Positions 1-64,000 of a DNA stretch of 64,000 nucleotides are shown piece after piece (positions within the stretch are counted from its first letter, which is position 1; every line of letters starts with the position of its first letter). Made by a program: the position numbers and the translations under genes. The DNA comes from Hydrogenimonas thermophila (GTDB taxonomy: Bacteria > Campylobacterota > Campylobacteria > Campylobacterales > Hydrogenimonadaceae): NCBI RefSeq assembly GCF_900115615.1, contig NZ_FOXB01000004.1, forward strand, positions 1 to 64,000, given 5' to 3'. The notes under the pieces are model-generated. The model searched no databases, had not been told where the DNA came from, and was given only the letters and a program-made list of their open reading frames with translations.

Positions 1-254
1 ATATTGTGCAGTGTAGATTTTGAAGGCATTTTAACTTCATCTTTTTCGAAAATCTCTTTTAACACCGGATTATCTTTATTGTATATCATCCAGCCAAAAA
101 TCTCTTTAAATGTAGTATTCCCTTTTAATAGTGCAAATATCACCATAAATAGTACTTCTGCTAGGGGATACTCTACTTTTCCTATATCTACTCTATAGTC
201 TGGTATTGTCATTAGTGATTCAAGCAATGTTTTTGCCTTTGTGTATCGTTTCAT
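1..254 (-). CDS. ISAs1-family transposase, N-terminal part (cut by window edge)
   Basis: Reading the minus strand from an ATG at 254 gives an open frame that runs off the left edge. It begins MKRYTKAKTLLESLMTIPDY and continues with a motif of the form VEYPLAEVLFMVIFALLKGN. This matches the N-terminal domain of ISAs1/H-repeat transposases, where IPDxR is followed by a conserved PLxExL...LxG stretch. About 84 residues are visible of roughly 370 expected, so intactness and the DDE catalytic residues cannot be judged. The plus-strand frame at 4-198 is only its shadow. Family assignment is by motif recognition. No IS end was identified with confidence. Confidence 0.75.
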   Translation of the reverse strand, partial: MKRYTKAKTLLESLMTIPDYRVDIGKVEYPLAEVLFMVIFALLKGNTTFKEIFGWMIYNKDNPVLKEIFEKDEVKMPSKSTLHN

Positions 255-281
255 AGTTGACTCCTCGTTTTTGAGTCAACT
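255..281. repeat. 9-bp perfect inverted repeat touching the transposase start
   Basis: AGTTGACTC (255-263) and GAGTCAACT (273-281) are perfect inverted arms separated by 9 bases. The left arm directly abuts the transposase ATG. On the transposase strand the stem would occlude the start region, because GAGG lies in its loop side. It may limit translation from external transcripts, as is known for some IS elements, or be part of the IS end. Function is inferred. Confidence 0.5.
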
Positions 282-480
282 AAAGCAAAAACCTTTCCAA
301 AATTATACATTTAAGAATTATTTAAAATTTCATTGGATTTGGCTGTTCTTCCTGCAGTATAGTTGAATTATTCAGCAATTATAGAGGTGCTGTAAGATAC
401 AATATCATCTAAAATTTTAACGACATTAGGTTTTTTAGAGGTAACCTTTGTAATATATGTCGGTTTTTAAGGAGAGGTGA

Positions 481-1362
481 GTGATCATTAGTGTACCTGC
501 AACCAGTGCCAATCTAGGTCCAGGATTTGACTCTTTGGGACTTTCTTTGTCACTGCGAAATCGTGTTCACATTCAGCCCTCCAAATTTTTTAGTGTATCA
601 ATTAAGGGAGAAGGGGCAAATAATCCACGCCTAAAAGGCAATAATCTTTTTATTAATATTTTCAATGATCACTACACCCATTTGACAGGAAAACGAGGAG
701 TTTTTAGGTTTAGATTTTATAATCAAATACCATTGTCTCGTGGGCTAGGAAGCTCTTCAGCAGTAATCGTCAGTGCAATTGCATCTGCTTATAGTGCTGC
801 AGGAGTCAACATTAGCAGAAGAAAACTTTTAAATCTAGCTCTACATTATGAGCATCACCCAGACAATATTACTCCTGCAGTAATGGGTGGTTTTAATGTT
901 TCGGTTGTTGAAAATAATAAAGTTTACAGTCAAAGAAAGAGAATTCCAGGATATCTTAAGGCAGTTGTGGTCATTCCAGATAAACCAATCTCAACAGCTC
1001 ACTCACGAACAACTTTGCCAAGAAGTTATCGTAAAGATGATGCCATATATAATTTAAGTCACTCATCATTGTTAACAGCTTGTTTTTTTAATGAGTCTTG
1101 GGAGATGTTAAGAATAGCTGCACGTGATAAATTTCACCAAGTAGCTCGTATGAAAAATCTACCAGAACTGTTTGATGTGCAAAAGCTTGCGATTGAAAAC
1201 AATGTTTTAATGAGTACTCTTTCAGGTAGTGGATCAACCTTTTTCAATATGGTTTATAAAGAGGATGCCAAGCCTCTTTTGGAAAAATTTCAGGCACGTT
1301 TTCCCTCTTTTCGTTGTGCAATTTTCGATTTTGACAACGATGGGGTTCTGTTTAGAGATTAA
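481..1362 (+). CDS. thrB: Homoserine kinase
   Basis: This cytosolic enzyme phosphorylates L-homoserine to O-phosphohomoserine in threonine synthesis. The 293-residue length is normal for the GHMP-kinase family. Motif 1 is near the N-terminus ([18 protein letters not shown]), the ATP-binding loop is [15 protein letters not shown] near residue 90, and a C-terminal glycine-rich motif reads [10 protein letters not shown]. The start is a GTG at 481 preceded by AAGGAGAGGTGA, a strong ribosome-binding site. The 200 bp upstream hold only a possible -10 (TACAAT, 398-403). It heads the block thrB-ylxR-infB-rbfA-rimP, an order also known from Campylobacter. Confidence 0.95.
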
Positions 1363-1368
1363 TTTTGG

Positions 1369-1374
1369 TATAAT
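1369..1374 (+). promoter_or_regulatory. Candidate -10 box (TATAAT) for ylxR-infB
   Basis: GGTATAATTTCACG lies just after the thrB stop and has an exact TATAAT. Transcription would start near 1381, only a few bases before the ylxR ATG at 1384, so the transcript would be almost leaderless. No -35 is evident, as is common in this phylum. Unverified. Confidence 0.5.
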
Positions 1375-1383
1375 TTCACGATT

Positions 1384-1629
1384 ATGTCCGATCCGGTTAG
1401 AATGTGCATCCATTGCCGCGGCCGCTTCTTGCAGGCTCAGCTTATACGGCTACAGTGTCAAAACAATCAGATACAACCATATCAAGGGTATGGCAGGAGT
1501 TTTTATATCTGTCATAGCTGTATCAATGATAAAAAGCTTGCCAAACGGCTTGCAAAGCAGTGCAATAACAAAACATATCTAACAATCGAATTGGGCGAAC
1601 ATATTAAGGAGATGGTAGCGAATGGGTAA
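1384..1629 (+). CDS. YlxR/DUF448 family protein
   Basis: An 81-residue DUF448 (YlxR) protein, a small nucleic-acid-binding family almost always encoded beside nusA/infB. Visible family features are RMCIHCRGRF at the N-terminus, a second Cys pair (YICHSCIND), and LAKRLAKQ near the C-terminus. The four cysteines could bind metal, but this is not established. The ATG at 1384 has no ribosome-binding site and lies about 10 bp after a TATAAT. The reading frame overlaps infB by 8 bp, so the two are translationally linked. Its role in RNA binding or regulation is known only for homologues. Confidence 0.85.
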   Translation: MSDPVRMCIHCRGRFLQAQLIRLQCQNNQIQPYQGYGRSFYICHSCINDKKLAKRLAKQCNNKTYLTIELGEHIKEMVANG

Positions 1630-4333
1630 AGTAAGAATCCATGAAATAGCGGATGAACTGGGGATTAAAAGCAAAGAAGTTGTAGAGAAGGCCAGGGAGT
1701 TGGGACTGGATGTCAAAACAGCTTCAAGCGGTGTCTCTCCGGAAGATGCGCAGAATATTGTCAATTTTGTAATGACAGGAGAGCTTCCAGCATCAGCAGC
1801 TCCGAAAAAATCTCCGGCGCCCAAAAAGGAAGAGAGAAAAAAAGATTTGACCGATAAAAAATCTGTTAAAACTGAGAATATAAATAGAACTTCTGAAAGT
1901 ACTTCAAAAGCCGGAGTAAAAAAAGATAACGATAAAGTTAAAAAAAGCAAACCAGTCTCATCTAAATTTGATAAAAAATCAGAAACAAAAAGTGTAAATA
2001 AAGAGAGAAGTCAAGATTCAAAGCCAAAAGGTGATAAAAAATCTACACTTAAAGAGAAATCTTCAGAGTCTAGTTCAGAAAAGAGTGAAAAGAGAGAAAC
2101 ATTAGGACAAGCCTCTGCAAAACGAAGACGTGGAATTTTTATAGTTAAGAAAAAACGTCCTAAAGTAGAACCTATAACTGAAGCACCAGTTATCAAAAAG
2201 AGTGAAATTGGTAAAGAGAATCGTGTAATAGCTGCAGTTGATGAAACAATAGCTGCAAAAAAAGCTAAGAAAAAAGCAAAAAAAGCTACACCAGCTCCTA
2301 GCTCAAAAGAGACAGGTGTTAAGCTTAATCTTTTAGAAGACAGAGATATTGGCGGAGTAAGTGTAGATTACACTACTGAAGAGATTGTTTTACCAGATTT
2401 TAGTGAAGAGCTTCGCATTATGGAAGAACCAAAATCTCCATCGACATTAAAGCCTGAGCTTCCAAAACAAAAACAGCCTGTTGGTCGTCGTGGAGCACAA
2501 AACAAGGGAAAACGAAGCGTGAGCAGAACAGTGCCTAAGAAGCGTCAGAAAAAAGTTGAAAAAAATGAGTCAGCACCATCTATAGTAAAAATTCCTGAAG
2601 ACTGTCGTGTATATGAGTTTGCTGAAAAAGTAAACAGAACAACTGGAGAGGTAATCAAGATTCTCTTTGGTCTTGGTAAGATGGTTACTAAAAATGACTT
2701 CCTAGAAAAAGATGAGATAGAGATTCTTGCAGATGAGTTTGGTGTAGAAGTTGAAACTATTAATCCATTGGATGAGCTAGATTATGTATCAATATATGAT
2801 GCAGTTGAAGATGAATATTTAGAAGAGAGACCTCCTGTTATTACAATAATGGGTCACGTTGACCATGGTAAAACCTCTTTATTAGATAAAATTCGTGAAT
2901 CAAAAGTTGCTGAACGCGAAGCAGGTGGTATAACTCAGCATGTAGGTGCTTATCAAGTTGAAAAAGATGGAAAAAAGATAACATTTATAGATACACCTGG
3001 ACATGAAGCATTTACAGAGATGCGTGCTCGTGGTGCACAAGCTACGGATATTGTAATTATTGTTGTTGCCGCTGATGATGGTGTAAAGCCTCAGACAGTA
3101 GAAGCATTAAACCATGCAAAAGCTGCTGATGTTCCAATGATCATAGCTATTAACAAAATAGATAAACCTGATGCAAACCCTGATATGGTTAAATCACAGC
3201 TTGCAGAGCTTGGATATATGCCAGTTGATTGGGGTGGAGAGTATGAGTTTGTTGAAGTTTCAGCAAAATCAGGGCAGGGGATTGATGACTTGCTTGAAAC
3301 TATTATTCTTCAAGCAGAGATTATGGAACTTAAAGCAAATCCAAATAGACGTGCCAAAGCAATTGTTATTGAGAGTTCACTAGAAAAAGGTCGTGGACCA
3401 GTAGCAACTGTAATTCTTAAAAATGGTACATTACGTGTAGGTGACAATGTTATTTGCGGACGTACATTTGGACGTGTTAGAACAATATTAAATGACCTTG
3501 GAAAGCAGGTAAAAGAGCTTGGACCAAGTGATCCTGGAGTAGTTGTTGGTTTGGGAGAAGTTCCTGATGCTGGTGAGATAATGGTTGCTATGGATAGTGA
3601 CAAGCAGGTGCGTGAATTGGCTCAAAAACGAGCAGAGTATCTGCGTCAAAAAGAGTTAAGCAAGAGTACAAAAGTTACTCTTGATGAGCTTGGAAACCTC
3701 ATTGCTGAAGGTAAAATCAAGTCACTACCTGTCATTGTAAAAGCGGATGTTCAAGGATCTCTTGAAGCTATTAAAGGAAGTCTTGAAAAACTTAAGAATG
3801 AAGAAGTTAAGATAAACATTATCCACTCTGGAGTAGGCGGAATTACTGAAAGTGATGTTTCATTGGCAAATGCAGATGAAAATGCCATCATTTTAGGTTT
3901 CAATGTTCGTCCTACTGCTTCAATCAAACAGAAAGCAAAACAGCAAGGTGTTGAGATAAAAACATACTCGATCATTTATGATTTGATTGATGATGTAAAA
4001 GCACTTCTAAGCGGCTTGATGAGTCCGGTAATAAGCGAAGAGGGAATAGGACAAGCTGAAGTAAGAGAGACATTTACTGTAGCTAAAGTTGGAACTATTG
4101 CTGGATGTATTGTAACTGACGGTGTAATCAGAAGAAATGCAAAAGCAAGACTTATTCGTGACGGTGTTGTAATTTATGATACAAAAATAAGCTCATTGAA
4201 GAGATTTAAAGATGATGTCAAAGAGGTTGGTAAAGGTTATGAGTGCGGTATGATGCTTGAAAACTTCAATGACATTAAGGTTGGTGACGTAATAGAAGCT
4301 TATGAAGAGAAAGAGGAGAAAGCTACTTTATGA
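1622..4333 (+). CDS. infB: Translation initiation factor IF-2
   Basis: This GTPase places initiator tRNA on the 30S subunit. It has 903 residues. A short N-terminal IF2_N helix-turn region ([19 protein letters not shown]) is followed by a long Lys/Ser/Glu-rich linker to about residue 310, then a second IF2_N segment. The G domain has [13 protein letters not shown] near residue 411, DTPGHEAF near 457 and NKID near 510, followed by the beta-barrel and IF2 C-terminal domains. The linker is AT-rich and low complexity, as usual for IF-2. It overlaps ylxR by 8 bp and rbfA by 4 bp (ATGA), which fits a coupled operon. Confidence 0.98.
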
Positions 4334-4689
4334 CACCAGAAGAGATAAAGCGAAAAAGAGCCAACTCTATTCTGCGTGAACTGATTCCAGAGGCACTCTC
4401 TGGGCTTGCTGATGAACAGCTAAGAGGACTAACTGTAACTGAAGTTGTCTGTAGCAAGGGACGCAGTGATGCAGATGTATATTTAGACCCTACCGGAATT
4501 GATGAAGATGAACAGCGTGTTATTCTTAAAAAATTAAAAAAAGTAACTCGTGGTCTTGAGGCTTACTGCCTCAAAGCTGAGGGTTGGTACAAATCACCAA
4601 AATTTCACTTTAAATTTGATCAGGAGCTTGATCGTGTCAAGCGTATGGATGAGTTGTTTGCAAAAATAGAGAAAGAGTTAAACGGATGA
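4330..4689 (+). CDS. rbfA: Ribosome-binding factor A
   Basis: A 119-residue protein of the RbfA family, which helps mature the 5' end of 16S rRNA on the 30S subunit. The KH-like fold pattern is recognisable: RANSILRELIPEAL at the N-terminus, then LTVTEVVCSKGRSDADVYL, and a helical C-terminus ending RMDELFAKIEKEL. Its ATG overlaps the infB stop by 4 bp and its stop overlaps the rimP ATG by 4 bp. Position between infB and rimP agrees with the conserved operon. Confidence 0.92.
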   Translation: MTPEEIKRKRANSILRELIPEALSGLADEQLRGLTVTEVVCSKGRSDADVYLDPTGIDEDEQRVILKKLKKVTRGLEAYCLKAEGWYKSPKFHFKFDQELDRVKRMDELFAKIEKELNG

Positions 4690-5114
4690 GTGTAGAAACT
4701 GAAGTTAAAAAAGTTGTTGAGTCTCATGGCGCAGAACTTTATGATACAGAAGTAGCTAATGAAGATGGACATACAATATATCGTGTCTATATTTTAAAAG
4801 AGGGTGGAGTAGATCTTGACCTATGTGCTGACATAAGCAGAGATCTCTCTCCAATGCTTGATGTTTACCCTCCTGTCAGTGGACAATACTATCTTGAAGT
4901 AAGCTCTCCAGGAGTTGAGCGAACACTTAAAAAGCCTGAACATTTTGAAAAATCTGTTGGTGAAAAGGTTTATTTGAAATTGAGTTCTGGTGATAAGGTT
5001 AAAGGCAAACTTCTTGGTTTTGAAGATGGTGAAGTGATTCTTGAAACTTCTCATGGTAAAGAGCATTTTCCTCTAAATGAGGTTCGCAAAGCCCGTACCT
5101 ATTTTGAATGGTAG
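4686..5114 (+). CDS. rimP: Ribosome maturation factor RimP
   Basis: A 142-residue RimP family protein needed for 30S assembly. It has the N-terminal domain with YRVYILKEGGVDLDLCADIS and the signature YYLEVSSPGVERTLK, then a small C-terminal Sm-like domain. The gene is coupled to rbfA by a 4-bp overlap and overlaps ribD by 7 bp. The family signature and operon position leave little doubt. Confidence 0.95.
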   Translation: MSVETEVKKVVESHGAELYDTEVANEDGHTIYRVYILKEGGVDLDLCADISRDLSPMLDVYPPVSGQYYLEVSSPGVERTLKKPEHFEKSVGEKVYLKLSSGDKVKGKLLGFEDGEVILETSHGKEHFPLNEVRKARTYFEW

Positions 5115-6124
5115 CTTTAAACCACTCCTTTTTTATGCGCCTTGCAATTAGTGAGGCGTGGAAATATCAACTTCTTACATACCCTAATCCTGCAGTTGGT
5201 GCTGTTGTTGTTGGCTCTAATGGTGAATTGCTTGCTGTTAATGCACATCAAGAGGCTGGCAAAGCACATGCTGAAGTTTTAGCCATTCGAGATGCTTATG
5301 TTAAATCAAGCGGTGATTGTGAGCTTGCTAAATGTGATGATGCTCATATACTCCATAGTGAACTTGCCAAACGAGCAGGAACACTCTTCTTTCAATCAAC
5401 TATCTATGTTACTCTTGAACCTTGCAGTCATACAGGAAAAACACCTGCTTGTGCTGATTTAATCTCTAAACTTGGATTTAAACGGGTTGTAATTGGTGCT
5501 ATGGATCCAAATCCAAAAGCGGCAGGTGGTGCTGAGCGTTTAAAGCATAAAGGTATAGAGGTTATTACAGGCATTGAAAGAGAAGCGTGTGAAGTGCTAA
5601 TAGAGCCTTTTTTAAAGTGGCAAACAGAAAGATTTATTTTTTTAAAATTGGCTCAATCTATGAATGGTGTAATTGACGGTGGCATTATTAGCTGTGAAAG
5701 TTCAAGAGTCTGGGTACATAAAGTAAGAGATAAAATAGATCTTTTAGCAATTGGCGGAAATACAGTAAGAGTTGATCGCCCGATACTTGATAGTCGTCTA
5801 ATTAATGGTAAAGCACCTGATATTGCCATTTTAACTAGCAATCCAGATAGCATAGATAGAACAATCCCTCTTTTTAAAGTACCTAATAGAAAAGTAAATT
5901 TCATTAACTCTGTTTCCTCTTTGCCAAAAAGTGGTCTTGTGATGGTTGAAGGTGGTTCTGGGACACTTCAGGCATTACAAAATGAGATAGATTGGATGGT
6001 TCTTTTTATTACTCCGTTTGTTAAAGAGGGAAACTGTTATAATGGCATTAAAAATTTTGAGCTTTTGCATCAGACAAAGATTGATCGTGATGCAATGCTG
6101 TGGTTGAAGGTGAAAGATGAATAA
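5108..6124 (+). CDS. ribD: Bifunctional riboflavin deaminase/reductase RibD
   Basis: It carries out two early steps of riboflavin synthesis: deamination of the pyrimidine and NADPH-dependent reduction of the ribosyl chain. Residues 1 to about 150 are the zinc deaminase domain, with HAEVLA near residue 54 and EPCSHTGKTPAC near residue 110 carrying the zinc ligands. The C-terminal half is the reductase domain, with GGNTVRVDRPILDSRL and a VMVEGGSGTLQAL motif. The 338-residue length is close to normal. A spacer of about 20 residues between HAEV and the PCSH motif is slightly longer than in E. coli. It overlaps rimP and menG by a few bases. Confidence 0.93.
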   Translation: MVALNHSFFMRLAISEAWKYQLLTYPNPAVGAVVVGSNGELLAVNAHQEAGKAHAEVLAIRDAYVKSSGDCELAKCDDAHILHSELAKRAGTLFFQSTIYVTLEPCSHTGKTPACADLISKLGFKRVVIGAMDPNPKAAGGAERLKHKGIEVITGIEREACEVLIEPFLKWQTERFIFLKLAQSMNGVIDGGIISCESSRVWVHKVRDKIDLLAIGGNTVRVDRPILDSRLINGKAPDIAILTSNPDSIDRTIPLFKVPNRKVNFINSVSSLPKSGLVMVEGGSGTLQALQNEIDWMVLFITPFVKEGNCYNGIKNFELLHQTKIDRDAMLWLKVKDE

Positions 6125-6833
6125 AGATCAAAAGCAAGAGAAAATTGTCTCAATGTTTGATGAGATTGCATCAACATATGATATGACAAATCGAGTACTA
6201 AGTATGGGGATTGACAAATCCTGGAGAAAAAAAGGTTGTGATAAAACACTTGAATTACTTGAGCGTGACAAAGATTTGACAGTGCTTGATGTAGCCTGTG
6301 GTACAGGTGACATGTTGCAGTGGTGGAAAGATCGTGGCGAAGCAGCAGGTGTAACTTTTAAGCGTTTTATTGGTGTTGATCCATCAGAGGGAATGCTTGA
6401 AGTTGCTAAAGAGAAAGTTGATTACGCTGAATTTATTGTTGCCAAAGCTCAAGATATGCCTGTTGAAGAGAATACCGCAGATATTTTATCTATCAGTTAC
6501 GGTATTCGTAACGTTGTTGATCGTCAAGAAGCTATTAATGAGTTTTATAGGGTTTTAAAACCGGGTGGTATGGTTGTAATATTGGAGTTTACTAAACGAG
6601 ATAAAAGCGGACTTAAGGGTAAAATTGTAGATTTTTATATGCACAAAATTTTACCGACAATTGGCGGTTTAGTAAGTAGAAATTATGAAGCGTACCGCTA
6701 TCTTCCAGATTCAATAGAAGGATTTTTAACAACTGAGATGCTTCAACAAGAGCTTGAAAGTGCCGGCTTTACTATGCAATATACACAAGCTTTCTCAATG
6801 GGAATTTCAACTCTTTTAATTGCAAAAAAGTAG
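6117..6833 (+). CDS. menG: Demethylmenaquinone methyltransferase
   Basis: A 238-residue class I SAM-dependent methyltransferase of the UbiE/MenG family. It shows the N-terminal VSMFDEIASTYDMTNRVLS signature, SAM motif VLDVACGTGD near residue 58, and the conserved SISYGIRNVVDR and GGMVVILEF motifs. Campylobacterota use menaquinone-type quinones, so the substrate is taken as demethylmenaquinone. It overlaps ribD by 8 bp and is followed by xseA, in one transcription run. Confidence 0.92.
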   Translation: MNKDQKQEKIVSMFDEIASTYDMTNRVLSMGIDKSWRKKGCDKTLELLERDKDLTVLDVACGTGDMLQWWKDRGEAAGVTFKRFIGVDPSEGMLEVAKEKVDYAEFIVAKAQDMPVEENTADILSISYGIRNVVDRQEAINEFYRVLKPGGMVVILEFTKRDKSGLKGKIVDFYMHKILPTIGGLVSRNYEAYRYLPDSIEGFLTTEMLQQELESAGFTMQYTQAFSMGISTLLIAKK

Positions 6834-6843
6834 ATTTATTAAA

Positions 6844-8103
6844 ATGAATAGTACAGTAACTGTCTCTCAGCTTAATGAACAGATTAAGTCATTGCTTGAA
6901 TCTACCTTTATTCAGATTCGTGTAGAGGGTGAGATTTCACAAGTTACTTACCATACTAGCGGGCATATCTACTTTACTATAAAAGATGAAAAGAGTTCTC
7001 TTTCGTGTGTTATGTTCCGCTCCAATGCCAGGAATCTGCGTTTTCGCCTTGAAGCGGGTCAGCATGTAGTACTTAGCGGTGCTATTACTGTTTATGTCCC
7101 TCGCGGTAATTATCAAATGTTGGTACAGACTGCTGAGCCTTACGGAGTAGGCTCTCTTTCTATTGCTTTTGAACAACTAAAAAAACAGCTTCAAGCAGAA
7201 GGTCTTTTTTCACCTGAAAGAAAAAAACCTATTCCAAAAAGAGTACGACATATTGTTATTGTTACATCAAAAACAGGTGCAGCAATTCAAGATATGATTC
7301 GTGTAGCTACAAAGCGCTGGCCTCTTGTTAAAATTACACTTATTGATACATTAGTGCAGGGAGCTGAAGCTGCACAAGAGATTGCACGCCATATTGCTTA
7401 TGCAGATAGTTTAAAAGCAGATGTGATTATTGTTGGGCGTGGTGGCGGAAGTTTGGAGGATCTTTGGGCTTTTAATGAAGAGGTTGTAGCCCGTGCCATA
7501 TATGCTTGTAAAACACCTGTGGTTTCTGCTGTCGGTCATGAAGTAGATACAATGATCAGTGATTTTGTAGCCGATATGCGTGCTCCTACTCCAAGCGCTG
7601 CTATGGAGCAGATATTGCCGGACAAAATAGAAGTTCTTTATGCACTTGATGAGATGATGCAGCGAATAGAGAGCAGAATGCATCAAATTCTTAACCTTAA
7701 ACTTCAGCAACTTCAAAGTATGCAAACTCAGCTGGAACAGAATGCCATAAGCAAAAAAATTGATATGCAACTGCAAATAATCAATCAGCTTAAAATACAG
7801 CTTAAACAGCAAATGTCTCGCTTTTTAAATCAAAAAAGTGAAACACTTTTACCAATAAAAGAGCAGATTAAATATATTCAAAATAGGGTTTTGGAACATA
7901 AAAATAGTCAATTAAGCTCACTTACTTCTCAGTTGTCATCTCTTGATCCAAAGCTAAAAGTTCGTCCAGGGTTTGTTCAGCTTGTTAAAAATGGAGAGGT
8001 TGTAGGGTTAAAAAGGCTTAAAAGTGGGGATCAAGTATACCTTCAAGATACAAAGTTTATTGCTCAGGCAACTATAGATTCTATTGAAACAATAGATGGT
8101 TGA
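6844..8103 (+). CDS. xseA: Exodeoxyribonuclease VII large subunit
   Basis: This is the catalytic subunit of the single-strand exonuclease VII. The N-terminal OB-fold reads IRVEGEISQVTYHTSGHIYF. The central catalytic region contains the conserved VGRGGGSLEDLWAFNEE and VGHEVDTMISDFVADMRAPTP. A long coiled-coil region follows, and a beta tail begins RPGFVQLVKNGE. I prefer the ATG at 6844 (MNSTVTVSQLN) over an upstream in-frame start at 6820, because family members begin at this point and 6820 lies inside menG. No strong ribosome-binding site is visible. The small subunit xseB is not in this window. Confidence 0.95.
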   Translation: MNSTVTVSQLNEQIKSLLESTFIQIRVEGEISQVTYHTSGHIYFTIKDEKSSLSCVMFRSNARNLRFRLEAGQHVVLSGAITVYVPRGNYQMLVQTAEPYGVGSLSIAFEQLKKQLQAEGLFSPERKKPIPKRVRHIVIVTSKTGAAIQDMIRVATKRWPLVKITLIDTLVQGAEAAQEIARHIAYADSLKADVIIVGRGGGSLEDLWAFNEEVVARAIYACKTPVVSAVGHEVDTMISDFVADMRAPTPSAAMEQILPDKIEVLYALDEMMQRIESRMHQILNLKLQQLQSMQTQLEQNAISKKIDMQLQIINQLKIQLKQQMSRFLNQKSETLLPIKEQIKYIQNRVLEHKNSQLSSLTSQLSSLDPKLKVRPGFVQLVKNGEVVGLKRLKSGDQVYLQDTKFIAQATIDSIETIDG

Positions 8104-8181
8104 TTCAGTAACACTTTTGTAAAATTTATAACTCTTTTAAAAAAAAATCTGTTTAAGTCAAACTTGTAATGTTGTTTATGG

Positions 8182-8187
8182 TATAGT
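8182..8187 (+). promoter_or_regulatory. Candidate -10 (TATAGT) for the RRM gene
   Basis: The 153-bp gap after xseA is AT-rich and contains GGTATAGTG, a near-consensus -10. It would give a leader of about 60 nt before the ATG at 8257. A separate promoter is plausible because the RRM gene is functionally unrelated to its neighbours. Weak evidence. Confidence 0.3.
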
Positions 8188-8256
8188 GTTTTATCTGTTT
8201 TATAAAGAATTTATAGTTCTTTGCAAACAGAAGAGTTTTTTTATTTGGAGAGTAGA

Positions 8257-8535
8257 ATGAATATCTACGTTGGAAATCTGTCTTACAGAATGAGTGATGG
8301 TGAACTTAGAGAAGTTTTTAGTGAGTTTGGCGAAGTAAGCAGCGCACGTATTATTAATGATAGAGAAACTGGTCGATCAAAAGGTTTTGGTTTTGTAGAA
8401 ATGCCAGATGATAATGCAGCGAATGAAGCAATAGAAGCACTCAATGGCAAAGAGGTAAGTGGACGAAATCTTCGTGTAAATGAAGCACGCCCTCGTGAAC
8501 CACGTCAGCCAAGAGGCGATTTTAACAGATATTAA
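8257..8535 (+). CDS. RRM-domain RNA-binding protein
   Basis: A 92-residue protein that is nearly all one RNA recognition motif. RNP2 reads IYVGNLSY at the N-terminus and RNP1 reads KGFGFVEM near residue 42. The C-terminus is Arg/Pro-rich (EARPREPRQPRGDF). Small single-RRM proteins of this kind occur in cyanobacteria and Campylobacterota and are often cold- or stress-linked. The ATG at 8257 follows TTGGAGAG and fits the family start, so the in-frame TTG at 8221 is not used. It ends 40 bp before the converging sppA, with a hairpin between. Confidence 0.88.
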   Translation: MNIYVGNLSYRMSDGELREVFSEFGEVSSARIINDRETGRSKGFGFVEMPDDNAANEAIEALNGKEVSGRNLRVNEARPREPRQPRGDFNRY

Positions 8536-8540
8536 TCTTT

Positions 8541-8562
8541 AGGTGAAGCAGGCGCTTCACCT
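8541..8562. terminator. Hairpin between convergent genes
   Basis: AGGTGAAGC (8541-8549) and GCTTCACCT (8554-8562) form a perfect 9-bp stem with a 4-base loop, midway between the RRM gene and the converging sppA. There is no clear U-run on either side. It may act as a bidirectional terminator or an RNA-stabilising hairpin. Confidence 0.55.
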
Positions 8563-8574
8563 GTCAATTCTAAA

Positions 8575-9447
8575 TTAATTGATAACCCATCCTTTAATCT
8601 GATTAACAAAAACTTTTGCCGAACTTTCAGCAAAGTTTTCTAAATATTGTTCAAATTTACTCTTCTCTTTCCATCTTGCTTCTTTTACTCCACTAAGTTT
8701 TTTTGTTAGTTCTTTAGCCTCTTTAATTGAGCCAATTTCATCAATCAATCCTACATCTTTTGCTTTTTTTGCAATAAATATTTTTGCATCAGCAAATTTG
8801 TCTGAATCTTTTGGATCAAGGTTGCGTGCTGTTGCTACATCTTTTACAAACATTTGGTAAATATCTAAAACATGCTCTTCTATAGCCTTTCGCTCTTGTG
8901 GTGTCCACTCTCTAAATGGTGTTCCAGTCTCTTTATATTTTCCGGCTTTAGCAACTTGAGGTTCAACTCCTATCTTTTTTAGTAAATTTTGAATGTTTAC
9001 TCCCTCCATTATTACACCAATAGAACCAATTGTTGCAGCTGGATTTGCAATGATTTTGTCAGACCAGATTGAAGCGTAGTAACTTCCGCTTGCCATTGTT
9101 CCTGCTGCATAAGCGACTACAGGTTTTTTACTTTTAAGCCGTTTTACTGCAAGCGCAATCTCCACAGATGGGGCAACTGCACCACCTGGAGAGTCTACAA
9201 GTAGTAAAACCCCTTTTATATTTTTATCATCTGCTAAATTATCAAGTTTTTTTACAACTTTTTGGGCACTCATTATTGGACCTGAAATATTTACAGTAGA
9301 TAAATTTGGTGCTTTAATAGACTTATCTTGGCTTGGAGCAAATATGAGTATTAAGATGAGTATAAAAAGAAGAGATTTGAAATAGTTTTGAATAAAACTC
9401 AGTGTAGCAGTAATTGGACTAAAAAGTTTTTTGAAAAAATTAAGCAT
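8575..9447 (-). CDS. sppA: Signal peptide peptidase SppA (S49)
   Basis: A membrane-anchored serine protease that degrades cleaved signal peptides. The 290-residue protein has one N-terminal membrane segment (LLFILILILIFAP, about residues 26-40) and an S49 protease domain. The nucleophile Ser is in the TMASGSYYAS motif and the general-base Lys is probably in the AKAGKYKETGTPFREW stretch. It is the short, single-domain form. Its start overlaps the amidohydrolase stop by 8 bp. The same pair is found in C. jejuni divergent from aroQ (Cj0067-Cj0068). Confidence 0.92.
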   Translation of the reverse strand: MLNFFKKLFSPITATLSFIQNYFKSLLFILILILIFAPSQDKSIKAPNLSTVNISGPIMSAQKVVKKLDNLADDKNIKGVLLLVDSPGGAVAPSVEIALAVKRLKSKKPVVAYAAGTMASGSYYASIWSDKIIANPAATIGSIGVIMEGVNIQNLLKKIGVEPQVAKAGKYKETGTPFREWTPQERKAIEEHVLDIYQMFVKDVATARNLDPKDSDKFADAKIFIAKKAKDVGLIDEIGSIKEAKELTKKLSGVKEARWKEKSKFEQYLENFAESSAKVFVNQIKGWVIN

Positions 9448-10654
9448 ACTTTTCTCCTGAAATATAGAGTTGTTTCACATTTGTAGTATGAAGAATCAGT
9501 TGTAAAGGTAATTGTTCAGATGATTCTGGTATATCTGGTAATGTAACTATAATTATATCTGCCCAGTTTCCCTCTTTTATCTCTCCTATTGGAAGATTTA
9601 AAGCGTTGGCAGCTTTAGATGTAACTACTTTTAAAAGATCAAGTGCCAAAGATTCAAGATCCATTTCATAATGCATCATTAATGCTGATCTCATTTCGTC
9701 CCAAAGGTTAAGTGAGGTATTAGAACTAAGTCCATCTGTTCCTAAAAGCCAAGAGATTTTAGTACTATTAAGCTTTTCTAGTCTAAGCCGTCCACAGCCA
9801 AGCAGCCTGTTTGAACGAGGGCAGTGTATGATAGTATGTCCTGCATCGGCAATCAGGTTTAACTCATCTTTATCTGCCCATACAGCATGGGTAAGAAGTG
9901 CTTTATATCCATCTAAATGTTTTAAAAACTCTTTGGCAGTAGTAAGAGGTTTAGTCTGATTTAAAAAGTTTTCAAAGAACTCTTTAAATGGACCATCTGC
10001 TTTTTCTAGCCACTCTTTTTCTACAGGTGATTCCATGAAGTGAGCGCTTAAAGGCTCATTTTCAATATTTTGCAATATCTTTTTTATAAGAATAGGGTGA
10101 ACAGAGTATGGTGAGTGTATAGCAATAGCAGGTATGAATTTATCGTTTGCAGCTTCCCGACTTTGGTTTAATCGTTGTAAAAAATCTGCATAAAGAGCAT
10201 CTACAGCAGCAGGTTGAGAACCAATTGCTTCATTAAAAAATATAACTCGTTGAGGTGCTGCTAAACAGGCACGCAACTCTTTTCCATAACTGCTTACAGC
10301 TCCAAATGTTGTTATGCCGCTTGCAAGCATCTCATCTATCTCTCTTTTATAGCATCCTGCTTTGCATGATTCAATTAATTCATCCCTCTTTTGAATGACA
10401 CTGTTTAGCCAAGTCATAAAATTTCCATATGACAAATGAGTTTTATTGGCTCCAAATTCCAAGTGTACATGAGGGTTGATGAAACCAGGCATAATAGTTG
10501 AATTTTGTCCCATATCTATAAATTCAGCATTAGAATACCTCTTTTTTAAGGTATCAGGGGTATCTACTGCCAATATTTTTTCTTCAAACAAGACGGCCTT
10601 GTTTTTTAGAAATTTTTCGCCGTCAAATAACCACTCTGCTGTTATAATTTTCAC
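9440..10654 (-). CDS. Amidohydrolase, aminofutalosine/SAH deaminase-like
   Basis: A 404-residue metal-dependent hydrolase of the ATZ/TRZ-deaminase type. Metal-binding motifs are [11 protein letters not shown] near the N-terminus, a central [10 protein letters not shown], a LTHAVWAD histidine, and [10 protein letters not shown] with the catalytic Asp. Homologues at this locus in Campylobacter are labelled aminofutalosine deaminase-like. However, Campylobacter relatives are thought to bypass the deaminated intermediate, so the substrate is uncertain: adenosine-type, S-adenosylhomocysteine or a futalosine derivative. The GTG at 10654 is chosen because AAGGAG stands 8 bases upstream; a longer frame opening at 10717 (TTG) has no such site. 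Confidence 0.8.
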
Positions 10655-10772
10655 TAAGAAATCTCCTTGTTTGTCAAAAGTAGCTGATACTTTATTAGTT
10701 ATTCTATTTTTAGTCAAGATTATGGCAAATAAAGGTAAAATATATCATAAATTTCATAATAAAGGGAAAATA

Positions 10773-11258
10773 ATGAAGATAATGGTTATTCAGGGGCCAA
10801 ACCTAAATATGTTAGGTGTTCGAGAACAGAATGTTTACGGACCTATGAAGCTAGAGCAGATACATGAGCAAATGAGAGGATTTGCTAGTCAAAATGGTAT
10901 TGAAATAGAGTTTTTTCAAAGTAATCTTGAAGGTGAGATTGTAGATAAAATTCAAGAGTGCTTAGGTGATGCTGACGGAATTATTATCAACCCTGCTGCA
11001 TATACACATACATCTATAGCTATAAGAGATGCACTGGCTGCAGTATCTCTCCCTGCAATTGAAGTACATATTTCAAATATTCATGCACGTGAAGAGTTTA
11101 GACAAAAGAGTCTAATTGCTCCTGTCTGTGCTGGACAGATTAGTGGTTTTGGACCTTTTAGTTACCATTTGGCAATGGTAGCAATGTTACAGATTTTAAA
11201 TGAGATTAAGGCAATGAAAGAGATGCAACAAAAAAAACAACAGGCTGGACAGGCATAA
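10773..11258 (+). CDS. aroQ: 3-dehydroquinate dehydratase, type II
   Basis: It dehydrates 3-dehydroquinate in the shikimate pathway. This is the type II enzyme of 161 residues. It has the N-terminal [13 protein letters not shown] with the flexible-loop Arg, [16 protein letters not shown] with the catalytic His, and [13 protein letters not shown]. The ATG at 10773 is preceded by AAAGGGA, and GTAAAATAT some 35 bp upstream could be a -10. It is divergent from the amidohydrolase gene and leads the run aroQ-pepQ-folK-flhF. Confidence 0.95.
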
Positions 11259-11261
11259 GTC

Positions 11262-12284
11262 GTGAATTATATTCTCCGGGATGAAAATGCCATCTATTAT
11301 GAGTGTGGTTACAGTAGTGATAATGCACTCTTTTTATGCTTGGGAAGTGAGAAATGGCTCATAACAGACAGTCGTTATACATTAGAAGCAAAAGAGCAGA
11401 TAAAGAATGCTGAAGTAATAGAGGCATCTGATCTGCTTAAAGCTGCCAGAAATATATTAAGAAGTTGCAGTGTAAGTAAAATCTATTTTGATCCTAGAGA
11501 GTGGACTGTATGGGCTATAGAATCACTTAAAAAGAGACTTCCACATCTATATTTTTTCCCAAAACCAGACTTTTCTCATAAAAAACGCATGGTAAAAAGC
11601 AGTGAAGAGATTGAACTGCTTAAGCGAGCAGTTGAACTTGGAAGTGAAGGATTTGATAAATTTGCAGATTATATAAACCGTTATGGATTAGGAAACAGCG
11701 AGAAGTTATTGCACTTTGAAGCAAAAGCAGCTCTTAGTCATAAAGGAGAGTATGACTTAAGTTTTGATCCTATTGTGGCTATTAATGAAAATGCTGCAAA
11801 ACCTCATGCTTTGCCTACAGATATTAAACTAAAATCTGAAGATCTATTATTGGTAGATGCAGGTATTAAATATAAACGTTACTGTTCAGACCGTACTCGA
11901 ACAGTATTTATAAAAGATCATATAAGTTTTGAGTTAGATCAAAAATTCTCTTCACAAAAAATTCAAAAAGCTTACGATTTAGTAAGAAAAGCTCATGATA
12001 TGGCTATTGAAAAAGCCCGTTCAGGAATGACTGGTGCACAAATTGACAGACTTGCTCGTGAAGTAATAGAGAGTGGCGGAATGGGAGAATATTTTGTTCA
12101 CTCTACAGGACATGGTGTAGGACTTGATATACATGAAATGCCATACATTTCAGCACGTTCACAAACAGTTGTTGAGGATGGTATGGTGTTTACTATAGAA
12201 CCAGGCATATATGTACCAGGAGAGTTTGGAATACGCATAGAAGATATGGTAGTAATGCAAAGAGGAAGAGTGGAGGTTTTATGA
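11262..12284 (+). CDS. pepQ: M24 Xaa-Pro aminopeptidase
   Basis: A 340-residue metallopeptidase with the pita-bread fold. Metal ligands are visible as DAGIKYKRYCSDRTRT, HSTGHGVGLDIHEMP, FTIEPGIY and RIEDMV. An N-terminal creatinase-like domain covers about 115 residues. It probably removes N-terminal residues preceding proline. Start is a GTG at 11262, 3 bp after the aroQ stop, with weak Shine-Dalgarno support from the end of aroQ. It overlaps folK by 4 bp (ATGA). The exact substrate preference (PepP versus PepQ) cannot be read from sequence. Confidence 0.88.
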   Translation: MNYILRDENAIYYECGYSSDNALFLCLGSEKWLITDSRYTLEAKEQIKNAEVIEASDLLKAARNILRSCSVSKIYFDPREWTVWAIESLKKRLPHLYFFPKPDFSHKKRMVKSSEEIELLKRAVELGSEGFDKFADYINRYGLGNSEKLLHFEAKAALSHKGEYDLSFDPIVAINENAAKPHALPTDIKLKSEDLLLVDAGIKYKRYCSDRTRTVFIKDHISFELDQKFSSQKIQKAYDLVRKAHDMAIEKARSGMTGAQIDRLAREVIESGGMGEYFVHSTGHGVGLDIHEMPYISARSQTVVEDGMVFTIEPGIYVPGEFGIRIEDMVVMQRGRVEVL

Positions 12285-12766
12285 GATTGGAGTTGTCGAA
12301 TAATCCAAACCTTTTGCTCTTCACATCAAATCTATTCCCCGCAACTTTTAATGCTATTGGATTAAAACATTATGCCATTATAGGAATAGGTGGAAATGTT
12401 GGAGAGAGTGTACTGCTTTTTGAAAGGGTTATTCGCTATCTTCAGCAAGGTAAGCGCATAAATGTCATACAGACTGCTCCACTTTTGAAAAATCCTCCAT
12501 TTGGGTTTACAGAACAACCTGATTTTATCAACTCTGTAATAAAAATAGAGACAAATTTATCACCTTTTCAACTGCTAAAATATCTGCTCTGGGTAGAAAA
12601 ACGTTTTGGTAGAAAACGAACTTTTAAAAATGCACCTCGTACATTGGATCTTGATATAATATTTTACGATAAACTTAATTTAAGAACAAAGCGATTGATC
12701 GTGCCACACCCACATTTTCATGAACGTGAATCTGTGATGATTCCTCTGAGATTTTTGAAGGACTGA
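12281..12766 (+). CDS. folK: HPPK, folate biosynthesis
   Basis: 2-amino-4-hydroxy-6-hydroxymethyldihydropteridine pyrophosphokinase. The ATP-binding and pterin-binding landmarks are IGIGGNVGES, FGRKRTFKNAPRTLDLDIIF and LIVPHPHFHERESVMIPL. There is an N-terminal extension of about 30 residues before the usual family start, also seen in Campylobacter homologues. It overlaps pepQ by 4 bp and ends 4 bp before flhF. Placement of folate and flagellar genes together is a phylum-typical arrangement with no obvious functional link. Confidence 0.92.
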   Translation: MRLELSNNPNLLLFTSNLFPATFNAIGLKHYAIIGIGGNVGESVLLFERVIRYLQQGKRINVIQTAPLLKNPPFGFTEQPDFINSVIKIETNLSPFQLLKYLLWVEKRFGRKRTFKNAPRTLDLDIIFYDKLNLRTKRLIVPHPHFHERESVMIPLRFLKD

Positions 12767-12770
12767 AAGT

Positions 12771-14096
12771 ATGAAATTGATGACCTTTACGGCACCAACA
12801 CCGGCACAGGCACTTAAAGCAGCACAAAAAGAGTGTGGTGAGGATGCTTTAGTTGTCAGTACTAAGCAGATTCAGAAAAAGACATTAACTCAGCCAGCAA
12901 TCTATGAAGTTGTTGTTGCTGTTGAAGATAAAAAGCCAGAGCCAGAAAAGCCAAAACAGACTATTAAACCTAAACCACAAGTTAAATCTCGCAGAAGTGA
13001 ACGATTAGTTGATGACCCTGAGGAGGTTCTTGTAAATATTTCTGAAGCAGCAAGACAGATTTCAGAAATTGCAAATGTTTCTAAACCTACCTATAAAAAG
13101 GCTAAAAATAGGCAAGAGATAAAAGAGGAGACAGTAGAAAACTCATCTTTATACAGTAAACGTGAACTTGAAGAGTTGCAAGCCATAAAAAATGAACTTG
13201 GTAAATTGGCTGATAAAGTTAAACTGATTCAAAATATGGTTTGGGAGGAGAAAAAACCTGCAATCAACAATGGTATGATTCCTCCAGAGTTTGCAGAAAT
13301 TTATCGAATAGCAAAAACAAGTGGAATGGATGGTTTGCATTTAGATGAAATAATGCGTCTTACTCTTGAGCATATGCCATTGCAGATGCGTACATCTACT
13401 CAAACTGTTAGGAGATATTTTAAGACATTGCTTCGAAAAATGGTACCAGTACGTCTTGAACAAGAGTTGACACCTCCTCAAAAAAAGATTATGATGTTTG
13501 TGGGTCCAACAGGTGTGGGGAAAACTACTACACTGGCTAAACTTGCAGCACGATATGCTTATTTGAAAGATAAAAAGTATAAGGTAGGTATCATAACATT
13601 AGATACGTACCGAATTGGTGCAGTAGAACAGTTAATGCAGTATGCAAAGATGATGCGTATAGGTATTGAAGCAGTAGTAGATCCTCCAGAATTTATTACC
13701 GCTTTACAAACACTTCGTCATATGGACTATATTCTTATAGACACAGTAGGAAGTAGTCAATATGATAAAGAGAAGATAGATAAATTGCAGCAATTTTTAA
13801 TTTCACATACAGAGATAGGGATAGATGTTAGTTTGGTCTTAAGTGCTCCTACAAAACTTGAGGATATGCGTACAATATATCAAAACTTTTCACCATTGGG
13901 TATAGATACATTGATATTTACAAAACTTGATGAAACATTAGGATTTGGAAATATATTCTCATTAGTGTATGAAACTGAAAAGCCTGTTAGTTATCTTTCT
14001 GCTGGACAGGAAGTACCAGATGATCTTATGTGTGCCGATAGCGACTATTTAGTTGAATGTATGCTTACCGGTTGCGTCAAGAAGGGGGAAAAATGA
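12771..14096 (+). CDS. flhF: Flagellar SRP-like GTPase FlhF
   Basis: FlhF sets the place of flagellar assembly at the pole and, in Campylobacter relatives, is needed for sigma-54-dependent flagellar gene expression. The 441-residue protein has the N-terminal MKLMTFTAPTPAQALKAAQK signature, a variable basic region, and an NG-type GTPase domain with GPTGVGKTTTLAKLAARYA near residue 245, DTYRIGAVEQL, and TKLDETLGFG. Its stop overlaps the flhG start (ATGA). It precedes flhG, fliA, fliM and fliY, as in C. jejuni. Confidence 0.95.
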   Translation: MKLMTFTAPTPAQALKAAQKECGEDALVVSTKQIQKKTLTQPAIYEVVVAVEDKKPEPEKPKQTIKPKPQVKSRRSERLVDDPEEVLVNISEAARQISEIANVSKPTYKKAKNRQEIKEETVENSSLYSKRELEELQAIKNELGKLADKVKLIQNMVWEEKKPAINNGMIPPEFAEIYRIAKTSGMDGLHLDEIMRLTLEHMPLQMRTSTQTVRRYFKTLLRKMVPVRLEQELTPPQKKIMMFVGPTGVGKTTTLAKLAARYAYLKDKKYKVGIITLDTYRIGAVEQLMQYAKMMRIGIEAVVDPPEFITALQTLRHMDYILIDTVGSSQYDKEKIDKLQQFLISHTEIGIDVSLVLSAPTKLEDMRTIYQNFSPLGIDTLIFTKLDETLGFGNIFSLVYETEKPVSYLSAGQEVPDDLMCADSDYLVECMLTGCVKKGEK

Positions 14097-14962
14097 GTAC
14101 ACAAGCAAGTCGTCTTGAAGAGTTGATAGATGAGCGGCATTCTAGAAAACATACAGCAAGAGTTATTGCCATTACAAGCGGAAAAGGCGGTGTAGGCAAA
14201 AGTACATTAAGTGCAAATATTGCTTATGTTCTTGCAAAGAAAGGGTATAAAGTTGGCTTGCTTGATGCAGATATTGGGTTGGCAAATCTAGATGTTATGT
14301 TCAATGTACGTGCAGATAAAAATATTTTGCATGTACTCAAAGGAGAGGCAGGTTTTGATGACATTATCATAAAACTTGATACAAACTTATATTTAATACC
14401 TGGTGAAAGTGGTGATGAAATATTGAAATTTTCAGATGCAACTATTGTTAACCGTTTTATAGATGAAGCAGAAATATTAGAAGGTTTAGACTTTTTAATT
14501 ATTGACACAGGAGCAGGCATTGGAGATACAATTCAAATGTTTTTACAAGCTGCAGATGATGTAATAGTTGTAACAGTTCCTGATCCAGCTGCTATTACAG
14601 ATGCATATGCTATGGTTAAAGTTATCAGTAAGTTAAAAGAGAAGATTTTTATGATTGTTAATCAAGTTAAAAGTGCAAAAGAGGGTGATAAGATATTTGA
14701 TACAATAAAAAAAGTTGCATTAGGTAATATAGGAAATGCTTTAGAGTTAACACTTTTAGGATCTGTTCGTAGCGATCCTTATGTAGCACGTAGTGTAAAA
14801 CAGCGTGTATTGGTCTGTAAAGAGATGTCAAATATCGCCCCATCAAACGATATATCTTCTATTGCTGCCGGCTTGATACAAAAAAAGGAACAGAAAATGC
14901 TTGTAGAGAATCAAGAAGGCGGTATTGGATCATTTTTCAAAAGGTTGCTTAACCAGTTTTAG
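14093..14962 (+). CDS. flhG: Flagellar number regulator FlhG (MinD-like ATPase)
   Basis: A MinD/ParA-type ATPase of 289 residues that limits flagellar number and works with FlhF. It has a deviant Walker A (TSGKGGVGKSTLSANIA) near residue 28, DADIGLANLD, and DTGAGIGDT. The ATG at 14093 overlaps the flhF stop and has GGGGGA just upstream, so an in-frame ATG at 14057 inside flhF is rejected. In C. jejuni the homologue also keeps minicell formation in check. Confidence 0.93.
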   Translation: MSTQASRLEELIDERHSRKHTARVIAITSGKGGVGKSTLSANIAYVLAKKGYKVGLLDADIGLANLDVMFNVRADKNILHVLKGEAGFDDIIIKLDTNLYLIPGESGDEILKFSDATIVNRFIDEAEILEGLDFLIIDTGAGIGDTIQMFLQAADDVIVVTVPDPAAITDAYAMVKVISKLKEKIFMIVNQVKSAKEGDKIFDTIKKVALGNIGNALELTLLGSVRSDPYVARSVKQRVLVCKEMSNIAPSNDISSIAAGLIQKKEQKMLVENQEGGIGSFFKRLLNQF

Positions 14963-14988
14963 TACCGCAACTATGGTTGGAGTGGCAT

Positions 14989-15318
14989 ATGCGGGAAACA
15001 AATTTTTTCTCTTTTGGTATTGTTTTTGGATTTTTCGCAGGGCTTCTTATAGCTATCATTATAAGTAATGATATATTGTCGATAATCCCTATTACATTTG
15101 TGGTAACATTTTTTTTCTATCTGTTATCACATATAAGTGTTGCACTGTTCTTGCGCTTTACTGAATTCAGCAAAGTACATTTTGAAAAAGATACATATGA
15201 GAAAAAACTGGATTATTTCTTTGACCAAATCCAGAAACGTGAAGTTGAAGTAGATGCCAATTATGACTTTATTAAGAAGATAGAAGAACCTGTAACAAAT
15301 AGTGGAAAGAGTCAATAA
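14989..15318 (+). CDS. Membrane protein of the flagellar operon (Cj0062-like)
   Basis: A 109-residue protein of unknown function. Two hydrophobic segments (about residues 6-24 and 27-48) are followed by a charged coiled-coil-like tail with DYFFDQIQKREVEVDANYDF. A membrane protein gene occupies the same place between flhG and fliA in C. jejuni (Cj0062c), so a flagellar role is likely but unproven. I choose ATG 14989 because GGAG lies 6 bases upstream; a TTG at 14977 is in frame but less supported. Its stop overlaps the fliA ATG by one base. Confidence 0.7.
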   Translation: MRETNFFSFGIVFGFFAGLLIAIIISNDILSIIPITFVVTFFFYLLSHISVALFLRFTEFSKVHFEKDTYEKKLDYFFDQIQKREVEVDANYDFIKKIEEPVTNSGKSQ

Positions 15319-15998
15319 TGGTAAAGCGTGGATACGATACAGAGTTACGCTATTATCAAGATGAACTTGCTGTTCAGTATCTTCCAGCTGTTAAAGCAAT
15401 GGTATTTAGATTGAAAGAGCGTTTGCCTCAATCAGTAGAGTTTGATGACTTAGTCAGTATAGGTGCAGAAGAGTTAATAAAACTTGCTAGACGTTATGAT
15501 AAAGAGCAAAATGATTCATTTTGGGGATATGCCAAAACCAGAGTTTATGGTGCAATGCTTGACTATCTTCGTTCACTTGATATTGTTAGTCGTGCCAATA
15601 GAAAACTTATTAAACAGATAGATGAAATTGTTGAGCAGTATTTAGATGAAAATGGTGTTGAGCCTGAAAACAATTATATTGCAGAAGTTTTGGGTGAAGA
15701 TATTGAAAAGATAAAAGAGGCTCGCAGAGCAGCAGCAATTTATAATGTACTGCCATTGCATGATCAGCTTGAGAGTCAAGAGAGAGATACTTTTGCTTTA
15801 GTAGAGCAGGAGGAGTTGATAGAGAAGATTATGGATGTACTTGCTACTATGCCAAAAAGAGATCAATTAATTATGCAACTTTACTATTTTGAGGAGTTAA
15901 CATATAAAGAGATATCTGAAGTTTTAGATATTACACCATCAAGAATTTCACAGGTACACAAGCGTGTGGTTTCAAAAATTAAACAGAGTATAGGATAG
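15318..15998 (+). CDS. fliA: Flagellar sigma factor FliA (sigma-28)
   Basis: A 226-residue sigma-70 family factor directing late flagellar genes. Region 2 is at residues 15-85 (ARRYDKEQNDSFWGYAKTRV, MLDYLRSLD). Region 3 follows. Region 4 has the helix-turn-helix LTYKEISEVLDITPSRISQ at the C-terminus. It lies between a conserved membrane-protein gene and fliM, in the order known from Campylobacter. Confidence 0.93.
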   Translation: MVKRGYDTELRYYQDELAVQYLPAVKAMVFRLKERLPQSVEFDDLVSIGAEELIKLARRYDKEQNDSFWGYAKTRVYGAMLDYLRSLDIVSRANRKLIKQIDEIVEQYLDENGVEPENNYIAEVLGEDIEKIKEARRAAAIYNVLPLHDQLESQERDTFALVEQEELIEKIMDVLATMPKRDQLIMQLYYFEELTYKEISEVLDITPSRISQVHKRVVSKIKQSIG

Positions 15999-16002
15999 GG
16001 TA

Positions 16003-17085
16003 ATGGCAGATATACTGAGTCAAGAAGAGATTGATGCATTACTCGAAGCGGTTGAAGATGAAGGTACTCCTGAGGTATTGGAAGGTGATGCCGAAGTTTT
16101 TGACCAGAGACAGATTACTTTATATGACTTTAAAAGACCAAATAGAGTATCAAAAGAGCAGTTGCGTGCCTTTCGTGGAATTCACGATAAAATGGCTAGA
16201 TCACTGGCTTCTCAAATCTCTTCAGTAATGCGTTCTATTGTAGAAATCCAGCTTCACTCTGTTGATCAGATGACATATGGTGAATTTTTGATGAGTTTGC
16301 CAAGCCCTACAAGTTTTAACGTATTTTCTATGAAGCCATTGGATGGAAGCGGTATTTTGGAAATTAACCCATCTATTGCATTTCCTATGGTTGACAGATT
16401 GCTTGGCGGTAAAGGTGAGCCATATGAAGCATCAAGAGAGTTTACAGATATAGAGTTGAACTTAATGGATACAATCTTACGCATTATTATGGGAACGCTA
16501 AAAGAGGTTTGGGCTCCGGTTGTAGATATGTATCCAAATGTAGAATCTAAAGAATCAAGTCCTAACGTAGTGCAAATTGTTGCTCAAAATGAGATTGTTG
16601 TAATGGTTGTTATGGAGCTTGTAATAGGACACTCAAGTGGTATGATGAATATATGTTATCCTGTTATTACATTAGAGTCTATTTTAAACAAGTTAGCCAG
16701 CCGTGACTTTTTGCTTAGTGAAACCAGTGCCAAAAAGAGTAGAAATAAAGAGCTTAAAGCTTTGATGGGTGGCGCTCGTGTTCATTTAAATGCTTTTTTA
16801 GGTAGTGCTGAATTAACATTGAGGGAGTTGTTAGCATTGGAGAAGGGTGATATAGTTAGGTTGGATAGACCGGCTGATGATAAAGCAATTATAAATGCTG
16901 ATGGTAAGGATAGATTTATAGGTAAAATTGGTCTAAAACGTTTTAGAAAATCAGTTGAAGTAACAGAAATTCTTATTGATGAGCGTGATGAGGTTAAAGA
17001 GATTTTACAAAAAATTGAATCAGAACGTAGATCGAAATTAGCAAATACTTTAGATAGTAAAGATGAGGAGGTGGTCAATGGCTGA
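16003..17085 (+). CDS. fliM: Flagellar motor switch protein FliM
   Basis: FliM is a C-ring component that binds phospho-CheY and switches rotation. The 360-residue protein keeps the N-terminal CheY-binding peptide LSQEEIDALLEAV, the middle CheC-like domain, and a C-terminal FliN-like domain (ALEKGDIVRLDRPADDKAII). It overlaps fliY by 8 bp. Length and order match the family. Confidence 0.95.
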   Translation: MADILSQEEIDALLEAVEDEGTPEVLEGDAEVFDQRQITLYDFKRPNRVSKEQLRAFRGIHDKMARSLASQISSVMRSIVEIQLHSVDQMTYGEFLMSLPSPTSFNVFSMKPLDGSGILEINPSIAFPMVDRLLGGKGEPYEASREFTDIELNLMDTILRIIMGTLKEVWAPVVDMYPNVESKESSPNVVQIVAQNEIVVMVVMELVIGHSSGMMNICYPVITLESILNKLASRDFLLSETSAKKSRNKELKALMGGARVHLNAFLGSAELTLRELLALEKGDIVRLDRPADDKAIINADGKDRFIGKIGLKRFRKSVEVTEILIDERDEVKEILQKIESERRSKLANTLDSKDEEVVNG

Positions 17086-17923
17086 TTGGATAGAGCTATT
17101 TTCTACTGAGACTGCTGCGACCATCGAAGGATTGACAGGTCAACGTCCAGAAGTTTCATTGAAAAACAAAGAACCTGTAACAGATATCTCTAATATTATC
17201 GCCCCTATGTCAATTAGTGAAGTGAATGTCAGCGGTGAAATGAAAGGAAAAATAGCTGTTGTCATTCCTCCTATGATAGGTACTGCCCTATCTGATATGA
17301 TGCTGGGCGGAGAGGGTGAAAGTAAAGCAGAGATGGATAATGATGATCTTGATGCTGTTAAAGAGATTGTCTCAAATATTTTTGGTTCTCTTGCAACAGC
17401 TATGAAAGCTCAAAAGGAGTGTCCAGATTTAACATTTGAAGTTACTGATATAAAATTTTATAATGAGGGTGATGAAATCTCTCTTGAAGGTTATAAAACA
17501 TTATTGGCATATCAATTTTCGCTTGGTGTCATTAATGGTATTTTTATGGTACTGTTAGATGAAGTACTATCTAAGCTAGTTGAAGATGAGTCTGAAAATA
17601 GTTCTTCATCTGAATCTGCAGAAGAAGGTACTGTTTCAGCAACAGTACATGATATTGACATGCGAAATATTGGGCTTATTTTAGATGTTAAGTTGCCTTT
17701 AAAAGTACGTATTGGTAGTAAAAAGATGCTTTTAAAAGATGTTTTATCAATGGATATAGGATCGGTTGTTGAACTTGATCAATTGGCAAATGATCCATTA
17801 GAAATTTTAGTTGATGATAAAGTAGTTGCTTATGGTGAAGTTGTAATTGTTGATGGTAACTTTGGTGTTCAAATAACGCATATAGGTTCAAAAAGAGAGA
17901 CTCTAGAGAAGCTTAAAGGTTGA
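17078..17923 (+). CDS. fliY: Flagellar switch protein FliY
   Basis: A 281-residue switch protein combining a CheC/CheX-like region (DDLDAVKEIVSNIFGSLATA near residue 90) with a C-terminal FliN/SpoA domain (KMLLKDVLSMDIGSVVELD). In Campylobacterota FliY sits in the C-ring next to FliM and FliN and may act on CheY-P. The linker between domains is Glu/Ser-rich. ATG 17078 is chosen because GAGGAGG lies immediately upstream; the in-frame ATG at 17063 is within fliM with no site. Confidence 0.92.
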   Translation: MADWIELFSTETAATIEGLTGQRPEVSLKNKEPVTDISNIIAPMSISEVNVSGEMKGKIAVVIPPMIGTALSDMMLGGEGESKAEMDNDDLDAVKEIVSNIFGSLATAMKAQKECPDLTFEVTDIKFYNEGDEISLEGYKTLLAYQFSLGVINGIFMVLLDEVLSKLVEDESENSSSSESAEEGTVSATVHDIDMRNIGLILDVKLPLKVRIGSKKMLLKDVLSMDIGSVVELDQLANDPLEILVDDKVVAYGEVVIVDGNFGVQITHIGSKRETLEKLKG

Positions 17924-17942
17924 AGGCAATATAATAATTTGC

Positions 17943-17948
17943 TATAAT
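17943..17948 (+). promoter_or_regulatory. Candidate -10 (TATAAT) for mnmA
   Basis: TTTGCTATAATGTG lies in the gap between fliY and mnmA and has an exact TATAAT about 38 bp before the mnmA ATG. No convincing -35. Confidence 0.5.
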
Positions 17949-17986
17949 GTGCCACTTTTATATAATTCATTTGAAATGGGAAAAGT

Positions 17987-19018
17987 ATGGCAAAAAAAGT
18001 ACTTGTAGGTATGAGTGGCGGTGTAGACTCTACAGTTACAACTAAACTATTATTGGATGCTGGGTATGATGTAGAAGGTGTTTATATGAAACTACATAAT
18101 AAACCCGGCTATCATGAAGAGAATTTTAAAAGAGTTCAGCATGTAGCAAACTATTTGGGAATCAAAGCATCAATCTTGGATCTTTCAAAAGATTTTGAAG
18201 AAGCTGTATATAAACCATTCATAGAAAGTTATAGGGCTGGATATACTCCAAACCCTTGTGCAAACTGTAATCGCCAGATTAAATTTGGAAAAATGCTTGA
18301 ATATGCCGATAAAGTAGGAGCAGACTATCTTGCAACGGGTCATTATGTAAGGCATGATGGCAAATATATTTTAGTTGCAAAAGATGAGAATAAAGATCAA
18401 AGCTATTTTCTTTTCGATATAGACAAAAGCATTATTCCTCGTCTTATTTTTCCTTTGGGAGAGTGGAGGAAAGAGGATGTAAAAGCGTATGCATCTAAAA
18501 TTGATGCACTTAAAAATTTTGCTACACAAAAAGAGTCAAGTGAAATATGTTTTGTTGAAACAACTTATGTAGATATATTGAAAGAGCATATGAATGTAGA
18601 TATGCCTGGCGAAGTTTTAGATATTAATGGCAATGTCATAGGACATCATAAGGGTTATATGCACTATACAATTGGCAAACGACGAGGTTTTTTTGTTAAG
18701 GGTGCACATGAACCTCATTATGTTAAAGAGATTAAACCAGAAACAAATCAAATAGTTGTTACTACACAAGATACTCTGCTTGCTAAAAAGATTATGATAG
18801 AGCGGCTAAATATGATAGATGAGCGTAAAAGTTTTTCTTGCGATGTAAAGATCAGGTATCGAACAAAACGAATAAAATGTCGAGTAGAGGTAGATGAGAA
18901 AAAAAATTGTGTAATATATCTTGATGAGCCTGTATATGGAGTTGCAGTAGGTCAAGCAGCTGTTTTTTATGAAGGAGAAAAACTTCTTGGTGGTGGTTGG
19001 ATTATTGGTTCAGAGTAG
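17987..19018 (+). CDS. mnmA: tRNA 2-thiouridylase MnmA
   Basis: It thiolates U34 of tRNA-Lys, -Glu and -Gln using sulfur relayed from a cysteine desulfurase. The N-terminal PP-loop reads LVGMSGGVDST. The catalytic cysteine pair appears as TPNPCANCN and in the SEICFVE motif. GKRRGFFV and the C-terminal beta-barrel follow. The 343-residue length is typical. The ATG follows GGGAAAAGT. Confidence 0.95.
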   Translation: MAKKVLVGMSGGVDSTVTTKLLLDAGYDVEGVYMKLHNKPGYHEENFKRVQHVANYLGIKASILDLSKDFEEAVYKPFIESYRAGYTPNPCANCNRQIKFGKMLEYADKVGADYLATGHYVRHDGKYILVAKDENKDQSYFLFDIDKSIIPRLIFPLGEWRKEDVKAYASKIDALKNFATQKESSEICFVETTYVDILKEHMNVDMPGEVLDINGNVIGHHKGYMHYTIGKRRGFFVKGAHEPHYVKEIKPETNQIVVTTQDTLLAKKIMIERLNMIDERKSFSCDVKIRYRTKRIKCRVEVDEKKNCVIYLDEPVYGVAVGQAAVFYEGEKLLGGGWIIGSE

Positions 19019-19050
19019 TTTGATAGATGGAAAGTTAAGAGACCATTGGG

Positions 19051-19056
19051 TATAAT
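19051..19056 (+). promoter_or_regulatory. Candidate -10 (TATAAT) for prs
   Basis: GGGTATAATCGCG is 30 bp upstream of the prs ATG and matches the style of the other core promoters here (GGTATAAT-type). The -35 is not recognisable. Confidence 0.5.
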
Positions 19057-19085
19057 CGCGTTAACAAAAAAGTCAAAGGTTGTAT

Positions 19086-20015
19086 ATGCGCGGATATAAA
19101 ATTTTTGCGGGAACCGCTTCAGAGTCGTTTGCTATGGAGATTAGCAAATATCTTGATGCACCTCTTAGCGGTGCCAATATCAGCCGTTTCAGTGATGGTG
19201 AGATCGGTTGTCAAATTAGCGAAAGTGTACGTGGTCGTGATGTTTTTATTATTCAATCAACAGGTGCACCTTCAAATGACAACTTAATGGAACTTCTAAT
19301 AATGACTGATGCACTTAGAAGAAGCTCTGCTAAGTCAATAAATGCTGTTGTTCCATATTTTGGATATGCCAGACAAGATAGAAAAGCAGCACCTCGTGTG
19401 CCTATTACTGCAAAGTTAGTTGCCAATCTGATTCAGACTGCAGGAATTGACCGTGTTATTACAATGGATCTGCATGCGGGTCAAATTCAGGGATTTTTTG
19501 ATATTCCTGTAGATAATCTATATGGAGCAATTCTCTTTATCAACCATATAAAATCTAAAAATCTTGAAAATCTTGTTGTAGCAAGTCCAGATATTGGTGG
19601 TGTAGCACGGGCAAGATACTTTGCAAGTCGCCTTGGTGTTGATATGGCAATTGTTGACAAACGCCGTGAAAAGGCTAATGTAGCAGAAGTCATGAATATT
19701 ATAGGTGATGTTGCAGGTAAAAATGTTGTTTTGGTAGACGATATGATCGATACAGCAGGAACTATAGTAAAAGGTGCTGCAGCACTTAAAGAGCATGGTG
19801 CTAAAAGCGTAATAGCTTGTTGTACGCACCCGGTACTAAGCGGCCCTGCTTACGATCGTATTAGAGATGGAGAGTTAGATGAGCTTATAGTTTCAGATAC
19901 TCTACCTCTAAGAGAGCAGTGCGATAAAATCACTGTTTTACCTGCTGCACCTGTATTTGCAGAAGTTATTCGCCGTGTATATCATAATGAGAGTGTTAAC
20001 TCTCTCTTTTCATAA
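19086..20015 (+). CDS. prs: Ribose-phosphate pyrophosphokinase
   Basis: Makes PRPP from ribose 5-phosphate and ATP for nucleotide, His and Trp synthesis. Signatures are ANISRFSDGEIGCQI, YFGYARQDRKA with the ATP-binding residues, TMDLHAGQIQGFF, and the PRPP loop VLVDDMIDTAGTI. The ATG at 19086 fits family N-termini (MRGYKIFAGTAS); a TTG at 19080 is in frame but less likely. The 309-residue length is standard. Confidence 0.97.
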   Translation: MRGYKIFAGTASESFAMEISKYLDAPLSGANISRFSDGEIGCQISESVRGRDVFIIQSTGAPSNDNLMELLIMTDALRRSSAKSINAVVPYFGYARQDRKAAPRVPITAKLVANLIQTAGIDRVITMDLHAGQIQGFFDIPVDNLYGAILFINHIKSKNLENLVVASPDIGGVARARYFASRLGVDMAIVDKRREKANVAEVMNIIGDVAGKNVVLVDDMIDTAGTIVKGAAALKEHGAKSVIACCTHPVLSGPAYDRIRDGELDELIVSDTLPLREQCDKITVLPAAPVFAEVIRRVYHNESVNSLFS

Positions 20016-20039
20016 AATTTAAAATAAAAAAGGGTGTTT

Positions 20040-21833
20040 GTGCAGAACAATATACGCAACTTCTCTATTATCGCCCATATCGATCACGGTAAGAGTACGT
20101 TAGCTGATCGCATCATTCAAGAGTGCGGTGCTGTAACAGAGCGTGAGCTTGGCACACAGATGATGGACACTATGGACATTGAGCAGGAGCGTGGTATTAC
20201 GATCAAGGCTCAAAGTGTCCGTCTTACTTATGTAAAAGATGGGCAAGCTTACATCTTAAATCTCATCGATACTCCAGGTCACGTTGATTTTAGTTATGAA
20301 GTTAGCAAGTCTCTAGCCTCTAGTGAAGGGGCTTTGCTTGTTGTAGATGCATCACAGGGTGTTGAGGCGCAAACTATTGCCAATGTTTACATTGCCTTGG
20401 AAAATGATCTTGAAATTATTCCTGTAATTAATAAAATAGATCTTCCTGCCGCAGATCCAGACAGAGTAGTAGAAGAGATTGAACAGACTATCGGTCTTGA
20501 TTGCAGTGGTGCTATTTATGTTAGTGCTAAAACTGGAGTAGGCATTAGAGAATTACTTGATGCAATAGTTGATCGTGTACCTCCGCCTAGCGGAGATGAA
20601 GATGCACCTACTAAAGCGATCATCTATGATAGTTGGTTTGACAACTATCTTGGAGCATTGGCACTTGTACGTGTCTTTGATGGTTCCATAAAAAAGGGGC
20701 AGGAAGTACTCATTATGGGTACAGGCAAAAAACATCAAGTACTTGATCTTACATACCCACATCCGATTAAGCCAACAAAGACAACAGAGATCAAAACCGG
20801 TGAAGTTGGAATAGTTGTACTTGGGCTAAAAAATGTAAGTGATGTTGCTGTTGGCGATACAATTACAGATGCCAAAAACCCTACAAAAGAGCCTGTGGGA
20901 GGATTTCAAGAAGCCAAGCCGTTTGTTTTTGCAGGTCTATACCCAATAGATACAGATAAATTTGAAGAACTGCGTGATGCCCTTGATAAATTGAAGCTTA
21001 ATGATGCTTCCATCAGCTATGAGCCTGAAACCTCTGTTGCGCTTGGTTTTGGTTTTCGTGTTGGATTTTTGGGAATGTTGCATATGGAAGTTGTCAAAGA
21101 GCGGCTTGAGAGAGAGTTTGGTCTTGATCTAATTGCTACTGCACCAACGGTAATTTACAGAGTAAAATTGACTGACGGTAGTGAGGTAGAGGTACAAAAC
21201 CCTAGTGAGATGCCTGATACTGGAAAAATTGATAAAATTTATGAGCCTTATGTTCGTGCAACTATCATCACTCCAAAAGAGTTTTTAGGAAATATAATAA
21301 CAATGATGGCAGATCGCCGTGGTATACAAGAGAAGATGGAGTATCTGAACGAAGATCGTGTTATGCTTGTATATGCAGTTCCTATGAATGAGATAGTAGT
21401 TGATTTTTATGACAAGCTAAAGAGTGCAACAAAAGGTTATGCAAGCTTTGATTATGAACCGATAGATTATCGTGAAGGCGATCTTGTAAAACTTGATGTG
21501 CGTGTTGCTGGAGATGTGGTTGATGCACTAAGCATCATTGTTCCAAGAGAGAAGGCACAATTTCGTGGTCGTGAGCTAGTAAAAACAATGAAAGAGTTAA
21601 TTCCTCGTCAGCTATTTGAGGTAGCAGTTCAAGTAAGTATTGGCAATAAGATTATTGCTAGAGAAACAGTTAAATCGATGGGTAAAAATGTTACTGCAAA
21701 ATGTTACGGTGGTGACATTACCAGAAAAAGAAAGCTTCTAGAAAAGCAAAAAGAGGGTAAAAAGAGAATGAAGGCAATAGGTAAAGTACACTTGCCACAA
21801 GATGCTTTCCTTGCAGTTCTTAAAATTGATTAG
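20040..21833 (+). CDS. lepA: Elongation factor 4 (LepA)
   Basis: A ribosome-associated GTPase, nearly universal in bacteria, with G-domain motifs [16 protein letters not shown] and [14 protein letters not shown], plus NKIDLP. The C-terminal LepA-specific domain ends [16 protein letters not shown]. Two in-frame GTG codons (20034 and 20040) are possible starts. I take 20040, since AAGGG then lies about 5 bases upstream and the product begins like homologues ([14 protein letters not shown]). The downstream ComF-like gene follows after 2 bp. Confidence 0.96.
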
Positions 21834-21835
21834 GA

Positions 21836-22405
21836 ATGAGATGCCATAGTTGCTCTAGACTCTCACTATCTCTTATTTGCAGTGAGTGTCGGCAACTATA
21901 TCTTCAGCCAAAGCTTAACATTAGAAAGTTAAAGAGTGGTCTTGAGGTCATAAGCTTCTACTCATACCAAGATATTGAACCATTTTTACTTACTAAACAC
22001 CATCCTTACGGTTGGTTTATCTACCGTATATTGGCAAAAGAGACATTTAAAATTCTATCTCAGCTTACGAGTAAAACTTTTGTAATTCCAGTAGATGACT
22101 ATTTAAGTAGTAGTTACAGCCATACAGCAATTTTGGCAAAGGAGCTGAAAAAATATGGCTACTCTCCATTGTACAATTCACTTCAGGCAAAAAACCGAGT
22201 TTCATATTCAGGAAAGCCTCTATCTTTCCGTCTTGCCAACTCAAGGGACTTCGAGTATAGGGGACCCACATCAATAGATACAATTTTAGTAGATGATATC
22301 ATAACAACAGGAACAACTCTTCAAGAGGCATATAATACTCTAAAAAGCTTTGGGGTAAATGTAGATTTTGCATATGTTCTTGCAGATGTAAAACTCAAAA
22401 AATAA
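21836..22405 (+). CDS. ComF-family phosphoribosyltransferase-like protein
   Basis: A 189-residue protein with four N-terminal cysteines (C3, C6, C15, C18) suited to zinc binding and a C-terminal PRPP-binding loop IDTILVDDIITTGTTLQEA. This is the ComF/GntX arrangement. In naturally competent bacteria ComF helps single-stranded DNA uptake, but in this phylum the role is not established here. It starts 2 bp after the lepA stop, so it is probably co-transcribed. The middle region is poorly conserved to my eye. Confidence 0.82.
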   Translation: MRCHSCSRLSLSLICSECRQLYLQPKLNIRKLKSGLEVISFYSYQDIEPFLLTKHHPYGWFIYRILAKETFKILSQLTSKTFVIPVDDYLSSSYSHTAILAKELKKYGYSPLYNSLQAKNRVSYSGKPLSFRLANSRDFEYRGPTSIDTILVDDIITTGTTLQEAYNTLKSFGVNVDFAYVLADVKLKK

Positions 22406-22413
22406 TAAAATAT

Positions 22414-23703
22414 CTATTTTATATTAATATTTATCATTCCACAGTAGTCTTTGTCTTTATAAAATTCGATACGATAACTCTTTTGCTCTTTGTCTAAGCT
22501 GTACTTGGGAAGTAGCTCTTTCATTTTTATTGTAATACTGTTTTCATTTAAAAGACCTGGTTTAGTGTATCCAATGACATTTACACGTATATCTTTTGGA
22601 GCATTAACTTTAAAAGACTCTTTTACAGATAGTGAAGCTGGTATATTAATATTTTGTAATTTTTTATCTACAACAATTTCGACAGATTCTAAACATTTAT
22701 TATGTGAAATAATTTCTGGTTTAAACTGACTAATACGTATATTGCCAACCATTAGATCATAAAAAGATCCATTTTTTTTGATAGCTGCAAGAGGGTGTTT
22801 GGCTTGTAGATGGTTATCATCTTTTTTCATTGGAACAAAGTTTAATCTTTTACGTAAATGATCTAAATTAAGAGGAGTAAGGTCGTTTAATACAGCAGTA
22901 TAGTAAGTTGTCAATATTTTCTGAATAGTTTGCAGGTTCAAATCAAAATCTCTAGTGAATTCAATTTTCATAAATTTCATAAACTCTTCTATGGCTCGTA
23001 GTTGATAGTAAACTTTTTCATAAGTTTTTTCAAGATTTTTACTTGTTTCTATTGCCATAGCAGGTTTTCCATGTGTAATGGCAAAGTATGTTAAAGAGAG
23101 TCTCATTTGCTCATCTTTAAACTTTGTTTTTGTATTTTTTACATTGAATGAGTGGTGATTTTTGACAAGATCTTGATTTAGATTTTTAGTAATTTTTTGG
23201 GCTATTGCATCCAGGTTACCATATTTTTTTGTCTCAATACACTTTTGATCGATAATACAGGCTTGCCCCCAAGCACTTGGATTGAATATGGCATTTTGCC
23301 ACTCTTTTCTATAAAATCCGTGTCCATCGTGAAGGTTTAAAATAAAATCTACATCAGGTCTTAAAATGATTGATTTTATATCTTTAATAATATGATAGTC
23401 AGGATCATTTTTACTTATATTGGCAAATTTACGGTTCATATCACCGTAAATTCCTCTTCTGTTACGAATTATACTATCAAAGTTGAGATTTGGAACAACA
23501 ATAAGTTGCCCTTTTTTTATTTGGTAATGGAGAGTTAAAATTGCTGCTGCAAAATATCCACCTGGCTCATTGCCGTGTATTCCACCTATAACCAATAGAG
23601 TACTTCCTAGAATGTTACCTTTTAATTGATGTGTTGTAAAGTGTAGTTTTGCAGCATAAAGCTGATATATGAGTAAAAAAGAGATAGATAAAATCCGGAT
23701 CAA
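22414..23703 (-). CDS. M14/M99-type carboxypeptidase, Csd4/Pgp1-like
   Basis: A 429-residue exported protein with an N-terminal signal peptide (residues 1-17). The zinc carboxypeptidase motif is GGIHGNEPGG, with H43 and E46 as ligands. The third ligand is probably the His in LNLHDGHGFY and the catalytic Glu lies in PAMAIETSK. About 190 C-terminal residues form an extra region. The layout resembles the Helicobacter Csd4 / Campylobacter Pgp1 enzymes that trim peptidoglycan tripeptides and give helical shape. It overlaps the LD-transpeptidase-fold gene by 4 bp, so the two are co-expressed. The assignment is by motif and architecture; the exact peptide cut is inferred. Confidence 0.75.
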   Translation of the reverse strand: MIRILSISFLLIYQLYAAKLHFTTHQLKGNILGSTLLVIGGIHGNEPGGYFAAAILTLHYQIKKGQLIVVPNLNFDSIIRNRRGIYGDMNRKFANISKNDPDYHIIKDIKSIILRPDVDFILNLHDGHGFYRKEWQNAIFNPSAWGQACIIDQKCIETKKYGNLDAIAQKITKNLNQDLVKNHHSFNVKNTKTKFKDEQMRLSLTYFAITHGKPAMAIETSKNLEKTYEKVYYQLRAIEEFMKFMKIEFTRDFDLNLQTIQKILTTYYTAVLNDLTPLNLDHLRKRLNFVPMKKDDNHLQAKHPLAAIKKNGSFYDLMVGNIRISQFKPEIISHNKCLESVEIVVDKKLQNINIPASLSVKESFKVNAPKDIRVNVIGYTKPGLLNENSITIKMKELLPKYSLDKEQKSYRIEFYKDKDYCGMININIK

Positions 23704-24674
23704 AATTCTCTCCAGATTTTAAATTTATCTCCTTCTTGTATAATGTATAGCAGTTTTGTTCCGTTAAATTTGTAATTGTTTGAAAAATACTTCTCTTTCA
23801 TATTTACACGCCAAATTTTTTTGCCTAGCGTATTTGGGTATGGTGTTATTTGAATATTGTAAAAAAGTATCTCTTTATTTTGTTGTTTTGCAAAAATATA
23901 GGTTTTATGTTTTTTGAAACTTTCAAAATCTCCTATACTGCTTTTTAAGTTAGAATTGTAGTAAGACAAATATTCATTTAATCTATTATATTTCCAATCA
24001 TACCTCCAACTGTATATGAATGAAAGTATGTTTATTATATTTTCTCTTGAGACAGGTGGTATTTTGTCTTGAGATATCATAAGCAGAGAACTTTTATGAT
24101 CAGTTAGGTTTTTATCGAGTGACAAAAGTTCCGTATTGGGAGAGGCTATACAACCTTTTGTAGAGTTTTTATCTGGACAATTTGGTGGAAAACCATGTAA
24201 CCATATTCCGTTTCCATTTTTTCCAAGAGTTTTGTCTAAAGGATTAGGATAGTTTGTTACAAAAGCCAAAGGTCCGTAAAATGGATCAACATCACGTTTT
24301 TTTTCAATAATTCTATAAATTCCTACAGGTGTTTTTAAATCACCTTGTCGCTGTTTATCTCCATTACGTCTTCCTATGACTATAGGAATTTTTAATTTAA
24401 CGCTATACTGTTTTCCATCAAAATGGTATAGAGTCAACCTTTTGTCACTTTTTTTGCAAGCAAGAATATCTAAAGGTTTTTCATACCATCCGAGTGTTAC
24501 ATTTGAATCACCAATTTTCTGTTTCCAAAACTCTTTTGTTGTGAGTATATGATCGAGTCTCTTTTCTAAAGTATCAATACCTTCTTGACGATAAAAGTCA
24601 GCATATGGATAAAGGTTATTATCCATTGCTGACAAATAAGTCCACAATGTGAGAAACAGAGTTATAACACGCAT
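23700..24674 (-). CDS. YkuD-fold peptidoglycan hydrolase, Csd6/Pgp2-like
   Basis: A 324-residue exported protein (signal peptide about residues 1-16) with an L,D-transpeptidase YkuD domain. The catalytic motif is GIWLHGFPPN followed by NSTKGCIASPN, giving the His and Cys. An additional C-terminal domain of about 120 residues resembles the NTF2-like domain known in Csd6/Pgp2. Those enzymes act as LD-carboxypeptidases that shorten tetrapeptides to tripeptides. This would supply the substrate of the overlapping Csd4-like gene. Order in the operon is csd6-like, then csd4-like. Confidence 0.75.
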   Translation of the reverse strand: MRVITLFLTLWTYLSAMDNNLYPYADFYRQEGIDTLEKRLDHILTTKEFWKQKIGDSNVTLGWYEKPLDILACKKSDKRLTLYHFDGKQYSVKLKIPIVIGRRNGDKQRQGDLKTPVGIYRIIEKKRDVDPFYGPLAFVTNYPNPLDKTLGKNGNGIWLHGFPPNCPDKNSTKGCIASPNTELLSLDKNLTDHKSSLLMISQDKIPPVSRENIINILSFIYSWRYDWKYNRLNEYLSYYNSNLKSSIGDFESFKKHKTYIFAKQQNKEILFYNIQITPYPNTLGKKIWRVNMKEKYFSNNYKFNGTKLLYIIQEGDKFKIWREF

Positions 24675-24683
24675 ATTGCAATA

Positions 24684-25703
24684 TTACTGTTTTGTTATGG
24701 AGTGAACTAGATCGACAAAGTATTTAGCGTTTTCAACTGGAACATCAGGTAATATGCCATGCCCCAAATTAAAAATATGTCCTTGATTTTGCATTATTTC
24801 ATAAATTGCTGTTACGCACTCTTTTGTAGCTTCTTTGCTATATAGACGACAAGGCTCCATATTTCCTTGTAATACATAACGGTCTCCAAGCTTCTCTTTT
24901 GCCAGAGCCATTGGTGTTCCCCAGTCAACGCCAAATACGTCAAAATCGCCATCTATATCATCAAGAAAGGCACCAATACCTTTAGGGAACATAATGATAG
25001 GAATATGTGGATATTTTCCTTTTATGTAAGAAGCTATCTCTTTCATATAGTTCCAGCTGAACTCAAAATATTTTGGTTTTTCAAGTGCAGCTGCCCAACT
25101 GTCAAAAATTTGTACAACGTTTACACCTGCTTCTATCTGTTTTTCCAAGTATAGTTTTACTACTTCTGTTACTTCACGAAGTAGGGTATGTACAAGTTCT
25201 GGTTGTGTATAGATAAGTTTTTTAACTATATTGTACGTTTTTGTTCCACGACCTTCAATCATATATGTAATGAGTGTCCAAGGTGCGCCTGTAAAACCTA
25301 TTAGAGCTTTATCTTCTGCAAGACGCTCTCTTATGATTTTAATCGTATCATAGACATATGTTAATCTGTCTGCAGCATTTGGCTGAAGTCTTTTTAAATC
25401 TTCAGCCGTCCTGATAGGATCACTAAATACAGGACCTTCACCTTTTTGGAAGGTAAGATCCATTCCCATCTCTAAAGGTACTACCAAAATGTCACTAAAC
25501 AAAATAGCAGCATCTACACCAATTATATCAACAGGCTGCAAAGTTACTTCTGCAGCCATTTCAGGATTTTTACATAGAGTTAAAAAATCACCAGCTTTTT
25601 GGCGAACAGCCATATATTCAGGTAGATAACGACCTGCTTGTCGCATCATCCAGACTGGAGTATATGGAGTAGGTTTATTAAAACATGCATCTACAAAAAT
25701 CAT
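24684..25703 (-). CDS. hemE: Uroporphyrinogen decarboxylase
   Basis: Converts uroporphyrinogen III to coproporphyrinogen III in haem synthesis. The N-terminal signature [16 protein letters not shown] with the substrate-binding Arg, [16 protein letters not shown] and the C-terminal [15 protein letters not shown] are all present. The 339-residue length is normal. Its start overlaps the YqhA-like gene end by one base, in the asd-to-hemE minus-strand run. Confidence 0.97.
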
Positions 25704-26221
25704 TAATGGTCACCACCTTTATGTAAGAAATATAGGCCTAAAGCCAGTGCTAGAATTGCTCCTGCAAAATAGAGCATCTCCAAAGGAGAACTGTAGTGTG
25801 TATAGAGTGCTTTTTTAAAAAAGCTGACAATTAGTACCATAACTATTACTTTTGCCAGCTTATCTTTAAGTTGATCTAAAGAGTGGATCTCAAGAATTTT
25901 AGATCCTTCAGTTTTTTTTGCAGGGTCTATTTCAGATATGAAAAGTTCATATACACCAAAACTGAATATAAGCATAACTATAGCCATAAGGTAAAGGTCA
26001 ACAGCACCTATAATTACTCCAACTAACTCTTCATGGAAATGTTCAGGGTGTTGGTGTTGAATATAAATTTCAAATGTTTTGACGACCATACCCCATATAT
26101 CTGTACTTGCTACAATAAAAAGTATGATTGAGCCAAACATTGAAAATATAACTGCAAGAATGACAAAAAGCCGTCCATTCCATAGTGTTGATTCAAATAT
26201 TTTTTCTAGTAAACGTATCAT
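25703..26221 (-). CDS. YqhA/UPF0114 family membrane protein
   Basis: A 172-residue inner-membrane protein with about four hydrophobic segments (near residues 16-38, 66-90, 120-135 and 145-165). The arrangement and motifs such as [20 protein letters not shown] match the YqhA family, whose function is unknown. It overlaps asd by 4 bp and hemE by 1 bp, so it is co-transcribed with both. Confidence 0.78.
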
Positions 26222-27246
26222 TCAGACTCCATTTCTACCCATTTTTGAGCAATTCTTACAGCATTTGTAGCTGCTCCAACTCGAAGGTTGTCTGCTACTA
26301 CAAACATGTGTAAAACATTTGAACGGTAAATATCGTTTCTAATGCGACCTACAAATGTTTCATTTTTATCTACACAAAGAACTGGCATAGGATAAACACT
26401 GTTTTTTGGATCATCCATAACTACAATATTTTCACCTTTTGCAATTACTTCGCGAGCTGCATCAGCATCTACATCACGTTTACAAGTAACTGTAATGCTT
26501 TCAGCATGTCCTCTTAAAGTTGGTACTCTGACACAGGTTGCTGCTACTTCTATTGTGTCGTGCATGATTTTATTGGTTTCATTAACCATTTTCATCTCTT
26601 CTTTTGTGAAACCATTATCTAAAAATACATCAATTTGAGGAATGGTATTTAGTGCTATTTGGTGAGGAAAACGCTCTTTTGGACTATCTTCAAGTTTAAA
26701 TGCAAAGAATGCCTGCATTTGATTAACAAGCTCTTCCATCGCACTTTTTCCTGCACCTGATGTTGCTTGATATGTACTGACATCTATACGTTCTATTCCA
26801 TACTCATCATGCAATGGTTTAAGTGCCTGAACCATTTGAATGGTTGAACAGTTTGGATTTGCAATAATCCCTTTTTCTCTCCAACGTGCTATATCTTGCG
26901 GATTTACTTCCGGAACTACGAGTGGAACATCAGGATCCATTCTGAAGTGGCTTGTATTGTCTACTACTACAGCACCAGCTTCTACTGCAAATGGTGCATA
27001 TTTAGCCGATACTGATCCACCTGCACTAAAAAGTGCAATCTCTACATCTTCTTCTTCGAAGACACTTTCAGTTAGCTCTTTTACTAATACCTCTTCACCT
27101 TTGTACTCTATTGTACCTCCAGCACTTCTTGCACTTGCTAGAGGAACAAGTTTTGCAATAGGAAAATCGACCTCTTCAAGGACTCTTAGCATCTCTTCTC
27201 CAACTGCACCAGTAGCACCCACAACTGCAACATTGAATTTTCTCAT
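26218..27246 (-). CDS. asd: Aspartate-semialdehyde dehydrogenase
   Basis: Reduces aspartyl phosphate to the semialdehyde for Lys, Met, Thr and diaminopimelate synthesis. It has the NADP-binding VAVVGATGAVGEEML, the active-site Cys in NPNCSTIQMVQ, and QATSGAGKSAMEEL. The 342-residue length is typical. A TATAAT sits about 30 bp upstream of its start, so it may have a promoter separate from flgR. Synteny flgR-asd agrees with C. jejuni. Confidence 0.97.
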   Translation of the reverse strand: MRKFNVAVVGATGAVGEEMLRVLEEVDFPIAKLVPLASARSAGGTIEYKGEEVLVKELTESVFEEEDVEIALFSAGGSVSAKYAPFAVEAGAVVVDNTSHFRMDPDVPLVVPEVNPQDIARWREKGIIANPNCSTIQMVQALKPLHDEYGIERIDVSTYQATSGAGKSAMEELVNQMQAFFAFKLEDSPKERFPHQIALNTIPQIDVFLDNGFTKEEMKMVNETNKIMHDTIEVAATCVRVPTLRGHAESITVTCKRDVDADAAREVIAKGENIVVMDDPKNSVYPMPVLCVDKNETFVGRIRNDIYRSNVLHMFVVADNLRVGAATNAVRIAQKWVEMESE

Positions 27247-27274
27247 ATTTAACCTCGCCTCAATAAATTATGCG

Positions 27275-27280
27275 ATTATA
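27275..27280 (-). promoter_or_regulatory. Candidate -10 (TATAAT) for asd
   Basis: On the minus strand the gap between flgR and asd reads CGATATAATCGC, with an exact TATAAT about 28 bp before the asd ATG. It would allow asd-yqhA-hemE to be made independently of the flagellar regulator gene upstream. Confidence 0.5.
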
Positions 27281-27295
27281 TCGAAAATGAGATTA

Positions 27296-28441
27296 CTATA
27301 TTCTTGCATCTAAAAAGAGATCATTTTCTGAAATGGTATCTCCATCTGAAAGAATTGCCGCTCTTTCTACTACAGCAATGAGTTCGCGTATATTTCCAGG
27401 CCAATGGTATTCGATCATTTTTTCTTTTGCTTCTTCACTAAAAGCTTTTGGATTAAAGTCATATTTTTCAACTATATCTTCAAGGCACTTTTGTGCAATA
27501 GGTATTATTTCATCTTTTCTTTCTCTAAGAGGTGGTATGTGGATAGGAATAGTTGCAATACGATAGTAAAGGTCTTCTCTAAATTCTTGATTTTGCATTT
27601 TAGTTTTAATATCTGCATTGGTGGCTGCTACAATACGAACATCTACTGAAACTCCTTTTGTAGACCCTAGGCGATATATGACTTTTTCTTGGAGTGCACG
27701 AAGAAGTTTTGCTTGAAGGTGAAATGGCATTTCAGCAATCTCATCTAAAAAGAGTGTCCCGCCGTTTGCAGCTTCAAATTTTCCCATTTTAGCTTCAAAA
27801 GCATCTGTAAATGCACCTTTTTCAAAACCAAATAGTTCACTCTCTATCAAATTCTCGGGAATTGCAGCCATATTGATAGCAACGAATGGTTTATCTTTTC
27901 TGGGTGAGTTGTTATGAATTGTTTTTGCAAATAACTCTTTTCCTACGCCACTCTCTCCAAGTAAAAGTATAGAAGCATCACTTTTTGCAGCTTTGTAGGC
28001 AAGATTTAGAGTTTTTTCAAGTGCTTCAGATGTTCCATAAAACATTGAGTTGTTAGTTGGAACATCTTTTTTTACTCTTTTTTTAACTCTAGCTTGTACT
28101 TTTTGGCTGCGTCTGATAGCTTCAACAAGAGTTTCTACTTCAAATGGTTTTGTCAGAAAATCGCTTACACCGAGTCGTATCGATTCTATTGCCCGTCCCA
28201 ATGTTGCATTTCCTGTAATTATAATAACATCATAACGTCCATTTAATTCTTCAACAAACTCTATGCCATTCATTCCAGGCATCGTTATATCGGATATTAC
28301 AAGGTCATAACTCTCATCAAGTTTTTTAAGTGCTTCTTTTGCATTTCGAAAAGTTTTAACTTCAAAATCGTCATAATCTCCCAATGCAATTTCAAGGGAT
28401 TTTCTCATATTAATATCATCTTCAACGATGGCTATCTTCAT
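27296..28441 (-). CDS. flgR: Sigma-54 response regulator FlgR
   Basis: An NtrC-type regulator of 381 residues that activates RpoN-dependent middle flagellar genes. The receiver domain has phospho-acceptor Asp in LVISDITMPGMNG, TG in IITGNAT, and Lys in DFLTKPFE. The AAA+ domain has Walker A LLGESGVGKELFAK, the sigma-54 contact loop ESELFGFEKGAFTDA, and GGTLFLDEIAEM. The protein ends about 15 residues after the AAA+ lid, so there is no C-terminal Fis-type DNA-binding domain, as reported for Helicobacter FlgR. ATG 28441 is chosen because GGAG precedes it by 8 bases; ATG 28456 is also in frame. It follows flgQ directly. Confidence 0.92.
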   Translation of the reverse strand: MKIAIVEDDINMRKSLEIALGDYDDFEVKTFRNAKEALKKLDESYDLVISDITMPGMNGIEFVEELNGRYDVIIITGNATLGRAIESIRLGVSDFLTKPFEVETLVEAIRRSQKVQARVKKRVKKDVPTNNSMFYGTSEALEKTLNLAYKAAKSDASILLLGESGVGKELFAKTIHNNSPRKDKPFVAINMAAIPENLIESELFGFEKGAFTDAFEAKMGKFEAANGGTLFLDEIAEMPFHLQAKLLRALQEKVIYRLGSTKGVSVDVRIVAATNADIKTKMQNQEFREDLYYRIATIPIHIPPLRERKDEIIPIAQKCLEDIVEKYDFNPKAFSEEAKEKMIEYHWPGNIRELIAVVERAAILSDGDTISENDLFLDARI

Positions 28442-28455
28442 AAGATAAGACTCCA

Positions 28456-28848
28456 TTAACGGATTTTTCTAATAATAACCAATCCATCGTTAAAGTCGAC
28501 TTGAACAGGTGTAGGTAAGATTTTTAATATTATTGTCTCTTTTTTGCTTATCATTTCTGAATATGTTCCATATGAGTTGACAAAAACCCCTTCTTTAAAA
28601 AGACAAGATAGTATATTATTTTTGTTTTTTTTAATAAATGTTTCTATTTTATTGCTGTTTGATGCAATTTTGCATATAGTTTTACCCTTACTTTTAAAAG
28701 GAACCATTGCTTTAGAAAATTTTAATTTTTCATTTAATACTTTGAAGTTTTTGGTATAAAGATAGTAGCTAACATAGTAGTCATCGGCCATAACGACCGA
28801 TGAAAGAAGATTAATTAGAAGCAAAAAGAGGATACCAGTCTTTTCCAT
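28456..28848 (-). CDS. flgQ: FlgQ-like flagellar protein
   Basis: A 130-residue exported protein (signal peptide about residues 1-21, ending VMADD) encoded between flgP and flgR. In C. jejuni the gene at this place is flgQ, needed for motility and for FlgP stability and basal-disk assembly. Two cysteines (TICKIA and LSCLF) could pair. The start at 28848 overlaps the flgP end by 38 bp and has GGAG 10 bases upstream. Identification rests on synteny, length and signal peptide more than on a clear motif. Confidence 0.72.
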   Translation of the reverse strand: MEKTGILFLLLINLLSSVVMADDYYVSYYLYTKNFKVLNEKLKFSKAMVPFKSKGKTICKIASNSNKIETFIKKNKNNILSCLFKEGVFVNSYGTYSEMISKKETIILKILPTPVQVDFNDGLVIIRKIR

Positions 28849-29269
28849 ACATTTTTATCTCCATTTCGACCTCATAAAGACCATCTTTTGCTGCAGAATC
28901 TATAATTGTAGCATTTTTAATCAATGCATTTACGCAGGTTCTAACTAACGATTTCTTTGTAACCATATTTACAATTTTGTCTCTACCTTCAATTTTTACA
29001 CCTGCAATCTTTTCTGCCAATTGTCTATATGCATCTGCAATAGCTGCTCTTTTAGCCAATGCTTTTGCTTGGGCAGGGGATATAGTGTTTACAGGGGCAA
29101 CACCTTGTCCGACAACTTTGAATATTAAGACATTATTTCTTGTAAGAGTTTGATTATTCTGTGTATAGGAGCTAATATTCCCACCACTACTGCTATTTCC
29201 AATTCCTTTAGTACTGCATCCACTTATCAGTAGAATAGCCAGTCCAGCTAAAATTAAACTTTTTTTCAT
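28811..29269 (-). CDS. flgP: FlgP-like LPP20 lipoprotein
   Basis: A 152-residue outer-membrane lipoprotein of the LPP20 family. The lipobox is LLISGC with the acylated Cys at residue 18. The LPP20 core is at QAKALAKRAAIADAYRQLAE and VNMVTKKSLVRT. In C. jejuni FlgP forms the large basal disk around the motor and is required for motility. The ATG follows TAGGAGACTAAG. The preceding 59-residue lipoprotein gene ends 9 bp upstream. Confidence 0.85.
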   Translation of the reverse strand: MKKSLILAGLAILLISGCSTKGIGNSSSGGNISSYTQNNQTLTRNNVLIFKVVGQGVAPVNTISPAQAKALAKRAAIADAYRQLAEKIAGVKIEGRDKIVNMVTKKSLVRTCVNALIKNATIIDSAAKDGLYEVEMEIKMYGKDWYPLFASN

Positions 29270-29278
29270 CTTAGTCTC

Positions 29279-29458
29279 CTACCAATCTGATAAATAATAA
29301 TCACAACTATTACAAGGATAGTTTCCACAATAATTGCTACTAGAGTTGTAAACAGGTGTTGCTTTTGTAGAGGTTAGTCCAACTACTTTTAAATTACAAC
29401 CACTTAATAAAAAAACAAAAACTATACAGTTTACATAAACGAGGAACTTTTTTATCAT
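29279..29458 (-). CDS. Small Cys-rich lipoprotein, 59 residues
   Basis: A frame too short for standard ORF cut-offs. It starts at ATG 29458 (MIKKFLVYVNCIVF) and ends at TAG 29279-29281, 9 bp before flgP. It has a basic n-region, a hydrophobic stretch, and the lipobox LLSGC with Cys at residue 21. Beyond it are only 38 residues, with three cysteines in the pattern YCGNYPCNSCDYY. The stop region supplies the GGAG for flgP. The gap to gyrA is 40 bp. I do not recognise a family. Place and lipobox suggest an envelope role tied to FlgP or the motor, which is inference. Coding status rests on the lipoprotein pattern and tight spacing. Confidence 0.65.
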   Translation of the reverse strand: MIKKFLVYVNCIVFVFLLSGCNLKVVGLTSTKATPVYNSSSNYCGNYPCNSCDYYLSDW

Positions 29459-29498
29459 TTTAGTCCTTGTTTTATTGATAACATCAATATCTAAGCAA

Positions 29499-31982
29499 TT
29501 ACTGTTCCAAGTTTAAAGGATTTTCTAAAATCTCCTCATCAGCTTCTTCTTTAGGACAACTTGCAATAGAATTGACTTTATCTCCGCTTTCAAGTGTAAC
29601 TATTTTAACTCCACTTGTATTTCTACCAGCTTTTCGGATACTTTGCATATCTACACGAATCATTTTCCCTTTTTGTGTAAGAGCCATTAAATCTTTATGT
29701 TCATCAACAATTACTACACCTACAGCATCACCAGTTTTAGCGGTAAGTTTCATTGCAACTACACCTTTTCCTCCACGACTCTGGAGTCGATACTCATTTG
29801 CAGCTGTTCGTTTTCCAATTCCTTTTTCTGCTACTGTTAGAATCTCTTGTTCTTCATCACTGATTGTTGTAGCGCCTACAACATGATCACCTTCTATTTT
29901 AAATCGTATAGCAGTTACTCCTCTTGCTGTTCGTCCAATCTCTCTTGCATCTGTTACAGGGAATCGTATACACATTCCTTTTTTTGTTAATACAAAAAGT
30001 GACTGTGTTTCAGGCAAGACAATCTTAGCAGTAACAAGTTCATCATCTTCATCTAGTGTAATAGCTCTAACACCTACAGATCTAATATTTTTAAATTCAC
30101 TCAAATTTGTTCGTTTGACTATTCCATTTTGAGTAAAGAATGCCAACGACTTGCTTTTATCAAAGTCAGTTGTTGGAATAATTGCCATAATGTTTTCATC
30201 TGGTTGCAGTTGGATGAGGTTTACAACAGCTTTACCTTTTGCTGTTCTGCTTCCTTCTGGAATTTTATAGACTTTTAACCAGTAGAGCTGTCCTCTATCT
30301 GTAATGAACATTAGTGTATCGTGAGTATTAGAAATGAAAAAGCTTTCAATAAAGTCATCATCATGTGTAGTAACAGCAGTTTTGCCTTTTCCTCCACGAT
30401 GTTGTTTCTCATACTGTTTTACTGGAACGCGTTTTATATAGCCGCGATGTGTAATGGTAACAACCATAGGCTCATTAGGAATTAGATCTTCTATATCAAT
30501 ATCTTCATAATCATCAACAATCTCTGTCAACCTTGGTGTTGAGTAATTTTCTTTTATCTCAAGAAGTTCCTCTTTAATGATTTGGCTTAAAAGCTCTTCA
30601 GATTTGAGAATATTGCTAAGTCTTTCTATCTCGGCCATTAATTCTTGATACTCTTGCTCTATTTTGTCTCGCTCAAGTCCGGTGAGGCGTTGTAAACGCA
30701 TATCAAGAATTGCTTGAGCCTGTTTTTCACTTAAGTTAAATCTCTCAATAAGACCACTTCTAGCTTCATTTGCATCTTTAGAAGCTCTTATAAGGGCTAC
30801 AATTTCATCGATATTGTCAAGAGCAATTCTAAGACCCTCTAAAATATGTGCACGGGCTTTTGCTTTTTCAAGTTCAAATATTGTTCTTCTAATTATGATC
30901 GTTTTTCTATGCTGAATGAAGAGTTTGAGTAACTCCATCAGCTTAAAGATTTTAGGTTCTTTATTTTGAATAGCAAGAAGGATAATGCCAAATGTTATCT
31001 GCATTTGAGTTGATTTAAAGAGATTGTTTAGAATAATTTCACTCATTGTATCTTTTTTAAGCTCAATTACAACACGTATTCCTTCACGGTCACTCTCATC
31101 TCTTACTTCACTAATGCCTTCTATAACTTTATCTTTTGCTAATTGAGCAATATTTTCTATCAGTTTTGATTTGTTTACCTGATAAGGGAGTTCATCTATA
31201 ACAATTACTTCACGATTCCCTTTTTTTTCTATATGAGTCTTTGCTCTAACCTTGATTCTACCACGACCGGTTTTGTATGCATCCATAATCCCTTTGCGTC
31301 CAAAGATTATGCCGCCAGTTGGAAAGTCTGGACCTTTAATATGTTCAAGAATCTCATCAAGCTCTGCATCAGGGTTATTAATAAGTGCTAAAAGTGCATC
31401 AATTAACTCATCTAGTCGATGTGGCGGAATATTTGTTGCCATACCAACAGCAATACCATTTGAACCATTCAGTAGCAAATTTGGAACACGACTTGGCAGG
31501 ACATCAGGTTCACTCATTGTATCATCATAGTTAGGAATAAAATCGACAGTATCTTTCTCTATATCACGAAGCAACTCTTCAGCCAATCGTGTCATACGAG
31601 CTTCTGTATAACGCATTGCTGCCGGGTTATCACCATCTATTGAACCAAAGTTTCCCTGTCCATCAACAAGCGGTATACGCATAGAAAAGTCTTGCGCCAT
31701 TCGTACCAGTGCATCATAAACTGCTGTGTCGCCATGTGGGTGGTATTTACCGATAACATCACCGACAATACGTGCACTCTTTTTATAAGCAGCACGAGAT
31801 GTAACACCTAATTCATGCATTGCATAAAGTATACGTCTATGAACAGGTTTAAGACCATCTCTGGCATCAGGAAGAGCACGACCTATGATAACACTCATTG
31901 AGTAGTCAAGATAACTGCCCTTAATGCTCTCTTCAATAGATATTTCTTGGATATCCTCATTCTCTTTAAACAGATCTGACAT
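29499..31982 (-). CDS. gyrA: DNA gyrase subunit A
   Basis: The breakage-reunion subunit of gyrase, 827 residues. The active-site Tyr lies in [10 protein letters not shown]. The quinolone-determining region reads [15 protein letters not shown] with Thr86 and Asp90, the usual drug-sensitive Campylobacter-type residues. Gyrase-box-like motifs appear as QHRGGKGK and SRGGKG in the C-terminal wrapping domain. The minus-strand order gyrA-(lipoprotein)-flgP-flgQ-flgR-asd parallels C. jejuni. The 246-bp divergent gap to the FIST gene must hold its promoter, but I see no clear match. Confidence 0.98.
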
Positions 31983-32228
31983 TCAAAACCTTTTGCTTTG
32001 AAGAATTATAGTATTGATGATATTATCTAAAAATAGCTTAAGGATTAGAAAATTTATCATTATATTAAAAGTATAGATAGTTGCTAGATTTAGACTTTGG
32101 TTAAACATTGGTTATATTTTGTGCTACTTTAGTAATAAAAATTAACAGTTATAAAAAGTTTAAAGTTTTATAAGATAATATTGTTTAGTTGCTATTTTTA
32201 CTTATAGAGAGACGATGGAAGTGTTGGA

Positions 32229-34124
32229 ATGAAAACTATTAATAAAATTTATACAAGTAAATCGGAGTTAGAAAAGTTTGTAAATGATAACCATTTAAAA
32301 GAAAAAAATATTCTTCTTCAGATTTTTACAGGTATTTGTGATTTTGATTATATTAGTACTCTTGTAAATGATATAAAAACTATTATACCAAATGTTAAGA
32401 TTATTGGTACTACAACTAGTGGAGAAATTATAGGAGATATTACAACAAATCGTGCGACAGTACTATCTTTTACTATTTTTGAAAAAACTAATATAGAAAC
32501 ATATGGCACAAAAATAGCAAAGAATAGTAAATATACAGCACAAAAGTTAATTAATCAATTTGAAAATTTTAAACATCCAAAAGTAATAATATCTTTTGCT
32601 GATGGATTACATATAAATGGAGAAGAGTATATTAATAGATTTGTTGAATATGATAGTAATATAATAGTAGCTGGCGGATTAGCTGCAGATAATGAACAAT
32701 TTCAAAATACAATAGTTTTTACTGAAAATGAAATTTTTTTAGATGGTGCTGTTGCTGCATTACTTTTTAATGATGAATTAGAAGTTATAACAAAAGCAAG
32801 CTTTGGATGGGTAAGTATTGGTGAAACAATGACAATTACCAGTTCTATGAAAAATATTGTATATGAGATAGATGGCAGAAAAGCTGTAGATATTTATGCA
32901 AAATATTTAGGTTCAGATATTGCTAAACAATTACCAAAAACAGGGATTGAATTTCCTTTACTTGTAAAAAGGTCTGGTCAATTTATACCAAGAGCTGTAG
33001 TAGGTAAAAATAGTGATGGCTCTTTAATTTTTGCAGGTAATTTAAATGAAGGAGAGAAGGTAACTTTTGGTTATGGAAATATAGAAGCCATTGTAGAATA
33101 CAGTGATAAAATAGCTAAAAGTCAAGAACTATATGTATGTGATTCAATATTTATCTACTCTTGTATGGCAAGGAAAGCACTTCTTAGAAAGAGTATAAAT
33201 TTAGAGTTGAGTCCTCTAAATAAAATTGCTCCAATAAGCGGTTTTTTTACATATGGGGAGTTTTATACAAATAAAGGTTTAAACAATATTGGTCTATTAA
33301 ATCAAACAATGACAATTTTAGGATTAAGTGAAAACAATCATATAAAAAAAGATAAAACAGAAATAAATACTTGTCATAAAAATATAAGTGAAAATCAAAC
33401 TTTAAAAGCATTAACTCATCTTATTTCTGTTACGTCAAGAGAATTAGATAGCTATAAAAACAGACTTGAAGAGAGGGTAAAAGAAGCTACGCTGGAGATA
33501 AAAGAGTTAAACAAAGAGTTGGAAGATACACAAAAAGAGATTGTATTTACATTAGGTTTAATTAGTGAAGGACGTAGTAACGAAACAGGTAAGCATATAA
33601 AAAGAGTAGCAGAATATTCAAAATTATTGGCTCTGTATTATGGTTTAAATAATGATGAAGCTGAACTTTTAAAGCAGGCAACTCCTATGCATGATATAGG
33701 AAAAATAGCTATACCTGATTCAATATTAAATAAACCAGGTAAACTTACTAAAGATGAATTTGAGCTTATGAAGAAACATGCTGAATATGGTTATCAAATG
33801 ATTAATAAATCAAACAGAGCTCTTTTAAAAGCTGCTGCAATTATTGCATATGAACATCATGAGAAGTTTGATGGTACAGGTTATCCAAGAGGTCTTAAAG
33901 GTTATGAAATACATATATATGGAAGAATAGTTGCTTTGGCGGATGTTTTTGATGCTTTAAGTACTAAAAGATGTTATAAAGATGCTTGGAGTGATGATAA
34001 AATTAAAGAGTTGATCATTAATGAGAGAGGAAAACATTTTGATCCAAAACTGACAGATATTATGTTAGAACATTATGATGAATTTGTAACGATAAGAGAG
34101 AATATATTGGATCCCGACAGTTAA
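32229..34124 (+). CDS. FIST sensor fused to HD-GYP domain
   Basis: A 631-residue protein. Residues 1 to about 200 form a FIST_N domain (IIGTTTSGEIIGD, VVAGGLAADNEQF) and about 210-375 a FIST_C domain, a ligand sensor thought to bind small molecules such as amino acids. A coiled coil lies near residues 395-440. The C-terminal HD-GYP domain has HDIGKIAIPDSILNKPGKL, HHEKFDGTGYPRGLKG and ALADVFDALSTKRCY, so the phosphodiesterase site appears complete. There is no signal peptide, so sensing should be cytoplasmic. The likely role is to change c-di-GMP in response to a ligand. It stands alone, with a weak ribosome-binding site. Confidence 0.88.
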   Translation: MKTINKIYTSKSELEKFVNDNHLKEKNILLQIFTGICDFDYISTLVNDIKTIIPNVKIIGTTTSGEIIGDITTNRATVLSFTIFEKTNIETYGTKIAKNSKYTAQKLINQFENFKHPKVIISFADGLHINGEEYINRFVEYDSNIIVAGGLAADNEQFQNTIVFTENEIFLDGAVAALLFNDELEVITKASFGWVSIGETMTITSSMKNIVYEIDGRKAVDIYAKYLGSDIAKQLPKTGIEFPLLVKRSGQFIPRAVVGKNSDGSLIFAGNLNEGEKVTFGYGNIEAIVEYSDKIAKSQELYVCDSIFIYSCMARKALLRKSINLELSPLNKIAPISGFFTYGEFYTNKGLNNIGLLNQTMTILGLSENNHIKKDKTEINTCHKNISENQTLKALTHLISVTSRELDSYKNRLEERVKEATLEIKELNKELEDTQKEIVFTLGLISEGRSNETGKHIKRVAEYSKLLALYYGLNNDEAELLKQATPMHDIGKIAIPDSILNKPGKLTKDEFELMKKHAEYGYQMINKSNRALLKAAAIIAYEHHEKFDGTGYPRGLKGYEIHIYGRIVALADVFDALSTKRCYKDAWSDDKIKELIINERGKHFDPKLTDIMLEHYDEFVTIRENILDPDS

Positions 34125-34274
34125 GCTTATTAACCAATAGCATCTTCTTAATTATTATTTATTTTACTAAACTGCTTAATTTTTAATCAATTTCCATCTA
34201 CCATTAAAATCAATATATTTGTATACTTCATATGTAAACTTTCTGGGAACAGAAAAAATTTAAAAGGAGAACAT

Positions 34275-35525
34275 ATGAAGAAGTGGTTTCTTTCTCTGTT
34301 AATGCTTCCAGCGTTAGCTTTTGCAGATGAACTTAATAGTGGTGATACAGCTTGGATGCTTGTTGCTACAGCATTTGTTATGCTTATGACACCAGCAGGA
34401 CTGGCTCTTTTTTACGGTGGTTTGACACGAAGTAAAAACGTACTTAATACAATGGGTATGAGCCTTGCAGCTTATGCTATTGGTACATTGGTATGGGTTG
34501 TAGTAGGTTACTCAATCGCATTTGGTGACGGCGATATCATAGGTACTGGCAAAGTAATGCTTTCTGGAATCGGTTCAGATGCTCTTAGCGGTACAATTCC
34601 AGAACTTCTTTTTGTAGCATTTCAGGGGACATTTGCTGCAATTACTGTTGCAATTGCAAGTGGTTCAATGATTGAGCGTGTTAAGTTTTCTACATTTGTT
34701 GTCTTTTCAGCATTATGGATTATAGCAGTTTATGCTCCTATTACTCACTGGGCATGGGGTGGCGGTGAAACGCTAAACTTTGGTGAGATAGATTTTGCAG
34801 GTGGTACTGTTGTTCATATTAATGCAGGTGTTGCAGGTTTTGTTGTTGCAATGCTTCTTGGTCGACGTAAAGATTATGAAAAAGCAGCTATCAAACCTTT
34901 CTCACCAATTCTTGTAGTACTTGGTGCAATGCTTCTTTGGTTTGGATGGTTCGGTTTCAATGCAGGTAGTGAAGTTGCAGCTGATGGTACAGCAGCATCA
35001 GCATTCCTTGTGACAAATGTAGCGGCATCTTTAGGTGTTATTGGATGGATTGCAGGTGAGTGGCTAGTATTTAAAAAGCCTACATTGGTAGGTGGTGCTT
35101 CTGGTGCAGTTGCTGGTCTTGTTGCAATTACTCCGGCTTCTGGTACAGCAGGTGTTGGTGGTGCTATTATCATCGGTCTTGTAGGTGGTTTCCTTGGATT
35201 CCTAGCTGTTTCTAAAATCAAAAAAATGTTCAAAGTAGATGACTCTTTGGATGCTTTCTGGGTACACGGTCTTGTAGGTATCTGGGGATCAATCGCTACT
35301 GCGATTTTCATTGCAGACTATGCAATGCCTGAAAACTACAGCATTGGAAGTCAGCTTGTCAGTCAGTTAATGGCAGTTGGTTTGACAGTTGTGTATAGTG
35401 GTATAGTTACAGCAATTGTATATTTCATTGCTGCAGCAGTTACAGGTGGTGGACGTGTTGATGAAGAGACTGAGACAATTGGTCTTGATGAGTCTACACA
35501 CGGCGAACGCGCTTTAAACCTGTAA
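34275..35525 (+). CDS. amt: Ammonium transporter (copy 1)
   Basis: A 416-residue Amt/MEP-family channel with a cleavable signal peptide (residues 1-18) and eleven predicted membrane helices. Family motifs include TPAGLALFYGGLTRSKNVLN, HINAGVAGF with one pore His, and FWVHGLVGIWGSIATAIF with the second. The ATG has AAAAGGAG upstream. The paired glnK follows 18 bp after the stop. This copy keeps the usual periplasmic start MKKWFLSLLMLPALAFADE, unlike the second copy. Confidence 0.95.
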   Translation: MKKWFLSLLMLPALAFADELNSGDTAWMLVATAFVMLMTPAGLALFYGGLTRSKNVLNTMGMSLAAYAIGTLVWVVVGYSIAFGDGDIIGTGKVMLSGIGSDALSGTIPELLFVAFQGTFAAITVAIASGSMIERVKFSTFVVFSALWIIAVYAPITHWAWGGGETLNFGEIDFAGGTVVHINAGVAGFVVAMLLGRRKDYEKAAIKPFSPILVVLGAMLLWFGWFGFNAGSEVAADGTAASAFLVTNVAASLGVIGWIAGEWLVFKKPTLVGGASGAVAGLVAITPASGTAGVGGAIIIGLVGGFLGFLAVSKIKKMFKVDDSLDAFWVHGLVGIWGSIATAIFIADYAMPENYSIGSQLVSQLMAVGLTVVYSGIVTAIVYFIAAAVTGGGRVDEETETIGLDESTHGERALNL

Positions 35526-35540
35526 TGTAAAGGAGTTTAA

Positions 35541-35882
<342 letters not shown>

Positions 35883-35889
35883 CAAACTA

Positions 35890-35910
35890 AGAGGGGATAA
35901 ATTCCCCTCT
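35890..35910 (+). terminator. Rho-independent terminator after glnK copy 1
   Basis: AGAGGGGA and TCCCCTCT form a perfect 8-bp stem with a 5-base loop 8 bp after the glnK stop, followed by GACTAATTTTT. Confidence 0.8.
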
Positions 35911-36067
35911 GACTAATTTTTAATCAAAAATTCCTTCTTCTGCTCTTAAAAAATCAAAAAACTGATTAAAATTTATACAATCTTCTCTCTTATCAACTCC
36001 TTCAATATTCCTTATAATTAATATTGAAAAAAATCTTTTGTATTCAATAAAAAAAAGGAGTTAAGGA

Positions 36068-37605
<1,538 letters not shown>

Positions 37606-37612
37606 ATAAATA

Positions 37613-37641
37613 AGTCTGAATAGTTTTAAGCTATTCAGACT
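37613..37641. terminator. Bidirectional terminator
   Basis: AGTCTGAATAG (37613-37623) and CTATTCAGACT (37631-37641) form a perfect 11-bp stem with a 7-base loop. CTTTATATCTTT follows on the plus side and TTATTTA on the minus side. It separates glnK copy 2 from the converging flagellin-like gene. Confidence 0.8.
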
Positions 37642-37656
37642 CTTTATATCTTTATA

Positions 37657-38385
37657 TTAGTTAAGCAAGTTTGCCATACTGCTAGCTAAAACACTCTGTT
37701 GATGAGCCTGTGCTATTAAAGAAGCATTAAGTTTAATGTTTTGATTTGTAATATTGTTAATATTTTCAGCAATATCTGTATCTTCATTTATACTTCTAGC
37801 TCTATTTTGGTTAACCAGCTTTTCTGAGAGGTTATTGATATTTGATATCTCACTATTTGTTGCACTTGACACCGAACTAAAAGCGCTGTTAAGAACAGTT
37901 GTAAAATCTTTAATTGTGTCTTGATTGTCTATTTGTATATCAGAGACATTTACACTGCTTAAATCAACACCCATAGATTCAAAAGCATTACTGCTAAATA
38001 GATTTTTACCATTGAAAGTGGTACTGTCTATTACATCATTCATTGAACGTTTTAATGCTTCAGACTGGCTGGCAATCATACTTTTTTGATCACTGTTTAA
38101 TGCAGCGCTATTGTATTGTACACTTAGTTGGTTCAGTTCATCACTCATTTTGCTTAAACTGTCAAGAGAAGATGAGGCAATTTGAAGCATAGCAATAGAG
38201 TTATTTGAATTTGTAATCTGTTGAGTTGTTTCACTAATTTCAGAACCAATAGTATCGATCAACATCTGTAAACTGGCTTCATCCATTACCTCTTTTTTGC
38301 CGCTACCAACTTCATTTATAGACTTTTCCACCTCTTTTTTTGTAGTTTGGATGTGATTCCAGCTTGTATTGTCGGTTATTTTCAT
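37657..38385 (-). CDS. Short flagellin-like protein (FlaC-type)
   Basis: A 242-residue protein with the conserved D0/D1 flagellin helices at both ends (STTFNGKNLFSSN mid-protein; NINNITNQNIKLNASLIAQA and QQSVLASSMANLL at the C-terminus) and almost no central domain. The N-terminal helix is divergent from standard flagellins. Size and design resemble Campylobacter FlaC (249 residues), a minor flagellin secreted by the flagellar apparatus, rather than a main filament protein. AAGGAGG lies just before the ATG, and TATAAT (minus strand, near 38440) is a possible -10. No clear sigma-28 or sigma-54 promoter is visible. Confidence 0.72.
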   Translation of the reverse strand: MKITDNTSWNHIQTTKKEVEKSINEVGSGKKEVMDEASLQMLIDTIGSEISETTQQITNSNNSIAMLQIASSSLDSLSKMSDELNQLSVQYNSAALNSDQKSMIASQSEALKRSMNDVIDSTTFNGKNLFSSNAFESMGVDLSSVNVSDIQIDNQDTIKDFTTVLNSAFSSVSSATNSEISNINNLSEKLVNQNRARSINEDTDIAENINNITNQNIKLNASLIAQAHQQSVLASSMANLLN

Positions 38386-38453
38386 GATTGCCTCCTTCTT
38401 TTAAGTCAATCTTACTCTATTGTAAGACTTGATAACTTAATATTATATAAAAA

Positions 38454-39050
38454 CTATTTATTGACTCTGCTCTTTTTTCTAAAATAGTAAAATACTACTA
38501 TTATTAAAATAGATATTCCTAATAAAATATAGTGCATAGCCTCTTGAATTTTATCTTCATGCTCTCCAAAAATATAACCAAGTGATAAAAGTACAATGCA
38601 CCATATACCAGCACCAATAAAAGTATATATACTAAAACTTAAAAGAGGCATTTTAGCTATTCCAGCTGGAAGAGAGATATATTGACGAATTCCAGGTATC
38701 AGTCTGCCAAATAGTGTACTGGCCGACCCATACTTTTGAAAAAATAGTTCAGTCTTTTTAATAGTTTCTTCTTTAATAAAAAAGTATTTTCCATATTTTA
38801 TAAGAAATGGACGACCAAGTTTATGTCCAAGAATATAGTTAAAAATTGCTCCAGCAAGTGAGCCACCTGCTCCAGCAACAAATGCAGTTATAAGATTCAT
38901 TTCACCTTTACTGGCTAAATATCCGGCAGGGATCATCGCAACCTCACTTGGAAAAGGAAAAAAAGAGCTCTCTAAAAACATCATAATAAATATTCCTAAA
39001 TATCCTAAAGTTCCTACTGTCTCTACAATCCAGTTTACTATTTCTGCCAT
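38454..39050 (-). CDS. DedA family membrane protein
   Basis: A 198-residue DedA/SNARE-associated integral membrane protein with about five hydrophobic segments. Family motifs are FPFPSEVAMIPAGYLASKGE, FNYILGHKLGR and the GRLIPGIRQYISLPAG signature. DedA proteins are thought to act as lipid-carrier flippases using the proton gradient. AGGAGG precedes the start; a TTG one codon earlier (39053) is also possible. It is divergent from pyrC. Confidence 0.88.
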   Translation of the reverse strand: MAEIVNWIVETVGTLGYLGIFIMMFLESSFFPFPSEVAMIPAGYLASKGEMNLITAFVAGAGGSLAGAIFNYILGHKLGRPFLIKYGKYFFIKEETIKKTELFFQKYGSASTLFGRLIPGIRQYISLPAGIAKMPLLSFSIYTFIGAGIWCIVLLSLGYIFGEHEDKIQEAMHYILLGISILIIVVFYYFRKKSRVNK

Positions 39051-39079
39051 CAATTAACATCCTCCTAACTTGATAGCGG

Positions 39080-39085
39080 TATAAT
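39080..39085 (+). promoter_or_regulatory. Candidate -10 (TATAAT) for pyrC
   Basis: AGCGGTATAATACT is 24 bp before the pyrC ATG, in the short gap to the divergent dedA gene. Exact TATAAT, no clear -35. Confidence 0.5.
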
Positions 39086-39108
39086 ACTATTAAAAAAAAG
39101 GTTTTTCA

Positions 39109-40119
39109 ATGGTCATTACTATTTCTGATCCACTTGACATGCATTTGCACTTACGGGATGGCGATATGCTTGAAATTGTTGCTCCTCTTAGTAGCAAAAC
39201 ATTTAGTGGAGCTTTGATTATGCCTAATTTGGTGCCACCTGTAACAACCAAAGAGGCTGTAAATGAGTATAAAATTAGAATAGAAAAGGCTAAAAAAGAA
39301 CACACATTTACTCCATATATGACACTTTTTTTTAGATCTGATTACACAAAAGAGTTTTTAGAAGAGGTAAAAGATGATATTTTGGCTATTAAACTCTATC
39401 CAGCCGGTATAACTACCAACTCTGAAGGTGGTGTTAGCGGTTTTGATCTTGAAGAACTATCTTCTACACTAAATGCTATGAGTGATCTTGGCATCCCACT
39501 TTGTGTACATGGTGAGACAGGTGGCTTTGTGATGGATAGAGAAGCAGAGTTTATACCAATTTATGAGATGCTTGCTAAAAACTTTCCAAACTTAAAAATT
39601 ATAATGGAGCATATCACAACAAAAGAGGCAGTTGCAGCGCTTGATCGTTATGATAATCTTTATGCAACAATTACACTACATCACCTTTACATTACATTAG
39701 ATGATGTAGCAGGAGGACTTTTACAGCCGCATCTATTTTGTAAGCCTATAGCAAAGCGGCCTGAAGATCGTACTGCTTTATTGAATGTTGCACTTGGAGC
39801 ACATCCAAAGGTAATGTTTGGTTCTGACTCTGCACCACACCCAAGAAACAGTAAAGAGGCACCTGGATGTGCAGCTGGAGTATTTACAGCTCCTATAGCT
39901 CTACAGGCTTTGGCACAGCTTTTTGATAAACACGGAGCATTAGAGAATTTACAAAGCTTTGTCAGTGATAATGCAAAACGTATTTATGGTATTACTCCAC
40001 CTTCTAAAGAGGTTGTTTTGGAAAAATCAGAATATCTTGTACCTGAAATTTATGAAAATAGTGTAGTTCCTATGTTTGCAGGACAAAGCCTTGAGTGGAG
40101 GGTCGTGCGTGCAGGCTAG
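39109..40119 (+). CDS. pyrC: Dihydroorotase
   Basis: A zinc enzyme of pyrimidine synthesis, class II type, 336 residues. Metal motifs are [12 protein letters not shown], the carboxylated Lys region [28 protein letters not shown], and [19 protein letters not shown] lies upstream of the ATG. The end overlaps the following response regulator by 11 bp, linking it to that signal operon by translation. Confidence 0.95.
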
Positions 40120-40762
40120 AATTCTTCTACTTGAAGATGACCAACTTTTTGGAGAGACTCTTGTAGATTTTTTAGAAGAGGAGGGGTATGAGGTTGTACA
40201 CTTTCTTGAAGCAAAGTTGGCTATAGAGGCTATTTATGAACAAGGGTTTGACATCTATTTGCTAGATGTCAATGTTCCAGATATGAATGGCTTTGATCTA
40301 TTATGCCAACTTAGAGAGAGTGGCGATAAAACACCGGCAATTTACATTACATCTGCAAGAGATAAAGAGGCTCTCTCTACAGGGTTTAATTGTGGAGCTG
40401 ATGATTATATGAAAAAGCCAATTGACCTTGATGAACTTGCCTTGCGAATTGGAGCACAGTTGCGCAGAATGCAAAACTCTCAGAAAATAGCTGTTGGAAA
40501 GTACCATTTTGACAGAGAGCGTTTGGTGCTTTATAATGGTGATAACATAATAGCTATGCCTAAAAAGCAGGCTGAACTTTTAGCTCTATTGCTTGAGAAT
40601 AGAGGAGAAGTTGTTACAACAGAAGAGATTTTAGAAGAGTTGTATGGAGAAGATAATCCCGGTACAGGTGCATTAAGAGTTTATATAAATAAATTAAAAC
40701 AGATTTTTGGTAAAGATGCTATTTCAAATATTAGGGGAATTGGGTACTGCTTTGAAAAATAG
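40109..40762 (+). CDS. OmpR-family response regulator
   Basis: A 217-residue regulator with a receiver domain ([11 protein letters not shown]; phospho-acceptor Asp in [14 protein letters not shown]; Lys in DDYMKKPID) and a C-terminal winged-helix DNA-binding domain ([27 protein letters not shown]). The GTG at 40109 has GGAGG 8 bases upstream within pyrC, so I prefer it to the in-frame ATG at 40076. It is followed by its histidine kinase and exbBD. The stimulus is unknown; the link to exbBD hints at envelope or metal uptake. Confidence 0.88.
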
Positions 40763-41606
40763 AGAGATATTTAAAGTTTTACTCTTTTATGTGGTAACAT
40801 TTGTCTCCATGTCAGGTTTAATGTGGGTAGTTTTTGAAAATTTTGGATATAGCAATAAAAATTTTTTGGTAGTAACAGCTATGCTTCTTCCATTAGCAAT
40901 GTTGTTTGGTTATATTCTTTCTAAAATAGCACTTGAGCCTCTTTTTATAACTAATGATCTACTTGATAGACTGTTAAAAGATACTCTTCATGAACTCAAT
41001 ATTCCTCTTTCAACAATATTTGCAAATGTCTCTATGCTTAAACGCAAAGAGAGTGATCCTAAAAAGCTGGTTCGTCTTGAGCGTATAGAGAGAGCAGGGG
41101 AGAATTTAAAAGAGTTATATGAAGATCTTGACTATTTTATAAAAAAAGAGATTGGTACAGTTGAGTGTGAAACTTTTGATTTAAATGATGTTATTAAAAA
41201 AAGCATTGCCAAAATAGAGGGTGCAAGTGAAGATATTACGATACAATACACTCCAGAGTCTATGGTGATAATTGCAGATAGACGAGGTTGTCAAAAAGCT
41301 GTTGATAACCTTATAAGTAATGCTGTTAAATACAACCGTCCAAAAGGTTTTGTGAAAATTTCAATTCAAAACGGGTGGTTGGTAATTGAAGATAGTGGTA
41401 TAGGAATGGATGAAACGACACTGTTTCATATATTTGATCGTTACTATCAAAGTGATTTGAATGCATCAGGATATGGCATAGGTTTGCATATTGTTAAAAC
41501 ATTTTGTGATGAGCATGGTATTGAGATATCAATAGATTCAAAAGTAGATGAAGGAACAACGTTTCGATTGGGATTTGAAGCACTTAAGGAACGGAGTAAA
41601 AATTGA
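40752..41606 (+). CDS. Sensor histidine kinase
   Basis: A membrane histidine kinase of about 284 residues with two N-terminal hydrophobic segments (about residues 6-22 and 32-52) and almost no periplasmic loop. The phospho-acceptor His is in TLHELNIPLSTIFANV. ATP-binding boxes are DNLISNAVKYNRP, IEDSGIGMD and SGYGIGLHIVKTFC. The start is uncertain: TTG 40752 gives an 11-bp overlap with the regulator and a product beginning [12 protein letters not shown] 40740 and ATG 40707 are also in frame. It ends 1 codon into exbB. Confidence 0.85.
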   Translation: MKNREIFKVLLFYVVTFVSMSGLMWVVFENFGYSNKNFLVVTAMLLPLAMLFGYILSKIALEPLFITNDLLDRLLKDTLHELNIPLSTIFANVSMLKRKESDPKKLVRLERIERAGENLKELYEDLDYFIKKEIGTVECETFDLNDVIKKSIAKIEGASEDITIQYTPESMVIIADRRGCQKAVDNLISNAVKYNRPKGFVKISIQNGWLVIEDSGIGMDETTLFHIFDRYYQSDLNASGYGIGLHIVKTFCDEHGIEISIDSKVDEGTTFRLGFEALKERSKN

Positions 41607-42049
41607 ATATTAAATCTATAACTGACTGGGTAGATTACGGTTTTATTGGATTATTGGGATTTTTAAGTATTATTGCTTTATGGCTTATATTGGATAGATA
41701 CTTTTACTATCGTCATATAGATTTAGAAAGTTTTCAAGAGAAAGAAGAACTAGAAATAGCACTGGGTGAAAATATGACAATGATTGCTTCTATAGGTGCC
41801 AATGCTCCATTTATAGGTTTGCTTGGAACAGTTGTAGGCATAATGGTAACATTTATAACTATAGGACAAAGTGGACTTGTTGATACAAAAGAGATTATGG
41901 TTGGTTTGGCACTTGCTCTTAAAACTACTGCTGGAGGAATTTTAGTAGCAATTCCTGTTATATGGCTCTACAATCTTTTAGCCCGTAAAGCAGAAATCTT
42001 AATTGCAAAATGGGAAATAATTAATCGCAATAGACGTTATGAAAATTAA
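41603..42049 (+). CDS. exbB: ExbB/TolQ-type proton channel
   Basis: A 148-residue inner-membrane protein with three helices and the MotA/TolQ/ExbB signature (IGANAPFIGLLGTVVGIMVT and ALALKTTAGGILVAIPVIW). It forms the proton channel that powers TonB-dependent outer membrane import. The short length is typical of Campylobacterota. A TTG start overlaps the kinase gene by 4 bp with GGAACGGAG before it. No tonB follows, which is unusual for this group. Confidence 0.85.
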   Translation: MNIKSITDWVDYGFIGLLGFLSIIALWLILDRYFYYRHIDLESFQEKEELEIALGENMTMIASIGANAPFIGLLGTVVGIMVTFITIGQSGLVDTKEIMVGLALALKTTAGGILVAIPVIWLYNLLARKAEILIAKWEIINRNRRYEN

Positions 42050-42422
42050 AAAGTTTGATCAAATTAATGTACTTCCATTTATAGATATAATGCTTGTTTT
42101 GCTTGTAATTGTTCTTACAAGTGCATCATTTGTAAGCAAAGGTACAATACCTATTGATTTACCTAAGGCAGGAGAAGGTAAAAAGGCAGTTACAGAGAAG
42201 ATGAAAACTATTGTTATAAATAAGCAGGGAGTCTTTTACTTTGAGTCAAAAAAAGTAAATTTTGAAAAGTTGAAGCAAAATATTTTAAATTTAGATCCTA
42301 AGAAAGATACCATACTTATAAAGAGTGATGCAAAAAGTCAGTTTCAAAACTTTGTAAAAGTTATAGATTTTCTTAAAACTAAAGGATTTGAAAAAGTTAG
42401 TATAGAGACTCAAAAAGAGTAA
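42039..42422 (+). CDS. exbD: ExbD/TolR-type protein
   Basis: A 127-residue partner of ExbB with one N-terminal membrane helix carrying the essential Asp (INVLPFIDIMLVLLVIVLTS) and a periplasmic domain. It overlaps exbB by 11 bp. There is no tonB in the operon, so it must use a TonB encoded elsewhere or serve another trans-envelope machine. TolQ/TolR function cannot be ruled out, though the lengths fit ExbBD better. Confidence 0.85.
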   Translation: MKIKKFDQINVLPFIDIMLVLLVIVLTSASFVSKGTIPIDLPKAGEGKKAVTEKMKTIVINKQGVFYFESKKVNFEKLKQNILNLDPKKDTILIKSDAKSQFQNFVKVIDFLKTKGFEKVSIETQKE

Positions 42423-42425
42423 TTT

Positions 42426-44525
42426 TTAATAATTTTCTATATAGCTTTCAAACTCTTCTAGAGGGAGAGGTTTGCTAAAAAGATAACCTTGATATACGGT
42501 GCATCCGATATCTTTAAGAAACTCTTTTTGCTCAACTGTTTCTACACCTTCCGCAATTGTTTGAAGTTTCATAGAGTCTGCAATAGCTACAGTTGCATTA
42601 ACAATTGCTTTATCATTTTCATCATTGGCAATATCTGTTACAAATGATCTATCAATCTTTAGCTGGCTTAAAGGCAGTGATTTTAGATAAACAAGAGATG
42701 AAAATCCTGTTCCAAAATCATCAAGCGAAATTGAGATTCCCATCTCTTTTAATTTATGCATTTTATCAACTACTTTTTTAAGATCATTAAGAAATAGTGA
42801 TTCTGTCAGTTCAAATTTAAGCATACCTTTTTTAATATTATATTTTTTAATTTTTTCTTCTACACTTTCTATAAATTCAGGTAGCATAAACTGTTTTACA
42901 CTAATATTTACACTTATAGGAATTGATTTGAATTTACTGTTTTTTGACCAGTTATGAATATGCTGACACACTTTTTCAAGAACAATATCACCCAATTTAA
43001 TGATTTGACCACTTGATTCAGCTATTGGAATAAATTTAATAGGAGATATGATCCCATCTACCGGATGTTGCCATCTACAAAGTGCTTCAGCACCAGTAAT
43101 TTTTCCATCTAAAGAGATTTGGGGCTGATAAAAAACTTTAATTTCATCATTTTCAAAAGCTTTGTTTAGTCTATACTCTATTTCTATTTGCTGTTCAATC
43201 TCTTTTTGCATATTGTGGTTGTAATATTTTATACAATTTTTACCAGCTTTTTTAGCATCATATAGAGCAAGATCTGCTTTTTTTAATAGCTCTTCCGGGT
43301 TATGTTTACTACCCTTGAAAAAAATAATTCCCATACTAAATTCAGGATGAATTTCCATCATATAAGGTTCAGGTAAAAAGAACTCTTTTTCAATATTTTG
43401 ACGAATTTTATTGATTTTTTCTTCTATTTCATTATCTATATTTTTTAAATTTGTTAGAATAATAATAAACTCATCACCTCCAAATCTTAATGCTATATCA
43501 TTTTCAGTAATAGAATTTTTTATACGTAAAGCTATCTCTTGTAGTAATATATCTCCACTTTTATGACCAGCTGTATCATTAATCTTTTTAAAGTTATCCA
43601 TGTCTATAAATACTAGTGCATTGTCAAAACCATTTTCATTAGAAGCAATCATTATTTGCTCCATATAATTGTTTAGTAAACTTCTATTGGGCAAGCCTGT
43701 AAGAGTATCATAATAAGCAAGATACTCAATTTTCTTTTGAGCTTTTTTTATATCACTAATATCTAAAATTGCACTGACACGTACTTTTTCTCCAAATAGA
43801 TCTATATTTTTACCTCTTGCAAGAACAGGAATTTTTTTTCCATTTTTATGTTTAATAGCCATCTCATAAGGATCAGCATTATCAATTTTCATTTTTTGAG
43901 TTACATAATCACGAACACTAGGATCAATAATATCATTTATAGCATGCATACCAATAAGTTCTTCAATTGAGTAACCGGTAATATGTGATGCCATCTCATT
44001 TGCTAAAATGCATCTCTTATTGACATCAAATACAAAGAGACCTTCTATTGTAGTATTTAGCAGTTGTTCAAATGTTTCTTTAGATTTTTTTATCTGATTT
44101 TCAAGCTCTTTTTGACGGGTTATATCTCTTCCACTACCGACAGTTCCTAGAAGATTTCCTTCATCATCAAATAGTGGTGCTTTATGAACCTCCAAATAGA
44201 GCATTTTCCCTTTAACATTACCAAACTCTTCAAAACGCATAGGTTTCATATGTTCAAGAGTTACAACATCAGAGTTGAAGCATAGCTCTCCAAATGTATG
44301 CCATTCTGGGTTATCAGGGTGTTTTTCTCTTTCTCTTTTTGCAAAGAAAACATCGGTTTTACCAATAGGTTCTTCAGTGTCCTTAGCCATTAAAAGGTTT
44401 TCACATAATGCTTTATTGGCAAAAAGGTAGCGTCCTTCTGTATCTTTTGCCCAAAGCATATCGGGTAGATTGTCTGCCAGTAATCTTAAAAATTTTATGT
44501 TTTCAATCATTTTATTTGATTTCAC
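42426..44525 (-). CDS. PAS-PAS-GGDEF-EAL signalling protein
   Basis: A 699-residue cytosolic c-di-GMP enzyme. The first PAS domain covers about residues 10-130 (LPDMLWAKDTEGRYLFANKA) and a second about 145-265 (RCILANEMASHITGYSIEEL). A GGDEF domain at about 280-435 keeps the active LRFGGDEFIIIL, and an EAL domain at about 450-690 keeps GAEALCRWQHP and DDFGTGFSSL. Both cyclase and phosphodiesterase motifs look intact, so the net activity cannot be read. No membrane segments are present. It converges on exbD with only 3 bp between stops and is divergent from the bufferin operon. Confidence 0.9.
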   Translation of the reverse strand: MKSNKMIENIKFLRLLADNLPDMLWAKDTEGRYLFANKALCENLLMAKDTEEPIGKTDVFFAKREREKHPDNPEWHTFGELCFNSDVVTLEHMKPMRFEEFGNVKGKMLYLEVHKAPLFDDEGNLLGTVGSGRDITRQKELENQIKKSKETFEQLLNTTIEGLFVFDVNKRCILANEMASHITGYSIEELIGMHAINDIIDPSVRDYVTQKMKIDNADPYEMAIKHKNGKKIPVLARGKNIDLFGEKVRVSAILDISDIKKAQKKIEYLAYYDTLTGLPNRSLLNNYMEQIMIASNENGFDNALVFIDMDNFKKINDTAGHKSGDILLQEIALRIKNSITENDIALRFGGDEFIIILTNLKNIDNEIEEKINKIRQNIEKEFFLPEPYMMEIHPEFSMGIIFFKGSKHNPEELLKKADLALYDAKKAGKNCIKYYNHNMQKEIEQQIEIEYRLNKAFENDEIKVFYQPQISLDGKITGAEALCRWQHPVDGIISPIKFIPIAESSGQIIKLGDIVLEKVCQHIHNWSKNSKFKSIPISVNISVKQFMLPEFIESVEEKIKKYNIKKGMLKFELTESLFLNDLKKVVDKMHKLKEMGISISLDDFGTGFSSLVYLKSLPLSQLKIDRSFVTDIANDENDKAIVNATVAIADSMKLQTIAEGVETVEQKEFLKDIGCTVYQGYLFSKPLPLEEFESYIENY

Positions 44526-44704
44526 TTTGCAAAACCTTCTCTTTAGTTAAAACAAACCTGAATAATAATTCTATTTTAATTTTATTAAATTAAGCTTCAA
44601 CAGCTTTAAATTTTTATATTTCTTTATTTAATTATTTCTTCTTTGCACACTTTCTGCACGACAGGAAAATAGAATTCATAATCTTAAGTTTAAAAGGAAT
44701 AAAA

Positions 44705-45091
44705 ATGAAAAAGATGAATAGACGAAAAGCGATGACGGTTATTTTAGGAGCAATGGCAGCAGGAGCTACTGCAGCAGTTGCAAGAGTTAATGTATATAAC
44801 TCTTGTGCTGCAAATATGACAAATGAAGATGAAAAAACAAAAGGCAAATGCGGAAGCAACATGCGAAAAGAGATGAAAAGTAAATGTGGAAGCAAGATGA
44901 GTGATGCTGAGTGTAAGAAATTCAGAGAAGAGATGAAGGGTAAATGCGGTTCTAAGATGAAAGATGCAAAATGTGGTGCCAAAATAAGAGATTGTAAGTG
45001 CGGATCAAAGATGGAAAATAAAAAAGAAGAGAAGATGAAAGAGATGAAGGGTAAGTGCGGTACTGGAAAATGTGGCGGAAGTATGAGATAA
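44705..45091 (+). CDS. Cys-rich bufferin-type RiPP precursor (BufA-like)
   Basis: A 128-residue precursor with a signal-type N-terminus and a Lys/Cys/Met-rich body holding ten Cys, seven of them in KCG motifs (many as GKCG or KCGSKM). It lies directly upstream of a DUF692 (MNIO) and a DUF2063 protein. In known bufferin systems, the enzyme pair oxidises core Cys to thiooxazole-type groups and the exported peptide buffers copper. The start MKKMNRRKAMTVILGAMAAG shows twin Arg before a hydrophobic stretch ending ATAAVA, so Tat export is possible (inference). AAAAGGAA precedes the ATG. I do not see a DUF2282 pattern, so it may be a distinct precursor type. Confidence 0.8.
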   Translation: MKKMNRRKAMTVILGAMAAGATAAVARVNVYNSCAANMTNEDEKTKGKCGSNMRKEMKSKCGSKMSDAECKKFREEMKGKCGSKMKDAKCGAKIRDCKCGSKMENKKEEKMKEMKGKCGTGKCGGSMR

Positions 45092-45094
45092 GTT

Positions 45095-45901
45095 ATGCTG
45101 ATAGATGGATGTGGTCTAGGACTAAGGAATAGTTTCATAAATGAAATAGAAGAGTATCAAGAGAGTATAGATTTTCTTGAAATAGTACCTGAAAATCTAA
45201 TGCATATGAATAAGAAAGAGGCAAAACGGTTTGAAAGCATATGTGAGAAGTTCCCAGTAATTGCTCATGGCTTATCTCTCTCTTTGGGAGATGTGAAGCA
45301 TCTTGATCTGAAGCATCTAAAACGACTAAGAAAATTTCTTGATAAATATGGCATAGAGGACTATTCAGAACATTTGAGTTTTACATCAATAGATGGAGTT
45401 CAGAGTTTTGAACTACTTCCGTTGCCAATGACTGAAGCTATGGTAGAAGGGGTTGTAGATAAGATTAAGATAGTTGAAGAGATTCTTGAAAGAACTCTTG
45501 TTATTGAAAATCCTACCTATTATACTGTTCTTGCTTCAACTATGGAAGAGAGTGAGTTTATTGCTGAAATTTTAAAAAGAAGCGGAGTAAAACTTTTGCT
45601 TGATATTAATAATGTTTTTGTTAACAGTTTTAACCACGGTTTTGACGCAGAAGCTTTCATAGATGAAATCAATTTTGAAAAAGTTGCATATTGTCATATA
45701 GCTGGACATATGGATTATCGTAATGATCTTCTTGTTGATACTCATGGAATGCCTGTAAAAGAGGAAGTATGGAATCTGATGCGTTATGTTTTGGCTAAAA
45801 AGAGAGTTCCAATTATGTTAGAACGTGATAACAACATTCCTCCTCTTAAAGAGTTAATGAAAGAGTATGAGAAGATGCAAGGAATATATAATGGAGTATG
45901 A
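45095..45901 (+). CDS. DUF692 multinuclear iron enzyme (BufB-like)
   Basis: A 268-residue TIM-barrel enzyme of the MNIO family, which modifies Cys in RiPP precursors with a multi-iron centre. Candidate iron-binding motifs are VIAHGLSLSLGD, DYSEHLSF, LVIENPTYYT, LLLDINNVFVNSFNHG, CHIAGHMDY, DTHGMPV and MLERDNN. It begins 3 bp after the precursor and ends over the next gene by 11 bp. The substrate is taken as the upstream Cys-rich peptide. Confidence 0.88.
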   Translation: MLIDGCGLGLRNSFINEIEEYQESIDFLEIVPENLMHMNKKEAKRFESICEKFPVIAHGLSLSLGDVKHLDLKHLKRLRKFLDKYGIEDYSEHLSFTSIDGVQSFELLPLPMTEAMVEGVVDKIKIVEEILERTLVIENPTYYTVLASTMEESEFIAEILKRSGVKLLLDINNVFVNSFNHGFDAEAFIDEINFEKVAYCHIAGHMDYRNDLLVDTHGMPVKEEVWNLMRYVLAKKRVPIMLERDNNIPPLKELMKEYEKMQGIYNGV

Positions 45902-46562
45902 ACAAAAGGTATTGAAGAGCTTTTTTAAAGCAATAAGATCTGGTAATACTAAAAGCTATATAAATGGAGATATCTACAAAAAGTTAATCTATTATCGATT
46001 TGAAGAGGCTCTTTTGGCAACATATCCGATCTTCTATTCCCGAATTAGTGAAAAGAAGTGGCGTAAACTTGTAAAGGCATTTATTGCTACTGAGACGACC
46101 ACCCCTTTTATGTGGAAAATGCCTAAGAAATTTGGTCGTTTTGTAGCATCAAAAATGAAGAAACCAAAATATATAAAAGATCTTTTATGGTTTGAGTGGA
46201 TAGAGGTAGAGCTTATGATGGCTCCATATAAAAAAACAAAACATAAAAAGGTTGACTTTTCAAAATGTTACAAAGTAGCTAAAAGTGCTCGTGTCAAGAG
46301 ACTCTCTTACCCTGTAATGTATGGTGAGTTTAAGCCTAAAGGTAAATACTGGATAGTAATTTATCAAACCTCTTTTGGTGATGTAGAGTGGATGGAGATA
46401 ACACCATTTATGGGAGAGCTTCTTAAAAAGTGTAATGGTAAAAAAGAGCTTTCAAAAATTGTAGAGAAGGTCTCTAAAAAGTATGATATAGAGGTAAAAG
46501 ATGCTAAAGCAGTTCTTGAAAAAGGGCTTAAACAACTTCTGAAAAAAGGAGTCCTCATTTAG
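45891..46562 (+). CDS. DUF2063 partner protein (BufC-like)
   Basis: A 223-residue protein beginning MEYEQKVLKSFFKAI, with the DUF2063-style N-terminal helix and IYKKLIYYRFEEALLATYPI. Such proteins bind the precursor leader and bring it to the MNIO enzyme. The ATG at 45891 has AAGGA 7 bases upstream and overlaps the DUF692 gene. A frame start at 45867 lacks support. The C-terminal half has a winged-helix-like stretch, ELLKKCNGKKELSKIVEKVS. The family name is inferred from length, order and N-terminus. Confidence 0.75.
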   Translation: MEYEQKVLKSFFKAIRSGNTKSYINGDIYKKLIYYRFEEALLATYPIFYSRISEKKWRKLVKAFIATETTTPFMWKMPKKFGRFVASKMKKPKYIKDLLWFEWIEVELMMAPYKKTKHKKVDFSKCYKVAKSARVKRLSYPVMYGEFKPKGKYWIVIYQTSFGDVEWMEITPFMGELLKKCNGKKELSKIVEKVSKKYDIEVKDAKAVLEKGLKQLLKKGVLI

Positions 46563-46571
46563 GAGGCTGTT

Positions 46572-47009
46572 ATGTTAATAAAACTTATCTATATAGAATT
46601 TTCAAGGTTTACAGAATATTTTAAGAGTCTTTCTCTTCTTTTTGTGCGCCTTATACTGGCTTATGGTTTTTTTGAACCAGCTATGATGAAGTGGAGTGAT
46701 ATCTCTGCCGTGTCACAATGGTTTGGATCTATGGGAATACCATTTCCTACACTAAATGCCTATTTGGCAGCTACAACAGAGCTAAGTGGCGTTGTTTTAC
46801 TGACGTTGGGGTTTATGACACGTCTGATTGCAATACCTCTTATAGCTGTTATGATTGTAGCGATTATTACAGTGCATCTGCCACAAGGATTTTCTGCGGG
46901 CAATAATGGATTTGAGATACCGCTTTATTATATGATAATGCTCTTTGTACTGGTTACACACGGTCCTGGACGCTTTAGTATTGATGAGGTTGTATTTGAA
47001 GAGAGATAA
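46572..47009 (+). CDS. DoxX family membrane protein (BufD-like)
   Basis: A 145-residue membrane protein of the DoxX family, with four hydrophobic helices and the motifs LFVRLILAYGFFEPAMMKW and ELSGVVLLTLGFMTRLIAIP. DoxX genes commonly close bufferin operons. A strong AGGAGG precedes the ATG. The stop lies in the 5' arm of a terminator hairpin. Its exact role is unknown. Confidence 0.82.
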   Translation: MLIKLIYIEFSRFTEYFKSLSLLFVRLILAYGFFEPAMMKWSDISAVSQWFGSMGIPFPTLNAYLAATTELSGVVLLTLGFMTRLIAIPLIAVMIVAIITVHLPQGFSAGNNGFEIPLYYMIMLFVLVTHGPGRFSIDEVVFEER

Positions 47010-47024
47010 AAGCTCTCTCTTTTT
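46999..47024 (+). terminator. Terminator of the bufferin operon
   Basis: AAGAGAGA (46999-47006) and TCTCTCTT (47014-47021) form an 8-bp stem around a 7-base loop, followed by TTT. It overlaps the end of the doxX frame and separates it from mutS. Confidence 0.7.
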
Positions 47025-47081
47025 AGCCTTGTATTGAGTAATGTTGAAATTTTACTTATACACTTAAAAGATGGTATTCGA

Positions 47082-47087
47082 TATAAT
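47082..47087 (+). promoter_or_regulatory. Candidate -10 (TATAAT) for mutS7
   Basis: TTCGATATAATCGCC is 31 bp before the GTG start of the MutS protein and looks like the asd and prs promoters of this genome. No clear -35. Confidence 0.45.
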
Positions 47088-47117
47088 CGCCTTATATTAT
47101 GTAGAAGGTAAAAACGG

Positions 47118-50069
47118 GTGCAGATCGAGGTTGTCAACGAACTTTTAAATGATAAAAAGAGACTTCTTACAGATATATATTTTGAGTTACAAAGAATCTT
47201 TGAAGAGAAGTATGGTTCCGATACTGTTGTGCTTATGGAGATAGGAACCTTCTTTGAAGTCTATGAAGTCAACAATGATGAGATGAAGATCGGTAAAGCA
47301 AAAGAGATTGCCGAGCTTCTAAATATTCAGCTTACAAGAAAAAATAAGACAATATTGGAAAACTCTGTTGCCAACCCGTTAATGGCAGGCGTACCTTCTG
47401 TTTCACTTGACAGGTACCTTTCAAGACTTGTACAGAGCAAAAAGTATACTATCGTTCTTGTTCGTCAAAAAGGTACACCTCCAAAAGTAAAACGTTATAT
47501 CTCAAATATTCTATCTCCAGGTACCAACTTTGACTATCTTGTAGAGCCGAATGAAAACTATATTGTCTCTTTAATTGTTGATATAAACAAGGGAATCTAC
47601 TCTTGCGGTTACAGTGCCATAGATGTAAGTACAGGAAAAACTTGGCTAAATGAGGTTCACGGTACCAGAGAAGATAAAACCTATGCACTCGATGAGATAT
47701 TTAATCAGTTACAAAGTTACAATACATCTGAGCTTCTTTTAACACTAAATGATTCATCTATCGATCCAGATTGGATCGTTAGATATTTGGAGATTGAAGG
47801 GCATATTAGTTATACAATTGGTCAGACACGTCATAAGATTGCTTATCAAAATGAACTATTTGCCAATGTTTACTCCATTAGATCATTTTTAAGTCCGATT
47901 GAGTATCTTGATTTGGAGCGTTATCCATACGCTTCAGAGTCGCTCTCATTGCTAATCGATTTTATCATAGAACACGATGCTGCACTGATTGAGAAGATGA
48001 ACCGTCCCATCTTTTTGGGAGGTCAGCACTTTGTATATCTTGGAAACAATGCTCTTGAGCAGTTAAATATTATAAGTCGTGATCCAGATGAGATGACACT
48101 GCTTAAACTCATCGATCTAACATCTACAGCAATAGGGAAGAGACTATTTAAAGAGAGACTTTTAAATCCTATCTGCGATGAAAAAGAGCTTCGACGACGC
48201 TATGATTTGGCTGAAAAGGTGATCGAGCATACCCAAAACTTCTCAAATATGCTTAAAGAGGTTTACGACCTTGAAAGAATTTTAAGGCGCATAAAACTGG
48301 GTAAACTTCACCCTTTTGAAATAGTATATCTCTATGATTCTTTAAAGGCTCTTGAGCAGCTTGTATGGGAAGCTAAAGGGGTAGGTGTTGATGTAGAAGA
48401 TGATTTGCGTGTAGAGATAGAGAGTTTTGCGACAGAGTTGGAGAGGACTTTTGTCCTTGAAGAGTGCGCTAAATTTAGACGTGATCAGATAGAGAGCAAC
48501 ATCTTCCAACCTGGCATAAATCTATTTATAGATCAGATAGTTCAAGAGAATAAAAAAGAGTTTGAAAAACTTGAATCGATACGACTTCACATAGAGAACT
48601 TTTTTGACCGCGGTGACAAAAATGATACTGAATATGTAAATATTGGATGGCTTGAGAGTGAAGGGTATCATTTGGTTATGACACGTACCCGTTTTGGGCT
48701 TATAGAAAAGGAGTTAATGGAAAGTTTCTTGCTTCTTGACGGTAACCACTACTTTCTAAGAGATTTTAACTATAAAAAGCTAAAAAACAGTGTTAAGATA
48801 ACCTCTAAATTGATTGATGAGATATCTAAAGTTTTGATGGCAAATCAGGCTCGTATAGTTGCATTGACAAAACAGAGCTATGGTGAAGCGCTTGAGATGC
48901 TTGAAAAAAGATATGCTCAACTGCTAGAGCATATCATAGCCTTTGTTGGGCGTTTTGATGTTGCAATAGCAACAGCTAGGGCGGCACGCCAATTTAACTA
49001 TGTGCGTCCTGAGATTTTAAAGCGTAAAGATGATGAGCAGACACTGGAGATTATAGGTTTGCGTCATCCGCTTATTGAATCTCGTGAAGAGAATGGCATT
49101 TATATACCTAATGATTTGCTTTTGGGAGATTTGCCTGAGAAGGTTGAACATGAACATGTAACACTTCAAACAAGCGAGGGAGAGTCTGTTAAGGGTATTT
49201 TGCTTTATGGAATCAACTCCAGCGGTAAAAGCTCTTTGATGAAGAGTGTCGGAATGGCCGTTATTATGGCTCAAGCCGGTTTTTTTGTACCTGCTGCATC
49301 GATGAAATTTCATCTTTTTGACAAACTATTTACAAGAATTGTCAGTAAAGACAACCTTTACAAAGGTCTTAGTACTTTTGCTATTGAGATGATGGAGCTT
49401 AAAAATATTTTCAATCGTGCAACAAAAGGCTCTCTTATTTTAGGTGATGAGATAAGTCACGGAACAGAGACAGAGTCAGCTGTGGCTATTGTAGCTAGTG
49501 CGGTAAAACGGCTTCATGATATGGGAACTCTTTTTATAGTGGCTACACATTTACATAAATTGACTGAACTAAAACCAGTTACAGATTTAAAAGGTGTAAT
49601 ATTTTTACATTTGGGTGTTGAGTATGATGAAAAAGATGATACTCTTATCTACAACAGAAAGTTGATGCCCGGCTCTGGTAGTACGCTATATGGGCTTGAG
49701 TTTGCTAAATCTATACATATGGATAAAACTTTCATTGAGACTGCATATGCTATTCGTGAATCTTTTGGAAATGAAGGTAGCCAACTCAAGCAACTTAAAA
49801 AGAGAAAGAGGAGTCGTTACAACAAAGAGTTGTACCTTAGCAGTTGTGCATTATGTGGTGCTCCAGTTGATGAGGTTCACCACATAAAACCACAGTCAGA
49901 AGCTGATGAATTAGGCAACATAAAACACTTTCATCAAAATCATAAATATAATTTAATCCCTTTATGCAAGAAACATCACAAGATGGTACACGATGGAAGG
50001 GTGATCATACACGGTTTTGTTATGACTGATGCTGGTTTACAGTTGCGATATAGTGAAAATGATGTATAA
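47118..50069 (+). CDS. MutS7-type mismatch protein with HNH domain
   Basis: A 983-residue MutS homologue. The mismatch-binding motif is present as [12 protein letters not shown] (residues 40-51), followed by core and clamp regions, and the ATPase with [16 protein letters not shown] and [14 protein letters not shown]-terminal HNH endonuclease domain covers about residues 908-983: zinc-type Cys pair C910/C913, HH921-922, N945, C950 and HH953-954. Fusion of MutS to HNH is the hallmark of the MutS7 group known from marine Campylobacterota, giant viruses and octocoral mitochondria. It could recognise and cut in one polypeptide without MutL. Start is a GTG at 47118 with AAGG upstream. Confidence 0.9.
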
Positions 50070-50102
50070 TCTTTATAAATCAATATTTTAGTAGGAGTGA
50101 GT

Positions 50103-50999
50103 ATGAATCTACCTGTTATAGATATACCAGTGCATCTTCCATTCGATGTACCTTTGTTGATCCATCCGATCTTTGTCCATTTCGCTATGGCGATTCCTGT
50201 TATAGTTCTATTAATAGAACTTGTTAATATTAAAGCTAAGAAACCGGCTGTAAGCATTACCTCTCTATTTTTGCTTACACTTCTTATGGTTGTTTACCTT
50301 GGTGCTTTCTTTACAGGAAAAGCTGATGGTTCAGAAGCATTTTCTTTGCTTGGTTCAGAAGCTAAAGAGGAGTTAAAAGAGCATAAACTACTTGGAACAT
50401 ATATGGTTTATGCTACTTCTGTGCTATTCCTTTTTAAAATTTTAGCAATGCTTGTAAAGCAAAACTGGTCAAGAAATCTCTTTCTAGTTCTGCTTGTTCT
50501 ATTTATTGCTACAGCATTTAAGCAAGGGAAAGATGGTGGAGAGCTTGTTTATGAGTATGGAGTTAATGTAAAAGCTGTAAATGAACTACAAGATAGAGTT
50601 GATGATATGCAATATGATATTGATGACTTGAAAGCTGAACTTAAAAAAGCTAAAGAGTCAAGCAGTGTTCAAAGTGCAGATGCAACTCAAAGTGAAAGCA
50701 CTAAAGTTGAAGAGAGTGCTACAGAAGATAAAACAGAACATGAAACTACTGCACCTGAAAATAGTACAGATGCAACACCTGCTGTAAAAGAGGATGCAAC
50801 AGCTGCTGGGGAGAGTAAAGAAGCAGAACCAGTAGCGCACGAGGCTGTACCAGCTACTACAGAAACAGCACCAACTATGGAGCATCACGCACCTGCTCCT
50901 ACAGAACACCATACGCCTGCACCAGCTGGGCATGACCACGCTCCAGCACACGAGTCTGCACCGGAAAATACGACTCCGGTACATATACCAACACACTAA
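50103..50999 (+). CDS. DUF2231-like membrane protein with His-rich tail
   Basis: A 298-residue protein. The first about 145 residues hold four hydrophobic helices with the DUF2231 motif PLLIHPIFVHFAMAIP. A short coiled coil follows (RVDDMQYDIDDLKAELKKA), then about 110 residues of low-complexity Ala/Thr/Pro/Glu sequence with some ten His, including MEHHAPAPTEHHTPAP. The tail could bind metal or act as a flexible tether. ATG 50103 is chosen because AGGAG precedes it; GTG 50097 is also in frame. The stop codon shares one base with the helicase start. Function is unknown. Confidence 0.75.
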   Translation: MNLPVIDIPVHLPFDVPLLIHPIFVHFAMAIPVIVLLIELVNIKAKKPAVSITSLFLLTLLMVVYLGAFFTGKADGSEAFSLLGSEAKEELKEHKLLGTYMVYATSVLFLFKILAMLVKQNWSRNLFLVLLVLFIATAFKQGKDGGELVYEYGVNVKAVNELQDRVDDMQYDIDDLKAELKKAKESSSVQSADATQSESTKVEESATEDKTEHETTAPENSTDATPAVKEDATAAGESKEAEPVAHEAVPATTETAPTMEHHAPAPTEHHTPAPAGHDHAPAHESAPENTTPVHIPTH

Positions 51000-53185
51000 T
51001 GGCCAAGAAAAGGCCTCTTCCTTTCATTATATCCGCCTCTTTAGATGAGAGGCGGCGTAATCAAATACTTAGACGTTATAAAATCAAAAGTTCAAATATC
51101 GCAAGAGTTTATGAGGGTGACGGTTGGATTCTTTATAATCCAACAAAGAACAGCTATTTTAAGTTACCAAAAGAGATGATCCCAAGCCGAGAGCTTGAAC
51201 ACCGCATAAAGAGCATTCATAATTACATTGAAGAGTATAAGAGTCTCATAGATATAGAGCGTCGTGCTGAAATGGATGCTCAAATAAAAGAGATACGCAC
51301 AACTAGCCCCAAAGAGCGTGAACATTACGGGCGCGCAGTTTTGGGGCTCAAAGGCAGAAGTGCAGGAAGGAAGTTTGATCTTTATCTTGTCCGCTTTAGT
51401 CGTGATGCTTTAATTCAAACAGAGATTGGAAGCGGAGATATTGTATTAATCAGTCGTGGTGATCCTTTAAAAAGTGACCTTACGGCTACAGTGATGCAGG
51501 TATCAAAAAACTATATTGAAGTAGCCTTTTTATCAAAACCCCCTGTTTGGTGCAAAGATAATAATATACGTCTTGATCTATTTGTAAATGATGTAACTTT
51601 TAAGCGAATGGAGAGAAATCTTGAAAAGATGCGTCATATTGGTTCTCCTATGTCTCATATACGAGATATTTTACTAGGGTTAACAACACAATCCAAGCCT
51701 TCAAAAACTTTACACTTCTTGCCAGATAATGAGAATTTAAACAATAAACAAAAAGAGGCAGTTGGTAAAGCTCTTGGTGCAAAAGATATAGCACTGATAC
51801 ACGGACCGCCAGGAACTGGTAAGACAACAGCAGTAGTTGAGACTATTGTACAACTTGTAAAGCAGGGCAAAAAGGTTCTTGCTACTGCAGATTCAAATGT
51901 TGCTGTAGATAATATGCTTGAAAGACTCTCTAAAAAAGATGAAATTAATCTAGTAAGAGTAGGGCACCCTGCAAGAATAGATGAATCGTTAGAGAAGTTT
52001 TCTCTATTTTCTCTCATAGAGGTAGATGAGCGTAGTAAGAGAGTTAAAATGATGCTTGAAGAGGTAGGAAAGCTTGTGGAGGTTAGAAACCGCTACAGTA
52101 AGCCTACACCTTCTCGTCTGCGCGGTATGTCAAAAGAGCGTGTTAAAAAGTTGTCTGCACTTGGAAAATCTTATAGAGGCGTTGACATTAAGACAATAAA
52201 CTCTATGGCACAGTGGATAAAAGAGGATGAGAAGTTTGAAAAATTTTTTAGTGCCATACGTGAGCTTGAAGAGTCAATTGTTCAAGATATAATCTCAAAA
52301 GCTGATGTGGTACTTTCAACAAATGGTATGATTGGCGCTGAAATGTTTGAAGGGGTTACTTTTGATGTTACTGTTATAGATGAAGCAAGTCAACAGATGG
52401 AGCCTTCTACACTCTTGCCAATGATGAGAGCTAAAAAGGTTATTTTAGCCGGAGATCACAAACAGCTTCCACCTACTGTCATCAGCAATCTGGATACTCT
52501 AAAACACTCTTTGTTTGAGAAGTTAATGAATAGGGAAGATATTACTCAAACAATGCTTGAGATACAGTATAGAATGCATAAAAAGATTATGGATTTTCCA
52601 AATCAGCTTATGTATGATAGTAAGTTAAAAGCTGATAAATCTGTAGCAAGTAGTAAGCTTTTACTTGAAAAGTTGCCTAATGATCAAGAGATTTCAAAGA
52701 TAGTTGATCCAAATAGACCTATCTTTTTTTTAGATACATCAAGCAGTGAAACTGGTGATAACAGAGAGACTCTTCAGCCAAAATCGACCTCATATGAAAA
52801 TATCTTTGAGGCAAAGATTGTTGCCAGTATTGTGAAAGCTTTGGTTGAAGGGGGATTGGATATTGATGAGATAGGAGTTATCACACCTTACCTTGCTCAA
52901 GTTAAAAGAATTGAGAAGATATGCGAAGATGAAGGTGTAGTTTGTGAAGTTAAAAGTGTAGATGGATTTCAGGGACGAGAAAAAGAGGTAATAATTATCT
53001 CATTTGTTCGATCAAATGTAGATAATTCAATAGGCTTTTTAAAAGATAAACGTCGTCTGAATGTCGCTATGACTAGAGCTAAGAAGAAGCTTATTATGAT
53101 AGGCGACAAGACGACGTTAGAGGCTAATGAGCCATTTGATAGGTTATTTGATTACTTATCTTCTACCACCGCCTCTTCCTCTTGA
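50999..53185 (+). CDS. SF1 helicase, IGHMBP2/Dna2-like
   Basis: A 728-residue superfamily 1 DNA/RNA helicase. Walker A is IHGPPGTGKTTAVVET, motif II is VTVIDEASQQ, then AGDHKQLPPT, EIQYRMHKK, VDGFQGREKEVIIISFVRSN and RLNVAMTRAKKKL. The N-terminal 230 residues are an accessory region without a recognised domain. Family members of this size occur across Campylobacterota and are annotated as AAA or DNA2-like helicases with unclear duty. The start touches the DUF2231 stop (TAATGG). The 3' end overlaps a converging gene by 30 bp. Confidence 0.88.
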   Translation: MAKKRPLPFIISASLDERRRNQILRRYKIKSSNIARVYEGDGWILYNPTKNSYFKLPKEMIPSRELEHRIKSIHNYIEEYKSLIDIERRAEMDAQIKEIRTTSPKEREHYGRAVLGLKGRSAGRKFDLYLVRFSRDALIQTEIGSGDIVLISRGDPLKSDLTATVMQVSKNYIEVAFLSKPPVWCKDNNIRLDLFVNDVTFKRMERNLEKMRHIGSPMSHIRDILLGLTTQSKPSKTLHFLPDNENLNNKQKEAVGKALGAKDIALIHGPPGTGKTTAVVETIVQLVKQGKKVLATADSNVAVDNMLERLSKKDEINLVRVGHPARIDESLEKFSLFSLIEVDERSKRVKMMLEEVGKLVEVRNRYSKPTPSRLRGMSKERVKKLSALGKSYRGVDIKTINSMAQWIKEDEKFEKFFSAIRELEESIVQDIISKADVVLSTNGMIGAEMFEGVTFDVTVIDEASQQMEPSTLLPMMRAKKVILAGDHKQLPPTVISNLDTLKHSLFEKLMNREDITQTMLEIQYRMHKKIMDFPNQLMYDSKLKADKSVASSKLLLEKLPNDQEISKIVDPNRPIFFLDTSSSETGDNRETLQPKSTSYENIFEAKIVASIVKALVEGGLDIDEIGVITPYLAQVKRIEKICEDEGVVCEVKSVDGFQGREKEVIIISFVRSNVDNSIGFLKDKRRLNVAMTRAKKKLIMIGDKTTLEANEPFDRLFDYLSSTTASSS

Positions 53186-53464
53186 TCCTCTATACATTCC
53201 ACCGCTACCGCTACCATCTCTCAATCTTTGAGCTGTTCCGTTTGCTGAACCGTAAGAAGATCTGCTTTGTCCTACACCTAAAGCAGCTTTTTCATCTGCA
53301 GACATATTTGAAATTCTACTTTGCATTTCAGTTCTAAATGCATCTCTTTCTTCTACAGGAACAGAACCTTTTAGATTTAGCAAGTCCTCTGTAGTCATAC
53401 TTGAAAAATCTGTTGCATTTAACAATCCAGCTGTAAAAACCAAAGCTAATGCTAATTTTTGCAT
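53156..53464 (-). CDS. DUF1104-like secreted protein
   Basis: A 102-residue protein with a signal peptide (residues 1-17, ending LLNATDF) and a helical segment FSSMTTEDLLNLKGSVPVEE that resembles DUF1104, a family seen in Helicobacter and Campylobacter secreted proteins. The C-terminus is Gly/Arg/Ser-rich (RGSRGRGGGRR). AAGGAGG precedes the ATG. The 3' end overlaps the converging helicase gene by 30 bp, and that overlap codes the Gly/Arg tail. Function unknown. Confidence 0.7.
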   Translation of the reverse strand: MQKLALALVFTAGLLNATDFSSMTTEDLLNLKGSVPVEERDAFRTEMQSRISNMSADEKAALGVGQSRSSYGSANGTAQRLRDGSGSGGMYRGSRGRGGGRR

Positions 53465-53844
53465 AATTTCCTCCTTTTATAACTTGATAACCTTAATACT
53501 CTTAATATTTTGAGTCCTAAGGTTAATCTTTGAAAGTATTATATGGATAAAACGTAAGTTGACTGTTAGTTGTAGTAGAGATGGTAGAATGGGCGCAAAA
53601 CTCCGACAGAAGTTTTCTTTGCTACAATTACGCAGACTTGTTCTGCAGTTGATCCTGTTGTTGCAGTTGATAGTTGAATGGGCGGTACAGATAAACAAAA
53701 AATAGAGATGAAAGGTTGGTTGAAATGATGAGAAGTATTGCAGCTTAAATGTCAGCAAAACTGTCAGCAAACATCCCACAAAAGTGGCTGACATTTAGTT
53801 GGTTTTAAGTTAGGAATCCCTAAATTTAGGGGTTTTGTAGACTA
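53465..53844. other. 380-bp gene-free stretch left of the tRNA remnant
   Basis: I see no convincing gene here. It holds the DUF1104 gene's leader, scattered stops in all frames, a 38-residue hydrophobic frame at about 53592-53708 without a ribosome-binding site, and a degenerate TGTCAGCAAA-type repeat near 53750-53770. A CCCTAAATTTAGGG palindrome at 53818-53831 ends it. It looks like decayed sequence next to an integration site. Confidence 0.4.
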
Positions 53845-53908
53845 TGGCGGACAGGGAGGGATTCGAACCCTCTACCCTATAGCCTAAATCCCTATATTTG
53901 GGGGTTTT
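53815..53908. repeat. 22-bp imperfect direct repeat flanking the tRNA remnant
   Basis: Positions 53815-53836 and 53887-53908 match at 20 of 22 bases (AATCCCTAAATTTAGGGGTT versus AATCCCTATATTTGGGGGTT). The left copy is itself a 14-bp palindrome. They sit 72 bp apart on both sides of the tRNA-Ser fragment. They may be remnants of a duplicated attachment region. Confidence 0.6.
53845..53872 (-). tRNA. 3' fragment of a tRNA-Ser gene (attachment-site remnant)
   Basis: On the minus strand this reads GAGGG-TTCGAAT-CCCTC (T-arm, 5-bp stem and 7-base loop), then CCTGTCC, G and CCA. That is a complete T-arm, the 3' acceptor strand, a discriminator G and an encoded CCA end. G73 together with this acceptor points to tRNA-Ser. 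The 5' half (a GGACAGG strand, D-arm, anticodon) is not found within 120 bp upstream, so it is a fragment, not a working gene. Tyrosine-recombinase elements leave such a 3' tRNA copy at one end. The strand implies that the element lies to the right, with the intact tRNA at its far end. Confidence 0.8.
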
Positions 53909-53949
53909 TAAAATAAAAAATATTGGTTGTGGGCATAATCAAAGCCAAT

Positions 53950-53971
53950 TTTATACACAGTTTATACACAG
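53950..53971 (+). repeat. Tandem TTTATACACAG repeat (DnaA-box-like)
   Basis: TTTATACACAG occurs twice in direct tandem (53950-53960 and 53961-53971), one helical turn apart. Each contains TTATACACA, which fits the general DnaA box TTATNCACA. It lies 80 bp inside the island from the tRNA remnant. It could be an integrase arm site, a replication element or chance. Confidence 0.55.
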
Positions 53972-54008
53972 TATTTTCGATTAAAAAATTTAAAGTTTTT
54001 TATTAATT

Positions 54009-54087
54009 ACTTATCCGACTTATCCGAAAGTACTATATTGTTGCAAAAGCCCTGAAATAGGACTTATCCGACTTATCGCTCTTATCC
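54009..54087 (+). repeat. Cluster of ~9-bp ACTTATCCG repeats
   Basis: ACTTATCCG is present in tandem at 54009-54026, and again with drift at 54062-54087 (ACTTATCCG, ACTTATCGC, TCTTATCC). Five units lie in 80 bp, between the tRNA remnant and the restriction enzyme gene. Spacing and place suit binding sites of a recombinase or regulator. Confidence 0.6.
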
Positions 54088-54111
54088 TATTAACTTTGTT
54101 AGACTTTTATA

Positions 54112-55053
54112 TTATGTATATGGTCCCATAAATTTGTCACCATTGAAATGAATCATATGATCTGGTTCATTAGCTATCCATACTTCTGTTTCCCATGCTA
54201 TATCAGCAGTATATTTTCTAAAAGTTTTACGATCTGGGAATGCTGTAATATAAATTTTATCAGAGAAACAATTTTTAAACATAGTTTCCAAGTCGTTGAT
54301 TCTCTTTTGATCGATAGGTCCATGGGTTGTTACTGCTTCTATAAGATAAATCCAATTTTTTTTGCAATCGTAAAGAATAACATCAGGTAATTGTAATTTA
54401 TCATCTTCTGATATAGGTATTCCTAGTAACTCCAAAGTATCTGTATCAACATAAATATATTTATCTGCTGTATCTCCAATATATAATAATTTACTTTTTT
54501 GTGCGAAGCGGGGAGCAAATTCATTGATAATATCTACTTGAAGCTGATTGTGAGATCCTGGTGACAAAAAAAATTCTCTATCATTTATTACAAGAGGGAT
54601 TTTATGAATATCACGTTTTTTTGCAAATTGTTCTGAAAGAGATCCAAAATCTGCTATAAATTCTTTAACCAATTGAAAATATTCATCAGTACCATAACTT
54701 TGAATAACCTTTAAAGCAGCATTGGAAATAGAATAATTTGTTTTTCCACTATTAGTAGGTCTACTAGGATCATCAATATTTCGTAAAGCAATGTGGGCTT
54801 GTTCTAAAATTCTAATTACATTTTTTCTAAGAGTTTCACGCGAATTTTCTGCATAAGTAACACCAAAGTTTTTTCTAATATATACAAAGATATCATGCAA
54901 CCTCAATAACTGCTGATTGCTTGCTTGTTGCCATTCAGAGTCAACTTTTAAATTTAGTAATGCAAGAAATGCATATCTCATTAATTCATTATTATATTTT
55001 TTAGGTATTCCAAGATCGTTTAACAGTTTTTCTGCTTCAATTAGACATGACAT
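54112..55053 (-). CDS. BsuBI/PstI-family restriction endonuclease
   Basis: A 313-residue type II endonuclease. The family's C-terminal catalytic half is clear: LSPGSHNQLQ, LLYIGDTADKYIYVD, KLQLPDVILYD, IYLIEAVTTHGPID, YITAFPDRKTF and AWETEVWIANEPDHMIHFNG. Known members cut CTGCAG, so that site is the expected target, not proven. ATG 55053 has AAGG 8 bases upstream; ATG 55068 is in frame too. It overlaps the 3' end of the methyltransferase gene by 17 bp, so the enzyme is translated after its protector. Confidence 0.9.
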   Translation of the reverse strand: MSCLIEAEKLLNDLGIPKKYNNELMRYAFLALLNLKVDSEWQQASNQQLLRLHDIFVYIRKNFGVTYAENSRETLRKNVIRILEQAHIALRNIDDPSRPTNSGKTNYSISNAALKVIQSYGTDEYFQLVKEFIADFGSLSEQFAKKRDIHKIPLVINDREFFLSPGSHNQLQVDIINEFAPRFAQKSKLLYIGDTADKYIYVDTDTLELLGIPISEDDKLQLPDVILYDCKKNWIYLIEAVTTHGPIDQKRINDLETMFKNCFSDKIYITAFPDRKTFRKYTADIAWETEVWIANEPDHMIHFNGDKFMGPYT

Positions 55054-56488
55054 GTGTACTACCTTCATATAATTGTTTAGGAATAGGTAAATTTAAAATA
55101 TCTGTTGCATTTACTTGAGTATTTCCATTTAATATTCTAAAATATTGATCAACTTCTTTTGAAGATAAAAATTTTCCAAGTTTAAGCATTTCATCTATAG
55201 ATAGTGAACCATTAGGTTTATAAAGGTAATTAAGATGATTTTCCAATCCTAAGAATTCAGTATTAAGTTTATTTTGAAATAAATAACCTATATTTATTCT
55301 ACGATATTGTTCTTTTGAGCTAAAGCGTTTAATTATTATATAATTTTTATTTGGAATTAAAAGTGATTTTGTATTTTTACATAGTTCGATATATTGTTCT
55401 TTTTTTTTATTTTCAAGTGGAAATTGAAGATGCTCATTTTTAAAATTATGCATCCATAAAAGGGGAACATATTTACGTTTTGAATCAATTTTATTTTGTT
55501 TTGAAAAAGAAAGGAATTCTTTATTTCTGAAAGCAACTACTTTGCCTGTTGAAATTTTATAACCTAGTGTTTCTATAGTATTATACTCATCATGAAAAAT
55601 TTTTAAAATTTCAACTTCATCATTAGATAATGGTAAACATATAATATTTCTTCTTTTTTCAATTATAGATTCTTTAGAAATATTAATGCTTTGTATGCTT
55701 TTAAATGAGCTGTCTTCACTTGTGCTTATAGTAATTGTATATGAACTTGATTTGGAAAATTTTGAAATAATAGTTTCTTGTAAGATATTTTCGTTTTTAA
55801 AATGCTCTTTTCTAGTATTAAAAATATGAATATGTTCTAAAGTAGCATTTTTCAGAAGGTATTCTCTAAATTTTTTAAAATATGTACCAGAAGTAAAGCT
55901 TCTTGGTGTAATATAAACCATTTCACCATGTTTTTTAAGAAGATCAATTCCTTTTGCCATAAAGAGCATGTAAATATTAGGCTGTCCATGGATAATATGA
56001 CTCATTACTTTTGTTTCAGGAGAATTTTTATTTAGTTTGAAATATGGTGGATTAGATATAATAAAATCAAATTTTTTATTTATATTATCTATTATAAAAT
56101 TTTTTTGAATTATCTTATATGTAAAGTCAATATAAGGGTGAGCATTTTCCCAGCTTTTTATATTATTATTTAGTATTTCAATAATATTTGAATCAAGATC
56201 ATATAGAGTCAGATTAATTTTTTTATAGCCTTGTTGTACAAGTTTAGTAATTAATGCAATAGATAAAATTCCATGTCCGGCACCACAATCAAGAACTTCT
56301 ATCTTATTTGAAGTCGAAACTTTAAAAGAAAATAACCCTGCCATAAAATTAGCTATACGATGATCTGTAAAAAATTGTCCAAGTTTTTTTTTGTATTCCA
56401 AGGAAGTTTTTTGAGTATATTGAGAAGTTTGTTGCTCTAGTGTTTTTAATAGTCTTATATTGTTTTGATTAAGTAGGTCTACTGTCAT
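55037..56488 (-). CDS. N6-adenine DNA methyltransferase (BsuBI/PstI type)
   Basis: A 483-residue class I methyltransferase. The SAM motif is VLDCGAGHGILSIAL near residue 64 and the catalytic motif IV is FIISNPPYFKLN near residue 145. The C-terminal part would hold target recognition. It protects host DNA from the overlapping endonuclease. PstI and BsuBI methylases are of similar size. The gene is AT-rich. Unlike the classical divergent PstI pair, methylase and endonuclease are in one strand here. Confidence 0.9.
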   Translation of the reverse strand: MTVDLLNQNNIRLLKTLEQQTSQYTQKTSLEYKKKLGQFFTDHRIANFMAGLFSFKVSTSNKIEVLDCGAGHGILSIALITKLVQQGYKKINLTLYDLDSNIIEILNNNIKSWENAHPYIDFTYKIIQKNFIIDNINKKFDFIISNPPYFKLNKNSPETKVMSHIIHGQPNIYMLFMAKGIDLLKKHGEMVYITPRSFTSGTYFKKFREYLLKNATLEHIHIFNTRKEHFKNENILQETIISKFSKSSSYTITISTSEDSSFKSIQSINISKESIIEKRRNIICLPLSNDEVEILKIFHDEYNTIETLGYKISTGKVVAFRNKEFLSFSKQNKIDSKRKYVPLLWMHNFKNEHLQFPLENKKKEQYIELCKNTKSLLIPNKNYIIIKRFSSKEQYRRINIGYLFQNKLNTEFLGLENHLNYLYKPNGSLSIDEMLKLGKFLSSKEVDQYFRILNGNTQVNATDILNLPIPKQLYEGSTHVMSN

Positions 56489-56583
56489 ATAACCACCATA
56501 AGCCTTGTAATAATTTTCTACTAGATATTATACTCAAAATAAATTATGTATATGTATATAGTAAAACAAAAGGAGCTTTAAAT

Positions 56584-56982
56584 ATGAATCAAACTGAAAT
56601 TAAGAAAATAGTTAAATCAATAACTATTGAAAGTGTTAAAGATGAGTTACTTCAACTTAAAGAGCTTGGCAAAAAGTATAACTTAGCAATTAGAGGTGAT
56701 AATGAAAAATTGATAGATGAACTTTTAGATCAATCAGATCTAATTACGCAATCAATAGTTAAAAAAATAACACCAACAGGCTTTGTAGCAAAAGAGCTAC
56801 CTAATCCAGTAAACAGTTGGGAGATAATGGATATTGTCTTTTATGATAATTATGAAATTTTGAACTCCGATATAAATGGTGAGAAAGCTATATTTGCAGT
56901 TACCATAACTTCATGTGATGAAATGTCACAGGCTATTCGTATAAAAAATAAAGATTTATCATACTGGGAAGAATTAAAATAG
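56584..56982 (+). CDS. Unknown 132-residue island protein
   Basis: I do not recognise this protein. It is acidic and helical at the N-terminus (SVKDELLQLKELGKKYNL), with a more beta-like second half (NSWEIMDIVFYDNYEILN, KAIFAVTITSCDEM). There is no signal peptide or membrane segment. AAAGGAG stands 8 bases before the ATG, so it is probably expressed. It is divergent from the methyltransferase gene and could be its regulator, but no HTH motif is evident. Confidence 0.6.
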   Translation: MNQTEIKKIVKSITIESVKDELLQLKELGKKYNLAIRGDNEKLIDELLDQSDLITQSIVKKITPTGFVAKELPNPVNSWEIMDIVFYDNYEILNSDINGEKAIFAVTITSCDEMSQAIRIKNKDLSYWEELK

Positions 56983-56990
56983 TTTTGAGA

Positions 56991-57055
56991 TTTGACATTT
57001 ACTACGGGTAAATTTGACATCCCGTAGTAGATATCAAATTTGATGTTTACTACGG
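56991..57055. repeat. TTTACTACGG repeat array with inverted copy
   Basis: TTTACTACGG occurs at 56998-57007 and 57046-57055, with an inverted core CCCGTAGT at 57021-57028 facing the first copy ACTACGGG (57001-57008). TTTGACAT also repeats at 56991-56998 and 57013-57020, 22 bp apart. The array sits just upstream of the 75-residue gene at 57084. It looks like an operator with dyad and direct sites, or a hairpin. Confidence 0.6.
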
Positions 57056-57083
57056 ATATAAAAAAAATTGATTGGAGGAAAAA

Positions 57084-57311
57084 ATGGAAACAATCATTAA
57101 ATTAAATTCGATGCAAAGATTGACGTTAGAAATAGCAATACTTCAAAATATTAAAATTACTGAAAACATACTAGCGTCGGATACTGAAATAGAAGAAGCG
57201 GAGACAGAATATGATAAGAGAACATTAAAGATAATGAATAAACATTTAAAAGAAGAGATTGAAAATCTTAAAAGTATTTTAGAACAGATAGAAGAACAAA
57301 AGATTATATAA
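57084..57311 (+). CDS. Unknown 75-residue coiled-coil-like protein
   Basis: A small acidic protein, METIIKLNSMQRLTLEIAIL at the start, helical with heptad-like leucines throughout (LKEEIENLKSILEQIEE). GGAGGAAAAA directly precedes ATG 57084, so an upstream in-frame TTG is not needed. No known family. It may be a phage-like accessory or regulatory protein behind the TACTACGG array. Confidence 0.55.
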   Translation: METIIKLNSMQRLTLEIAILQNIKITENILASDTEIEEAETEYDKRTLKIMNKHLKEEIENLKSILEQIEEQKII

Positions 57312-57356
57312 AATATAGAATACTTATCTATAAAGATAATATAATACCCTTAAAAC

Positions 57357-57431
57357 AAGCCATTAAAAGGAAGAGAAGCAATGAATATAAAAGAGAGTTA
57401 CAAAAGCATATTTACACTTACAGAACTTGCA
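57357..57431 (+). repeat. Left copy of a ~75-bp direct repeat bracketing the ibrA-ibrB cassette
   Basis: This segment matches 62115-62188 nearly base for base (one single-base indel plus a few substitutions around the start codon). It includes the Shine-Dalgarno region, the start and the first ~17 codons of the double-HTH gene at 62138. The two copies, 4.76 kb apart and in the same orientation, bracket the four-gene cassette. They could result from a duplication on insertion and would allow its loss by recombination. Confidence 0.85.
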
Positions 57432-57434
57432 TGA
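57381..57434 (+). pseudogene. Truncated 5' copy of the double-HTH gene
   Basis: ATG 57381 opens MNIKESYKSIFTLTELA and stops at TGA 57432-57434. The full gene at 62138 has the same YKSIFTLTELA, followed by its HTH. A good ribosome-binding region (AAAAGGAAGAGAAGCA) is also copied. It is the broken end of a duplicated gene. Whether the 17-residue peptide is made is unknown. Confidence 0.75.
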
Positions 57435-57461
57435 AATCTCCAATCTTTTATCTACTAATTT

Positions 57462-57533
57462 ATTATAATACTATATATTTAATCAAAGATTAAGATATAT
57501 AGTATTATAATTATGTAAAATATATAAGGAGTT
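57462..57533 (+). repeat. 72-bp exact direct repeat with long hairpin, copy 1
   Basis: Identical over 72 bases to 59249-59320. It contains a 22-bp/23-bp inverted repeat with one bulge (57463-57484 and 57488-57510, 3-base loop), an embedded TATAAT at the end of the stem, and then TATATAAGGAGTT, the ribosome-binding site of the ibrA-like gene. It may be a promoter plus structured 5' leader. The full identity implies recent duplication or gene conversion. Confidence 0.9.
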
Positions 57534-57537
57534 AGAG

Positions 57538-58827
57538 ATGGTAAAAGAATCTAAAGGTAATGTTTATGAAGAGACTATGAAGAGATTGGAGTTTATATTT
57601 AAAGAGTTTGATAATGTTTATGTCTCTTTTAGTGGCGGTAAAGATAGTGGAGTGCTACTTAATTTAACTCTTAAATATGCAAAAGATAAAGGTATGTTAG
57701 ATAGGTTAGGTGTATTTCATATTGATTATGAAGCACAATATAGTGAAACTACTAAGTATGTAGATAGAGTTTTTGAATCATTACCTAAAGAGGTAGAAAA
57801 TTTAAGATGTTGTGTACCTTTAAAATGTCCTACATCAACAAGTATGTTTGAAACTTATTGGAGACCTTGGGAAGAGAGTAAAAGAGATATTTGGGTTAGA
57901 GAACTCCCTAAAAAATATCTTTCAAAAGATGATTTTGATTTTATAACAGATGATATGAGTGATTATGATTTCCAAAAAAGGTTTTCTCTTTGGTATCATC
58001 AAAAAAGAAAGGCAAAAAAAACTTGTGTATTGATTGGAATAAGAGCTGAAGAGTCGCTTGATAGATGGAGAACAATAGTAAGCGATAGAAATATTAATAA
58101 ATATAAAAAAGTATCTTGGACTACAAAGATGTATGATAATGTTTACAATGCATATCCAATATATGACTGGAAAACAGAAGATATATGGGTTGCAAACGCT
58201 AAATTTGGATGGGATTATAACAAGTTGTATGATCTATTTTATTATGCAGGAGTTCCTTTAAACAGTATGAGGGTTGCATCTCCATTCCATGATGCTGCGA
58301 AAGCGAACTTGTCATTATATAGAGCAATTGATCCTAATATTTGGGGCAAGATGGTTAGTCGTGTAAATGGAGTAAATTTTACTGCTATTTATGGTAATAC
58401 AAAAGCTATGGGATGGAAAAATATTACAAAGCCTAAACATTTTACTTGGAAACAATATGCAATGTTTCTTTTAGAAACTTTACCTAAAGAGATTGCAGAT
58501 AATTATAGAAAGAAACTTGAAACAAGTATAAAGTTTTGGAAAGAAAAAGGCGGTGTATTAAGTGAAGAAGCAATAAAAGATTTGCAAGACGCAGGAATAA
58601 AATTTGAAATTGGAGGTAAAACTAATTATAAAACAGATAAAAAACCAGTAAGAATGGAATATATTGATGAAATAGATAGTAGAGATTTTAAATTAATACC
58701 TACTTGGAAAAGATTATGCGTAACAATATTGAAAAATGATCATGTTGGCAAATATATGGGTTTTTCTCAAACAAAAAGAGAGGCAGAAAAGAGAAAAATG
58801 GCAATGAAGAAATATAAAAATTTATAA
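57538..58827 (+). CDS. IbrA-like PP-loop protein (DUF3440/PAPS reductase family)
   Basis: A 429-residue protein of the phosphoadenosine-phosphosulfate reductase-like ATP-pyrophosphatase family. The PP-loop is VSFSGGKDSGV (residues 29-39). A second family motif is GIRAEESLDRWRTI, and the C-terminal KRLCVTILKNDH plus MGFSQTKREAE match the DUF3440/IbrA pattern. In E. coli IbrA and IbrB are paired regulators encoded on a prophage-like element. Related PP-loop enzymes activate with ATP to move sulfur, as in DndC and TtuA/MnmA. Here the reaction is unknown. It lies behind the 72-bp hairpin repeat and 14 bp before the GNAT-like gene. Confidence 0.82.
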   Translation: MVKESKGNVYEETMKRLEFIFKEFDNVYVSFSGGKDSGVLLNLTLKYAKDKGMLDRLGVFHIDYEAQYSETTKYVDRVFESLPKEVENLRCCVPLKCPTSTSMFETYWRPWEESKRDIWVRELPKKYLSKDDFDFITDDMSDYDFQKRFSLWYHQKRKAKKTCVLIGIRAEESLDRWRTIVSDRNINKYKKVSWTTKMYDNVYNAYPIYDWKTEDIWVANAKFGWDYNKLYDLFYYAGVPLNSMRVASPFHDAAKANLSLYRAIDPNIWGKMVSRVNGVNFTAIYGNTKAMGWKNITKPKHFTWKQYAMFLLETLPKEIADNYRKKLETSIKFWKEKGGVLSEEAIKDLQDAGIKFEIGGKTNYKTDKKPVRMEYIDEIDSRDFKLIPTWKRLCVTILKNDHVGKYMGFSQTKREAEKRKMAMKKYKNL

Positions 58828-58841
58828 CAAGGAGTCTAACA

Positions 58842-59255
58842 ATGAAGATAGATAAACTTATACAAGGCAAAGATAATCAGATTATATTTGGAACTATAGG
58901 GAGTTTATTAACTGATAAAAAAGTCCATGAAGAACTTGGAATGGCAATAACTTCTAAAGATAATGATGAATGGTATGTTATGTATAACGGTAATGATCTT
59001 TTAGGTTTTGCAGTTACAAGAAAAACCAAATCCACAAAGGCATTACATATTAGATTTTTGTATTTACTTGATATTGATCAGGCACATAAATTTAAAAAGT
59101 TATTGATAAAAGAGATAATAAAAAATGCTACCAATGACAATTTAAAAGCAGTATGGACAAATGATAGAAAAAAAGAGAGAGCATGGAAAGATTTAAAATT
59201 TAATTTTACTGAAAGAAGCAGGGGAGAATTTGGGCGATGGGAGAAGAAATTATAA
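58842..59255 (+). CDS. GNAT-like small protein
   Basis: A 137-residue protein whose layout looks like a GNAT acyltransferase: EWYVMYNGNDLLGFAVTRK as a central strand pair, FKKLLIKEIIKNATNDNL as a helix after the acyl-CoA site, and a C-terminal ERAWKDLKFNFTERSRGEF. I do not see a clean R/Q-x-x-G-x-A loop, so CoA binding is uncertain. A GNAT-fold enzyme in a phage-like DNA-modification setting recalls Mu Mom, which is speculation here. AAGGAGTC precedes the ATG. It is co-transcribed with the ibrA-like gene and precedes the second 72-bp repeat. Confidence 0.55.
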   Translation: MKIDKLIQGKDNQIIFGTIGSLLTDKKVHEELGMAITSKDNDEWYVMYNGNDLLGFAVTRKTKSTKALHIRFLYLLDIDQAHKFKKLLIKEIIKNATNDNLKAVWTNDRKKERAWKDLKFNFTERSRGEFGRWEKKL

Positions 59256-59320
59256 TACTATATATTTAATCAAAGATTAAGATATATAGTATTATAATTA
59301 TGTAAAATATATAAGGAGTT
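59249..59320 (+). repeat. 72-bp exact direct repeat with long hairpin, copy 2
   Basis: Exact copy of 57462-57533. Inverted arms are 59250-59271 and 59275-59297. It overlaps the last codons of the GNAT-like gene and gives the ibrB-like gene its ribosome-binding site. Recombination between the copies would remove 1,787 bp: the ibrA-like and GNAT-like genes with one repeat. Confidence 0.9.
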
Positions 59321-59325
59321 GACAA

Positions 59326-59844
59326 ATGTCATTTAAAAGTCCAATTTATAATGTTAAAGCTATTCCATTAGAAAAGATTAGAGCAAATTCATATAATCCT
59401 AATAGAGTTGCTCCACCAGAAATGAAACTTCTTGAAAAATCCATTTGGGAAGATGGATATACACAACCTATAGTATGTTATTACATTGAAGAGAAAGATA
59501 TTTATGAAATAGTTGATGGATTCCATCGTTACACTGTTATGAAAACATCTAAAAGAATCAGAGAAAGAGAAAAAGGATTGTTACCAGTTGTTGTAATAGA
59601 TAAAGATGAAAGCAATAGGATGGCATCTACTATTAGGCATAATAGGGCAAGGGGGACACATGATATTGATTTGATGGTTAATATAATTCAAGATTTAGTT
59701 GAAAGTGGTATGAGCGATCAATGGATAATGAAGAATTTAGGGATGGATGCAGATGAATTATTAAGATTAAAACAGATTAGTGGTATTGCTGCACTTTTTG
59801 CAAATGAAGAGTTTTCTAAAGGTTGGGAAAAGATAGATGGCTAA
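59326..59844 (+). CDS. IbrB-like ParB/Srx-domain protein
   Basis: A 172-residue protein of the ParB N-terminal (ParB/sulfiredoxin fold) family, as in IbrB. Motifs are IPLEKIRANSYNPNRVAPPE, EDGYTQPIVCYY, YEIVDGFHRYTVM, TIRHNRARGTHDIDLM, and a helical end LGMDADELLRLKQISG that may read DNA. ParB-fold proteins bind CTP or have nuclease activity, and the exact activity here is unknown. It lies behind the second hairpin repeat and overlaps the helicase start by 8 bp, so the two are coupled. Confidence 0.82.
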   Translation: MSFKSPIYNVKAIPLEKIRANSYNPNRVAPPEMKLLEKSIWEDGYTQPIVCYYIEEKDIYEIVDGFHRYTVMKTSKRIREREKGLLPVVVIDKDESNRMASTIRHNRARGTHDIDLMVNIIQDLVESGMSDQWIMKNLGMDADELLRLKQISGIAALFANEEFSKGWEKIDG

Positions 59845-62095
59845 TTGGTATGGCTACTCTATAAAGCAAAAATTTTTACTTTATGAAGGGAAAAAATCTT
59901 GTTTGTTTAGGGTGCCTTATAGTAAGTATAGATTTTGGCATCCTAAAAAACTTGTTAAAAATTCAAATAGCGATTTTTTTAAAATTTTATATACTGATGG
60001 TTTTAAATTTAGACTTTTTAAATCTAAAAAAGAGAATGATAATTGGATTAATTATGATGAAAAATCAGTTAGTATTGATGAATTAAAAAATTTTATTGAA
60101 AATCCTATAGTTTTAGAACTAAAAAGAGGTTCAATAGTTGCACAAACAGAAAATTCATATCTTTTTGGCTATATAGATTCAGATCGTAGATTTATAAAAT
60201 TTTGGATAAGCAGAAACGATTGTCAAAAAGTAAAGGATACAATATTAGTATATTTAATGAGAGATGAAGAGTATGAAATAATTATCAATGATGATGATAT
60301 TGAAGAAAAAAGAGAAAAAATTGATAGCGTTGACTTGTATTGTAACTATAAAGCAAATAAAGCTTTGCTAGATAGATTTGGAATAGATTTATCGCCAGAA
60401 AGATTGCCAGTCCCTAAAGATGTAAAGATTGATAAAGCTTTGATTGATGATGATTTATGTAATTATAATGAGACAGGTAAGTTACAAACTAAAACCACAC
60501 TATTTTTACATCAGCAAAAGGCAGTAGCAAAAGTTTTACCAGCAAGGTATAGTGCTTTATTTATGGATATGGGAACAGGAAAGACAAGAACAACAATAGA
60601 GATTTTAAAAATAAGACAAAATAAATATAGAAAAGTTTTTTGGATAACTCCAGTATCGTTAAAATATAATGTATTAATGGAGTTTTTAAAGCACACCAAT
60701 CTATCAAGAGAAGATATATATTTATTTGACGATAAAACAAATAATGAAATGGAGATAAAACAGAGATTTATAATTGTAGGAATAGAATCAATTGCATCTT
60801 CTGATAGAGTATATTTAGCATTGAAAAAGTTTATAGAAAAAGATGATTTTATTATTGTTGATGAGAGTAGCTTTATAAAAGGTAACTCAAGAAGAGTTAA
60901 GAGAGCAAAAAGAATTATTGAATTAACAAGAGACACAAGATATAGAATGATTTTAACAGGTACTCCAATTACACAAGGAATAGTTGATTTATATACTCAA
61001 ATGTATTTTTTATCGCCTAAGATTTTAGGATATAGGAACTTTTATCATTTTGCACGAAATCATCTTGAGTATGATAAAGAAATAATAGGTAGGATAGTAG
61101 CAGAATATAATGAAGATTATATTGCAGCAAGAATCAATCCTTATATTTATCAAATCAGCAAAGAAGAGTGTTTAGAGTTAAAAGGCAAAAATTATATAGA
61201 AAAATATTTTTATATGACTGAAGAGCAGGAAATTGAATATAAAAAAACAAAAGATTATTTTTTTGAGAGATTTATATCATATGACATAGATTCAATTTTT
61301 CCACTATTTAATGAACTTCAGCAAATAGTAGCAGGTTTTAGATATAAAGAAAATGATGAAGTCGAAATTATAGATGATATAAGAGTTTATGTTTTACTTG
61401 AAGTTATCAACGAGATTGAACTAGATAGAAAAATAATAATATGGACTAAATATAGAATGGATATAGTGTTTATAGAAAAGATGATGAATGAAAAATTTGG
61501 AAAAGATAGTTATGTAGTATATGATGGAAATCTAAATGAGGAGAAGAAAAACCAGGCAATAAATAGATTTAAAACTGATAAAAAAGTTAGATTTTTTATC
61601 GCTATGCAATCAGCAGCTGCATTTGGATTAAATTTAGTTGAAGCCAAATATGCAATTTTTTACAATAATAGCTTTAAATATTCACAAAGGATTCAAGCGG
61701 AAGATAGAATTTATAGAATTGGGCAGGATAGTAGCGTAACATATATTGATATTATTTGTGATGAAAGTATTGATACAACTATTAACTATTCATTATTTTT
61801 GAAAAGAAATGTTGTCGAATACTTTAAAAATGAAATTAATGCAATAAAAGATAAAAAACTTAAAAAAGCACTATTGGAAGCAATTATAAATGGTGATTTA
61901 GATAGTTATGATGAAGTTAAGAAAAAGGCACAAAAAAGCAGTGCAGCTAAAAGGATGGAAAAAATGAGAAGAAAAAGAGGAGTTATACCAAGAGATGAAT
62001 ATATAAAAAATTCATTAATGCATAAAGCACCTTGGAAAGAGTTAGGTATCAGCAGGGCTACTTGGTATAGAAAATATAAAAATAAAGCGATATGA
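59837..62095 (+). CDS. SNF2/DEAD-type helicase of the ibrA-ibrB cassette
   Basis: A 752-residue superfamily 2 protein. About 200 N-terminal residues are unassigned. The helicase core has Walker A FMDMGTGKTRTTIEIL near residue 243, FIIVDESSFIKG, MILTGTPITQG, and SNF2-like motif VI region RIQAEDRIYRIGQDSSVTYI. The C-terminus reads RDEYIKNSLMHKAPWKELGI then SRATWYRKYKNK, a resolvase-like HTH. It may be a translocase acting with the ParB-like protein on DNA. It overlaps that gene by 8 bp. Confidence 0.85.
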   Translation: MANWYGYSIKQKFLLYEGKKSCLFRVPYSKYRFWHPKKLVKNSNSDFFKILYTDGFKFRLFKSKKENDNWINYDEKSVSIDELKNFIENPIVLELKRGSIVAQTENSYLFGYIDSDRRFIKFWISRNDCQKVKDTILVYLMRDEEYEIIINDDDIEEKREKIDSVDLYCNYKANKALLDRFGIDLSPERLPVPKDVKIDKALIDDDLCNYNETGKLQTKTTLFLHQQKAVAKVLPARYSALFMDMGTGKTRTTIEILKIRQNKYRKVFWITPVSLKYNVLMEFLKHTNLSREDIYLFDDKTNNEMEIKQRFIIVGIESIASSDRVYLALKKFIEKDDFIIVDESSFIKGNSRRVKRAKRIIELTRDTRYRMILTGTPITQGIVDLYTQMYFLSPKILGYRNFYHFARNHLEYDKEIIGRIVAEYNEDYIAARINPYIYQISKEECLELKGKNYIEKYFYMTEEQEIEYKKTKDYFFERFISYDIDSIFPLFNELQQIVAGFRYKENDEVEIIDDIRVYVLLEVINEIELDRKIIIWTKYRMDIVFIEKMMNEKFGKDSYVVYDGNLNEEKKNQAINRFKTDKKVRFFIAMQSAAAFGLNLVEAKYAIFYNNSFKYSQRIQAEDRIYRIGQDSSVTYIDIICDESIDTTINYSLFLKRNVVEYFKNEINAIKDKKLKKALLEAIINGDLDSYDEVKKKAQKSSAAKRMEKMRRKRGVIPRDEYIKNSLMHKAPWKELGISRATWYRKYKNKAI

Positions 62096-62114
62096 CTTTT
62101 ATGTATTTTTATAT

Positions 62115-62188
62115 AAGCCATTAAAGGAAGAGAAACAATGAAAGAAAAAGAGAGTTACAAAAGCATATTTACACTTACAGAACTTGCA
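62115..62188 (+). repeat. Right copy of the ~75-bp direct repeat
   Basis: Partner of 57357-57431. Here it forms the intact 5' end of the double-HTH gene. After the shared GAACTTGCA this copy continues in frame, while the left copy meets a stop. Confidence 0.85.
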
Positions 62189-62572
62189 GACTATTTAGGA
62201 GTAACCAGACAAGCAATATCATCATACAAGAAAAACAATCCTAAAAGATTTGAACTTATATTACTTGGATATGCTGCTAAGAAGTTAGATATTAGCTATG
62301 ACGACTTAAAAGAGCTGAATAAACTAAAAGGTTGCATTGTAGCAGATAATAAGAGGAATGATTATAGATATTTTTACAATATACAAGAGTTAGCAGATTT
62401 TTTAGAAGTAGCATTAGATACAGTAAGAGCATATAGAAAGAAAGATACATCACCTTATAAAAGAAATGAATTAATAAAATTAGGATTTGCAGTATATAAA
62501 CTAAATGTTAATTTTAATGATTTAATAGAATTTGATAATTATAAAAAATCCAAAGACAAGTTAAGCAAATAG
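62138..62572 (+). CDS. Double helix-turn-helix protein
   Basis: A 144-residue protein built of two similar halves. Residues 7-59 read FTLTELADYLGVTRQAISSY, a clear HTH, and end LDISYDDLKEL. Residues 73-132 read FYNIQELADFLEVALDTVRA and end LNVNFNDLIEF. The tandem halves suggest a protein that binds two half-sites on its own. AAAGGAAGAGAAACA precedes the ATG. It follows the helicase by 42 bp and is the likely regulator of the cassette or island; a truncated copy of it lies on the cassette's other side. Confidence 0.7.
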   Translation: MKEKESYKSIFTLTELADYLGVTRQAISSYKKNNPKRFELILLGYAAKKLDISYDDLKELNKLKGCIVADNKRNDYRYFYNIQELADFLEVALDTVRAYRKKDTSPYKRNELIKLGFAVYKLNVNFNDLIEFDNYKKSKDKLSK

Positions 62573-62606
62573 ACAATATTTTATTAATATATATAAAAAT
62601 ATTGTC
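62572..62606 (+). terminator. Terminator hairpin after the double-HTH gene
   Basis: GACAATATTTT (62572-62582) and AAAATATTGTC (62596-62606) form an 11-bp AT-rich stem starting in the stop codon of the HTH gene. There is no long U-run after it. Confidence 0.5.
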
Positions 62607-62613
62607 TAAATAC

Positions 62614-62642
62614 TTGACAATCTAAGAAAAAATTGCTATAAT
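62614..62642 (+). promoter_or_regulatory. Consensus sigma-70 promoter for the LPD29-like gene
   Basis: TTGACA (62614-62619) and TATAAT (62637-62642) are exact consensus boxes with the ideal 17-bp spacer. The core promoters in this window lack such a -35. This suggests high expression, or an origin from another host where the -35 matters. Confidence 0.8.
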
Positions 62643-62673
62643 AACGGTAACAAAACAATAAAGGAGTTACCAA

Positions 62674-63210
62674 ATGGCATACATAGACAAAGAAACAGCA
62701 GCTAAAATCAGAAAAGAGATAAGAGCAATCGCTAAAAAGTACGGTTGCAAATTAAGCGCAAAAGTTAGAGATTACAGCAGTTTTGATGTTGTGATTACAG
62801 AGGGTGAACTTGATGTTGTTGCAGATTATCAAATCAGCGAAAACGAGTTTAAGAGAAACATTGTTAAAAAAATTGCAGAAAAAAGCCTTGAACTTGATGA
62901 AAAAGCCTTTATTGCAGAGCTTGAAAAATTAGTGCAGGGAGTACCTTATCCATACGAATACCATAACTCATATATGAGATATGTGGATCTTCTAAAAGGT
63001 AAAATCAATATCCAAAATGCTCAAAATGTTTTTACGGGCAAAACAGGCAAAATGATAGCAGAAATTGAAAAAGCCATTAGAAAGATTGGTAATTGGTACG
63101 ATAGAAGCGATTCAATGACAGATTACTTTGAAACAGCATTTTATTACGATATAGATGTAGGAAGCTGGGATAAGCCTTACAAGCTAATCAAAAAAGCAAA
63201 AGCAGCATAA
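62674..63210 (+). CDS. LPD29-like polyvalent-protein-domain protein
   Basis: A 178-residue protein resembling the stand-alone LPD29-type domain of phages and conjugative elements. The N-terminus is DKETAAKIRKEIRAIAKKYG with KLSAKVRDYSSFDVVITEGE, and the C-terminus is NWYDRSDSMTDYFETAFYYD followed by GSWDKPYKL. Such proteins are thought to enter the recipient or accompany the element against host defences, with no known activity. It has its own strong promoter, AAAGGAGTTACCAA before the ATG, and a terminator, so it forms one unit. Confidence 0.6.
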   Translation: MAYIDKETAAKIRKEIRAIAKKYGCKLSAKVRDYSSFDVVITEGELDVVADYQISENEFKRNIVKKIAEKSLELDEKAFIAELEKLVQGVPYPYEYHNSYMRYVDLLKGKINIQNAQNVFTGKTGKMIAEIEKAIRKIGNWYDRSDSMTDYFETAFYYDIDVGSWDKPYKLIKKAKAA

Positions 63211-63235
63211 GGGATAGCCAAACGGCTAACCCTTT
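63211..63235 (+). terminator. Terminator after the LPD29-like gene
   Basis: GGGATAGCC (63211-63219) and GGCTAACCC (63224-63232) pair with one central mismatch around AAAC, followed by TTT. Confidence 0.6.
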
Positions 63236-63304
63236 GAGACATGTATTATAGCGATGACATTATAGCAAAAACCAAATGAAAGGAGAAGAGACATGTATTA
63301 TAGC
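63236..63304 (+). repeat. 17-bp direct repeat GAGACATGTATTATAGC around two start codons
   Basis: The motif occurs at 63236-63252 and 63288-63304. Each carries an ATG and the codons for MYYS. The first opens a 12-residue peptide (63241-63279) with no ribosome-binding site, and the second opens the 28-residue membrane peptide with one. It is a small duplication that may have made a leader peptide. Confidence 0.55.
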
Positions 63305-63379
63305 AGCGGTGAAAGTCCAATTGAGACGATTTTTGTAGCGGTAGTAGTTTTTAGTTTGCTTATTTTGGCACATATTTAA
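63293..63379 (+). CDS. 28-residue single-span membrane peptide
   Basis: ATG 63293 to TAA 63377-63379 encodes 28 residues: a short polar start (MYYSSGESPIET) and a hydrophobic segment IFVAVVVFSLLILAHI that can span the membrane. AAAGGAGAAGAGAC precedes the ATG, an ideal ribosome-binding site. It lies between two terminators. It is too short for ordinary gene calling. The form resembles type I toxins or small membrane regulators, but neither is proven. Confidence 0.5.
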   Translation: MYYSSGESPIETIFVAVVVFSLLILAHI

Positions 63380-63390
63380 TGACACTCTCC

Positions 63391-63414
63391 CCCCGACTGC
63401 GAATGCAGTCGGGG
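63391..63414 (+). terminator. Strong GC hairpin
   Basis: CCCCGACTGC and GCAGTCGGGG form a perfect 10-bp GC-rich stem with a GAAT loop, 11 bp after the small membrane peptide. The U-run is missing, but such a GC block stands out in this AT-rich island. Confidence 0.65.
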
Positions 63415-63503
63415 CATCGCCAAAATCTTCAAACCTTAATAAAACTTTAAGTCTAATATAAATATATTAGCAATACTACTTTAAGCAAGGAGGAGCTTTA
63501 CAA

Positions 63504-63710
63504 ATGCAAACAATCCAGATAGAGATAGAAGATCCACTATATAAAGAGATAGTAAAAAAAGGCATTGATATTAAAAAAGAGCTAGAGGAAAATATCCGTA
63601 AAATTGTTTATGCCAAAGAGTATAAAATGGCAGAAGAGATCAAAACATCATTGCAAGATTTAAAAGAGGGTAAGTCAAGACCATTGAGTGAGTTTTTAGA
63701 TGAGATTTGA
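63504..63710 (+). CDS. Antitoxin of a RelE/ParE-type module
   Basis: A 68-residue protein with a beta-strand start MQTIQIEIEDPLYKEIVKKG and a helical, acidic tail ending GKSRPLSEFLDEI, the layout of RelB/ParD-like antitoxins. AAGGAGGAGC stands before the ATG. It overlaps the toxin gene by 11 bp, typical of type II pairs in which the antitoxin comes first. It should bind DNA and repress the pair. Confidence 0.75.
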   Translation: MQTIQIEIEDPLYKEIVKKGIDIKKELEENIRKIVYAKEYKMAEEIKTSLQDLKEGKSRPLSEFLDEI

Positions 63711-64000
63711 AACTCTTCCGTTATTTGAAAAACAGGTTAAAAGACTTTTGAAAAAATATCCACACATAAAAGAGGATATAAAAAACTTTGCTAATGATTT
63801 TACTGAACTGCACCAGAAAGCAACTCCTATTAAGAAGAGTATCTTTAAAGTTAGAATAGCAAACAGTGATAAAAACAAAGGTAAGAGATCAGGTTATAGA
63901 GTTTACTACTATTATAAAGTTGATGATGTTGTTTATTTGCTAAACATCTATGATAAATCTAAGATAGAGATGATAGATGAAAAGATTGTATTTGAAGAGA
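63700..64000 (+). CDS. RelE/ParE-family toxin (cut by window end)
   Basis: The frame opens at ATG 63700 inside the antitoxin end and runs off the right edge with about 100 residues visible. It begins MRFETLPLFEKQVKRLLKKY and has KKSIFKVRIANSDKNKGK, then SGYRVYYYYKVDDVVYLLNI and YDKSKIEM. This fits the RelE/ParE superfamily, whose members cut mRNA on ribosomes or poison gyrase; which type is not decided. The last residues are missing. Confidence 0.75.
   Translation, partial: MRFETLPLFEKQVKRLLKKYPHIKEDIKNFANDFTELHQKATPIKKSIFKVRIANSDKNKGKRSGYRVYYYYKVDDVVYLLNIYDKSKIEMIDEKIVFEE

Follow-up and report, generated by a model that had tools for sequence, protein, structure and literature searches.

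A duplicated palindromic leader, predicted to serve as promoter and operator, before ibrA-like and ibrB-like genes

Two genes of the same cassette, one ibrA-like and one ibrB-like, start behind the same 72-bp hairpin-forming sequence, which raises the questions of whether this leader acts as DNA or as RNA, how it came to stand at two places, and which protein might bind it. Phages and plasmids widely carry IbrA/IbrB pairs, and little is understood of what these proteins do biochemically. A candidate operator that is conserved before ibrA offers a direct way to ask whether IbrB recognizes specific DNA. Below, the window means the whole 64-kb stretch of DNA that was analysed.

The cassette and its repeated leader

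The leader belongs to a four-gene cassette with the order ibrA-ORF2-ibrB-helicase (Table 1), in which a PAPS reductase-DUF3440 protein adjoins a ParB-N protein, the arrangement by which we recognized an IbrAB cassette. The product of ORF2 gave no family match and no match in viral contigs; its homologues are found between ibrA and ibrB at three other loci (L019, L006 and L033). Leader and cassette lie in an A+T-rich region, and since genes for a ParA-like protein and a VirD4/TraG-like coupling protein follow on the same contig (recognized by eye from translations), the cassette is likely to be part of a conjugative or integrative element. The cassettes of L019 and L005 also adjoin mobile-element genes (again by eye from translations).

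Table 1. Coordinates of the leader copies, their predicted signals and the cassette genes in the window
Feature	Position	Strand	Evidence	Remark
72-bp leader copy 1, upstream of ibrA	57462..57533	+	100% identical to copy 2; homologous palindrome before L019 ibrA	ancestral position
72-bp leader copy 2, upstream of ibrB	59249..59320	+	100% identical to copy 1; same junction without it in L019 and L005	derived by duplication
Palindrome 1	57462..57511			outer arms 57462-57478/57495-57511; inner TTAATC 57479-57484, GATTAA 57488-57493
Palindrome 2	59248..59299			outer arms 59248-59265/59282-59299; inner TTAATC 59266-59271, GATTAA 59275-59280
Predicted sigma-70 -10 box TATAAT of ibrA	57506..57511	+	clade-wide TATAAT position; sigma-70 rule (PMC3847290)	transcription start expected at ~57516-57520
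Predicted -10 box TATAAT of ibrB	59293..59298	+	ibrB in L019 and L005 without it	brought by the duplication
Ribosome-binding site AAGGAG of ibrA	57526..57531	+	sequence	
Ribosome-binding site AAGGAG of ibrB	59313..59318	+	sequence	
ibrA-like, PAPS reductase domain and DUF3440	57538..58827	+	Pfam PF01507, PF11922; phrog_2302	
ORF2, predicted GNAT-fold acetyltransferase	58842..59255	+	AlphaFold pLDDT 92; Foldseek to GNATs, E ~3e-6	stop codon inside copy 2
ibrB-like, ParB N-terminal domain and C-terminal helical region, KorB/Noc/ParB-like	59326..59844	+	PF02195; phrog_2159; Foldseek to Noc, KorB, ParB	
SNF2-type helicase	59837..62095	+	PF00176, PF00271; phrog_62	last cassette gene

The two leader copies are identical at 72 out of 72 nt and lie where the first-pass annotation had placed them, with a spacing of 1787 nt, and a whole-genome search returned just these two copies (the remaining matches are the same palindromes on the opposite strand). 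ORF2, which lies between the two genes, has no such leader. The annotation's 22-bp near-perfect stem comes close to the 23-24 bp that we measured, made up of perfect outer arms (17-18 bp) and, inside them, TTAATC-AAA-GATTAA with one unpaired G. Also borne out were a TATAAT in each copy, located in the 3' arm, and a ribosome-binding site at the end of the repeat, whose 3' end reads AAGGAGTT and stands 4-5 nt upstream of each ATG. Since ATTATAAT is its own reverse complement, TATAAT is found in the 5' arm as well, on the opposite strand. The two A+T-rich palindromes are the strongest two in the window (score 17, versus 9-12 for the best in ten Markov-simulated 10.2-kb stretches), and their single-strand fold beats 200 out of 200 shuffles, with RNA folding z-scores of -4.7 and -5.7 for the two copies. 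No intrinsic terminator (a G+C-rich stem followed by a T run) was found. A dispersed mobile repeat of the MITE or REP type was rejected, with two copies of the element in its own genome and one in that of L019.

Searching the genome of the window with the core TTTAATCNNNGATTAA gave the two leader copies as the only perfect matches, and allowing one mismatch gave mostly one recurring form (TTTAATCAGTGATTAT), which pointed to no regulon. We note that TTTAATCAGTGATTAT recurs in contigs C12, C34, C35, C42, C44, C48, C58 and C60 of this genome, and, since the occurrences are mostly in the first or last ~100 bases, it is probably part of a repeated genomic sequence at which the assembly breaks; we saw no relation between it and the leader.

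Other features observed around the cassette include a 75-bp direct repeat (57357-57431 and 62115-62188) that flanks it entirely. The left copy is the start of a double-HTH gene, broken off after 17 codons (MNIKESYKSIFTLTELA, then a stop), and the right copy belongs to the intact gene (MKEKESYKSIFTLTELADYLG onwards); an insertion at the beginning of this gene may have brought the cassette in, or recombination between the repeats could remove it. A second operator-like cluster (56980-57058), with three alternating TTTACTACGGG and CCCGTAGTAGA motifs in direct and inverted orientation, precedes a small ORF (57084-57311). A BsuBI/PstI-type restriction endonuclease and an Eco57I-like methylase adjoin the cassette on the minus strand (54112-56488), and a small toxin-antitoxin-like gene pair (63504-63990; RelB/RelE-like by eye) is found downstream of it.

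Conservation in relatives and promoter signals

The closest relative of the cassette is L019, from a Campylobacterales MAG, with 87% IbrA identity, and among the 25 ibrA loci examined it alone has a palindrome upstream of ibrA beyond chance. The first-pass annotation had made its proposal depend on conservation of the stem in related islands, and before ibrA of L019 the stem is indeed conserved: the two palindromes align, with the core TTTAATCnAnGATTAAG, the TATAA ends and the ribosome-binding region all kept. Conservation of the symmetric core thus comes from one independent relative. Between window and L019, the arms differ by a T-A to C-G change, a T-A to A-T change, a C-G pair lost on both sides and one further G-U, with no broken pair over 18 outer positions (p ~1e-5 if the arms had changed independently). 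Searches elsewhere found this homologous palindrome, in one copy in the L019 genome, and gave no match to the leader in plasmid and phage DNA. In two Campylobacterota samples that partly overlap (397 and 399 genomes), a strict pattern of core plus ends was found just in the window and in the L019 genome. The strict palindrome pattern matched once in 2.9 million viral contigs, within an unrelated phage coding gene, and this match was dismissed as chance.

The L019 genome carries a second, truncated ibrA (L129, 4076-4332), which ends beside a ruvX-looking gene. It was considered as a third homologue of the palindrome and discarded, as it keeps the -10 box and not the palindrome. The junction between this truncated ibrA and the ruvX-like gene contains 88 bp that recur near the L019 cassette (L130, 13415-13502), which suggests that the ruvX 3' end is where an island attaches in the L019 genome.

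All four ibrA leaders of this clade that were found in Campylobacterota (window, L019, L129 and L005) have TATAAT 24-33 nt upstream of the ATG, including those of L129 and L005, where the palindrome is absent. The window's ibrB copy places TATAAT in the same distance range, and no TATAAT was found at that position ahead of the relatives' ibrB or of any other gene that was checked; the chance expectation is ~0.026 per 30 bp. Sigma-70 promoters of Epsilonproteobacteria carry the box gnTAnaAT, placed 4-8 nt upstream of the start, and lack a -35 box (PMC3847290). With this spacing rule and the conserved -10 box in the 3' arm, transcription is expected to start 3' of the stem, and the palindrome centre would lie ~33 bp upstream of the start, a region where operators act. 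The most likely reading of the 72-bp element is therefore a promoter combined with a palindromic DNA operator, a prediction that draws on the position and conservation of one hexamer. Counting against it, the window box lacks the upstream G of gnTAnaAT, the genome shows no further site that would suggest a regulon, and the independent palindromes known are two (window and L019). The annotation had proposed shared control by one DNA- or RNA-binding factor. Shared control of ibrA and ibrB is plausible from the sequence, because the duplication took the palindrome along with a promoter-like TATAAT; as to the factor, the DNA level is favoured, and at ibrA the conserved -10 box, which would put the mRNA start beyond the stem, makes a role as RNA leader less likely. 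In an mRNA that reads through from ibrA, however, copy 2 would be present as a hairpin.

Origin of the second copy and candidate binding protein

At the junction where the window has copy 2, ORF2 of L019 (7298-7717) overlaps ibrB (from 7714) by ATGA with no palindrome, and in L005 ORF2 is missing and ibrA and ibrB are separated by 11 nt. Across loci, the ibrA-ibrB distances mix cases that have an intervening gene with cases that have none, and from them we used the L005 value only. Copy 2 starts within the final ORF2 codons and provides the stop (TTA TAA), so that the ORF2 C-terminus is ...EKKL in the window versus ...EREIKKGGKR. Because the same junction is without the copy in L019 and L005, and the ibrA palindrome is conserved in L019, the ibrB copy is, judged by sequence, the derived one, a recent duplicative insertion; the recent duplication offered by the first-pass annotation thus gains support. 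Short matches at both ends of the copied unit (ATTA and AAGGAG) suggest, by inference of the mechanism, that a homology-assisted copying event made copy 2. The start regions of ibrA and ibrB in L019 have 21 identical bases in common (AAAAGGAGGAAAGAGATGAGC), which may reflect a similar, smaller copying event. The duplication probably gave ibrB its own start signal.

Which protein would bind the palindrome? The annotation had named the double-HTH protein (62138-62572) or the ParB-like protein. The former is unlikely to be a conserved binder, since the L019 genome has the palindrome and gave no match to this protein at E 0.1. IbrB is encoded alongside the palindrome in both the window and L019, and its predicted model matches Noc, KorB and ParB by Foldseek over ~160 columns (E ~1e-6, TM 0.5-0.6), including the helical part after the N-domain, which makes it a candidate regulator. 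The palindrome is not present wherever IbrB is encoded: it is absent before ibrA in L005, whose IbrB is 79% identical, and in phages with IbrB, and this counts against an IbrB operator. We consider it improbable, if worth stating, that IbrB is a KorB-like regulator with the operator TTTAATC-NNN-GATTAA and that the cassette controls itself, in which case the duplication would have split one autoregulated operon into two units under separate control and thereby set the IbrA:IbrB ratio. If true, this would be the first defined binding site for the widespread phage and plasmid IbrB family.

Weighing of explanations and comparison with known systems

We lean, by a modest degree, towards a reading in which the 72-bp unit provides ibrA, a gene of a conjugative-type mobile element, with its promoter/operator and ribosome-binding site and was recently copied to a place before ibrB. 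We infer promoter activity, operator function and the copying mechanism as follows. RNA polymerase would use the TATAAT of the right arm and start ~6 nt beyond it, so that the ibrA mRNA would have a leader of ~20 nt and the palindrome would remain in the upstream DNA. The palindrome, with its core TTTAATC-NNN-GATTAA, would most likely be the binding site of a symmetric regulator, for which IbrB is one candidate. A short DNA-copying event, perhaps via the ATTA and AAGGAG matches, would have moved a copy of the unit into the ORF2-ibrB junction, where the two genes used to overlap; ORF2 would thereby end early, and ibrB would gain a promoter of its own under identical control.

Complementary outer arms are not something that a protein operator would require, and RNA pairing or template switching would account equally well for the paired changes. 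In a single event, template switching can produce or mend a perfect stem (PMC8794818), so that the arms could have changed in pairs with no selection at work; one such event would account for the one-base deletion paired in both arms. It is accordingly conceivable, though we rate it as somewhat unlikely, that an A+T-rich promoter turned palindromic and was kept perfect by template switching during replication with no selection on pairing, that the same instability made copy 2, and that only the -10 box and the ribosome-binding site matter, as the palindrome-free leaders of L129 and L005 would have it. Against this, the core and the TATAA ends are unchanged while the arms between them changed, which suggests selection on the core. 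Selection on pairing and repair by template switching are not separable with only two independent palindromes.

An RNA leader is unlikely on our reckoning. Transcription beginning further upstream (or, at copy 2, reading through from ibrA) would include the stem in the mRNA, and the AU-rich hairpin before the ribosome-binding site would control stability, processing or translation, as its strong predicted fold (z -4.7 to -6.2), the paired arm changes and the place of copy 2 in a read-through mRNA would allow; however, the conserved -10 box in the 3' arm puts the start beyond the stem, relatives without the stem still keep that box, the ribosome-binding site lies outside the stem, and a search of Rfam with the leader gave no family match up to E 1. 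The direct 72-bp repeats flank the 1.8-kb gene pair ibrA-ORF2 and would permit its deletion or amplification by RecA. That they act as sites of recombination or cassette exchange, like an integron attC or as a small mobile repeat, is very improbable given the single copy in L019, no further copies in the window's own genome, no attC boxes (RYYYAAC/GTTRRRY) in the 72 bp, and a position upstream of genes with a -10 box and a ribosome-binding site on board.

Read as a copied promoter and operator, the locus is a clean natural case of promoter duplication inside an operon, in which -10 box, palindrome and ribosome-binding site travelled together in the copied unit and a relative still shows the arrangement before insertion. 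As a duplicated control element it is unusual in detail and ordinary in kind.

Among known systems, the IncP plasmid RK2 has the KorB operator OB, TTTAGC[C/G]GCTAAA, and the KorA operator OA, TTTAGCTAAA, at korAp, and these sites act at promoters in a geometry comparable to that of the window palindrome (PMC2680271). The predicted fold of IbrB is close to KorB and the half sites likewise start with TTTA, whereas the window has the half site TTTAATC, a 3-nt spacer and a longer palindrome with complementary outer arms, found in this cassette only, and IbrB is a candidate binder. Compared with the epsilonproteobacterial sigma-70 promoters (PMC3847290), the window shares the TATAAT box, the lack of a -35 box and the short leader, but its box lies within a 50-bp palindrome with the same -10 hexamer on both strands. 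The ibrAB genes of E. coli ECOR-9 and the phage IbrA/IbrB pairs contain the same two protein families, with ibrA adjoining ibrB; in most of the phage relatives checked, the helicase comes immediately before ibrA and overlaps or abuts it, and there is no palindrome, whereas the window has ibrA-GNAT-ibrB-helicase with a duplicated leader. Published work has ibrAB regulating the eib genes of prophages, as activators (Sandt 2002, as cited by PMC6008420), and a role for IbrAB in transcription is therefore not far-fetched.
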